DNA from: Phycisphaerales bacterium
GTDB lineage: Bacteria; Planctomycetota; Phycisphaerae; Phycisphaerales; SM1A02
NCBI GenBank assembly: GCA_028823105.1
Contig: JAPKCC010000015.1
Location: 1 to 41,576, forward strand
Length of the DNA: 41,576 nt
Direction of reading: 5' to 3'
Positions 1-41,576 of the stretch are shown in pieces. Every line of letters begins with the position of its first letter. The stretch's first letter is position 1. Both the position numbers and the translations under genes were made by a program. The notes below the pieces were generated by a model. It was given only the letters and a program-made list of their open reading frames with translations, was not told the origin of the DNA and did not search any database.

Positions 1-1
1 C

Positions 2-55
2 TTGTGGTCGCTGCGCGGAGAAAATGGCCTGACTCTTGGAATGGCTAAAAAGTGA
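2..55 (+). CDS. 3' end of an unidentified plus-strand gene (partial)
   Basis: The second forward frame is open from the left edge to a TGA at 53-55. It encodes about 17 residues ending in GENGLTLGMAKK. The stop lies one base before the stop codon of the convergent DUF368 gene, as expected for a gene end in this compact genome. The fragment is too short to assign a family, and a chance open frame of this length is possible. Confidence 0.35.
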   Translation: MWSLRGENGLTLGMAKK

Positions 56-56
56 T

Positions 57-1091
57 TCAGCCGTCAGGTCCATCCCCAGAGGGTCGGGGAATATCTTCGG
101 ACGCTCCGTCCCCGCCCAACCGTCCCACGAGCAGGGAGCCGACGCCCCCGCCGATCACCAGAAGCAATGACAGCCCCACTTGGCCGACGGAAGGCTCGTA
201 AGACTTCGTCGGTCGATACTTGAGTTCGATCGCTTCGGCCGCCGCCGCGGTCTCAACCACCTCGCCTCGAACCACGCTACCAACCTCCGGCAGGACCGCT
301 TCGCGGAACGGCCAGAGCCCCGCGACCGCACCAAGCAACAGCCCAAGCAAGGCTCCGAGGGTGACATCCCGATGCCGCTTGAGTAACCAACGCATGATGT
401 TGCTCACCAGGGAGACGCCGAGGAGCACACCGATGCCAATCGCCAACAACGGCCAGGCAGACTGGAGAATCAGGCTCAACTCGCCAACACGGATCGCCTC
501 CTTGAAGGCGTCGATCGCGTCGAGCACCGCCACGTACTGACCAAGCACGAGCAGAAGATATCCCCCGCTGACGCCGGGAAGCACCATCGCCGTCGCGCCC
601 GCGAATCCAGCGATGAACAAGCCTGTTAACCCGCCCTCGCCAGTCGAAGACGATGGCTGCGACTCCTGCAGAATCGCGAGGGCGACCATTGCGATGAGCG
701 CCACCAGCGCGGCGATTCCGGCACGGCCTGGCATCGGCTTGAGCATCCGCCAGAGCGTCGGCGCACCACCGAGCGTGAGCCCGATGAAGAGGCTGTAGGC
801 GATCCAACGATGCTCGAGAACGATGTCCCGAACCGTCCCCGCAAGCACACCGATCGCCAGAACCGCCGGCACCGCGATGCACGCCAGAAGGAGCCATGGC
901 CGCAATTTCCGGGAGAGCATGGTGGCCGCCGCCACCGAGTCCACGAACGTCGGATAGACGCCGGCTGCCAGGAGCATGGTTCCGCCGGAGATGCCGGGGA
1001 CCAGATTGGCCAGGCCCATGAGAATGCCTCCGATCATGCAACGCCCGAGCAGGAGTGGATTCAATCGAGGACAGCTGGCGGCGGTGGTCAA
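57..1091 (-). CDS. DUF368 membrane protein, probable polyprenyl-phosphate transporter
   Basis: This is a polytopic inner-membrane protein of the DUF368 family. Members of this family have been linked to recycling of the undecaprenyl-phosphate carrier across the membrane. The family signature appears twice: ANLVPGISGGTM near residue 27 and VLPGVSGGYLLL near residue 168. Each is followed by a G-x-Y segment, which indicates an internal duplication with about eight hydrophobic segments. A roughly 40-residue hydrophilic stretch (near 275-305) precedes the last membrane segment. The first codon is TTG, with GGAG seven bases upstream. An ATG at 1037 would leave a very short N-terminus before the first motif, so the TTG is preferred with some doubt. 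The gene is divergent from galE, so both concern the cell envelope, but operon linkage is not possible. Confidence 0.85.
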   Translation of the reverse strand: MTTAASCPRLNPLLLGRCMIGGILMGLANLVPGISGGTMLLAAGVYPTFVDSVAAATMLSRKLRPWLLLACIAVPAVLAIGVLAGTVRDIVLEHRWIAYSLFIGLTLGGAPTLWRMLKPMPGRAGIAALVALIAMVALAILQESQPSSSTGEGGLTGLFIAGFAGATAMVLPGVSGGYLLLVLGQYVAVLDAIDAFKEAIRVGELSLILQSAWPLLAIGIGVLLGVSLVSNIMRWLLKRHRDVTLGALLGLLLGAVAGLWPFREAVLPEVGSVVRGEVVETAAAAEAIELKYRPTKSYEPSVGQVGLSLLLVIGGGVGSLLVGRLGGDGASEDIPRPSGDGPDG

Positions 1092-1210
1092 CCTGAAGCT
1101 CCAATGGGCGATAAGAAGGGAGAGCTGGCGAGACTGATATCATGAAGGCTTCGACCATCGAGTATCGGCTTCTCGACCTCCACCGCTCGATGCGTCATGG
1201 AAAACGAATC

Positions 1211-2269
1211 ATGAGCACACCTATTTCCCCCCAACGCATCCTCGTGACCGGCGGGGCCGGATACATCGGCTCGCACGCCTGCCTCAGACTGGTTGAAACC
1301 GGCCACACGGTGGTTGGCCTGGATGACTTCTCGCGCGGCCACCCCGGAGCCTTCCGTGCGATCGCTGCCGCCGCGGAAGATCTCCCCGGATCCTTCACCT
1401 CGATCGAGGCGTCCATTGGAGATCGCCGCACCTGCGCCGCCGCCCTCCGGGAACATCAGATCGACCTCGTGATGCACTTCGCGGCCCTGGCCTACGTTGG
1501 AGAGTCCGTCGAACAGCCATTGCGGTACTACGACAACAACACCGGAGGCGCGATCTCGCTGCTTGAAGCGATGATGGACGCGGGCGTCGGCAAGTTCGTC
1601 TTCTCGAGCACCTGCGCGACCTACGGCGAACCCGGCGCCGAGCGAATTCCCATCGCGGAAGACTGCCCCCAGGCACCCATCAACCCCTACGGCAACTCCA
1701 AATTCATGGTGGAACAGGTCCTGTTCGATCACGCGGAAGCCTGCCGCCTCGCCGAACGGCCGTTCGCCTTCGCGGCGCTTCGCTACTTCAACGTCGCCGG
1801 GAGTGATCCGGAGACGAGGATCGGCGAGGACCACCGCCCGGAAACACATCTGATTCCGATCTGTCTTGAGGTCGCCGCCGGCCGTCGGGACCAACTCATG
1901 ATTTTCGGTGACGACTACGACACCGAGGACGGGACGTGCATCCGCGACTACGTGCACGTCTGTGATCTCATCGATGCTCACATCGCGGTGATGAATCGGC
2001 TCGCCCCGGGCGATACCCACACCCTCAACGTGGGCCTCGGACACGGATGGTCGGTTCGTCAAGTGCTTGAAGCCTGCCGAGCCGTCACTGGGAAAACGAT
2101 TCCGGAATCGATGAGCCCGCGTCGAGCAGGTGATCCGCCGAAGCTGTTCGCGAATTCATCGATGATTCGGAATGACTTTGGATGGACGCCGCGGTTCACC
2201 GATCTCGAAGCGACGGTCGCCACCGCCTGGGCCTGGATGCAGGCCAACCCTTCGGGCTATCCGGATTGA
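1211..2269 (+). CDS. galE: UDP-glucose 4-epimerase
   Basis: This enzyme interconverts UDP-glucose and UDP-galactose for envelope polysaccharide and galactose metabolism. It is a cytoplasmic short-chain dehydrogenase/reductase of 352 residues, the usual GalE length. An N-terminal GGAGYIGS dinucleotide loop (residues 14-21) binds NAD. The Ser/Thr of SSTCATYG (132-139) and the YGNSK pair (Tyr160, Lys164) supply the active site. NVAG and the RDYVHV segment are also typical of the family. The frame stays open upstream to an ATG at 1142, but that would add 23 residues unlike GalE. The ATG at 1211 places the Rossmann loop at the normal distance. The gene converges on the PagL-like gene with a 24-base gap. 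Confidence 0.95.
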   Translation: MSTPISPQRILVTGGAGYIGSHACLRLVETGHTVVGLDDFSRGHPGAFRAIAAAAEDLPGSFTSIEASIGDRRTCAAALREHQIDLVMHFAALAYVGESVEQPLRYYDNNTGGAISLLEAMMDAGVGKFVFSSTCATYGEPGAERIPIAEDCPQAPINPYGNSKFMVEQVLFDHAEACRLAERPFAFAALRYFNVAGSDPETRIGEDHRPETHLIPICLEVAAGRRDQLMIFGDDYDTEDGTCIRDYVHVCDLIDAHIAVMNRLAPGDTHTLNVGLGHGWSVRQVLEACRAVTGKTIPESMSPRRAGDPPKLFANSSMIRNDFGWTPRFTDLEATVATAWAWMQANPSGYPD

Positions 2270-2293
2270 TCCAAAGCCGAGATGCGGAAGCCC

Positions 2294-2962
2294 TCAGAAT
2301 GGAATGCTGATCAGGGCCGTCACGGCGGCGGTATCAATTCCGAGGTTGGTGGTGGTCGTCCTCGCGTTCGAGAGGTGGTACCAACCGAGTCCGACCAGAA
2401 GCCTCGCATCATGATCGAGTTCGATCGAGAATCCCACGCCCGCCTGCGGGGTGAAATTAAGCCTGCTCCCGGTTGGGCGGACCGGCTCCGTCGCATACGC
2501 CAGCCCGGCTCCGATCTCGCCGTACATCGTCCATCGTTGGTACCGAAGAAAATGCCAGCGCATCATGATGGTGAGCCCGAACAGGCCCGCGTCAGAGCCG
2601 GCATCCTGGCCGACCCAACCGAGGTCGGCTTCGACGCCGATGCTGAAGTCATCGATGGCGAACCACTCGAATCCCCCAGCGAGATAGGCCATTTTTTCGT
2701 CGGCCAGGTCACTGGCGATCATTCCCCCGATCATCCATCGCCGACTTCCGGCGGCTCCGTAGACGACGGGAGAAACCGCCGCAGTTGAACTGACGGAAGC
2801 ATCGGAGTTCGATTGATCGCCCACCGCGGCGTCACCATCCTGCATCAGAATCGCAAGAACATCGGTCTCCGGAGAGGCCGCGTGCAGCATGCCGGGTTCG
2901 AGGGCCATCGCAATCACGCCGAGGAGGACGGTGGCATGGCGGAGGGCGAGTCTTGCGATCAT
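2294..2962 (-). CDS. PagL-like lipid A 3-O-deacylase / acyloxyacyl hydrolase family outer-membrane protein
   Basis: This is a 222-residue protein with a signal peptide (about residues 1-28, cleavage near LHAAS) and a C-terminal beta-rich region of alternating hydrophobic strands ending in Phe, as in outer-membrane barrels. The segment WYHLSNA (His196, Ser198) matches the PagL His-x-Ser-Asn-Ala active site. In characterised PagL a Glu follows the Ser by 12 residues. Here that position holds Asp210 (in NLGID). PagL removes the 3-O acyl chain of lipid A in the outer membrane. The ATG at 2962 has ACGGAG six bases upstream and starts exactly at the signal peptide, so it is preferred over the open frame extending to 3175. 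A strong minus-strand terminator lies 160 bases upstream of this start, so readthrough control is possible. Confidence 0.75.
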   Translation of the reverse strand: MIARLALRHATVLLGVIAMALEPGMLHAASPETDVLAILMQDGDAAVGDQSNSDASVSSTAAVSPVVYGAAGSRRWMIGGMIASDLADEKMAYLAGGFEWFAIDDFSIGVEADLGWVGQDAGSDAGLFGLTIMMRWHFLRYQRWTMYGEIGAGLAYATEPVRPTGSRLNFTPQAGVGFSIELDHDARLLVGLGWYHLSNARTTTTNLGIDTAAVTALISIPF

Positions 2963-3123
2963 GAGAACTCCGTGGATGGATTCCGACTCGGATCGTCGGA
3001 CGACCCTGTGAACGGTACGAGATCGATCACCGAGATGTCGTCGCTTGGCCGCCACTCGACCATTGAAGATTTGGCCGCAATGCTCTGGAATGACCGGCCG
3101 GCGGATCCGGAGGTCGGTCATCC

Positions 3124-3162
3124 AAAAAAAATCCGCCCGGTCGCTCCGACACGACCGAACGG
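3124..3162 (-). terminator. Strong intrinsic terminator, minus strand
   Basis: Read on the minus strand, CCGTTCGGTCG pairs with CGACCGGGCGG around an 8-base loop. The stem is 11 bp with two G-U pairs. One base later come eight consecutive T. No protein gene upstream on the minus strand accounts for it, so it ends either an RNA gene or a leader. Confidence 0.8.
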
Positions 3163-3400
3163 GTTCGTCAACCATGTTGCCATGGTCACGAAGAAGATCT
3201 GGATTGGCAGGGCCGATTGGAGCCCTGCATGGCTTGCTCTTGAATCCTCGCCTGACTCCGCGACTTGGGAGTCCATTGAATCCTGATGGCCCCCGATGGC
3301 CCCTAAATCATCGCACATGGCTCCAAACCTCGCCAAAATCGCGGTGCATGCGATTGGGGCGGCGTTTTCTCGGCAGAACGGAGCACGTTCGGCTCTTTTT

Positions 3401-3430
3401 ACCGCATGTTGCCGCATGTTGCCGCATGAT
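3401..3430. repeat. Three tandem 10-bp repeats
   Basis: ACCGCATGTT, GCCGCATGTT and GCCGCATGAT lie head to tail. The core CCGCATG is identical in all three and the period is one DNA turn, as expected for a cooperative protein-binding site. On the minus strand the repeat would lie within the inferred transcript. Confidence 0.7.
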
Positions 3431-3560
3431 CGCCCAAGCAGGCAATATTTGCCGATGCCTAAAGGCTCGTTCTCGCTTCAAATTACCGGCCTATCCTGTA
3501 CCGTCTGTCGTCGAGCTTCGAATCAGACGGATTTCCGCGTTCGAATGACGACATAAGCAC

Positions 3561-3588
3561 AGTATCGTCACCAGTGGGCATTGGTCAA
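3561..3588 (-). promoter_or_regulatory. Sigma-70-like promoter, minus strand
   Basis: The -35 box TTGACC (3588-3583) matches five of six consensus bases. A 16-base spacer follows, then the -10 box GATACT (3566-3561) with four of six. The predicted start is near 3554. It points toward the terminator at 3124-3162 and the PagL-like gene. Confidence 0.45.
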
Positions 3589-3667
3589 CGCCTCTGCGGC
3601 ACCTTCTCCGAGGAAAATGTAAATCACTGCTACATATGATCTTACGAGCGACCGTGAGCCTTCGGGG

Positions 3668-4102
3668 ATGATCCGAGTCTCCATCGCAGCCATCCTCCGC
3701 CCATCATCGGACCGCGATGACGGAACGCCTTGCGTCCTCGCTGCATGGCGGCCGATCGATGCCATTCGAGGCGGGGTTTGGGAACTTCCTGGCGGGAAGA
3801 TCGATGCTGGCGAATCTGCGGCGGACGCCGCGCAGCGCGAAGTCCATGAAGAACTGCAGATCGACATTGTTCCGCGTGAATCACTTGGTGTCGCGGAGGA
3901 CATCGATGAGAAGCAAACGAGAGAGCGGCATGTGCATGTCGAAGTCGTACTCGCAGACCTCAAGGGTGATGAGCCGAAAGACTCCGATCGCCTCTGGCAG
4001 TGGATTCCAATCGCGCGACTCCATGAGTACGAGTGGCCTCGCGCCAATGGCGAACTGAACCGACTTCTCCAGGCCAGGTTCGGCGTCGAACAGGAATCCT
4101 GA
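3668..4102 (+). CDS. Nudix hydrolase, MutT-like
   Basis: This is a 144-residue cytoplasmic pyrophosphohydrolase. The Nudix box starts at Gly43: G-x5-E49-x7-R57-E58-V-x-E61-E62, the metal-binding helix of the family. The usual Gly in the last part of the box (ELGI) is Gln64 (ELQI), a tolerated variation. WELPGGK just before it is typical of MutT/8-oxo-dGTPase members, so removal of oxidised nucleotides is plausible, but Nudix substrates cannot be read from sequence. The ATG at 3668 is preceded by a G-rich TCGGGG. It lies 110 bases upstream of the molybdoenzyme genes on the same strand. Shared transcription is possible but not evident. Confidence 0.85.
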   Translation: MIRVSIAAILRPSSDRDDGTPCVLAAWRPIDAIRGGVWELPGGKIDAGESAADAAQREVHEELQIDIVPRESLGVAEDIDEKQTRERHVHVEVVLADLKGDEPKDSDRLWQWIPIARLHEYEWPRANGELNRLLQARFGVEQES

Positions 4103-4212
4103 TTCGATCAACGATGAATCGCTCGAATGAACGGGCGATCAGTGTTACCCTCAAGTCGATACGTCTCCCCCGTTTTCTCGACCACCCCCAGCAACATCTG
4201 GATCTCGAGCAC

Positions 4213-4905
4213 ATGCCAGAAGACTCGTCTCCACCTTCCGGGCCATCTGGATCATCGCCAAAGAGCGACGTCTCTCGTCGCCTCTTCCTGCAGACGATCG
4301 GAATCTCCGCCGCCACGGTTGCTGCCGAGCGACAAGCGGCGAACGCTGATGCCGTCATGAAGCCCGGAGGGGCGACCATCATCGGCCCGATGCCAGCGAG
4401 GACCTCGCTTCAGGTCAACGGTCGCCAACTCGACTTCATCGCCGAGCCGGCCACGACCCTTCTCGAGGCACTCCGGGAGCGATGCGACATCACGGGCCCC
4501 AAGGAAGTGTGCGACCGAGCCGCATGCGGAGGATGCACCGTGCTGCTCGATGAACGACCGGTGGCAAGCTGCATGATGCTCGCACTGGATGCGACCGACC
4601 GGAAGATCACGACGGTGGAAGGCATCGGCACGATCGACGCTCCCGATCCGCTTCAAGAGGCGATGGCGGAGTTCGACGCCATGCAGTGCGGCTTCTGCAC
4701 GCCGGGAGTGGTCACCTCGGCCAAGGCGCTCCTGGTACGAAACCCTCGACCGACCCTCCATGAAATTCGTGCGGCGTTATCCGGGAATCTCTGCCGTTGC
4801 GGCGCCTACCCGAACATCTTCAACGCGGTGCTGGTGGCCAGCGGACAGGATCCGGTCGCCGAGCCGACCGATCGTGGCCGCACCACTTCGGGAGGACACG
4901 CATGA
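4213..4905 (+). CDS. paoA: Aldehyde/xanthine oxidoreductase 2Fe-2S subunit with Tat signal (PaoA-like)
   Basis: This is the iron-sulfur electron-transfer subunit of a xanthine-dehydrogenase-family molybdoenzyme. Residues 21-46 form a twin-arginine signal (SRRLFLQ, then a weakly hydrophobic stretch ending near AANA). The complex is therefore exported folded to the periplasm, as for E. coli PaoABC. A plant-type 2Fe-2S domain has Cys100, Cys105, Cys108 and Cys120. The helical second cluster domain has Cys159, Cys162, Cys194 and Cys196 (CGFC and CRC). The ATG at 4213 puts the Arg pair about 20 residues in. The frame extends upstream to 4033, but that part overlaps the Nudix gene and is not protein-like. 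The stop overlaps the next start as ATGA. The gene symbol is by analogy. Confidence 0.88.
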   Translation: MPEDSSPPSGPSGSSPKSDVSRRLFLQTIGISAATVAAERQAANADAVMKPGGATIIGPMPARTSLQVNGRQLDFIAEPATTLLEALRERCDITGPKEVCDRAACGGCTVLLDERPVASCMMLALDATDRKITTVEGIGTIDAPDPLQEAMAEFDAMQCGFCTPGVVTSAKALLVRNPRPTLHEIRAALSGNLCRCGAYPNIFNAVLVASGQDPVAEPTDRGRTTSGGHA

Positions 4906-7040
4906 GCCACCAACCACGAGCTCTTCGAGCGATCAATGCAGGCCAGTCGGTCGCGGATCACGCCACCCGACTTGAAGGCCTCGAGAAGGCGACCGGCGCC
5001 GCTCGCTTCGGACGAGACCAAATCAAGAAGGACATGCTCTGGGTGCGGTTGATTCGCTGCCCTTGGGGACGCGCCTCGCTCGATTCACTCGATCGCGATG
5101 CCGCGCTCGCCACCCCGGGCGTTGTCGAGGTCGTGGTATCCGGAGACGCCGGCGAATACCACGGTGACTCCATCGGATACCTCGTGGCCCGGAACAGACG
5201 CGGGCTGGAGCGCGGCCTCCAGGCGCTGGATGCGAAGTGGACCCGTCTGGACTGCAAGACCGGAATCCTTGACGATCAAGAGGCTCGAGCACCGATCGGG
5301 GATCCGTCCAAAGAGGCTGCCAAGGCGATCGACGCTGCCGATTTTTCTTTCGAAGCCAGTTACTCCACACCGGTCCAGACGCACTCCTCGCTCGAGACGC
5401 ACGGTCTGATGATCGAACCGGATGGTGAGAATTCGATCGTGCACGCATCCACCCAGGGCACCTTCGTCGTCGCCGACCAGATCGGTCGCTTCCTTGGCAA
5501 ACGACGATCGAAAATCGTCATCAATTGCGAGCACGTCGGCGGCGGTTTCGGATCCAAGTTCCAGATCGGCAAGGAGGGTGCGGCCGGTGGACTTGCCGCC
5601 AAAACTTCCGGCGAGGCCGTCTACTCCTTCTGTGATCGAGAAGAGGAGCATCTGGATACCGGGAATCGTCCTTCGCTTCTTTGCAAGGTCCGCCTTGGCC
5701 ACGATGCCGACGGAACCATTCGCGGCGCTCGGTTCGAGACGTTCGGCGGAACCGGAGTCTCACGCCGCGGCGGTGGCGCCCGAGTTCCCAGCGGACGATT
5801 TGAATTCGGAACCCTTGATGCCCGAAACCACCGGGATGTTCAGTTCAATGCCGGAGGCCCCCGCGCGATGCGGGCCCCCGGATGCCCACAGGGCGCCTTC
5901 GTCGAAGAGCTCCTGATCGACGAGATCGCTCATCGGTGCGGACTGGACCCACTCGACCTTCGACGTCGCCTCGACGACTCCGAACGCCGCCATCAGATGT
6001 ACGACGTCGCCGCGGATCTCATCGGCTGGGAGAATCGATCCGATACCGGGTCGCAGTCCGGCACCATGCGAACCGGATACGGCATCGGAACCTGCGACTG
6101 GGGCAAGGGGCGAGCGCCCGCCAAGATCGAGGTCGTCGTCCACCCTGACGGACACCTCGAAGTGAGGACGGGTACGCAGGACATCGGAACCGGACAACGC
6201 ACGGCAATGGGCGCCCTCGTGGCCGCACGCATCGGCGTACCCCTCGCGAACATCTCGGTGGCGATCGGCAATTCGAGGCTCCCCGCCGGCCCGGCCTCGG
6301 GCGGCTCGGTCTGCACGCCGAGTACGGCACCCGCCGCGATGGCCGCCGCGGACCTCGCACGCGAACGCATCCTGTCGGGCGTCGCAGAACGTGAGAAGCT
6401 CGACGCCACGCAACTGACCATCGACGACGGCGTGATCATGGAGGGCGGACGAAAGGTCGTTCGCTGGGAAGACGCCTGCCGCAGGCTTTCCGAACCCGTC
6501 TCGGTGACCGGAGAGTTCGACGGACGGGCGAGCGCGTACTGGGGCGAAGGATCTTCCGAAGGCGTTCAGGCGGCTCGCGTCGAAGTCGACTGCGAGACCG
6601 GTCAAGTCTTCGTCCGCGACGTGATCGCCATTCAGTCCTGCGGGCTCCCCCTGGTCCGCAAGACTGCCGAGAGCCAGATCATGGGCGGTGTCATTCAAGG
6701 GACGAGTTACGCCCTGTTCGAAGAGCAGGTTCTCGATCCGGGCACGGGGGCGGTGTTGAACGCGAACCTCGAGAGCTACAAGATCCTGGGATCCGAGGAC
6801 TGCCCTCGGATCGTCCCGGTGCTTTGGCGAGATGATCAGACCGGCGTCCGGGCGCTCGGAGAACCCCCGGTGATCCCCACTGCGGCGGCGATCGCGAATG
6901 CGGTCTTCAATGCGATCGGACGTCCGGTACGGGATCTCCCACTTCGACCGGACCGAGTACTCGCGGCGCTCGCCGAACCGATGGCGGAGCGTGTGGTGGC
7001 CGTCGCACCCAGAACCACCGACCGGGAGACTCGGGCATGA
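4902..7040 (+). CDS. paoC: Aldehyde/xanthine oxidoreductase molybdenum-cofactor subunit (PaoC-like)
   Basis: This is the 712-residue catalytic subunit that binds the molybdopterin cofactor and hydroxylates or oxidises aldehydes or N-heterocycles. Family motifs are the GGGFGSKF segment near residue 209, MRAPGCPQGAF near 324 and a run of Gly/Ser-rich cofactor loops (SGGSVCTP). The general base is the Glu of GEPPVIP (Glu654). Length matches PaoC-type subunits (about 730), not the fused eukaryotic enzymes. The start is the ATG at 4902 with GGAGG ten bases upstream, overlapping the previous stop by ATGA. The open frame upstream to 4797 is antisense-like overlap. There is no Tat signal, which fits export by hitch-hiking on the 2Fe-2S subunit. 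The substrate is unknown. Confidence 0.9.
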   Translation: MSHQPRALRAINAGQSVADHATRLEGLEKATGAARFGRDQIKKDMLWVRLIRCPWGRASLDSLDRDAALATPGVVEVVVSGDAGEYHGDSIGYLVARNRRGLERGLQALDAKWTRLDCKTGILDDQEARAPIGDPSKEAAKAIDAADFSFEASYSTPVQTHSSLETHGLMIEPDGENSIVHASTQGTFVVADQIGRFLGKRRSKIVINCEHVGGGFGSKFQIGKEGAAGGLAAKTSGEAVYSFCDREEEHLDTGNRPSLLCKVRLGHDADGTIRGARFETFGGTGVSRRGGGARVPSGRFEFGTLDARNHRDVQFNAGGPRAMRAPGCPQGAFVEELLIDEIAHRCGLDPLDLRRRLDDSERRHQMYDVAADLIGWENRSDTGSQSGTMRTGYGIGTCDWGKGRAPAKIEVVVHPDGHLEVRTGTQDIGTGQRTAMGALVAARIGVPLANISVAIGNSRLPAGPASGGSVCTPSTAPAAMAAADLARERILSGVAEREKLDATQLTIDDGVIMEGGRKVVRWEDACRRLSEPVSVTGEFDGRASAYWGEGSSEGVQAARVEVDCETGQVFVRDVIAIQSCGLPLVRKTAESQIMGGVIQGTSYALFEEQVLDPGTGAVLNANLESYKILGSEDCPRIVPVLWRDDQTGVRALGEPPVIPTAAAIANAVFNAIGRPVRDLPLRPDRVLAALAEPMAERVVAVAPRTTDRETRA

Positions 7041-8035
7041 ATCCCTTCGCCTACACCAGCCCCAAAACCACCACCGACGCTTCCGCACTGGCCGGACCCA
7101 ACGGTGACTTCGCGTTGCCGGTCCTCAAGAGCGGCGGCATGGATCTTCTCGACCGCATGAAGGAGGGCCTCGAACAGCCCGATCTCATCATCGATCTCAC
7201 CCGCATCGAAGATCCGGCACTCGACACACTCGACGCAGGCCGCATCGGCGGACGAGTCACCCTTGCGATGGTCGCGGAGTCGGAGGCACTCCGGAAGTCT
7301 GCGCCGATCCTCGGAGCCGCGTCGGGCAGCGCGGCCACACCCCAAGTTCGCAACGTCGCAACCGTCGCCGGAAATCTGCTGCAGGAGACCCGCTGCTGGT
7401 ACTGGCGGATGTCCCAGTTCGATTGCCTCCGGAAGAACGGCGATGACTGTCCGGCCCGAGAAGGCGATCACCGATTCCACGTGATCTTCCAGAACGGACC
7501 ATGCCTCATGGTCCACCCCTCGAACCTTGCTCCGGCACTCTTCGTGCTCGACGGCGAGGTAGAGGTCGTTGGAGGTGATCGAACCCGGATTCCGATCCGA
7601 GATCTCTACCCCGACCCCGCCGTCGACTGGCGTTCGGCCAGCGTGCTCTCACCGACCGAAATCATCACCGGCGTTCGTTTCAAGTCGGCGCCAAATTCAG
7701 CCTTCATCGCGTTGAAACAGAAGCAGTCCTTCGACTGGCCGATGGTCTCCGGATATGCCGTCCTGGAACTCGACGGGGACGTGATCACATCCGCACGGAC
7801 CTGTGCCGGCGCCGTGGCGCCTCGACCCCATCCGCTACCGCAGGTCGATGACGCGCTCGCAGGGGTTTCGATCGACGACGAAGTTCGCATTCGCGCCGCG
7901 TGCGCCCGCTCGGTCGATGGGGCTGATCCCCTTCCCGGAACGGCGTACAAGACAACCCTGCTCCCGGTCGCCATTCGACGGGCGGTGGCCGCCGCCACAA
8001 ACCCCGCCGGCGTGGATCGAGGAGGTGACGCATGA
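7037..8035 (+). CDS. paoB: Aldehyde/xanthine oxidoreductase FAD subunit with extra 4Fe-4S cysteines (PaoB-like)
   Basis: This 332-residue flavoprotein passes electrons from the iron-sulfur subunit. An FAD-binding domain (TVAGNLLQ near 109-116) is followed by a CO-dehydrogenase-flavoprotein-like C-terminal domain. Inserted after the FAD loop are Cys120, Cys130, Cys138 and Cys156. A four-Cys set at this place carries the additional 4Fe-4S cluster in E. coli PaoB and 4-hydroxybenzoyl-CoA-reductase-type enzymes, so a three-subunit, four-cofactor PaoABC-type enzyme is likely. The start overlaps the previous stop (ATGA) and has GGGAG eight bases upstream. The gene order here (2Fe-2S, Mo, FAD) differs from E. 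coli paoABC (2Fe-2S, FAD, Mo). Confidence 0.88.
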   Translation: MNPFAYTSPKTTTDASALAGPNGDFALPVLKSGGMDLLDRMKEGLEQPDLIIDLTRIEDPALDTLDAGRIGGRVTLAMVAESEALRKSAPILGAASGSAATPQVRNVATVAGNLLQETRCWYWRMSQFDCLRKNGDDCPAREGDHRFHVIFQNGPCLMVHPSNLAPALFVLDGEVEVVGGDRTRIPIRDLYPDPAVDWRSASVLSPTEIITGVRFKSAPNSAFIALKQKQSFDWPMVSGYAVLELDGDVITSARTCAGAVAPRPHPLPQVDDALAGVSIDDEVRIRAACARSVDGADPLPGTAYKTTLLPVAIRRAVAAATNPAGVDRGGDA

Positions 8036-8268
8036 GCGATGCACCCACGGACGACCCCATCCGGCTGAACCTGATCGAGACCTGCGTGAACCTTCGGCAC
8101 AAAAACATGTATGTGATGACCGAACACATGCACCGAGGCCTCGTCGATGATTCGAGCACCACGCGATGTTTCTGGTGCGTGCTGAGCCAGGACGAGCTCG
8201 GACCGGATCGAAACGGCGTGACCCCCGACTCCTGCAGCGGCGGCCGCGGCTGTTTCGAATCCGCGTGA
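8032..8268 (+). CDS. Small Cys-rich protein coupled to the molybdoenzyme
   Basis: This is a 78-residue soluble protein of unknown family. It has five Cys: Cys17, a CFWC pair (Cys46, Cys49), Cys67 and Cys73, plus several His (His24, His32, His34). There is no signal peptide or membrane segment. The ATG overlaps the FAD-subunit stop by ATGA and has a strong GGAGGTGA just upstream, so translation is coupled and expression should be robust. E. coli has the XdhC-like maturation factor PaoD at this place in the operon, and no XdhC homologue is visible in this window. A metal- or cofactor-handling role in enzyme maturation is inferred from position and Cys content only. Confidence 0.75.
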   Translation: MSDAPTDDPIRLNLIETCVNLRHKNMYVMTEHMHRGLVDDSSTTRCFWCVLSQDELGPDRNGVTPDSCSGGRGCFESA

Positions 8269-8290
8269 CCACACCAGACCAGCATGGCGC

Positions 8291-8326
8291 CATGAACGGC
8301 ATGAACGGCATGAATGGCATGATCGG
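8291..8326 (+). repeat. Tandem 9-bp repeat of start codons
   Basis: Four consecutive 9-base units (consensus CATGAACGG, the third CATGAATGG and the fourth CATGATCGG) give the N-terminus MNGMNGMNGMIG. The period is a multiple of three, so gain or loss of a unit would change the number of start codons without shifting the frame. Confidence 0.8.
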
Positions 8327-8906
8327 CGTGCTTCTGGCCGGAGGCCGATCCGCCCGCATGGGACGATGCAAGCAGGCGCTCCCCTGGATTCGAGACGGCC
8401 ACTCGACCACGGTGGTGGCGGCGGCTCACGACACCATCTCCCCCCACGTCGGCTCGGTGTTCATCACGGTCGGACTCCACGCCCCTGCCATCCGAAAATC
8501 GCTCGGCGAACGTGCGGCGACCTTCCTCGACGTCGATCCCGAAGGGTCAATGCTCGACTCCGCTCGCGCCGGCATCGAGGCGGCGCTCGCCGCGGACGCG
8601 TCCCGGATCATCCTTCATCTCTCGGATCACCCCGCCGTGCGCCAAAGCACCATCGAGCGACTGCTCGATGGTGATGCGGCGTCATTTGATTTCGTGCACC
8701 CTCGATGCGAAGGCCGTGGCGGACACCCCATCGTGCTCTCTTCGAGCCTGGCCGTTCGGATCCTCGACGAACCACTTGCCGACGGCCTTCGATCCGCTCG
8801 GGACCTTCCGAATGTCCGCGTCCGCGTGGTCGAGGTCGACGATCCGGGCGTCCACCTGGATCTCGATACGCCCGACGCATGGGGCGCGGGCCTGCGATCG
8901 ATCTGA
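8292..8906 (+). CDS. MocA/MobA-like molybdenum cofactor nucleotidyltransferase
   Basis: This nucleotidyltransferase of the MobA/MocA family would add CMP or GMP to molybdopterin. The N-terminal loop VLLAGGRSARMGRCKQALPW is the NTP-binding signature. SDHPAV matches the metal-binding Asp motif (MocA enzymes have D-x-P at this site). PaoABC-type enzymes use the cytosine form of the cofactor, so MocA activity is the better guess. The start is uncertain: four in-frame ATGs at 8292, 8301, 8310 and 8319 arise from a tandem 9-base repeat, and no clear ribosome site precedes them. The last ATG gives the usual MocA N-terminus (195 residues). It lies 23 bases after the Cys-rich gene. Confidence 0.82.
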   Translation: MNGMNGMNGMIGVLLAGGRSARMGRCKQALPWIRDGHSTTVVAAAHDTISPHVGSVFITVGLHAPAIRKSLGERAATFLDVDPEGSMLDSARAGIEAALAADASRIILHLSDHPAVRQSTIERLLDGDAASFDFVHPRCEGRGGHPIVLSSSLAVRILDEPLADGLRSARDLPNVRVRVVEVDDPGVHLDLDTPDAWGAGLRSI

Positions 8907-8971
8907 TACATCAGAGACACATGGGGCGAATGAGCATTCGATCACGCACAATCACTCACCCATGACGTGGC

Positions 8972-9760
8972 TCAGTCACACAGCGCCGCAATCTGGCGGC
9001 GTAGTCTCGGGCGGGTCTCGGTCAGGAACCGGTCCATCACCCGTTGCTGGTTCGGATCGTCCATCGAGACGTCGAATGGATTGGAGTCTTCGAGCCACGA
9101 TGTCGCCTTGCGGAGCCGAGCGCACTGCTCGGGCGTCGGTTCGATTCCCTCTCCGGGCCGCGATAGGTCGGTGAGTCCCCACCCGAAGGAATCGATGGTG
9201 GCAAGCGTCGCGATCAGACCACGCTTCGATCCGTCGTACCCGTGCGCAATTCGCGGAAGATTCGCCATCACCGTGATGACTTCCATGGCTCGCTCTTGAT
9301 CCTCTTCGATCAGCGCCAATCGCAGGTCGGCCCAGAGCGTCTTGCCGATGCCGCGGATCGCCTGAGTCCGAATGGCGACGTCCTTCGGCGGAACCCCCCA
9401 GTCGCCGTTCAGTTCGGTCAACGGCATGTTGAACTTGCGGAGATCCCTCAGCAGGACAACAATCCCTTCGTCGCCGGGCATGCGCGGCGATTGTCGGGAG
9501 TCGAGCCACATATCGAAACTCGAACGGATGACCGAGTTCGCGGCGACGAACTGTGAGTTGCCGTCTTTCGGCCAGCGATTCAGCGCGTCAGCCCAGACCA
9601 GCCCTCCAGCGACGGACCCGCCCTGCGCCGCCGAGCCGGTGCCTGCCACCCCCGAGCCGGCCCCCGCGATGATCCGAGTCGAACCGTCATCTCCGCACCC
9701 GAACGCAAAGAGGGTGAAGGACGTCAGAATGCCGATGAAAATGTGCTGAATGATGCGCAT
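8972..9760 (-). CDS. Predicted lipoprotein, unknown function
   Basis: This is a 262-residue protein. An N-terminal hydrophobic segment ends in FAFGCGDDGS, a plausible lipobox with Cys near residue 23 followed by Asp residues. A Gly/Ala/Ser-rich linker (about 28-55) precedes a helical domain with many Arg and Asp residues. I do not recognise the domain. The start at 9760 gives a proper signal sequence. The frame extends to 9787 but only adds basic residues. It lies 46 bases downstream of moaA on the same strand and could be co-transcribed. It converges on the MocA-like gene across 65 bases that contain two tight palindromes (8902-8915 and 8927-8940). Confidence 0.7.
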   Translation of the reverse strand: MRIIQHIFIGILTSFTLFAFGCGDDGSTRIIAGAGSGVAGTGSAAQGGSVAGGLVWADALNRWPKDGNSQFVAANSVIRSSFDMWLDSRQSPRMPGDEGIVVLLRDLRKFNMPLTELNGDWGVPPKDVAIRTQAIRGIGKTLWADLRLALIEEDQERAMEVITVMANLPRIAHGYDGSKRGLIATLATIDSFGWGLTDLSRPGEGIEPTPEQCARLRKATSWLEDSNPFDVSMDDPNQQRVMDRFLTETRPRLRRQIAALCD

Positions 9761-9806
9761 GCGTCTATTGCAACCGCCCCGGAGCATGCTGTAAAGCGCC
9801 GAGTCT

Positions 9807-10907
9807 TCAACCGCCGATGCTGCTCATCGCCCGGCCACCCCTGAGACCATGGACGTCCGGCTTCATGGCCGTGCATCTCGTGAATGCCTCGAGGAACGCC
9901 CGATCGTCCACGATCTCCGAATCATCGGATCCCGTGCGAAGAATCGGCATCAGGTCGACCTCTCCGCCGTCGAACAAGCAGCTCCGCAAGATGCCCGACG
10001 AGGTCAATCGAAGACGATTGCACGTCTCGCAGAAAGGTCGGCTCATCGCATGGATCAGGCCGATGCGACCACGTCCACCAGGCATCGCCAGGAGGCGGGC
10101 GGGACCAACGCCGGGATCGGCCGAAGCATCTAACGGGTCAAGGGGACCGTGAACCGCCTCAATGCTCGAAGTCACTTCATCAGCGGTGACCAGATACTGG
10201 TCCGGATCGCCGTCGGCAAGCACGCTCGAACCGAGCGGCATGAACTCGATGAACCGGACCGTCCAGTCTCGCTCGCGAGCAAGGCCGGCGAAGTCGGCGA
10301 CCTCGTCATCATTGACACCTCGCATCACCACGACGTTCAACTTGACGGTTCCGAAGATCTCTGCGGTCGCCTCAAGGCCTTTCTGGAACACATCGAACCG
10401 TCCACCACCCGTGATGTCGCGATAGCGATCAGGTCGGAGGCTGTCGACCGAGAGCGTCACGCGATCAACGCCCGCCTCCTTCAACGAAGCCGCCAACCGA
10501 GGCATCTGAAGCCCGTTGGAGGTCATCGAGATGTCAGAGGAACCGAGCGCCCGGATGCGCTGAATGATCTCGAGCAGATCTCCACGCACCGTGGGTTCAC
10601 CACCGGTAATCTTGAAATGACGCACCCCCAGCCGATGGGCGAAGCCTGAGATCTTGGCCAGGTCCACCGGGGTCAGCAGATCGTCCTTGGGTTGAAAGGA
10701 GACGCCGCCCTTGGGCATGCAGTAGCCGCATCGAAGATTGCAGCGATCCGTGACCGAGATTCGAAGCATCCGCACCGATTCGAGCGAACGAGGCCCAGTG
10801 GCGTAGACCGGACGCGAAGGACCGGTCTGCAGGACATTCAGCGGGATTCTTCGGTCAATGGTCGTCACGCCCTGATGGTACCCCGTCGCGGAACTCGACG
10901 ACCTCAC
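9807..10907 (-). CDS. moaA: GTP 3',8-cyclase (molybdenum cofactor biosynthesis protein A)
   Basis: This radical SAM enzyme makes the first committed intermediate of molybdopterin from GTP. The N-terminal cluster motif is Cys56-x3-Cys60-x2-Cys63 (CNLRCGYC). ITGGEPTVR is the SAM-binding GGEP loop. The C-terminal substrate-side cluster is Cys293, Cys296 and Cys310 (CETCNRLRL ... RSC). The protein ends in SSIGG, the conserved Gly-Gly tail of MoaA. The 366-residue length includes an N-terminal extension of about 30 residues. The GTG at 10907 has AGGA five bases upstream. A second GTG at 10868 is an alternative start. It converges on the molybdoenzyme cluster and supplies its cofactor. Confidence 0.95.
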   Translation of the reverse strand: MRSSSSATGYHQGVTTIDRRIPLNVLQTGPSRPVYATGPRSLESVRMLRISVTDRCNLRCGYCMPKGGVSFQPKDDLLTPVDLAKISGFAHRLGVRHFKITGGEPTVRGDLLEIIQRIRALGSSDISMTSNGLQMPRLAASLKEAGVDRVTLSVDSLRPDRYRDITGGGRFDVFQKGLEATAEIFGTVKLNVVVMRGVNDDEVADFAGLARERDWTVRFIEFMPLGSSVLADGDPDQYLVTADEVTSSIEAVHGPLDPLDASADPGVGPARLLAMPGGRGRIGLIHAMSRPFCETCNRLRLTSSGILRSCLFDGGEVDLMPILRTGSDDSEIVDDRAFLEAFTRCTAMKPDVHGLRGGRAMSSIGG

Positions 10908-10937
10908 AGTCTTCCTGCGACCCGGACTCAGGCCGAC

Positions 10938-11552
10938 TCAGACGGTCCCGGAAACCGGCTCGATCGAGGGATCCTGCCCGGGAACGGAGGCTTCCGGGAA
11001 CGCTGGTTCAGCGACCGGGACCGGTGCTGGTGCACCCTCGACCGGGACGCCGGGACGCCCCGTTCCGTCCTCCGCTTCGACCTCCTCGGCCAGATCAGCC
11101 GACGTCACGGGCTTCGCATCCGCCGCCCGTTTCGCATCCGCCGCCGCCAGTTGATCACGGGCGGTCTCGGCGCGAAGAAGAACCCGATCAGGGTCGTCAT
11201 TCTCGACCACGAGGTCGAAGTGCCAGACGGTCCGGCTCTCGAAATCAGCGGGCACGAGTTCGGCGATCAGATCCGGCCCCGGAAAATCCCAGATCGGAAC
11301 ACTGGCCGATCGCCCGGTGGTCACCGGTTCGAAACCGGCCTTCTCGACCCGAACGTCATATTTGCCGTAGTGAAGAATCTCGATTTCGAGTGGGGTCGAG
11401 CCCACCTCTCGATCATTCATCCAGACCAGGGCCCCTTCCGGCGCGGAGGTGATCTGGACCACCCGTCGAACGCAACCGGATGCCGCCAACGCCGTCACGA
11501 CGAGAACGGGAATCATCCAGAAGGCGGGAATGTTCGGTCGATTTCGAGTCAT
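10938..11552 (-). CDS. PEGA-domain lipoprotein
   Basis: This is a 204-residue predicted lipoprotein. The signal sequence ends in the lipobox LAASGC, placing the anchor Cys near residue 26. A PEGA domain follows directly (SAPEGALVWMNDREVG, then a short beta-sandwich to KAGFEPV). PEGA domains are small surface or periplasmic modules, often in envelope-associated proteins. The C-terminal 60 residues are low-complexity and rich in Pro, Ala, Glu and Val. The ATG at 11552 is used. The codon before it is TTG. The gene is divergent from lptB with 85 bases between them and lies 30 bases upstream of moaA on the same strand. Confidence 0.8.
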   Translation of the reverse strand: MTRNRPNIPAFWMIPVLVVTALAASGCVRRVVQITSAPEGALVWMNDREVGSTPLEIEILHYGKYDVRVEKAGFEPVTTGRSASVPIWDFPGPDLIAELVPADFESRTVWHFDLVVENDDPDRVLLRAETARDQLAAADAKRAADAKPVTSADLAEEVEAEDGTGRPGVPVEGAPAPVPVAEPAFPEASVPGQDPSIEPVSGTV

Positions 11553-11637
11553 CAAGGTTGGTTGTAGCCGGGGCCCGGTCTCCCCGCAACCTCAGTTCCG
11601 ACGTTACCTGTTCATCCTCCGGTACCATTCGTACACC

Positions 11638-12372
11638 ATGGCACTGCTTGAGGTTCAAGATCTTCAGAAGACCTACGGAGGACGTCGCGTCGTCGACGGC
11701 GTGAGCTTCACCGTGGACGCTGGCGAGATCGTCGGTCTCCTGGGAAGGAACGGTGCCGGAAAGACCACCTCCTTCCGCATGACCATCGGCATGCTGACCC
11801 CGGAGAAGGGCCAGGTCATGTTCGACGGCCGAGATGTCACCTTCGAGCCCATGTACAAGCATGCCAAGGCGGGAATTGGATACCTGAGCCAGGAACCGAG
11901 CGTCTTTCAGAAACTCACCGTCGAACAGAACGTGATGGCGATCCTTGAGACGCGTGGCCTCGACCGCGGAGCACGGGTACGTCGCTGTGATGAATTGCTC
12001 GAGCAATTCGGGCTTCAGCACAAGAGGAAGCAACAGGCCCGAACCTGCTCCGGTGGTGAGCGACGCCGACTCGAAATCGCGCGATCACTCGTTACCCGTC
12101 CGCGCCTGATGCTGTTGGACGAACCCTTCGCCGCAGTCGATCCTCACACCGTCGAGGAACTGCAAGCCGAAGTTCGCAAGCTCGCCGCCGAGGGAATCGC
12201 GATGCTGGTCACCGACCACAATGTCCAGCAGACGATGCGGATCTGCGACCGCGCCTACATCATTCACGAGGGTAAGAACCTTCGAGACGGTGATCCGAAA
12301 ACGATCATCAACGACCCCGTGGTCAAGGAAGCGTATCTCGCCAGCACCTTCCGGGGCGATGAGTTCGATTGA
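11638..12372 (+). CDS. lptB: LPS export ABC transporter ATP-binding protein
   Basis: This 244-residue cytoplasmic ATPase powers lipopolysaccharide extraction from the inner membrane with LptFG. Walker A is GRNGAGKTT (36-44). The signature is CSGGERRRLEIARSL, the form typical of LptB. Walker B is LMLLDEPFAAVDP, and a switch His follows in TDHN. IGYLSQEPSVFQKLTV is also an LptB hallmark. The start at 11638 gives the standard N-terminus. The longer open frame upstream overlaps the PEGA gene and is not coding. No lptA, lptC or lptFG is adjacent. Its presence argues for an LPS-bearing outer membrane, consistent with the PagL homologue. Confidence 0.93.
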   Translation: MALLEVQDLQKTYGGRRVVDGVSFTVDAGEIVGLLGRNGAGKTTSFRMTIGMLTPEKGQVMFDGRDVTFEPMYKHAKAGIGYLSQEPSVFQKLTVEQNVMAILETRGLDRGARVRRCDELLEQFGLQHKRKQQARTCSGGERRRLEIARSLVTRPRLMLLDEPFAAVDPHTVEELQAEVRKLAAEGIAMLVTDHNVQQTMRICDRAYIIHEGKNLRDGDPKTIINDPVVKEAYLASTFRGDEFD

Positions 12373-12387
12373 TCCCGATCGTCCGAA

Positions 12388-12798
12388 TCAGGTAATGAAA
12401 CGAATCACCAGCGGATAGCGGAAGTACTCGTTGTGTCCCGCGGCGATCGCCCCGCGAATCGAGTTCACGAGGAACACCGGCACCCACACGATCAGTCCCG
12501 CCCACCCGATGATCGGAATGACCACAAGCAGAAGCAAGGTCAGCAGGACGTTCATCAACTCCCGGCCCTGATCATCGACGAACGGAGACCGCTCCTTGCG
12601 AAGGCTCCAGAAGACGACGATCCCGATCCACAGCAGAGGAAGGGTTCCGGTCACCAGACCGATGAACGGCCAGAGATGACAGGCCACGAGCCCGAGTCGA
12701 TTCGTCTCAGATTCTTCGGCGGCTTGAAGTCGACCAGGGCGACCAGAGGTCGGATGTGAGGGGCGACCTTCAGACTGCATCGAGTGGATTCCTTGCAT
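12388..12798 (-). CDS. DUF4870 family small membrane protein
   Basis: This is a 136-residue protein. A hydrophilic N-terminus (about 35 residues) is followed by three to four membrane segments: HLWPFIGLVTGTLPLLWIGI, then a pair around LLTLLLLVVIPIIGWAGL and IVWVPVFLVNSIRGAIAA. The layout WPFIG, a charged D-x-Q-G-R-E-L-x-N loop and a final membrane hairpin fits DUF4870 (the family formerly known from Tic20-like small proteins). No function is established. The ATG at 12798 is preceded by AAGAAGATC. The frame opens further upstream into the CorC-like gene and is not used. It is the last gene of a long minus-strand run, 73 bases after the CBS-domain gene, and converges on lptB. Confidence 0.8.
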   Translation of the reverse strand: MQGIHSMQSEGRPSHPTSGRPGRLQAAEESETNRLGLVACHLWPFIGLVTGTLPLLWIGIVVFWSLRKERSPFVDDQGRELMNVLLTLLLLVVIPIIGWAGLIVWVPVFLVNSIRGAIAAGHNEYFRYPLVIRFIT

Positions 12799-12871
12799 GA
12801 GATCTTCTTGGGAGGTCACGACCGGGGATTTCAGCCGCTCGGACTCAAGATCCGGTCGAGGACCGCGGAAT

Positions 12872-14182
12872 TCATACGTCCGAGCTCTCCGTGCCCGCTG
12901 GTGGTACCACTCGCATGACCGAGATACGTTCGATCCGGGTCGGTCCCGCCTCCAGAACCTCGAATCGAATGCCCGCCGCCTCCACGACTTCGCCGACGAT
13001 CGGAACCCGACCCAGCCGTTCAAGTATGAAACCAGCGACGGTGTCGAAATCATCGTCCTCGGGAATCTCCGTCTCCAAGAGCTCATTCAAGTCGTAGATC
13101 TGGAAGCGGGCATCCATCTCCCAACGATCGTCATCCACACGAGCGATCGCCGGAGGAAGTTCCTCGTCGGTATCGTGTTCGTCCTGGATCTCGCCGACGA
13201 TTTCCTCAAGCACGTCCTCAATCGTCACCAGTCCACTGGTGCCGCCGTACTCGTCGACCACGATCGCCATGTGGACCTCGCTCCGCTGAAAATCGCGAAG
13301 GAGATCTTGCACCGGCTTGGTCTCTGGCACGCGAATCGGTTGCCGGAGAAGTCGATCGAGCCGAAAATCCTCCACCTCGGTTCCAAGGTACGGGACGAGA
13401 TCCTTGACGTAGAGAATGCCCCGGATGTCGTCGAGATTCTCCATGAACACCGGAATGCGGGAGTGCCCCGCCTCGATGATGATGGTGCGGATGTCGGAAA
13501 GATTGTCGGTCGACTGGATCCCCTCGATCTCGGTGCGCGGCGTCATCACGGTGCCCACCTCGGTGCTGGTGAAGTCCACCAGATTCTCAAGCATCTCCGC
13601 GGCGGATTCATCAAGTTCGCCGCCGAGCGTGGTGTCCTCGATCGACCGCCGGAGCCGTTCCCCAGCTTCGTCCTCCCGTAGGTTCGCGCCGCTCAGCCGT
13701 CGAATCGCTTCATCCATGACCGCGGTCACCGCGGCGAGCGGGCCGAGGAGAAGATCGAGAAACCGCAGGATCGGAAGTGCCCTCATGATGAGGGACGTCC
13801 CGAGGTAGCTCGCCATCGCGCCGGCCACCACGCTCATGGAGATCCAGAGCGTGAAGACCGAGGCCAATCCGGCCAACCATAATTCCCAGGGATCGGCAAG
13901 CCGATCTGCATCTCCGCTGAGGAAGAGTTCCACGAAGATCACCGTGACCGCGACGCTCAGCATCGTTCGAACGAAGGCGAATTCCGTGACCAGATGGAGT
14001 CGTCGTCGAAAAAGCCACTCGACCCGCGGTTCCTCGGCATCTAGGTCGGATCTGCCCGTTCGACGTCGGCGCCAGCCCTCCAGTTCACTCCGACTCGGAT
14101 CCTGCAAGGCGAGTCGAAGCGAACTGCACCACGTGCCGACCAGCGTGCACACGACCAGACCGAGGATCAAAAGGCTGATCAT
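12872..14182 (-). CDS. HlyC/CorC-family transporter-associated protein with DUF21 and CBS domains
   Basis: This is a 436-residue membrane protein. The N-terminal DUF21/CNNM-type region has three hydrophobic segments (about 1-20, 68-90, 102-125). A CBS pair spans about 205-335 ([10 protein letters not shown] at 213-222, [16 protein letters not shown] at 308-323), and a CorC_HlyC domain covers about 350-430. Family members bind nucleotides through the CBS pair and are linked to magnesium and cobalt efflux. The older hemolysin name is historical. The ATG overlaps the ybeY stop (both within 14179-14182), so the two are translationally coupled. A ybeY-corC pair is a common bacterial arrangement. 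Confidence 0.9.
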
Positions 14183-14763
14183 TGAGAATCCCCCTCACTC
14201 GACGGCGTTCGGAAGATCGCCCCGACCCCGATCTTCGTGAGCAGTCGATCCTCTTCTGCATGCATCAAGGTGTGCGCTTCGGGCTCGTGATCGTCATGCC
14301 CGATCGCATGCATGAGCCCGTGGACTCCGTAGAGGAGCAGTTCCCGCGAAAGATCGTGAGCGAGCTCTGAGCACCGACGGCCCGCCTCATCGCTGCAGGC
14401 CAGCAGATCGATCTCGATTCCGGCTTCAGTCTCGGTCACGAAGGTCAGCACGTCAGTCGTGCCTTCGACGCCGCTGAACCGTTGATGTGCGACCTTCATC
14501 TCCGGATCTCCGACGATCCGCACCGAACATCGGACGATCCGACGATCGATCTCCGCTTCGACCAACCCTACCACTGACTCGAGTCGATCCCGGATCCAGG
14601 CTGCCTCTTCCACGCCGACCCCGGGCGTCGCGATATCGATCGTGACCCCGGAAGTGCTCGCGCATCCGTCGGATGTCCCCGGTTGCGGACCAGGTTCCGA
14701 GGAACTCGCGTCGCAGGCCTGTTCGGTTGCCGGGTTTCCAGATGAGTCGCCGTCAGCGTTCAT
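14179..14763 (-). CDS. ybeY: Endoribonuclease YbeY
   Basis: This metal-dependent RNase takes part in 16S rRNA 3'-end maturation and ribosome quality control. The catalytic motif HGLMHAIGHDDH (His148, His152, His156/His159) matches the family HG-x-LH-x3-DH zinc site, with the DDH form in place of the E. coli YDH form. At 194 residues it is about 40 longer than E. coli YbeY because of a disordered Ser/Gly/Pro-rich N-terminus. The ATG at 14763 has GGGAGG 12 bases upstream, and that sequence lies inside the last codons of nuoF. The gap to nuoF is seven bases, so the gene is co-transcribed with complex I genes. Confidence 0.9.
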   Translation of the reverse strand: MNADGDSSGNPATEQACDASSSEPGPQPGTSDGCASTSGVTIDIATPGVGVEEAAWIRDRLESVVGLVEAEIDRRIVRCSVRIVGDPEMKVAHQRFSGVEGTTDVLTFVTETEAGIEIDLLACSDEAGRRCSELAHDLSRELLLYGVHGLMHAIGHDDHEPEAHTLMHAEEDRLLTKIGVGAIFRTPSSEGDSQ

Positions 14764-14770
14764 GAAATCA

Positions 14771-16114
14771 TCAACCTCCCGCGGTGATGGTGACGGGGAT
14801 GAACTGGGGTTTCACCCTTGCTTCGAACTCGCCACGATACTTGTTCACGATGGTTCGAACGGCCCAGTTGTTGCCGTCAGCGAGCCCGCAGATCGTGGTA
14901 CCGGGAGTGAGCCCCATGGAGCCCGCGACCTCGAGCAAGAGATCCAGGTCCTTGGTCGTCCCGGCGCCACGTTCGATACGCATCAGGAGTTTGAGGATCC
15001 ATCCCGATCCCTCACGACATGGGGTGCACTGACCGCAGGATTCGTTCTTGAAAAATCGGGAGATGTTCCTCGCCACCGCGACCATGTCAGTGTCTTCGTC
15101 GAAGATCGTCGGGCAAGCGGTTCCCAGTCCGAGCACATCGAATCGACCGATGTCAAAGTCCATCGGGGCGTCGAACTGGTCCGGACCGAGTACCCCCATC
15201 GACACGCCGCCCGCGATGGCGCCCTTGAACTTCTTGCCGTGGCGCATGCCTCCGCAGTGCGTCTCGACGAGTTCCCGGAGCGGAATCCCCAGATCGCACT
15301 CGTAGACGCCCGGCCGCTCAACATGACCGGAGACGCCCATCAACTTGGTTCCATAGCTCGGTGAACCGCCAGTGGTGCTCTCGCAACCATGACCCTTCCA
15401 CCATTCGACGCCGTGCTCGATGATCGGAACCACAGCAGCCAGCGTCTCAACGTTGTTCACGATGGTCGGGCGCCCGAAGAGCCCCTTCACCGCGGGGAAG
15501 GGAGGCTTGATTCGAGGCCAGCCCCGTTTTCCTTCGACGGCTTCGAGCAGCCCGGTCTCCTCGCCACAGATGTATGCACCCGCGCCGCGATGGAGATAGC
15601 ACTCGACCTTGAAGTCTGACTTGCCCTTGAGCAGCCCCTGCTTGCCGAAGATCCCATGGGCGTACGCCTCTTCGATCGCCCGCTGCATCACCTTGGCCTG
15701 ATGGTGATACTCGCCGCGAATGAAGAAGTACGCCGTGTCCAGTTGACACGCGTAGCAGGCGATCGCGATTCCTTCGAGCACGAGGTGCGGATCAAAGTCG
15801 CAGAGCAGTCGATCCTTGAACGTCCCGGGCTCGGCTTCATCGCAGTTGATCGCCAGATACCGGCGACCGCCATCGGGATCGGGAAGGAACGACCACTTCA
15901 ATCCGGCGGGGAATCCGGCGCCGCCGCGTCCACGAAGGATGGCGGCCTTGACCTCGTCGACGATCTCCGCCGGCTTGCTCGCCAGCGCCTTCTCGAGGCT
16001 CTGGTAACCGCCGGTTCGGACGTATTCGCCAAGGTCGATGGTCCGACGGTCCTTGGGATCACCCCAGGGCGCGGTCGGGATTCGCTTCGTAAGAACTGGC
16101 TCGTTGATGGGCAT
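14771..16114 (-). CDS. nuoF: NADH-quinone oxidoreductase subunit F
   Basis: This is the NADH- and FMN-binding subunit of complex I, 447 residues, cytoplasmic side of the membrane. LRGRGGAGFPAGLKW (60-74) is the FMN/NADH loop, and GAGAYICGEETGLLE is the second nucleotide-binding signature. ESCGQCTPCREGSGW and the later TTICGLADG Cys ligate the N3 4Fe-4S cluster. It takes electrons from NADH and passes them through NuoE and NuoG. The gene follows nuoE and a 75-residue ORF on the same strand. nuoG is not adjacent; ybeY follows instead. Confidence 0.96.
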   Translation of the reverse strand: MPINEPVLTKRIPTAPWGDPKDRRTIDLGEYVRTGGYQSLEKALASKPAEIVDEVKAAILRGRGGAGFPAGLKWSFLPDPDGGRRYLAINCDEAEPGTFKDRLLCDFDPHLVLEGIAIACYACQLDTAYFFIRGEYHHQAKVMQRAIEEAYAHGIFGKQGLLKGKSDFKVECYLHRGAGAYICGEETGLLEAVEGKRGWPRIKPPFPAVKGLFGRPTIVNNVETLAAVVPIIEHGVEWWKGHGCESTTGGSPSYGTKLMGVSGHVERPGVYECDLGIPLRELVETHCGGMRHGKKFKGAIAGGVSMGVLGPDQFDAPMDFDIGRFDVLGLGTACPTIFDEDTDMVAVARNISRFFKNESCGQCTPCREGSGWILKLLMRIERGAGTTKDLDLLLEVAGSMGLTPGTTICGLADGNNWAVRTIVNKYRGEFEARVKPQFIPVTITAGG

Positions 16115-16178
16115 CTTGATGGGGCCTTGCGTGCGGTTCGGGTGTCAACTGGGGATTCGCGCGTTCAAACGGTTGGAT

Positions 16179-16406
16179 TCAGGGACTCGGAGGTGGCTCG
16201 TCGGTATCGGGTTTCGGCGGATTCCGAAGCTCGACCTCTTCGATGGTGGTTCGTCGAAGAACCACGTCGCCGCGATCCTCCGTCTCGACGGAACGACCGA
16301 CCTCCTTGACCTGCGGGGCCGTCGGATCGGTCTTGATTCCCTTGACGACATGCCCGACGAACTCGCCGAGCGAACGCATGATTGATTTCGAATCGGAGCC
16401 GGTCAT
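16179..16406 (-). CDS. Small conserved-looking ORF between nuoE and nuoF
   Basis: This is a 75-residue hydrophilic protein. The N-terminal half (SDSKSIMRSLGEFVGHVVKG) is helix-like. The middle holds GIKTDPTAPQ, and the C-terminus is acidic and Pro-rich (NPPKPDTDEPPPSP). There is no membrane segment or Cys. The ATG at 16406 lies eight bases after the nuoE stop, and the stop lies 64 bases before nuoF, so it sits inside the operon. An upstream GTG at 16433 would overlap nuoE. I do not recognise a family. An accessory or assembly role for the NADH module is only an inference from its place. Confidence 0.6.
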   Translation of the reverse strand: MTGSDSKSIMRSLGEFVGHVVKGIKTDPTAPQVKEVGRSVETEDRGDVVLRRTTIEEVELRNPPKPDTDEPPPSP

Positions 16407-16413
16407 CTGGTCG

Positions 16414-16962
16414 TCAATGCTCCGTAGAACCACCCGCCTGTCGCGCCTCGGCGATCAGACGATCAATGGTCAGGATGTCGAGCCCCTCGTGGAGCGTCTC
16501 GTTGAAGAGCGCCACCGGGGCGGTGTCGCAGGAACCGAGGCACTCCATCGCGAGGAGGGTGAAGATTCCGTCCTCGGTGGTCTCATGCGGTTCAATTCCC
16601 AGCTCATTGCGGACATGGTCGAGCAACTTCTGATGCCCGCAGATCTCGCAGGCGATCGACTGGCAGATGCCGATCACGCACTTCCCCACCGGCTCCGTCG
16701 TGTACTCCTCATAGAAGCTGACGGTGTCGAGCACTTCCGCCGGCGGAAGTCCGAGGAAGGCGGCGATCTCGATCATCGCCTGGTACGAGACATGGCGATA
16801 CTCGTGCTGCACGTCGTGCAGAATCGGCATCAGGGAGCCGTGTTTTGTCTCGTAACGCGGAAGCGTGTCCGACGTCCAACGAGCCTTCATGGCCTCGGTG
16901 CACCAGGGCTCGTCTCGACGGGCGATCTTGGCGTTTCCGGAATCGACGACCTTCCAGGACAT
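16414..16962 (-). CDS. nuoE: NADH-quinone oxidoreductase subunit E
   Basis: This is the thioredoxin-fold 2Fe-2S subunit (cluster N1a) of the NADH module, 182 residues. The cluster ligands are the two Cys of GICQSIACE and the two of ECLGSCDTAP, the standard C-x4-C and C-x3-C arrangement. The helical N-terminal domain contains the characteristic LPPAEVLDTVSFY segment. The ATG at 16962 follows the nuoD stop by 51 bases. That gap begins with a run of six T on the minus strand and contains a GCCGG/CCGGC hairpin, which could tune the nuoD:nuoEF ratio but is too weak to call a terminator. Confidence 0.95.
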   Translation of the reverse strand: MSWKVVDSGNAKIARRDEPWCTEAMKARWTSDTLPRYETKHGSLMPILHDVQHEYRHVSYQAMIEIAAFLGLPPAEVLDTVSFYEEYTTEPVGKCVIGICQSIACEICGHQKLLDHVRNELGIEPHETTEDGIFTLLAMECLGSCDTAPVALFNETLHEGLDILTIDRLIAEARQAGGSTEH

Positions 16963-17013
16963 CGTGTGGTCTCGCGTTGGCCGGGTGGTGATCCGGCGAA
17001 GGAAAGGAAAAAA

Positions 17014-18303
17014 TCAGCGGTCGAGTTCGGCCGCGATGATGTTGAGAGAACCGAGCACGGCAACCACGTCGCTGATCAAATGGCCTTCGATCAGCTTGGG
17101 GAACACCGAGTAGTTGATGAACGATGGCGGTCGGGTGCGGACGCGGGTCGGGTACTTGGTCCCATTGGCGACAATGTAGTAGCCAAGTTCGCCGTTCGGG
17201 CTCTCGACGGCGCCGTAGAGCTCGCCGACCGGAGCGTCGATGCCTCGGTTGTGCATCAGAAGCTCGAAGAGCTGGATGGTGCCTTCGATCGAACCGTAGA
17301 CCTCGCCCTTCTTAGGGATGCTGAGCTTGGAATCAGCGAGGGTGTCGATGGGTCCGCTGGGAATCTTGTCGATCAACTGGTCGATGATCGACACGGACTG
17401 GTGGAGTTCCTCCAGCCGGACGAGGTATCGAGACAGCGAATCGCCGTCGGTCGAGATCGGAACGTTGAATTTGACGGCCTCGGCGCCTTCGCCGTCCCAG
17501 TTGTCCTCATAGCAGAGGTACGGCTCGGACTTGCGGATGTCGCGGGTGATACCGCTCGCCCGCGCCACCGGACCGGAGAGACTCCAAGCGATTGCGTCCT
17601 CACGACTGATCGTGCCGACCCCCTTCAGGCGGTCTACGAAGATCCGATTCCGGTTCAGGCAGGACTCGAGATCCTTCTGCGCGTTCGGAAGACGCTTGTG
17701 GATGAAGTCCTTGACCATCCGCTTGAAGACTTCATCGTCGTCGACATCTCGCCAGGCGCCGCCGAGCCGGGTCCAATCCGGATGGAACCGCTGCCCCGAG
17801 AGATACTCGACGATGTCGTAGATGAACTCTCGTTCGTTGAAGCCGTAGAGGAATCCGGTAAACGCACCGAGGTCCAGTGCGGCAGCGCCGATTGAAAGCA
17901 GGTGATCCTGAATCCGCGCGAGTTCGGCCATGATCGTTCGAATGACTTTGCATCGCGGCGTCACATCGATGTCGAAGAGCCGCTCGCAGATGGTGTGCCA
18001 CGCGATGTCGTTGCCGATCGGCGAAACGTAGTTCATCCGGCTCACGGTGCAGACGTACTGGTTGTAGTCGTGGTGCTCGCCGAGCTTCTCGAAACCGGAA
18101 TGGAGGTAGCCGATGTGCGGCGTACAGCGAGCGATCCGCTCACCGTCGAGTTCGAGCACCAGCCGGAGTTGGGTGTGCGTCGCCGGGTGCTGAGGACCGA
18201 AGTTGAGCACCCACCGGTCGGGGGAGCTCACATGGTCCTTGAGGTAGTCGGTGTTCTCGACGTCGAGGCCGTAGACCTCGTCAGGCTTCATCGTATAGGG
18301 CAT
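17014..18303 (-). CDS. nuoD: NADH-quinone oxidoreductase subunit D (49 kDa)
   Basis: This is the quinone-site subunit of complex I, 429 residues, homologous to the large subunit of NiFe hydrogenases. NFGPQHPATHTQLRL and HIGYLHSGFEKLGEH are the family signatures that shape the quinone pocket. SRMNYVSPIGND and the C-terminal FPKLIEGHLISDVVAVLGS with the final D-R also match. The ATG at 18303 gives the normal N-terminus. The frame is open to 18357 but adds only basic residues. nuoC is neither fused nor adjacent: the upstream gene is a permease. A perfect GGCCGC/GCGGCC hairpin lies in the leader. Confidence 0.96.
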   Translation of the reverse strand: MPYTMKPDEVYGLDVENTDYLKDHVSSPDRWVLNFGPQHPATHTQLRLVLELDGERIARCTPHIGYLHSGFEKLGEHHDYNQYVCTVSRMNYVSPIGNDIAWHTICERLFDIDVTPRCKVIRTIMAELARIQDHLLSIGAAALDLGAFTGFLYGFNEREFIYDIVEYLSGQRFHPDWTRLGGAWRDVDDDEVFKRMVKDFIHKRLPNAQKDLESCLNRNRIFVDRLKGVGTISREDAIAWSLSGPVARASGITRDIRKSEPYLCYEDNWDGEGAEAVKFNVPISTDGDSLSRYLVRLEELHQSVSIIDQLIDKIPSGPIDTLADSKLSIPKKGEVYGSIEGTIQLFELLMHNRGIDAPVGELYGAVESPNGELGYYIVANGTKYPTRVRTRPPSFINYSVFPKLIEGHLISDVVAVLGSLNIIAAELDR

Positions 18304-18325
18304 GGATCGGGCCCGAAAAGGACGA

Positions 18326-18341
18326 GGCCGCAAATGCGGCC
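18326..18341 (-). promoter_or_regulatory. Hairpin in the nuoD leader
   Basis: This is a perfect 6-bp stem with a four-base loop (GGCCGC-ATTT-GCGGCC on the minus strand), 23 bases upstream of the nuoD ATG. A palindromic CGGGCCCG lies between it and the start. The position allows an effect on translation initiation or mRNA stability. It has no T-run, so it is not an intrinsic terminator. The rest of the 211-base gap to the permease gene shows nothing recognisable. Confidence 0.4.
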
Positions 18342-18514
18342 CCGGAGAGGGGTTCAAGAGAGACGATCAGTATAGAACCCCGGGCAGATCCGGCTCGGTC
18401 TTCGGGCCGGTTTCAGCCATGAAGTCGACCGGGAATCGATGAATTTCCAAAAGTCGCCCTCGGAAGTCCGCCTCACACCACCGAAATTCGCGGCCAGAGC
18501 CCGGGACGTCGCCA

Positions 18515-20311
18515 TCAAGCCCTGAAGACGGCTCCAAGTTTCTTTCCGAGCAGCAGGCTGGCGCCAGCCAACGTGCATGCCAGAAGAAGCATCGCCCAAG
18601 TGCCCATCGCGGAGGCGATGCCAGGTCCGTCGCCGAGCCGCTCGAACAGGACGTAGATGGCCTTGGTGATCGGATAGTCCGCCTCTCGTTGGGCCAGGAT
18701 GAGACTGTCGCTGACTTCCAACATCGAGAAACTGAAGGCCAGAAGAGCGCCAGCGACCAGATTCGCCGCCACCAATGGAAGCACCACCCGGCGGAGGACC
18801 GTCACCTTGCCCGCACCCAGCCCATGGGCGGCCTCTTCGAGATCAACCGGCGTCTGCTCCAGTCCAGCCACCGTCGCTCGGACCACGTACGGCAGGCGAC
18901 GAACGGCGTAGGCGACGATCAGAATCGGAATCGGATTGGGATCGGCACCGAGCACGTTGGCGGCCCAGCCGAGCGGTCCATCATTGAGACTCAAGAAGGT
19001 CCCTTGTGGAAGCACAGGCGAGAGCACGAATGCGAGCCAGCCGGGCATCGGTCCTTGGAATGGCCATTCGAGGGTCATCGCGACGTATCCGAAGGCCATC
19101 ACCAATCCCGGTACCGCCAGCGGGAGCATGCAGAGTGCGTCGAGAACCGCTCGGCCACGGATCTTCGTCCGAACGATCAGTCGGGCCGCGATCACCCCGA
19201 TGACCAGATCGGCGATCACCGCAACCGCGGCGAGGAAGAGGCTGATCCGAATCGACCCGATCGCCAGAGGGTGCGACAGGGCTTCGGTGTAGTTGTGCAA
19301 GGTGAACGCTCGCGGCAGGATCGACTGATACCACTGCCCTTCGACCGACAGGCTCGCGAGGATCACCCCGACGTGCGGCATCGACGCGATTCCGATCACC
19401 GTGGCGAAGAGCAACGCCGCCAGAATGCCCGCCACTGGCCCAAGTCGGACCGAGGAATCCCCCCGCGAGGCCTTGGCACTCGCGGCGACGCCCTTGACGC
19501 CCGGGAGCACTCGGCCGAGCACGTAGAAGAGCGTCGCGGTCGACAACATCACCACAGTCAGGGCGAATGGTTCGGCGCTCGTCTCCATCTGCTTCAGGCC
19601 GTCGAAGATCTGAACCGGCGTGACCTGCCGAAACTCGAACATCAGGGGCGTGCCCAGTTCGGTGAAGCTCCAGATAAACGTGATGGTGCATCCGGCGAAC
19701 AACCCCGGCCGCACCAGCGGCAGGGTGACCCTTCGGAATCTCATCCAAGCACCCGCTCCGGAATCTCGCGCCGCCTCGTCGAGCGCCGGGTCGAGGTTCG
19801 CCAGCGCTGCGAGAAGATTTAGATAGATGATCGGATAGAGGTGCAGCGCCTCCACCAGAATGACGCCGAACAACCCGCCGTCGCCGAGCAGGTCCAACGG
19901 CGCGTCGATCAGGCCGAGATCGGAGAGCAGCGCATTCAGGGATCCCGATCGGCCGAGCAGATGACGGACGCCAATGGCACCCACAAAGGGCGGGAGGATC
20001 AGCGGAATCAGCACGAGGGCGCCGAAGAGCGTCTTCCCGGGGAATTCGTGGCGGGCGGCCACCATGGCCAGCGGCATCGAGATGACGATCGAGAGAAACG
20101 TCGTCACCGTGGCGATGGTCAGGGCGTTAAAGAGCCCCCAACGAAGATTCTCATCTCGGAAGACGTCAAGGACGTGGTAGAGCGTGTACCCGCCATCCAC
20201 GGACATGAAACCACCTCGAACCGTCAGCCAGATCGGATAGATCAGGACGACGCCGAGCAGCGCGAAGATGCCGTAGAGCGTCAGGTATTTTCCAGGCGAG
20301 GAATTCCGCAT
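18515..20311 (-). CDS. ABC transporter permease, iron(III)-type, two fused permease domains
   Basis: This is a 598-residue inner-membrane protein with about 12 membrane segments in two homologous halves. Each half carries the cytoplasmic loop that docks the ATPase: EAARDSGAGAWMRF near residue 177 and EAAHGLGAGKVTVL near 496. This fused architecture is that of FbpB/SfuB-type ferric iron permeases and related thiamine or phosphonate permeases. Substrate cannot be read from the permease alone. No periplasmic binding protein or ATPase is adjacent, so partners must be encoded elsewhere. It starts at the ATG at 20311, 83 bases after the subtilase-like gene. Confidence 0.85.
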   Translation of the reverse strand: MRNSSPGKYLTLYGIFALLGVVLIYPIWLTVRGGFMSVDGGYTLYHVLDVFRDENLRWGLFNALTIATVTTFLSIVISMPLAMVAARHEFPGKTLFGALVLIPLILPPFVGAIGVRHLLGRSGSLNALLSDLGLIDAPLDLLGDGGLFGVILVEALHLYPIIYLNLLAALANLDPALDEAARDSGAGAWMRFRRVTLPLVRPGLFAGCTITFIWSFTELGTPLMFEFRQVTPVQIFDGLKQMETSAEPFALTVVMLSTATLFYVLGRVLPGVKGVAASAKASRGDSSVRLGPVAGILAALLFATVIGIASMPHVGVILASLSVEGQWYQSILPRAFTLHNYTEALSHPLAIGSIRISLFLAAVAVIADLVIGVIAARLIVRTKIRGRAVLDALCMLPLAVPGLVMAFGYVAMTLEWPFQGPMPGWLAFVLSPVLPQGTFLSLNDGPLGWAANVLGADPNPIPILIVAYAVRRLPYVVRATVAGLEQTPVDLEEAAHGLGAGKVTVLRRVVLPLVAANLVAGALLAFSFSMLEVSDSLILAQREADYPITKAIYVLFERLGDGPGIASAMGTWAMLLLACTLAGASLLLGKKLGAVFRA

Positions 20312-20394
20312 CCGGGGGAAAGTCTACCCCGGTTCGGGGCCCGATTCCGGCCGCCCGAATTCCGCACCCTTCGAGAGCCGCGTCATGACCACCC

Positions 20395-21939
20395 TCAGCC
20401 GGTCCATGCGGCCAGCATCACCCCGATGTCTCCCCCACCGACCTCGCCGCTGCCATCGAGGTCGGCGTACGGATCGGAGGTCCCCCAGAGGGAGAGGAGA
20501 ATGCCGAAATCTGCGCCGTTTACCTGGCCGTCGTGGTTCAGGTCCGCCGGAACGAACGCTGCCGCCTCCGGGATCAACCAGGCGATCGCCGCCCGGGTCG
20601 ACACGGAATTTCCATCGACGCGATTCAATCGAACAGCATATTCACCCGCCGCGAGGCCTCGAACATGGATGAGTTCGACGCTGTCGACGCCGCTGTCGCT
20701 CCGCACATTGCCAGACTCAAAGATCTCCGCGGCAGCGCCCACCAGCGGCACGACTGATCCACCCTCGATCCGGAAGAGCTCGAGATCGAGATTAGGATGG
20801 GTTGCCAAATTGAAGTTGCTCGCGATGACTCGGTTCCAAGTCGCGAGAATTCCGATCTCGTCCGCCGTCTCCGTGAGCGAGAACCGATGCCAGAGAGTCT
20901 CCCCGTTCGACATTAACTCGAAATCCCAACCCGGCCCGACCATGGTGGGGGTTTCAGGAAGTAAGGAATCACCCGACTGCTCGAGACCGGTGTAGATCCG
21001 GTGAGCGCGATCGATCTCCACCACACCCGCTCCGAAGACCTCGTCGAGGGGACGTGCCGTCGTGCCCCGGTCGGCTCTGGAGTTCGAGGGATTGTTCGTC
21101 CAGGCGTCGTTGCGGGCCGCTCCGGCGAGCAGGACGGCCTTCAGAACCTGCGGGAGATCCGCGACGCTGTTGCCATCCAACTCGGGCGTGGTGCTCGCGG
21201 TCTCGTAGAGCAGCGCCGCACAGGCCGACACCACTGGGGTTGAGAAACTCGTGAAATCACCGGGAGCGACGATCTCCGGCTTCATGCGACCCTGAATCTC
21301 GGTTCCCGTTCCCGTGTCGGACGCATCGTGATCGCCATCGCTCAGGCCGACGGAGATCCCGTGATACATTCCGGCCAGCAATGCGAAGGAATCGCTGCCC
21401 GCGCCGTTGTTGACGCCCATGATCCAAAGCGTCCCGAAGGTGTTCGCCGCGTAGTCCGCACGCCGGAGCGCCAGCACGTCGTTTGAACCTCCCAGGGAGC
21501 CGATCCAACTGTGATTGAAGATCCTAGCACCACCGGGGGGACTGTCCGGCAGACTGCTCGATCCGAACCGTAGGTACCCCGAACCAATGAAATCATTGAC
21601 GTCGTAGAGATTCACCGTCGGAATTCCCGGCGCGACGCTCTCCTTGCTTCCGTAAAAATTGAACCCGACCTCGGACGCATGAGAACTCGGCTCGGTGGCT
21701 CCGCTTCGTTCGATGAACTCGATGCCGGAGAACTGTCCGTTTCCTTGGTGGGGCGAGTATCCGGGAGCAGGAACCTCGACCTGCACCACGCCCACGCCGG
21801 CGCCCGAGGGAACCTCCGAGCCCAGCCTCGCGACGAGTGCGTCGTATCCGATATCCGAGAAGATGTCCGCAGAGCTCCCACCCACGAGGACCAAAGCTGG
21901 CGCGATACCGAGCGCGGCCTGAAACATGCTGATCTTCAT
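20395..21939 (-). CDS. Secreted subtilase-like (S8) protein with C-terminal dockerin-like tag
   Basis: This is a 514-residue protein with a signal peptide (about 1-24). The central domain resembles a peptidase of the S8 subtilisin family: SHASEVG (His87) in place of HGTHV, NHSWIG for the N-x-S strand, GVNNGAGSD for the oxyanion Asn, KPEIVAPG, and TSFSTPVVSACAALL with Ser231 at the nucleophile position. The Asp strand reads VVQVEVP, so the first triad residue may be Glu55. A beta-rich region follows. The C-terminus (464-514) has two EF-hand-like repeats, [12 protein letters not shown] and DLDGSGEVGGGD, each followed by LxxxW. The start at 21939 has AGGA upstream. An extracellular or cell-surface location is inferred. 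Confidence 0.8.
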   Translation of the reverse strand: MKISMFQAALGIAPALVLVGGSSADIFSDIGYDALVARLGSEVPSGAGVGVVQVEVPAPGYSPHQGNGQFSGIEFIERSGATEPSSHASEVGFNFYGSKESVAPGIPTVNLYDVNDFIGSGYLRFGSSSLPDSPPGGARIFNHSWIGSLGGSNDVLALRRADYAANTFGTLWIMGVNNGAGSDSFALLAGMYHGISVGLSDGDHDASDTGTGTEIQGRMKPEIVAPGDFTSFSTPVVSACAALLYETASTTPELDGNSVADLPQVLKAVLLAGAARNDAWTNNPSNSRADRGTTARPLDEVFGAGVVEIDRAHRIYTGLEQSGDSLLPETPTMVGPGWDFELMSNGETLWHRFSLTETADEIGILATWNRVIASNFNLATHPNLDLELFRIEGGSVVPLVGAAAEIFESGNVRSDSGVDSVELIHVRGLAAGEYAVRLNRVDGNSVSTRAAIAWLIPEAAAFVPADLNHDGQVNGADFGILLSLWGTSDPYADLDGSGEVGGGDIGVMLAAWTG

Positions 21940-22097
21940 GACTTGATCCTGTCGGTGAGGGAATCCCTACGGAAGGGAAGATGCACCCCAACTCTATCCC
22001 TTCGAATGGGCCGGTCCAGAGGAAAGTCCGGGAACCCCACGAAGAATTCGTCCATCATGCGGGTGATGAGGATTGAATCTCGGCCGATCGACCCTGA

Positions 22098-22868
22098 TCA
22101 GGGAAGTGCCGCATCGCGTCGAACCAGAAGTTCGACTCTCGCATCCTCGCTCGGCCGGGTGTTCAAGCCGAGGTGGTCGCGACGCGGTTCGCTCGTGCCG
22201 CTGATCTGGACGCGGATGCGTGCCGGTGGAATCCCCGCGGCCTCGAGCCGTTTGACAACGACCTGCGCCCGAGCCCAGGCAATCTCGCGGCCTTCCTGTG
22301 GCCGATTGAAGGCCTCGGGTTCCGAGGCATGACCTCGGACCTCGATCACGTTCCGACGACCGGCCTGAGACTGTGCAAAGTCGGTGATGATCGCCTCAGA
22401 CTGCGGCGTCATCGACAACGACTTGAATGCGAATGGAACGTCCGTCCCCTCCCCGAAGTAATCGATGTCTCGCGGTGATCGGACATCCTGTTCGCGCCCG
22501 CGGACACCCTTGGTGCTGGCATCGCCCAAACCTCGCTGACGGACCGCCTGAAGCACGCGAGCATCTCGTGGATCATCGGGGTTGAGTGGGTTGTGGAAGG
22601 CTCGCCGGACCGCTTCGACGAGTTCGGGATCAAGCTCCTGAACCTCCATCGCCGCGCCGTCGGACTCTTCACCACCACCGCCGGGGTTGCCGCCCTTTGG
22701 TTGGACGTTCAAGGCGAAGAGGATCACGAAGAAGCCCATCAGAAGCATCGCCATGTCGGCGAACGAGATCAACCACTCGGGAGCGCCGGGCTCCGCCTCA
22801 TCGTGGCCACCGCCACCGTGTCCGACGCCGTATCCCCGTCGATGCTTTGACTGATTCTCCGACATCAT
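22098..22868 (-). CDS. motB: Flagellar-motor stator protein MotB-like
   Basis: This is a 256-residue protein with one membrane helix. PEWLISFADMAMLLMGFFVI carries Asp38, the proton-binding residue of the stator, in the family context F-A-D. The N-terminus is Gly/His-rich and cytoplasmic. A plug/linker region and an OmpA/MotB peptidoglycan-binding domain follow (about 150-250, with VIEVRGHAS and NRPQEGREIAWARA). It pairs with MotA, whose stop is 18 bases upstream. No other flagellar gene lies in the window, so a TolR/ExbD-like gliding or other stator use cannot be excluded. The start has two consecutive ATGs. Confidence 0.88.
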   Translation of the reverse strand: MMSENQSKHRRGYGVGHGGGGHDEAEPGAPEWLISFADMAMLLMGFFVILFALNVQPKGGNPGGGGEESDGAAMEVQELDPELVEAVRRAFHNPLNPDDPRDARVLQAVRQRGLGDASTKGVRGREQDVRSPRDIDYFGEGTDVPFAFKSLSMTPQSEAIITDFAQSQAGRRNVIEVRGHASEPEAFNRPQEGREIAWARAQVVVKRLEAAGIPPARIRVQISGTSEPRRDHLGLNTRPSEDARVELLVRRDAALP

Positions 22869-22886
22869 GGTCTCCCTTGCGTCGGA

Positions 22887-23672
22887 TCAGGCCGCGAACT
22901 TGAGGCTGCTACGTCCCGACTGGGGGACGAACGCGAGCATCTTCTCGGTAGTTGTTCTGGGGTTGTCGCCGGCCTGGATGCTCATGATTCCTTGAAGCAT
23001 CATCTCCTTGGCAAGGATTTCCTCGCCTGAGCGGAGTGACAACTTGTCACCGATCGGTCCGGCGATCGCGTTCGCGAGCACCGTGCCATACATCGTCGCC
23101 GTCACCGCGACCGCGAGCATGCCGCCGAGTTGCTCGATGCTTCCACCGAGGGAGCCGAACATTCCGATCTGACCGATCAAGGTGGCTGCGAGGCCGTAAC
23201 CCGGCCCGTAGAGTTTGATGAGGTCGAAGAATTTCTTTCCGGCCTTGTGCCGTTCCTGGATCGCCATGACTTCCAGCCGAAGCGTCGTCTCGACGATTGC
23301 TTCGTCCGTGCCGTCGACGGCCATCTTCAATCCCTGTGCCAGGAATGGGTCCTTGATGTTCTCAATTTCACTTTCCAGTGCGAGAATTCCGTCCCGACGA
23401 GCCTTGTCGCTGAGCTTGGCCATCAAGGTCACCGTCTCCGCGTTGGAGACCGAAGGCTCCCGCATGAACGCTTTTATGTATCCAGGAACCTGCTTCAATT
23501 TCTCCATCGGCATGGCCATAAACAGCACGCTGATGGTGCCGCCGAAAACCATGATCGCACCCTTCAACGACCAGAACATCATGATGTTCCCGCCGTGACT
23601 AAGCACCAGCATCATCGTTCCAACCAGAACGACGACTCCCAAGATGCTCCCGATGAGACTGGCCTTATCCAT
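22887..23672 (-). CDS. motA: Flagellar-motor stator protein MotA-like
   Basis: This is a 261-residue protein with four membrane segments: two near the N-terminus (about 5-25 and 30-55) and two after the long cytoplasmic loop. YGPGYGLAATLIGQIGMFGS and MLAVAVTATMYGTVLANAIA are the third and fourth segments. The loop contains the charged ALESEIENIKDPF segment typical of MotA. The ATG at 23672 has GGGAGGT ten bases upstream. The frame extends to 23777 but without family similarity. motA and motB form a two-gene operon. Confidence 0.9.
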   Translation of the reverse strand: MDKASLIGSILGVVVLVGTMMLVLSHGGNIMMFWSLKGAIMVFGGTISVLFMAMPMEKLKQVPGYIKAFMREPSVSNAETVTLMAKLSDKARRDGILALESEIENIKDPFLAQGLKMAVDGTDEAIVETTLRLEVMAIQERHKAGKKFFDLIKLYGPGYGLAATLIGQIGMFGSLGGSIEQLGGMLAVAVTATMYGTVLANAIAGPIGDKLSLRSGEEILAKEMMLQGIMSIQAGDNPRTTTEKMLAFVPQSGRSSLKFAA

Positions 23673-23905
23673 GACGCGATCGACCTCCCTGTCGCAGCGG
23701 GTTCCACCGAAGAGTGAAGACCCGACACAGGAGAATCGATCGACCGGAAAGCAAGCGTTCTTGACGCGAGTCTGCACCTCGACGACACGAACGTACGAAT
23801 CGTGCGGGATGACGCGCTCAGAGAGCGGTGGAAGGACGTTTTTTATCGGAGACGACGGCTCATTCGGAACCAGCGTCGATCGTCACTCGATTCGAGCCTC
23901 GAGGA
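23673..23905. other. 233-bp intergenic region upstream of motA
   Basis: This is leader and promoter space for motA-motB. A CGCTC-AGA-GAGCG hairpin followed 11 bases later by six T (23839-23844) reads like a weak terminator on the plus strand, where no gene is present. I found no convincing promoter. Confidence 0.4.
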
Positions 23906-24184
23906 TCAGACCGTCTCGGCCACCCGCTTCAGGGCCGCGGCGGGGCGGAAGCCCACCGTGCTGGACGCGGGAATGATCAATGACTCGCCGGTTCGTGGAT
24001 TCCGACCCGATCTCTCGGCCCGGTGCTTTCGTTCAAAGGACCCGAATCCCGCGATGGTCACCGAACCGTCCCTTTCCACACCCTCGAGGATCGCATCAAG
24101 AACCGCTTTGACCGCCTTCTCGGCATGGCTTCGAGGGCCTCCCAGGTCGGAAGTAACGAGTTCGATGAGATCAGTCTTGTTCAT
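23906..24184 (-). CDS. HU/IHF-family DNA-binding protein
   Basis: This is a 92-residue nucleoid protein. MNKTDLIE starts the dimerising helices. GFGSFERKHRAERSGRNPRTGE is the beta-arm that inserts into the DNA minor groove, with the RNPRTGE tip intact. VGFRPAAALKRVAE is the C-terminal helix. Length and motifs fit HU as well as IHF subunits and do not separate them. The ATG at 24184 is the family start; the longer frame upstream is dismissed. It is divergent from the dehydrogenase gene and 233 bases upstream of motA, so probably a separate transcription unit. Confidence 0.93.
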   Translation of the reverse strand: MNKTDLIELVTSDLGGPRSHAEKAVKAVLDAILEGVERDGSVTIAGFGSFERKHRAERSGRNPRTGESLIIPASSTVGFRPAAALKRVAETV

Positions 24185-24373
24185 GCTCGGCTCCATTCGA
24201 GTTGTGTGGACCAGCGGAAGATAGCGACTCAATCCCCGGACCATGAATTCGAGGGACGACGCGGGGGATCGCTGGTGGACATTCGTTCAAGGTTGCAAAA
24301 TTGGTAGGAATCCTCACTCGCCCGCGAGTCATGCGGTTCAGACGAAAGGTTGGAGTGCTAGCATCGGTGCTCG

Positions 24374-25348
24374 ATGAACGACCAACCCGAGAATCCGAGT
24401 CCCCCGCTCGTCGTCCGCACAGAGCATCTGGATCCCGTGGCGGAAGCCTGGATCGCGGAGCGCTGTGAGTTTCTCGCCGCGGCACCGGATGACGGGGCGT
24501 TCGAATCCGTCGCAACCAGAATCGCCGGACTGGTGGTGCGAACCTATACCGACGTGAACGAAGCGTTGCTGGATCGGCTTCCGTCGCTGAAGGTCGTCGC
24601 TCGGGCCGGCGTCGGCGTCGACAACATCGATGTTGCCGCCTGCCGAAGACGCGGCATCGAAGTGGTGCATACTCCTGACGCGAACACTCAGGCCGTCGTT
24701 GAATACGTCACCGCACTCTTGTGCGATGCGCTCCGCCCTCGAGTCTTCGTCCAGGAGGCGATCGATCAGACCGCATGGAACGAGATTCGCAGCGAGATCT
24801 GCGCCCAATCGCAGATGAACGAACTCAGCCTCGGCATCTTGGGGTTCGGCCGGATCGGACGCCGCATCGCAGAAGTGGCCGGGGCGATCGGATTCACCGT
24901 TCGTTATCACGACCTGCTCGACATCGACGCTTCGCTTCGAGCGGGAGCCGAACCCGTCTCGCTGGAATCCCTTCTCGAGCAGAGCGACGTACTCACCATC
25001 CATGTCGATGGACGCGAGTCCAATCGTGGCCTGATCGACGCCGCACTTCTGGGCGTGATGAAGAGCGACTCAATTCTGCTCAACACCAGCCGGGGCTTCG
25101 TCGTGAACGAGTCCGCGGTCGCAGACTGGCTCACTCGAAATCCTGCCGCACAGGCGGTACTAGACGTCCATGCGAACGAACCCTTCACGGCCGACGATCC
25201 GTTGATCCAGCTACCCAACGCTCATCTGGCGCCGCACCTCGCCAGTCGAACCACAACCGCGATGGCGAACATGAGCATGGTGGTCGAAGATCTCTGGCGA
25301 GTCCTTGAAGGTGAGCAGCCGAATCACCCGGCGCCCGCTCCCGAATGA
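24374..25348 (+). CDS. D-isomer-specific 2-hydroxyacid dehydrogenase
   Basis: This is a 324-residue NAD-dependent oxidoreductase related to phosphoglycerate dehydrogenase. The NAD loop is GFGRIG (157-162), and the triad is Arg240 (NTSRGFVVNE), Glu269 (DVHANEP) and His288 (LAPHLASRT). VVARAGVGVDNIDV in the catalytic domain is SerA-like, but the C-terminal ACT domain of full SerA is absent. The substrate could be 3-phosphoglycerate, glycerate or another 2-ketoacid. No Shine-Dalgarno sequence is visible before the ATG. A hairpin with a T-run follows 25 bases after the stop. Confidence 0.92.
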   Translation: MNDQPENPSPPLVVRTEHLDPVAEAWIAERCEFLAAAPDDGAFESVATRIAGLVVRTYTDVNEALLDRLPSLKVVARAGVGVDNIDVAACRRRGIEVVHTPDANTQAVVEYVTALLCDALRPRVFVQEAIDQTAWNEIRSEICAQSQMNELSLGILGFGRIGRRIAEVAGAIGFTVRYHDLLDIDASLRAGAEPVSLESLLEQSDVLTIHVDGRESNRGLIDAALLGVMKSDSILLNTSRGFVVNESAVADWLTRNPAAQAVLDVHANEPFTADDPLIQLPNAHLAPHLASRTTTAMANMSMVVEDLWRVLEGEQPNHPAPAPE

Positions 25349-25372
25349 CGATCCTTGCTCCTGAACAAGAGA

Positions 25373-25412
25373 CGGGGCCGGATCTAAAAGATCACCGCCC
25401 CGCGTGGTTTTT
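25373..25412 (+). terminator. Intrinsic terminator after the dehydrogenase gene
   Basis: CGGGGC pairs with GCCCCG, and an inner stem GATCT/AGATC closes an AAA loop, with a small internal loop between the stems. T5 follows six bases after the stem on the plus strand. The convergent tagged-protein gene stops at 25449. Confidence 0.6.
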
Positions 25413-25448
25413 CGTCATCGAAGAATCTCGAAGAAGAAATTCAGATGA

Positions 25449-28124
<2,676 letters not shown>

Positions 28125-28151
28125 GACGGATAAAACGGCTGCAGCGGCCGA

Positions 28152-29348
28152 TCAGAAGAACGCCTGTATTCCGGTGAGTTCTCTCCCCAGAACGAGCCGG
28201 TGCACATCACGGGTGCCTTCGTAGGTGGCGACGGATTCCAAGTTGATCATGTGCCTCATCACACAGTGATCGTCGAGAATGCCGACGCCGCCGAGAAGGT
28301 CGCGGCAGGTTCGGGCAACGACCTGCGCCGCGTCCACCGTCGAACTCTTGGCAAGTGAGACCTGTGCCCCGGTCGCCTGACCCAGGTCCTTCAAGTCCGC
28401 GAGCCTGCTCGCGATCGCGGCCGCCTGCACGATCCGCGTGTGGCAATCTGCCAACTTGTCCTGGGTGAGCTGAAAGGACGCGAGTTTTCGACCGAAGACT
28501 TCGCGACGACCGACATGCGCCAACGCATCCGAGAGACACGCTTCGGCGGCGCCGATGACCCCCCAAGCGATGCCATACCTGGCCTGATCGAGGCAGGTGA
28601 GTGGTGATCTCAGGCCATCGGTTTCAGGGAGGAGATCGTCAGCGGAGAGCGGCACGTCCTCCAGTCTGACCTTCGATGTCCGGGCGACCCGGAGGCTCAT
28701 CTTGTTCCGAATCAACGTGGCCTCGAACCCCGGTCGATCCGTGGGAACAAGAAACCCGCGAATCGACTTCGCCGCAGTGGTCTCCACCCCTTCGATCCCC
28801 TCAGTCTTTGCCCAGATGATCGCCACGTCGGCGATGTCGGCATTGCCGATCCACATCTTGTCACCCGATAGAAGCCACCCGTCGCCATCCTTCCGAGCGG
28901 TCGTCATCATCCCGCCGGGATTCGAGCCAAAGCCCGGTTCGGTGAGCCCGAAGCAACCGAGCGCCGACCCGGTTCGCATCCGAGGAAGCCAGTGATCACG
29001 TTGGGCGTCGGAACCGAAGTACCGAATCGCGTTCATCGCGAGCGAACTCTGGACGCTCGCCATAGTTCGCAGGCCACTGTCGCCTCGTTCGAGTTCTCGC
29101 ATGATCATGCCGTTCGCCCGCGACGAGAGACCAGGACAACCCCAGCCGTCGAGCGTCGCCCCGAAACACCCGATCTCCCCCATCTCTGGAACGAGATCAG
29201 CCGGAAAATCATCCCGGTCCCAGTACTCGTTCACCACCGGAAGGAATCGATTCTGGACGAACTCTCGGACACGATCCCGAAGCACGCGTTCCTCGTCGCT
29301 GAGGAGATCGTCGAATCGGTAGAGATCAAGATCTTCCGGGCTGAGCAT
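28152..29348 (-). CDS. Acyl-CoA dehydrogenase, glutaryl-CoA-dehydrogenase-like
   Basis: This 398-residue FAD enzyme is close to GcdH, which oxidises and decarboxylates glutaryl-CoA to crotonyl-CoA in lysine and tryptophan breakdown. The catalytic Glu is in YEGTRDVH (Glu377), followed by LGRELTGIQAF, the GcdH C-terminus. Arg94 in the DSGLRTMASVQSSL segment matches the substrate-carboxylate Arg of GcdH, and CFGLTEPGFGSNP is the FAD loop. The Ser next to that Arg in GcdH is Thr here. The ATG at 29348 is used. It is divergent from the acyl-CoA ligase gene and converges on enolase with a 27-base gap. Confidence 0.9.
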   Translation of the reverse strand: MLSPEDLDLYRFDDLLSDEERVLRDRVREFVQNRFLPVVNEYWDRDDFPADLVPEMGEIGCFGATLDGWGCPGLSSRANGMIMRELERGDSGLRTMASVQSSLAMNAIRYFGSDAQRDHWLPRMRTGSALGCFGLTEPGFGSNPGGMMTTARKDGDGWLLSGDKMWIGNADIADVAIIWAKTEGIEGVETTAAKSIRGFLVPTDRPGFEATLIRNKMSLRVARTSKVRLEDVPLSADDLLPETDGLRSPLTCLDQARYGIAWGVIGAAEACLSDALAHVGRREVFGRKLASFQLTQDKLADCHTRIVQAAAIASRLADLKDLGQATGAQVSLAKSSTVDAAQVVARTCRDLLGGVGILDDHCVMRHMINLESVATYEGTRDVHRLVLGRELTGIQAFF

Positions 29349-29560
29349 GGGGGGTGACCTGACAAAGCAATTGAAATTCGAACACGGCCGGCGAGACGTT
29401 CCCGCCCTCAAAGCTGGCGGCGCTCGGGTTCGTCGCGAAGGACCCGCCCGATGCACACCATCTTTCGGATCGACCGTTCTGGCCGGTTATGATTCACTTT
29501 CCTTCGCGTCACCGGCCCGGACGGAAGTCCCAAAAGTCTGGGAAGCCCGCAGGAACGCCC

Positions 29561-31186
29561 ATGAACCCTTCTCGAAGACTCCTTCTCAAGCATCTGGCCT
29601 TTCGAGCCGCGGAGATTTCGCCGCTGGACGGGTTGATCTCGAGTCCCGCCGACGGCGAGCGATTCGTCACCTGGCCGGAAGTCGCGGATCGCTCGAAGCG
29701 ACTGGCGACGGCCCTGTCGGCCTGGGGCGTCCAGCCCGGTGATCGGGTCGCGACGCTTGCGTTCAACGACCATCGCCACATTGATGCGTACTTTGCCGTG
29801 CCTTGCCTCGGTGCGACGCTCCATCCAATCAACGTCCGCTGGAACCTCGAGGAGATGGCCTCGGTGCTCGAGCACACCCGGGATCGAATCGTATTCGTCG
29901 ACCCCAGCCTCATGGACCGGGCGATGGCGCTGGCCGATCGATGCCCATGGATCGAGCATCTGGTGAGGATGGGTCCCTTGGAAACTGGCGTCGGTCCGAC
30001 GGCCGCCCGAGCCGGCGTCACCATCACCGACCACGACGAGCTCCTGCAATCGAGCCCACCAATCGCCGATTGGCCGGATCTCGAGGAGCACGACGTGATG
30101 GCGATGTGTTCGACCAGTGGTACCACGGGCATCCCCAAGACCGTCGCATACAGCCATCGAACAACGTGCCTGCACACCATGGCGATCGGCCTGACGGACT
30201 GCATGCGTCTGTCGGGAAGGGACACGCTTTTGGCCATCGTGCCAATGTTCCACGCACTCGGCTGGTGCTTCCCCTACGCCTGCGGCATGCTGGGCTCGAG
30301 ACTTGTGCTTCCGCATCGAGATCTCCGTCCAGAACGCATTCTCGACCTGCTCGTCGCCCACGAAGTCACCGCATCGGTCGCGGTGCCGACGGTGTGGAAC
30401 GCCGTACTTGCAGCCTTGTCAGCATCGCCCGGCCGCTGGGACCTCGGTCATCTGGAGCGGATCGTCTCCGGCGGTGCTGCCCCGACCGCCTCGATGATCA
30501 AGACTTTCCGCGACGAACACGGTGTGGAGGTCATCCATTCCTGGGGAATGACCGAGATCAACCCGGTCGGCACGATGTCCCCGGCGGCCACGACGCGGGA
30601 GGAAGCCGCCCTCAACCCCGATCAACGGCTCCGGCATCAGCAGGTCGCAGGGCGACCGCTCCCCGGCTTGAAGTTGGAGATCCAAGACGAGGATGGCCGG
30701 CGACTCCCGCATGACGGAGAGACGACCGGTCGCTTAGTGGTCTCCGGCTGGTGGGTCGCCGAGTCCTACGCATTCGGACATCCCGACGAGGAATGCTTCG
30801 GTCCGGACGGCCGCCTGGACACCGGCGATATCGCCTCGATTGACGACCACGGGCGAATGGCTATTCGCGACCGAGGAAAGGACATGATCAAGTCTGGCGG
30901 AGAGTGGATCTCCAGCCTCGCCCTCGAACGAGCCATCGGCGACTTTTCTGAAGTCGCGGCTTGCGCGGTCGTCGCTCGTCCGGACGATCGCTGGGGAGAA
31001 CGACCGATCGCGGTGATCTCGCTCGCACCCGCGTCATCGCTCGACTTGGCGACGCTCCTGGAGAGGCTTGCGGGGGATTTCGAACGTTGGCAGTGTCCGG
31101 ACGACCTGGTGCTCGTCGATTCGATACCCCTGACCTCGACGGGCAAGATCGACAAGAAGGCGCTTCGTGCCCGATTCCCCTCCTGA
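29561..31186 (+). CDS. Acyl-CoA ligase (AMP-forming), medium/long-chain type
   Basis: This is a 541-residue ANL-superfamily enzyme that activates a fatty or other carboxylic acid to acyl-CoA. The phosphate loop is STSGTTGIPK (184-193). HSWGMTEINPVGTM is the A5 region, and TGDIASIDDHGRM with RGKDMIKSGGEWIS are A7-A8. TGKIDKKALR supplies the A10 Lys. The A8 form and the FHALGW segment resemble AlkK-type medium-chain ligases. The ATG at 29561 has AGGA upstream. Its divergent partner is an acyl-CoA dehydrogenase, so both may serve acid catabolism. The exact substrate is not visible. Confidence 0.9.
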   Translation: MNPSRRLLLKHLAFRAAEISPLDGLISSPADGERFVTWPEVADRSKRLATALSAWGVQPGDRVATLAFNDHRHIDAYFAVPCLGATLHPINVRWNLEEMASVLEHTRDRIVFVDPSLMDRAMALADRCPWIEHLVRMGPLETGVGPTAARAGVTITDHDELLQSSPPIADWPDLEEHDVMAMCSTSGTTGIPKTVAYSHRTTCLHTMAIGLTDCMRLSGRDTLLAIVPMFHALGWCFPYACGMLGSRLVLPHRDLRPERILDLLVAHEVTASVAVPTVWNAVLAALSASPGRWDLGHLERIVSGGAAPTASMIKTFRDEHGVEVIHSWGMTEINPVGTMSPAATTREEAALNPDQRLRHQQVAGRPLPGLKLEIQDEDGRRLPHDGETTGRLVVSGWWVAESYAFGHPDEECFGPDGRLDTGDIASIDDHGRMAIRDRGKDMIKSGGEWISSLALERAIGDFSEVAACAVVARPDDRWGERPIAVISLAPASSLDLATLLERLAGDFERWQCPDDLVLVDSIPLTSTGKIDKKALRARFPS

Positions 31187-31283
31187 CCCCGAAACCTCGA
31201 CGGATCCAACGGGTACCGTGACCTTTCCGGATTCGATCAGTCCGAATTCCCTTCGAACCCCGCTGCGATACTCCTGACCACCC

Positions 31284-33131
31284 GTGACTCATCGACCCGC
31301 CAAACTTGCCGGCCTCTGGGAGATGATGCGGCCGGATCGGTGGCGGTTCGGATACGCCCTCGCGTCATTGGTCGTCGCGGTATGCCTGCTCTACCTGGTG
31401 CCCTTGATCCCTCAAGCGGTGATCGACGGCGTGCTCGGAGATCAGCCCGATCGCGTGACGGACACCACCCGCTGGATCATCGATCTGATGGGCGGTCGGG
31501 AGCACGTCGCGGACCGGCTCTGGATCCCCCTCATCTGGATCACCATCATCGCGAGCCTGGCGGGCGTGGCCACCTACGGGCGACAGCGCTGGTCAGCGGT
31601 GGCGAGCCAGAACACCGGCAAGCGGATACGCGACCAACTGCAGGATCATGTTCAGAGAATCGAGATGAGTCGGCTCGACAAACTCGACAGCGGAGACCTC
31701 CTGCAGCGATGCACGTCGGACGTCGATACCACGCAGAACTTCCTCTCGATGCAGGCCGTCGAAATCGGCCGCGCGATCGTGATGTTTCTGGTTCCACTGC
31801 CGATCATGTTCGCGACCGACTGGCGAATGACCATCGCCGCGATCTGGTTGATTCCCGGCATCCTCTGGTTCTCCCTGCATTACTTCGGCCGGGTTCGATC
31901 GGTGTTCCGCGAGAAGGACGAGGCGGAAGGACGGCTCACCTCCAACGTCACTGAAAACCTCGTCGGCATTCGCGTGGTCCGAGCGTTCAATCGCCAGAAC
32001 TTCGAGATCGAGCGTTTTCGTGGCTTCAACGACGAACATCGCGCTCTCGACGAACGCCTCTATCTGATCTTCGCCCGATTTTGGAGCGCTTCGGACCTCC
32101 TCTGCTTCATGCAGCAAGCGTCGGTCATTCTCGTCGGCGCGTGGCTCCTCACCACCGACCAGATTCTCGTCGGCGAGTTCTACTTCTTCTTCGCCGCGGT
32201 GGGCATGTTCCTCTGGCCGGTGCGGATGATGGGGCGAATTCTCGCGGAACTCGGCAAGGCGACCGTCGCGGTCGAGAGACTCGACGAGATCTTTGCCCTC
32301 CCCATCGAACAGGACCCCGTCGCCATCGACGCGACTCCCCCATCCGGCGGACGATTGGAGATTCGCGATCTGGTCTTCAGTCACGCGGAAGACGCGCCAG
32401 TACTTCGCGGGATCAATCTCGACATCGCAGCCGGCGAGACCATCGCGATCGTCGGCCCTTCAGGCGGTGGAAAGAGCACGCTGGTCAATCTCCTCCTTCG
32501 TTTCTACGACCGTGACGGAGGCTCGATCAGTCTCGGCGGGGTCGATATCGAGTCGATGCCGAGGCACGCGCTCCGATCCCGGATCGCCGCCGTACTTCAG
32601 CAGCCGTTCCTCTTCAGTCGGACGATCCGCGAGAACATCCAGCTCTCGGCGCCCAATGCCGACCAAGCGATGATCGAAACCGCGTCCGTCGATGCCTGCA
32701 TCCACGAGTCGATCGGGCGATTCGATGCGGGATACGACACCAAGGTGGGCGAGCGCGGGGTGACCCTCTCCGGTGGGCAACGGCAACGCGTCGCGATCGC
32801 CCAAGCACTGCTCCAGGATCCGGACGTGCTCATCCTCGACGACGCCTTATCCGCGGTCGATACCGGTACCGAACAGTCGATCCTCGAAGCGATCCGGGAT
32901 CGCCGGGGAACGCACACCACATTGATCATCGCCCACCGGCTCTCGACCCTGAAAGAAGCGGACCGCATCATCGTGTTGACCGACGGTGTGATCGCGCAGC
33001 AGGGCACCCACAGTTCGCTCCGGGACACCCCCGGCCTCTATCGCCGACTCTGGGAGATCCAGGCGGCCGTGGAAAACGACCGGAATGACGAGAACGATCC
33101 GCGCACGCCGGATGCGGGAGGTGCCACATGA
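31284..33131 (+). CDS. ABC exporter half-transporter, degenerate-site subunit
   Basis: This is a 615-residue type IV exporter subunit with six membrane helices (about 20-330) then an ATPase domain. Walker A is GPSGGGKST (391-399), and the signature LSGGQ (495-499) is canonical. Walker B VLILDD (515-520) has Asp520 where the catalytic Glu should be, while the switch His551 is kept. This matches the non-catalytic half of heterodimeric exporters such as TM287/288 and BmrCD. The GTG at 31284 lacks a ribosome site. ATGs at residues 14 and 15 are alternatives. The stop overlaps the partner start as ATGA. Confidence 0.93.
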   Translation: MTHRPAKLAGLWEMMRPDRWRFGYALASLVVAVCLLYLVPLIPQAVIDGVLGDQPDRVTDTTRWIIDLMGGREHVADRLWIPLIWITIIASLAGVATYGRQRWSAVASQNTGKRIRDQLQDHVQRIEMSRLDKLDSGDLLQRCTSDVDTTQNFLSMQAVEIGRAIVMFLVPLPIMFATDWRMTIAAIWLIPGILWFSLHYFGRVRSVFREKDEAEGRLTSNVTENLVGIRVVRAFNRQNFEIERFRGFNDEHRALDERLYLIFARFWSASDLLCFMQQASVILVGAWLLTTDQILVGEFYFFFAAVGMFLWPVRMMGRILAELGKATVAVERLDEIFALPIEQDPVAIDATPPSGGRLEIRDLVFSHAEDAPVLRGINLDIAAGETIAIVGPSGGGKSTLVNLLLRFYDRDGGSISLGGVDIESMPRHALRSRIAAVLQQPFLFSRTIRENIQLSAPNADQAMIETASVDACIHESIGRFDAGYDTKVGERGVTLSGGQRQRVAIAQALLQDPDVLILDDALSAVDTGTEQSILEAIRDRRGTHTTLIIAHRLSTLKEADRIIVLTDGVIAQQGTHSSLRDTPGLYRRLWEIQAAVENDRNDENDPRTPDAGGAT

Positions 33132-34981
33132 GCGAGCACTTTGAAGAAGAAGAGACCGACGCCAGCCCGCGGCGTGTGGACTGGAGTCTCTGGCGTCGGA
33201 TCGCCGGACATCTTCGACCCTACCCGTGGCCGGTCACCACCATGGTCAGTTCCGGTCTGGTGCTCGCCGCCGTGGAAGTGACGCTCCCGCTGATCACCGC
33301 CGCGATTATCGACGAAGCAATCGGTTCGGGACGCGGCTCGCGAATCAGCATGCTCGGCGGCATCTACGCCTTGATGCTCGTGATCTTCGCGTTTCTGGTC
33401 TGGCGGTTCATCAGCGCGGCCGGCACGCTTGCCACCCGGGTGGCCTTCGACCTCCGAGGAGCGTCGTTCGCGCGCCTTCAATCCCTTCCGTTCGGGTACT
33501 TCGACGTTCGTTCGACCGGTTGGTTGGTCGCTCGAGTCACCAGTGATGTCACGAAAGTGACGAGCCTGCTTCCATGGTTTCTGCTCGACATCGGATGGGG
33601 CTCCGCGATGCTGGTCGGGATCTTCACCGCCATGATGCTGGTGGATCCGCAACTCGGGCTCGCAGTCTCCGTGATCGTGCCGCCGATGGCGATCGCCACC
33701 TGGTGGTTCAAGCGCCGGATGCTCGAATCGAGCCGTCGAATCAGGAAGTCCAACTCCCGCATCACCGCGTCCTACACCGAGACAATCGCCGGCGTGCGGA
33801 CCACCCGCATGCTCGCAAGGGAGGAGGCGTCGGCCGCGGAGTTCGGCGAAATCTCCTCCGAGATGCGGCTCTGGACGATTCGCAACGCCGTGCAATCAGC
33901 CACCTATCTTCCAATCGTGATGAGCCTTGGCTCGATCGGCGTGGGCCTCGCCCTCTGGGCCGGAGGAATCCAGTTTCGAGCCGAGACGGGACTGAGCCTC
34001 GGCATGCTGATCGCCTTCATGCAGTATGCGGTGCTCTTCTCACAACCGATCCAGGAACTCGCCCAGCGGTTCGTCGATCTCCAAAGCGCCCAGGCCGCCG
34101 CGGAACGGGTGCAGGAACTCCTCGAGGAGACTCCGGCCATCCGTGACTCCCCGGAGGTCGAGGCCCGGATCGCCGCGGAAGCAGCCGCGCCGACCCCCGG
34201 CGTCGCCGCCGACGGCGGCAGAACGTCGATCGACACCGTCACCTTCGAGTCGGTCGGCCATGCCTACGTCGCCAAAGAACGCGTGCTCGACGACGTTTCC
34301 TTCGAGTTGAGCCGGGGAAGTACGCTTGCTCTGGTCGGCGCGACCGGAAGTGGCAAAACCACCATCGCGGGTCTCCTCGCTCGCTGGTACGAACCCAGCG
34401 AAGGCCGAATTCTGGTCGACGGCGTCGACTATCGCGAACGCGGTCTCGACTGGTGGCAATCGCAGTTCGGCGTGGTACAGCAAGTCCCCCACCTCTTCTC
34501 GGGCACCATTCGCGACAACGTTGGGTACGGCCGACTCGACGCCGACGACGACGCCATCCACGCCGCCCTGCAGCGGGTCCGTGCCCTCGACTTTGTGACC
34601 GAACTAGAAGGTGGGCTCGCGTTCGAAGTAGGCGAAGGCGGCGCTCATCTTTCTCAGGGACAGCGGCAGCTCATCTCGCTCGCCCGGGCGTTCCTCGCGG
34701 ATCCTCAGATCTTCATCATGGATGAAGCAACTTCCTCGGTGGACGCCGAGACCGAAGCAACCATCCAGTCCGCGGTCGACGAAATCCTACGGGATCGGAT
34801 CGCGGTGGTGATCGCCCACCGGTTGTCGACGATCCGTCGAGCCGACCTCATCCTGGTGCTCGATCAGGGAAAGGTGATCGAACGCGGAACCCACGCGGAA
34901 CTGATGCAGAAGAGGGGTCGCTATCGACAGCTGTACCTTGATCAATTCGTCAATGAGGAAGAAGCGCGTCTTCTCAGCTGA
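33128..34981 (+). CDS. ABC exporter half-transporter, catalytic-site subunit
   Basis: This is the 617-residue partner of the preceding gene, with six membrane helices then an ATPase domain. Walker A is GATGSGKT (404-411). The signature is LSQGQ (508-512), a known departure from LSGGQ. Walker B IFIMDE (528-533) keeps the catalytic Glu533, and His564 follows. Together the pair has one complete ATP site (this Walker B with the other subunit's LSGGQ) and one degenerate site. Substrate classes for such pairs include drugs and lipids; none can be chosen here. An Ala/Pro-rich insert (about 345-365) precedes the ATPase domain. The ATG has GGAGG upstream. Confidence 0.93.
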   Translation: MSEHFEEEETDASPRRVDWSLWRRIAGHLRPYPWPVTTMVSSGLVLAAVEVTLPLITAAIIDEAIGSGRGSRISMLGGIYALMLVIFAFLVWRFISAAGTLATRVAFDLRGASFARLQSLPFGYFDVRSTGWLVARVTSDVTKVTSLLPWFLLDIGWGSAMLVGIFTAMMLVDPQLGLAVSVIVPPMAIATWWFKRRMLESSRRIRKSNSRITASYTETIAGVRTTRMLAREEASAAEFGEISSEMRLWTIRNAVQSATYLPIVMSLGSIGVGLALWAGGIQFRAETGLSLGMLIAFMQYAVLFSQPIQELAQRFVDLQSAQAAAERVQELLEETPAIRDSPEVEARIAAEAAAPTPGVAADGGRTSIDTVTFESVGHAYVAKERVLDDVSFELSRGSTLALVGATGSGKTTIAGLLARWYEPSEGRILVDGVDYRERGLDWWQSQFGVVQQVPHLFSGTIRDNVGYGRLDADDDAIHAALQRVRALDFVTELEGGLAFEVGEGGAHLSQGQRQLISLARAFLADPQIFIMDEATSSVDAETEATIQSAVDEILRDRIAVVIAHRLSTIRRADLILVLDQGKVIERGTHAELMQKRGRYRQLYLDQFVNEEEARLLS

Positions 34982-34996
34982 AGTCCGCCGGCGGGA

Positions 34997-35371
34997 TCAA
35001 TCGGTCTCGCCCACCACCAACGTGAGCAGCGCCTCTGATTCCCCCATCGCACGCCCCATGCCGACCAGTTCGGAGGGGTCTTCGCTGCCCAGAAAGCACG
35101 CGACCGATCGAAGGACCAGCTGAGAGTAGGCTTCGCCCAATGCGATTCTGTCCTTCGCGGCCCATGCGTTCCGAGTCGACTGGGCGCCGGCCAGGGCGAA
35201 GATGAGCGTTCCACGGGCCCCGCTGGTCACCGCCTTGACCTGCTCCTTGAGCCCCTTCTCATCAATCGGCCCGAGGAGCTCGAAGTCACGTTGGACCAGT
35301 GCCACGGCCCGTTGCTCCGCCTTGTCGAGGACTTCCTGCATTCGATCATTCTCCGGAGTTCGTTGACTCAT
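34997..35371 (-). CDS. Unknown 124-residue protein coupled to ccsA
   Basis: This is a soluble, mostly helical protein without signal peptide or membrane segment. It starts MSQRTPENDRMQEVLDKAEQ and has one Cys (in VACFLGSED). A Gly/Ala-rich middle (GARGTLIFALAGAQSTRNAW) is followed by Leu-rich helices. The ATG overlaps the ccsA stop within 35368-35371, so translation is coupled to the cytochrome c biogenesis genes. It is the last gene of that operon and converges on the ABC exporter with a 15-base gap. I do not recognise a family. Its position suggests an accessory role, unproven. Confidence 0.75.
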   Translation of the reverse strand: MSQRTPENDRMQEVLDKAEQRAVALVQRDFELLGPIDEKGLKEQVKAVTSGARGTLIFALAGAQSTRNAWAAKDRIALGEAYSQLVLRSVACFLGSEDPSELVGMGRAMGESEALLTLVVGETD

Positions 35372-37149
35372 GCGTAGGAATGGAGACCGGAGATCACGAA
35401 GTTGATCACGATCCAGTTGAAGAGCATCACGCCGCAGCCGATCACCGCAAGAATCGCCGTCCAGAGCCCCTTGTCACGAGCCTTGAGCCGGACATGCACG
35501 AGGATTGCGAAGATGACGAACGTGTTCAGGGCGAACACCTCCTTGGGATCCCAGCCCCACGGACGCCCCCACGAGTGATCCGCCCAGATGGCGCCCATGA
35601 CGAGGCCGGTCCAGAGAAAGACGAAGCTCAGTTCCATCAGCAGCATGGTGCTGCCGTCGAGGATCTCGCCGAGCCGATCGCGTCGACGAGCCTCATCGAG
35701 ATTGGCGAGGGTGTGACCGTCCGGACCCGCGAGGACGAGTGCGCCGGCGCCTCCGGCGCGAGCATAGACCGCCTTGCCACCGAATAGTCGATACGCCAGA
35801 TAGAGCGTGGCCGTGACCGACGCCATGAAGATCAATGCATAGCTGAAGATAATCACGTTCGTATGGATATAGAGCCACACGTCGTGAAGCACCGGCATCA
35901 TGTTGGAGATGTTGGGATTGAGATAGACCGGAAGAAAATTGGCGGTCATCAACGCCACCATCGCGGTCGCTGCGGCGCCGAGCGGAATCAGTCCGCGCAG
36001 CGCGGTGCGTCGCAGCCACACAACCTCAAGGAGCATGGCGCACAACACGCCGAGCCAGCTCGCGGTAGTCACCGCTTCAAACATGTTGGAGTTCGGCCAC
36101 CGCCCCGCGATCCACCACCGGAGTCCGAGCGCGAAGGTCTGCACGCCGAAGGCTGCGAAGAAGATCACGAACCCCGTCCACATCGCCCACTTCCAGCGAT
36201 AGACCACGCCGAGCAGCAAGAAGATGATCGAGAACATGTAGAGGAGCCAGCCCCGAGTGAGCTGGTCTGCTTCGAAGTACCAGTTCTCCCAGCCCAGTCG
36301 GCTGGAAGACGGGTACGCCTCGGGATTCAGCGCCCGCAGCGACGCAGAAAGACTGGTTGCCGCCGCATTGATGCCAACGGAATCCTGGGCGGACCAGGCG
36401 TTGACCAGGTCCCGCCAGGCCCCGGCCGCTTGACGCTGACCAGCCTCGTCGATCCCGAAGATCGGCGCCTGCTCCGGAAGGCCTTCTAGAGCGGCATCCG
36501 CAACGTCCGAATCCAGCGGGAGGAACATGACCTCGGAAAGGCCGTGCCACGCACCCTCGGAGTCGTCCGTGGACGGTGGGATAACGCGAAGACGATCCAG
36601 AAGTAACGACGGAGACATGACCGCTCGCGCCGTCTTGATCGCGTCGACCTGTTTGGCGGTGCGGATCAGATCCGACTCCATCCGCGAAAGGATCGGCGTC
36701 ACTTCCGGACGTTCGAGCAGTTCAGGCGAGATCAGGCCGGATGCCCTGAAGACGTCCATGCGATCCGTCAAGCCGGGCTCGGCATTCTCAATCGCCGCAG
36801 CGATGACGTTGCGGACGAGTTTGTTCTTGATGTAGATGCAGTCCGCGTCCCGGTAGGCATCCGGACGGAAGAGCATGTCGAGGTAGGTGAACATGGCCGA
36901 CTGACCGGCGATCTGCCTCGGCCCGCTCACCGCATCCATCATCGCGTTCGCATGCGACGCGAGACTCTTGATCCGCCCTTGGACATGAACCGCCATCGCC
37001 CCCACCGGAGCGAGGTCGACGTCATTCCGCCAGTCGTCGACGACCACGTCTGCGGCGACGGGGCCTGGCGCGACGGGCCTGGCGAACGACCCTACCGACA
37101 GCACGAGGGTAAAAAGGAATACGAGAACGTTCGAGGTCGATCGGCTCAT
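35368..37149 (-). CDS. ccsA: Cytochrome c biogenesis protein CcsA (system II) with long N-terminal domain
   Basis: This membrane haem-handling protein presents haem to apocytochrome c on the outer side of the inner membrane with ResB/Ccs1. The C-terminal half has about eight membrane segments and the Trp-rich WWD motif WADHSWGRPWGWDPKE (522-537). LHDVWLYIHTNVIIF and HVRLK supply conserved His. The first 270 residues are unusual: a signal-like segment (about 8-25) then a soluble helical domain, so the protein (593 residues) is much longer than a plain CcsA of about 320. It overlaps resB upstream and the 124-residue gene downstream by ATGA-type junctions. Confidence 0.9.
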   Translation of the reverse strand: MSRSTSNVLVFLFTLVLSVGSFARPVAPGPVAADVVVDDWRNDVDLAPVGAMAVHVQGRIKSLASHANAMMDAVSGPRQIAGQSAMFTYLDMLFRPDAYRDADCIYIKNKLVRNVIAAAIENAEPGLTDRMDVFRASGLISPELLERPEVTPILSRMESDLIRTAKQVDAIKTARAVMSPSLLLDRLRVIPPSTDDSEGAWHGLSEVMFLPLDSDVADAALEGLPEQAPIFGIDEAGQRQAAGAWRDLVNAWSAQDSVGINAAATSLSASLRALNPEAYPSSSRLGWENWYFEADQLTRGWLLYMFSIIFLLLGVVYRWKWAMWTGFVIFFAAFGVQTFALGLRWWIAGRWPNSNMFEAVTTASWLGVLCAMLLEVVWLRRTALRGLIPLGAAATAMVALMTANFLPVYLNPNISNMMPVLHDVWLYIHTNVIIFSYALIFMASVTATLYLAYRLFGGKAVYARAGGAGALVLAGPDGHTLANLDEARRRDRLGEILDGSTMLLMELSFVFLWTGLVMGAIWADHSWGRPWGWDPKEVFALNTFVIFAILVHVRLKARDKGLWTAILAVIGCGVMLFNWIVINFVISGLHSYA

Positions 37150-39620
37150 GCGGAAGCCTCCACGTCGGGGGATGCCATCTGGTCCATCTGGTCGTAGACC
37201 GCACGCCGCCGTCGCTGCTTGATGATCGGCTTGATATAGAACGCGTACATCATTCCAATGACCGCGATAATGCAGCCGAGGAGTTGGAGCACGACGCCGT
37301 TTCGATTGCCCACGCCGAGCACCGTGTAATTGAGCCCCTTGCTCGCCACGTCACCCTGGAATCGAGGTTGATCGGGCGGATCCCACTGGGCCTGGAAGTA
37401 CCAAAAACCCTGGTGTTCCACGGGTTCGTTGACGCTGACCGGCACCGGCTCGCTCCACGCCGCGGCGGGCGCATCCCGAAAACGAAGCATGCTGGTGTAG
37501 TTGCGAATATTCGAGGAGTCGCCGTCGAAGTCTCCGATGTGCGAGGTCAACACAAATTCTTCGAGCGACACATCCGAAGGGAGGGGCACGCGACGACGAC
37601 TGAACATCAGTTCGATCGACCGCCCGTCGGGGAGACGAATCACACTCGGTTCGTAGATGTGCCGCCGAAGCACCCACTCGGGTCCGTCGAATGGATACAT
37701 GTGGAACCGCAACCACGGGGATTGGCTCAGCCCTGGAATGTCGATCCGAAGCCGGGAGAAGAAGTCCTTCGCATCACGCGATCGCTGTTGGATCGGAACG
37801 ATGAAAGGCTTCCGCTCGAATCTGGCTCGTGGTTCGTACTGGGTGACTGCGATCTCGAGCCCCCCGGGGATTGCGATCGGCGTGCCGACGCTGAGTTCGA
37901 TGATCTCCGGCTCCTCGACCCCGATCGTATTGGCGAGGCGGAGTCGACCCGGCTCTGGCCCGGCCAGCACGCTCAAGAGGGCCGCGCCAGTTCCCCGTTG
38001 GTACGTGAAAATGATCGACTCGTCCCCAATAATCGGCCCGGCGTGCTGATCGCCTCGGTCCATGGGCGAACCGTCCACGACGTCGCGGGTCAGGGCTGGG
38101 TCGTCGAAGACCCACCGTCGAAAGAGCCCCTTGGGGGTGGAGATCTCGAGGATCGCGACGGAGACCTTGCCGCTGCCAATCGCGAGGTCGTCCTGGACTG
38201 CGAGCACTCGATAGCCGTACCCCGTCTCGCCGATGCGATTGAACTCGCCCTCTCCCTCGGCGGGCAGTGCGTCCGCGATCGGTCGTTCGATTTCGATGCC
38301 GAGGTCTGGAATCTCGAACCTCAACGTCGGCTTCGTCGCCAGCATCTGCAGATCGGATTCCGACTCGAGCCAGCGGAAGACCAGCAAGCCGCCATCGGCC
38401 ATGCTTCTCTCCGGATCGAACGCTCGAAGCACGTAATCGTTGCTCCGATCCATCGACGGTGCTGCAATCCGCACCCAGGCGGTCGGATTGAGCGGGACGT
38501 CGGTTCCGCCGGGCACCGCCCGATCCCGCATCACGGCATAGCGGAGGAATCCCGTGGCCTGAATCACCAGGTCGGGAGCGGGATCATCCGGAGCGGTCGC
38601 GGGGATCGGCACATCGATCGGGTCGATCGGGAGCGTCGGCTCGCCGATCCCCCCCGGCCACACCCAGTCGCGATCGGCGATGTAGTCGTTGTAGAGGAAG
38701 TCACCGTCGATCGGCCGCTCCGTCCATTCCAGATCACCAACCTCTCGAAGGTAGAGCGCCCAGTTCTTGGAGAGGTCGTTGCGGAGGAACAGATGATCGG
38801 TCGGCGCGAACTCAAGCCCGACCAGTAGGCTCGGATCGAAGAGTCGCGTTCCGTTGACCTTGATGTTCCGTTGAAAAGGCTGCGCCGGATCGGTTGAGAA
38901 GATCAGGTCCTCGGTGTACTCGGGGTATCCGGCGATGACCTGGCGAATGAAACGCTCCCCGTCACCCCGTTGAACCATGAGGTTGACGCTGAAGGCCCGT
39001 TCTCCCGCATCTTCGCCTGAGAGCAGTTCCCACTCGGGATCGATGCTCTGAATACTGACGTCGTACTGCTGCTCGCCCAGACCAATGCTCGTCGTATTCC
39101 CCGGCATGGCGAGCAGGCTTCCGCGATCGATGACATCGCCGTTCGCGTCGTCCGCCACCACCGCGATCGTCACCGCTCGTCGAGCGACCGGCGCATCGCC
39201 TTCGATCTTGGTCGTGAAGTAATAGACGCTCGCGAGGCAGAGGAGGATGATTCCGGTGTGGATCATCCAGACGCCGAGATTGATGATGTTGAGGGGAATC
39301 CGCCGGAGCGTGGTCACCGTCATGGTGAGGCACAGCAGTCCGATCAACACGTTGAACGGCCACCAGTGAAACCACTCGAACTCGGTCATCTCGAGTCCTC
39401 GCCACTGACGGATCTGGGCGTACTCCCAGGCCTCCGGATGGAAGATGTTGGGATGAACCGGGTAGACAATTCCCGCTGAGCCAATGCTCATGAAAATGAA
39501 GAGCAGCACCAAGAGCGCGATGCCCACGCTGACGTTGGAGAAAAAATCAAACAACCACACCGCCGGATTCCGGCGGGGTCGAAGGACCTGTTTCGTGACT
39601 TCTGAACCGGTGGCGTTCAT
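37146..39620 (-). CDS. resB: Cytochrome c biogenesis protein ResB/Ccs1 family
   Basis: This is the 824-residue partner of CcsA in system II cytochrome c maturation. Three membrane segments lie at the N-terminus (about 21-52, 78-105, 108-135; VWLFDFFSNVSVGIALLVLL opens the first), and one at the C-terminus (LQLLGCIIAVIGMMYAFYIK). Between them is a large periplasmic beta-rich domain, as in ResB and Ccs1, with the closing segment GFWYFQAQWDPP. The ATG at 39620 is used because the upstream extension to 39920 has no hydrophobic or family character. It is the first gene of resB-ccsA-124 aa. Confidence 0.9.
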   Translation of the reverse strand: MNATGSEVTKQVLRPRRNPAVWLFDFFSNVSVGIALLVLLFIFMSIGSAGIVYPVHPNIFHPEAWEYAQIRQWRGLEMTEFEWFHWWPFNVLIGLLCLTMTVTTLRRIPLNIINLGVWMIHTGIILLCLASVYYFTTKIEGDAPVARRAVTIAVVADDANGDVIDRGSLLAMPGNTTSIGLGEQQYDVSIQSIDPEWELLSGEDAGERAFSVNLMVQRGDGERFIRQVIAGYPEYTEDLIFSTDPAQPFQRNIKVNGTRLFDPSLLVGLEFAPTDHLFLRNDLSKNWALYLREVGDLEWTERPIDGDFLYNDYIADRDWVWPGGIGEPTLPIDPIDVPIPATAPDDPAPDLVIQATGFLRYAVMRDRAVPGGTDVPLNPTAWVRIAAPSMDRSNDYVLRAFDPERSMADGGLLVFRWLESESDLQMLATKPTLRFEIPDLGIEIERPIADALPAEGEGEFNRIGETGYGYRVLAVQDDLAIGSGKVSVAILEISTPKGLFRRWVFDDPALTRDVVDGSPMDRGDQHAGPIIGDESIIFTYQRGTGAALLSVLAGPEPGRLRLANTIGVEEPEIIELSVGTPIAIPGGLEIAVTQYEPRARFERKPFIVPIQQRSRDAKDFFSRLRIDIPGLSQSPWLRFHMYPFDGPEWVLRRHIYEPSVIRLPDGRSIELMFSRRRVPLPSDVSLEEFVLTSHIGDFDGDSSNIRNYTSMLRFRDAPAAAWSEPVPVSVNEPVEHQGFWYFQAQWDPPDQPRFQGDVASKGLNYTVLGVGNRNGVVLQLLGCIIAVIGMMYAFYIKPIIKQRRRRAVYDQMDQMASPDVEASA

Positions 39621-40045
39621 TGGGCGAAAACCGCTCCAGCGGGTCGTGGGAAAGAAAATCGAAACATCGGCGAAACTCGTCTCCGACACCTCGATCGAGG
39701 GTGACTCGTGCCCCGGACGGGTCGAGGCGGTCAATGATAGGGATTGACGCTCGCGCAGGATCCGACACGATCGTTCAGTTGATGAAAATTTAATTTCTGG
39801 GACCAGCCCATGGGGAATGTCTCCGAGCAGGAGCAGGGAACCGCCGCATTGCGATTTCTGCCCTGATACGGGTTCGATCGAGGACCTCGATGAGATCCAG
39901 CCGATCATCCGAGATTCCAAAACGCCGGGGTTGTCATCAGAACGCCCCCCCTCGCCGGCGGCTCCTCGTAAGATCCGACCTCACTCGATGCCCGACGTCG
40001 AGTTCCAGCAAGTCTCTCATTCACCTCTCCGAAGGATCGCTCCCG
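39621..40045. other. 425-bp divergent intergenic region with palindromes
   Basis: This is promoter space for resB (minus) and the cyclophilin gene (plus). No protein or RNA gene is seen. It contains the 12-base palindrome CCTCGATCGAGG (39689-39700), a 15-base palindrome with the same half-site (39877-39891, ATCGAGG-A-CCTCGAT), CCCATGGG near 39807, and an AT-rich stretch AAAATTTAATTT near 39785. The palindromes could be operators, but TCGA/GATC-rich words are frequent in this genome. Confidence 0.45.
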
Positions 40046-40750
40046 ATGCGCCACCACGCCCTGAAAATCATCACTCTCTTCATCGCCGTCCTCGGCATCA
40101 GCCAACTGGCGGCCGCGGATTACGCCACCATCAAGACCTCGGCTGGCACCATCGTCATCGAACTCGACAATGCCAAGGCGCCGATCAGCGTCGCCAACTT
40201 CGAGCAGTACGCGAAGGAAGGCTTCTACGACGGAACCGTGTTCCATCGAATCATGCCGGGATTCATGGTCCAGGGCGGCGGCTTCGACTTTCATGGTGAG
40301 TATCCGGGAACGATGCACAAGAAGCCCGGCGATAAGCCGGGCATCAAAAACGAATGGCAGAACGGCCTGAAGAATGGCAGAGGAACCCTTGCCATGGCCC
40401 GGTTAGGCAATCAACCTGATTCCGGCACCAACCAGTTCTTCATCAACCTCGCCGACAACGATTTTCTCGACCAGCCTCGGGATGGCGCCGGATACGCGGT
40501 GTTCGCGAAGGTGATCGCAGGCATGGACGTGGTCGATCTGATCGCCGGGACCCCGACGACCCGTCTCCCCAATGGCATGGCCGACGTCCCCCAGAAGGCC
40601 GTGATGATCGAGTCCGTCACGATCCTTTCGAAGGACGCGGCGATGGGCGCGTTGGTGTCCGAGGCCGAAGCGACGGTCAAAACCCTCGAAGCCGAGCTGG
40701 CGGCCGCCAAGAAGGCGCTCGAGGCGTTGAAGAAAGGCGGCGGCGAGTGA
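40046..40750 (+). CDS. Secreted cyclophilin-type peptidyl-prolyl isomerase
   Basis: This is a 234-residue protein. The signal peptide (about 1-24, LAAAD) points to a periplasmic folding role at prolyl bonds. The cyclophilin domain (25-190) has [17 protein letters not shown] with the catalytic Arg, [20 protein letters not shown] and [14 protein letters not shown]-terminal tail (about 200-234) is a Lys/Glu/Ala-rich coiled coil, which is unusual and may mediate self-association or docking. GAAGGA lies 10-15 bases before the ATG. The stop overlaps the next start (GTGA). Confidence 0.93.
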
Positions 40751-41576
40751 GCACCCCTCCTCCATTCCGCGTCTACAAGGGGGACGGCGACCGGCTGGTC
40801 GAAGCGAGTCGGGAGACGCAACGGCTCGTGGTCCTTCCGGCAGGTGATCCCCGGACCGTCCGCGCAGAGCGGCGCATCCGGATCCAATGGGGACAGCATC
40901 TTCTCGATGACGTCCTCGATGGTCGCTATCGAACCGTGGTCTGCGGCGTGAACGACGAGAACAACGACCGTGGAGTCCTCGGCGAACTGTTCAAGTTGAT
41001 CCCGACCAGCCAGTGGACCCTCGCCAGCGCGACGAGCTACGCGAAGATGTTCCGCGAAGCGATCTCCGTCCATGCCCGCGAGGATCGGGAACCGTACATC
41101 CTCAAGTTCGACCTTGATCAGATCCTCATCCTCGCGCTGCTTCGTCCGGCGGGCCGTGATCACTTCACCCTCGAGGACCTCTTCCGTGGATTCCGGACGG
41201 TCTCAAGCATGCTTGAAGGACGTCGTGACCGGGGTCCGGTCGCGACTGTGTCGTTCTTGGGCGCGAGGTCGAATCGACTGATCGCCCACGAGAGTGGCGA
41301 TGAGTCCAGCCTCGAGTCCGTGCTTGATGCGATGCACAAGGCCGGATTCGAAGGCGATCTATATCCACCAGTGTCCGCCTGGGACGTCGCACCGACCGGT
41401 GTCTTCGCGAGCTATCCATTCCCCGAGAGTCTCGATCGAATGCGCGAAGGCAGCTCCTGCTCCCATCGTCCCCCGTCCTTGGGGGTGATCGAAGAATCGC
41501 CGCCCGAATCCCGGTCTCCGGAATTCGGGCGGCGTTCTCCTGTGAGGACGGATCACCGTCTGAAATCGTTGATCTC
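40747..41576 (+). CDS. Unknown protein, open at the window end (partial or frameshifted)
   Basis: A GTG at 40747 overlaps the cyclophilin stop (GTGA) and is preceded by a purine-rich site. The frame stays open to the right edge (276 codons). The product starts [20 protein letters not shown]. It has charged helical segments ([40 protein letters not shown]) and no signal peptide or membrane helix. I recognise no family. After [11 protein letters not shown] (about 41450) the reading becomes Ser/Pro/Arg-rich. The +1 frame reaches a TGA at 41486-41488, ten bases before a large hairpin, so a late frameshift or a much longer gene are both possible. Confidence 0.7.
41498..41534 (+). terminator. Large hairpin near the right edge, probable terminator without T-run
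   Basis: This is a perfect 12-bp stem, CGCCGCCCGAAT with ATTCGGGCGGCG, around a 13-base loop that itself holds CCGG-TCT-CCGG. It is followed by TTCTCC and not a T-run. It lies nine bases after a TGA in the +1 frame of the preceding gene. A related GCCGCCCGAATT sequence occurs in the 20312-20394 gap. Confidence 0.5.

Follow-up and report, generated by a model that had tools for sequence, protein, structure and literature searches.

The window analysed here is a 41,576-nucleotide stretch of DNA from a Phycisphaerales bacterium. Near its start (57-2962) lies an envelope neighbourhood in which an undecaprenyl phosphate translocase-like gene (PF04018) and a GalE-like epimerase gene (PF01370) lie together with a gene for a PagL-like lipid A 3-O-deacylase (pagL; minus strand, 2294..2962; PF09411, E 2e-14). 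A NUDIX hydrolase gene (PF00293) occupies 3668..4102 of the plus strand and is followed, at 4033-7040, by subunits of the xanthine dehydrogenase/aldehyde oxidase type ([2Fe-2S] and molybdopterin-binding). Between pagL and the NUDIX gene, and divergent from the latter, lies the RNA unit studied here, which occupies the minus strand from 3588 to 3124.

An earlier note, made from the letters of the window, had placed a minus-strand promoter at 3588-3561, with boxes TTGACC and GATACT separated by a 16-base spacer. Both boxes and the spacer are present as described. The site is the only one of its kind in 2000-5000, which is chance level for the pattern alone (0.8 expected). Relatives give the conserved register of the same site, two bases away: TTGACC (3588-3583), an 18-base spacer and TACTGT (3564-3559), with a predicted start near 3552. 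The promoter thus spans 3559..3588. At the other end of the unit, the terminator stem and T run of the note were found at 3162-3133, as a minus-strand hairpin (3133..3162) of 11-12 pairs, 12 counting wobbles, followed by eight T (3124..3131). By pattern alone the terminator is also at chance level (2 in the region, 2.2 expected), so its weight comes from its conservation.

Open frames exist on both strands of the roughly 430 bases between promoter and terminator. None is a credible gene, in agreement with the note, since among relatives the length of the T run differs and the middle is rich in insertions and deletions. The note had also counted four perfect inverted repeats; such repeats are present as three 7-nt pairs no more than 60 bases apart. 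At a length of 6 bp, the unit contains five perfect hairpins against a shuffle mean of 1.1 (0 of 300 shuffles reach five), and two of the five are the conserved 3' hairpins described below. Folding of the whole unit gave a z of -2.05, with -0.5 for the 5' 350 nt and -3.9 for the last 80 nt. The unit is found in relatives as well, and on the evidence of sequence comparison it is real and conserved as a promoter-terminator unit.

A structured RNA family in one planctomycete order

A DNA similarity search of 60 relatives and the window's own genome recovered the unit in 6 of 61 genomes. These were its own genome and five of the seven relatives of the same genus, with both ends of the unit alike. 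Similarity within the genus was limited to the promoter-bearing 5' end and the last 80-100 bases, while the middle was variable and differed in length. Models of the 3' domain reached much farther. A first covariance model (R1) matched 105 of 181 genomes of the taxonomic family at E 0.01. A covariance search in relatives was a check that the earlier note had named. With model R2 at E 0.001 it found the RNA in 128 of the 181 genomes, in 79 of the 104 good ones and in 40 of 45 genera, in most cases as a single match per genome. No R2 match was obtained in the other 53 genomes, including two of this genus (G005 and G007). In genus g19, characterised by small genomes, the 13 listed genomes (G025, G084-G095) had no match to the RNA and carried two CsrA genes each.

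A third model, R3, was trained on an alignment without sequences of this genus (A8, see below). It is not fully independent, because its training loci had been found via R1 and R2. In the window's own genome, its sole match is the present copy (3126-3190, E 7.4e-6). At E 1e-4, R3 matched 139 of 400 genomes of the order, 111 from the same family and 28 from four other families, the 28 having been inspected in part, in families other than f3 and f6. Among 294 genomes of the phylum there were five matches at E 0.001, all within the same order. At class level R2 gave 34 matches, of which six (L058, L060, L062, L064, L151 and L152) were judged chance hits or plain terminators because they lack the loop. 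A pattern scan of named genomes returned 34 stretches, 32 of them in records labelled as planctomycetes or uncultured bacteria; the remaining two (Anaerotruncus and Loigolactobacillus) were taken as chance.

Locus comparisons were based on 54 oriented loci (53 and the window). Removal of two chance matches (L151 and L152) and one locus from a genus already counted (L159) left 51, mostly one per genus, with three each from this genus and g33 and two from some others. Two near-identical whole units on separate contigs of one genome (L003 and L008, on contigs C4 and C87 of G003) perhaps come from a mixture of strains or a redundant assembly, and not from a duplication.

The conserved 3' domain, matched in the window by both R1 and R2, covers 79 bases of the minus strand (3125..3203). 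Predicted folds give the family a common layout of hairpin 1, a short linker and a terminator of about 12 pairs with the loop (U)GUCGGAGC. Hairpin 1 (minus strand, 3164..3192; UUCG..ACCAUG-GCAA-CAUGGU..CGAA) has 12 pairs, 7 of which show changes on both sides in an alignment of 29 distinct sequences fitted to the covariance model. Its GCAA loop is replaced by GUGA in one species (G002). The terminator loop reads UGUCGGAG in the window (minus strand, 3144..3151) and contains the constant core UCGGAGC, our proposed contact site. All 51 loci have UCGGAGC, with the caveat that the loop was located by the motif UCGGAG and only the last C is independent of that choice; the longer form UGUCGGAGC is present in 41. 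The motif is missing from none of 70 cut-outs, a constancy that is conditional because members were cut out by UCGGAG itself. Two of these members were left out of a later comparison of the set. While the loop is constant, the bases of the terminator stem vary across loci.

Among six close sequences, covariation did not exceed that of shuffles, as 1 of 23 pairs changed on both sides and 170 of 500 shuffles reached that level. In alignment A5, which was fitted to the covariance model and holds 30 loci with 29 distinct sequences, 95.6% of cells are paired, against at most 46.8% in slid versions. Changes on both sides affect 14 of its 23 pairs, in 90 cells, and 0 of 500 shuffles scored as high. 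Alignment A8 was made with MAFFT from 27 members, none of this genus; its rows were picked visually for the shortness of hairpin 1, and its structure line was written by hand. It is 92.9% paired and has changes on both sides at 10 of 20 pairs, again with 0 of 500 shuffles as high. The base pairs therefore covary, as the earlier note had asked of a structured RNA.

The promoter recurs with the 3' domain. Of the 51 loci, 37 have a TTGAC-N15..18-TA...T element upstream of the RNA, compared with 4 of 1565 control windows, and this element is retained across different families of the order. Its commonest form is TTGACC-N18-TACTGT; the strict form was not seen in 14 of the 51 loci. With its own promoter and terminator, and with a conserved secondary structure that shows compensatory changes, the element has, by sequence comparison, the marks of an independent structured small RNA gene, a unit that is usually single-copy in one planctomycete order.

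Among the 37 promoter-bearing loci, the predicted RNA is 80-140 nt long in 30, compared with about 430 nt here. Long predicted RNAs come from three loci of this genus (333-474 nt) and one of genus g50 (367 nt). In genus g50 (L109, with the predicted 367-nt RNA, and L031), as in this genus, a long 5' extension separates the promoter from the 3' domain. In the window the extension occupies 3204..3552 of the minus strand; it is long in this genus and variable. A conserved structure in this long 5' part was considered and dropped, as 2 of 38 predicted pairs (first 137 columns, 4 sequences) changed on both sides, which is too few. Three tandem 10-base repeats, TTACCGCATG / TTGCCGCATG, lie within the variable insert at 3399-3428. 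The RNA of this genus would be the family RNA with about 350 extra 5' bases, varying freely past the first part.

Neighbouring genes and the link to pagL

Of the 51 loci, 27 carry a divergent NUDIX box less than 1 kb upstream of the RNA, compared with 25 of 754 one-kb windows overall. A close NUDIX homologue is missing from G005 and G007, the same-genus genomes that also lack the RNA. For two other genomes without the RNA (G067 and G025) the NUDIX search used a query from another genus and is a weak test. Related envelope genes recur near the RNA elsewhere, with clusters c1 and c2 found at 19 and 14 of 54 loci, respectively.

Downstream, 21 of the 51 loci have a same-strand pagL start no more than 600 bases away. 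In 6 loci pagL lies further on, past a convergent gene that is PfkB-like in the single case tested; 4 have it on the opposite strand, and in 20, where the unit is kept, it is not within the fetched stretch. PF09411 confirmed PagL in the two members tested. At the six loci from other families (L146-L150 and L153) the next gene is convergent in all, and the RNA there faces a large gene of cluster c14, which may encode a carbon starvation (CstA-type) membrane protein.

Within this genus, the gap between terminator and pagL contains a candidate separate pagL promoter (minus strand, 3012..3041), composed of ACGACA (3041-3036), 18 bases and TACCGT (3017-3012). It sits in the best conserved 31-base stretch of the gap (3042-3012), and four species agree at 11 of its 12 hexamer positions, compared with 48 of 162 columns for the whole gap. 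By consensus the element is weak (4/6 and 3/6), it was missed by the pattern scan, and it was not seen in two other aligned species (G004 and G002). At other loci (L108, L135 and L139), however, the -10 box of the RNA is likewise TACCGT. Conservation of this promoter-like element in four species suggests that pagL probably has its own promoter in most of the genus. Genus g48 is arranged differently, with the first in-frame ATG of pagL 19 and 22 bases past the terminator stem in the two loci measured (L144 and L155). This spacing would permit read-through into pagL there, and partial read-through of the small RNA terminator may be the simplest account.

The earlier note had offered two readings of the unit, an attenuated pagL leader with a named antiterminator and an independent small RNA. 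According to the former, the RNA would be a cis-acting leader whose terminator is a regulated attenuator before pagL, with read-through expressing the lipid A deacylase. The same-strand pagL within 600 bases at 21 of 51 loci leaves room for a link between RNA and gene, and at the two g48 loci there is no space for a separate pagL promoter. However, the antiterminator strand GCCGAACG (3393-3386) lies in the variable insert and has no counterpart in six relative rows, three of which are gapped at this position and three partly gapped and different; the proposed pairing with the terminator was rejected on this basis. Nor did a search for other competing strands replace it. In the window, the longest run upstream of the terminator that can pair with its 5' arm is 8, against a shuffled mean of 8.1 (67 of 100 as long). 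Over 37 loci the mean longest run is 6.03 against 6.12 in shuffles, and a competing strand beats 95 of 100 shuffles in 1 of the 37. Mutually exclusive antiterminator pairing was thus found neither in the window nor across these loci, and the position before the regulated gene is not constant. The promoter-like element ahead of pagL in four species, the 30 of 51 loci that keep the unit with pagL outside the fetched stretch, on the opposite strand or past a convergent gene, and the convergent neighbours in all six other-family loci likewise argue against a leader, which we consider unlikely. The independent small RNA of the note has stood up better, backed by conservation, covariation, a conserved promoter and a unit that survives where pagL is outside the fetched stretch or beyond a convergent gene. 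A highly improbable third account is that promoter and terminator are simply a strongly conserved pair around an RNA that is itself functionless. Intrinsic terminators are common and their stems are rich in G+C, and six of the 34 class-level matches, set aside above, were judged plain terminators. A terminator needs neither a fixed loop sequence nor a second covarying hairpin, though, and here the loop stays constant while stem bases change, and the promoter accompanies the element across families of the order.

A further reading is a CsrA-binding RNA. If the RNA bound CsrA, the GGA of the terminator loop would capture the protein and relieve its targets. CsrA was found in 177 of 181 genomes of the family, including all 104 good ones, and a GGA placed in an apical loop fits the CsrA type of site (PMC4005645). 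The same paper gives the high-affinity form as ANGGAX in a hexaloop on a stem, and also describes weaker binding to other GGA settings. The Csr/Rsm decoys CsrB and RsmZ share with the family a GGA in the apical loop. The RNA differs from them in that GGA is not enriched in its long form here and a U replaces the A of ANGGAX. All 51 loci have this U two positions ahead of GGA, at a base within the locating motif, and 4 of 52 members contain A.GGA at any position. The 430-nt RNA contains 9 GGA against 9.1 expected, unlike decoys with many sites, and CsrA is present in the 13 listed g19 genomes without an RNA match. Having neither the A(N)GGA loop nor the many GGA sites of a CsrA/RsmA decoy, the RNA was rejected as one, and a CsrA-binding role appears decidedly unlikely.

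Proposed action through the terminator loop

A search for Hfq, positive in 5 of 14 control genomes, found it in none of the 181 genomes of the family. The lack of Hfq hits, a loop without the A of the CsrA consensus and a GGA that is not enriched in the long RNA together favour a trans-acting RNA that pairs via its terminator loop. We therefore regard an independent, Hfq-less, trans-acting small RNA with the terminator loop as its contact site as the best reading of these sequences, and as a likely one.

In this model, the housekeeping polymerase would transcribe a stand-alone small RNA that ends at the U run, and would not mainly produce a pagL leader. The RNA would act in trans. Its terminator hairpin would both end and protect the transcript, and hairpin 1 may serve as a structural or stabilising domain. 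The UCGGAGC loop would be the recognition element, most likely base-pairing, without Hfq, with targets that carry a CUCCGA-like sequence. The main alternative within the trans-acting reading is a protein partner, as the conserved loop could equally bind a protein.

Candidate pairing sites were sought by exact matches to the 10-base loop complement in eight genomes of the genus. Of the 63 matches, 7 were the RNA itself. The other 56 included eight shared sites, none present in more than three of the eight genomes, and 37 of the 56 were unshared. The reversed pattern gave 32 matches as a control, and because its composition is not equal to that of the complement, we claim no excess of sites. Allowing up to one mismatch, the complement occurs 5 times in the window, against 6.0 expected. 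A pseudoknot between CUUCG and the loop bases CGGAG was also judged by eye, and was dropped because CUUC is missing from several members.

More tentatively, the family may be an order-wide regulatory RNA whose sole constant contact surface is its own terminator loop. Working without Hfq and outside Csr, it might act on many mRNAs, or via an RNA-binding protein or the ribosome, as part of a planctomycete-specific system.

Comparison with known RNAs and significance

In their general features, the members of the family resemble Hfq-independent trans-acting small RNAs, which have their own promoter, a short structured transcript, a terminator hairpin and a short constant unpaired element. In the family, by contrast, it is the loop of the terminator that holds the constant element. 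6S RNA is also a stand-alone RNA, folded as one long hairpin with a bubble, whereas the family has two separate hairpins. A search for 6S RNA (RF00013), positive in 5 of 14 control genomes, gave 0 matches in the window's own genome, and 6S RNA was ruled out.

At the gathering score, Rfam 15 had no match for the window or for the loci of 20 relatives. A relaxed search of two members gave none up to E 1, and that of the window returned two weak snoRNA matches on the plus strand, below their cut-offs. Searches of the literature on planctomycete small and structured RNAs, Phycisphaerales noncoding RNA, transcriptomes and Hfq, with few subscription journals covered, gave no description of this RNA among the matches listed. 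The Rhodopirellula-1 motif is a candidate structured RNA listed for Proteobacteria and Planctomycetes (PMC2864571). It shares the phylum with our family, which was found in one order in the phylum sample. With no Rfam 15 match for any member tested, and with no small-RNA paper on this order among the matches listed, the RNA family appears to be new.

Judged from its sequence and its relatives, the element appears to be a separate RNA gene and not a switch that controls the lipid A gene beside it. Its case shows that a weak-looking promoter-terminator pair can be decided by comparison alone. The covariance model is ready for use in annotation. A usually single-copy RNA whose loop is constant and whose base pairs covary strongly, in a family in which Hfq was not found, offers an entry to RNA regulation in planctomycetes.
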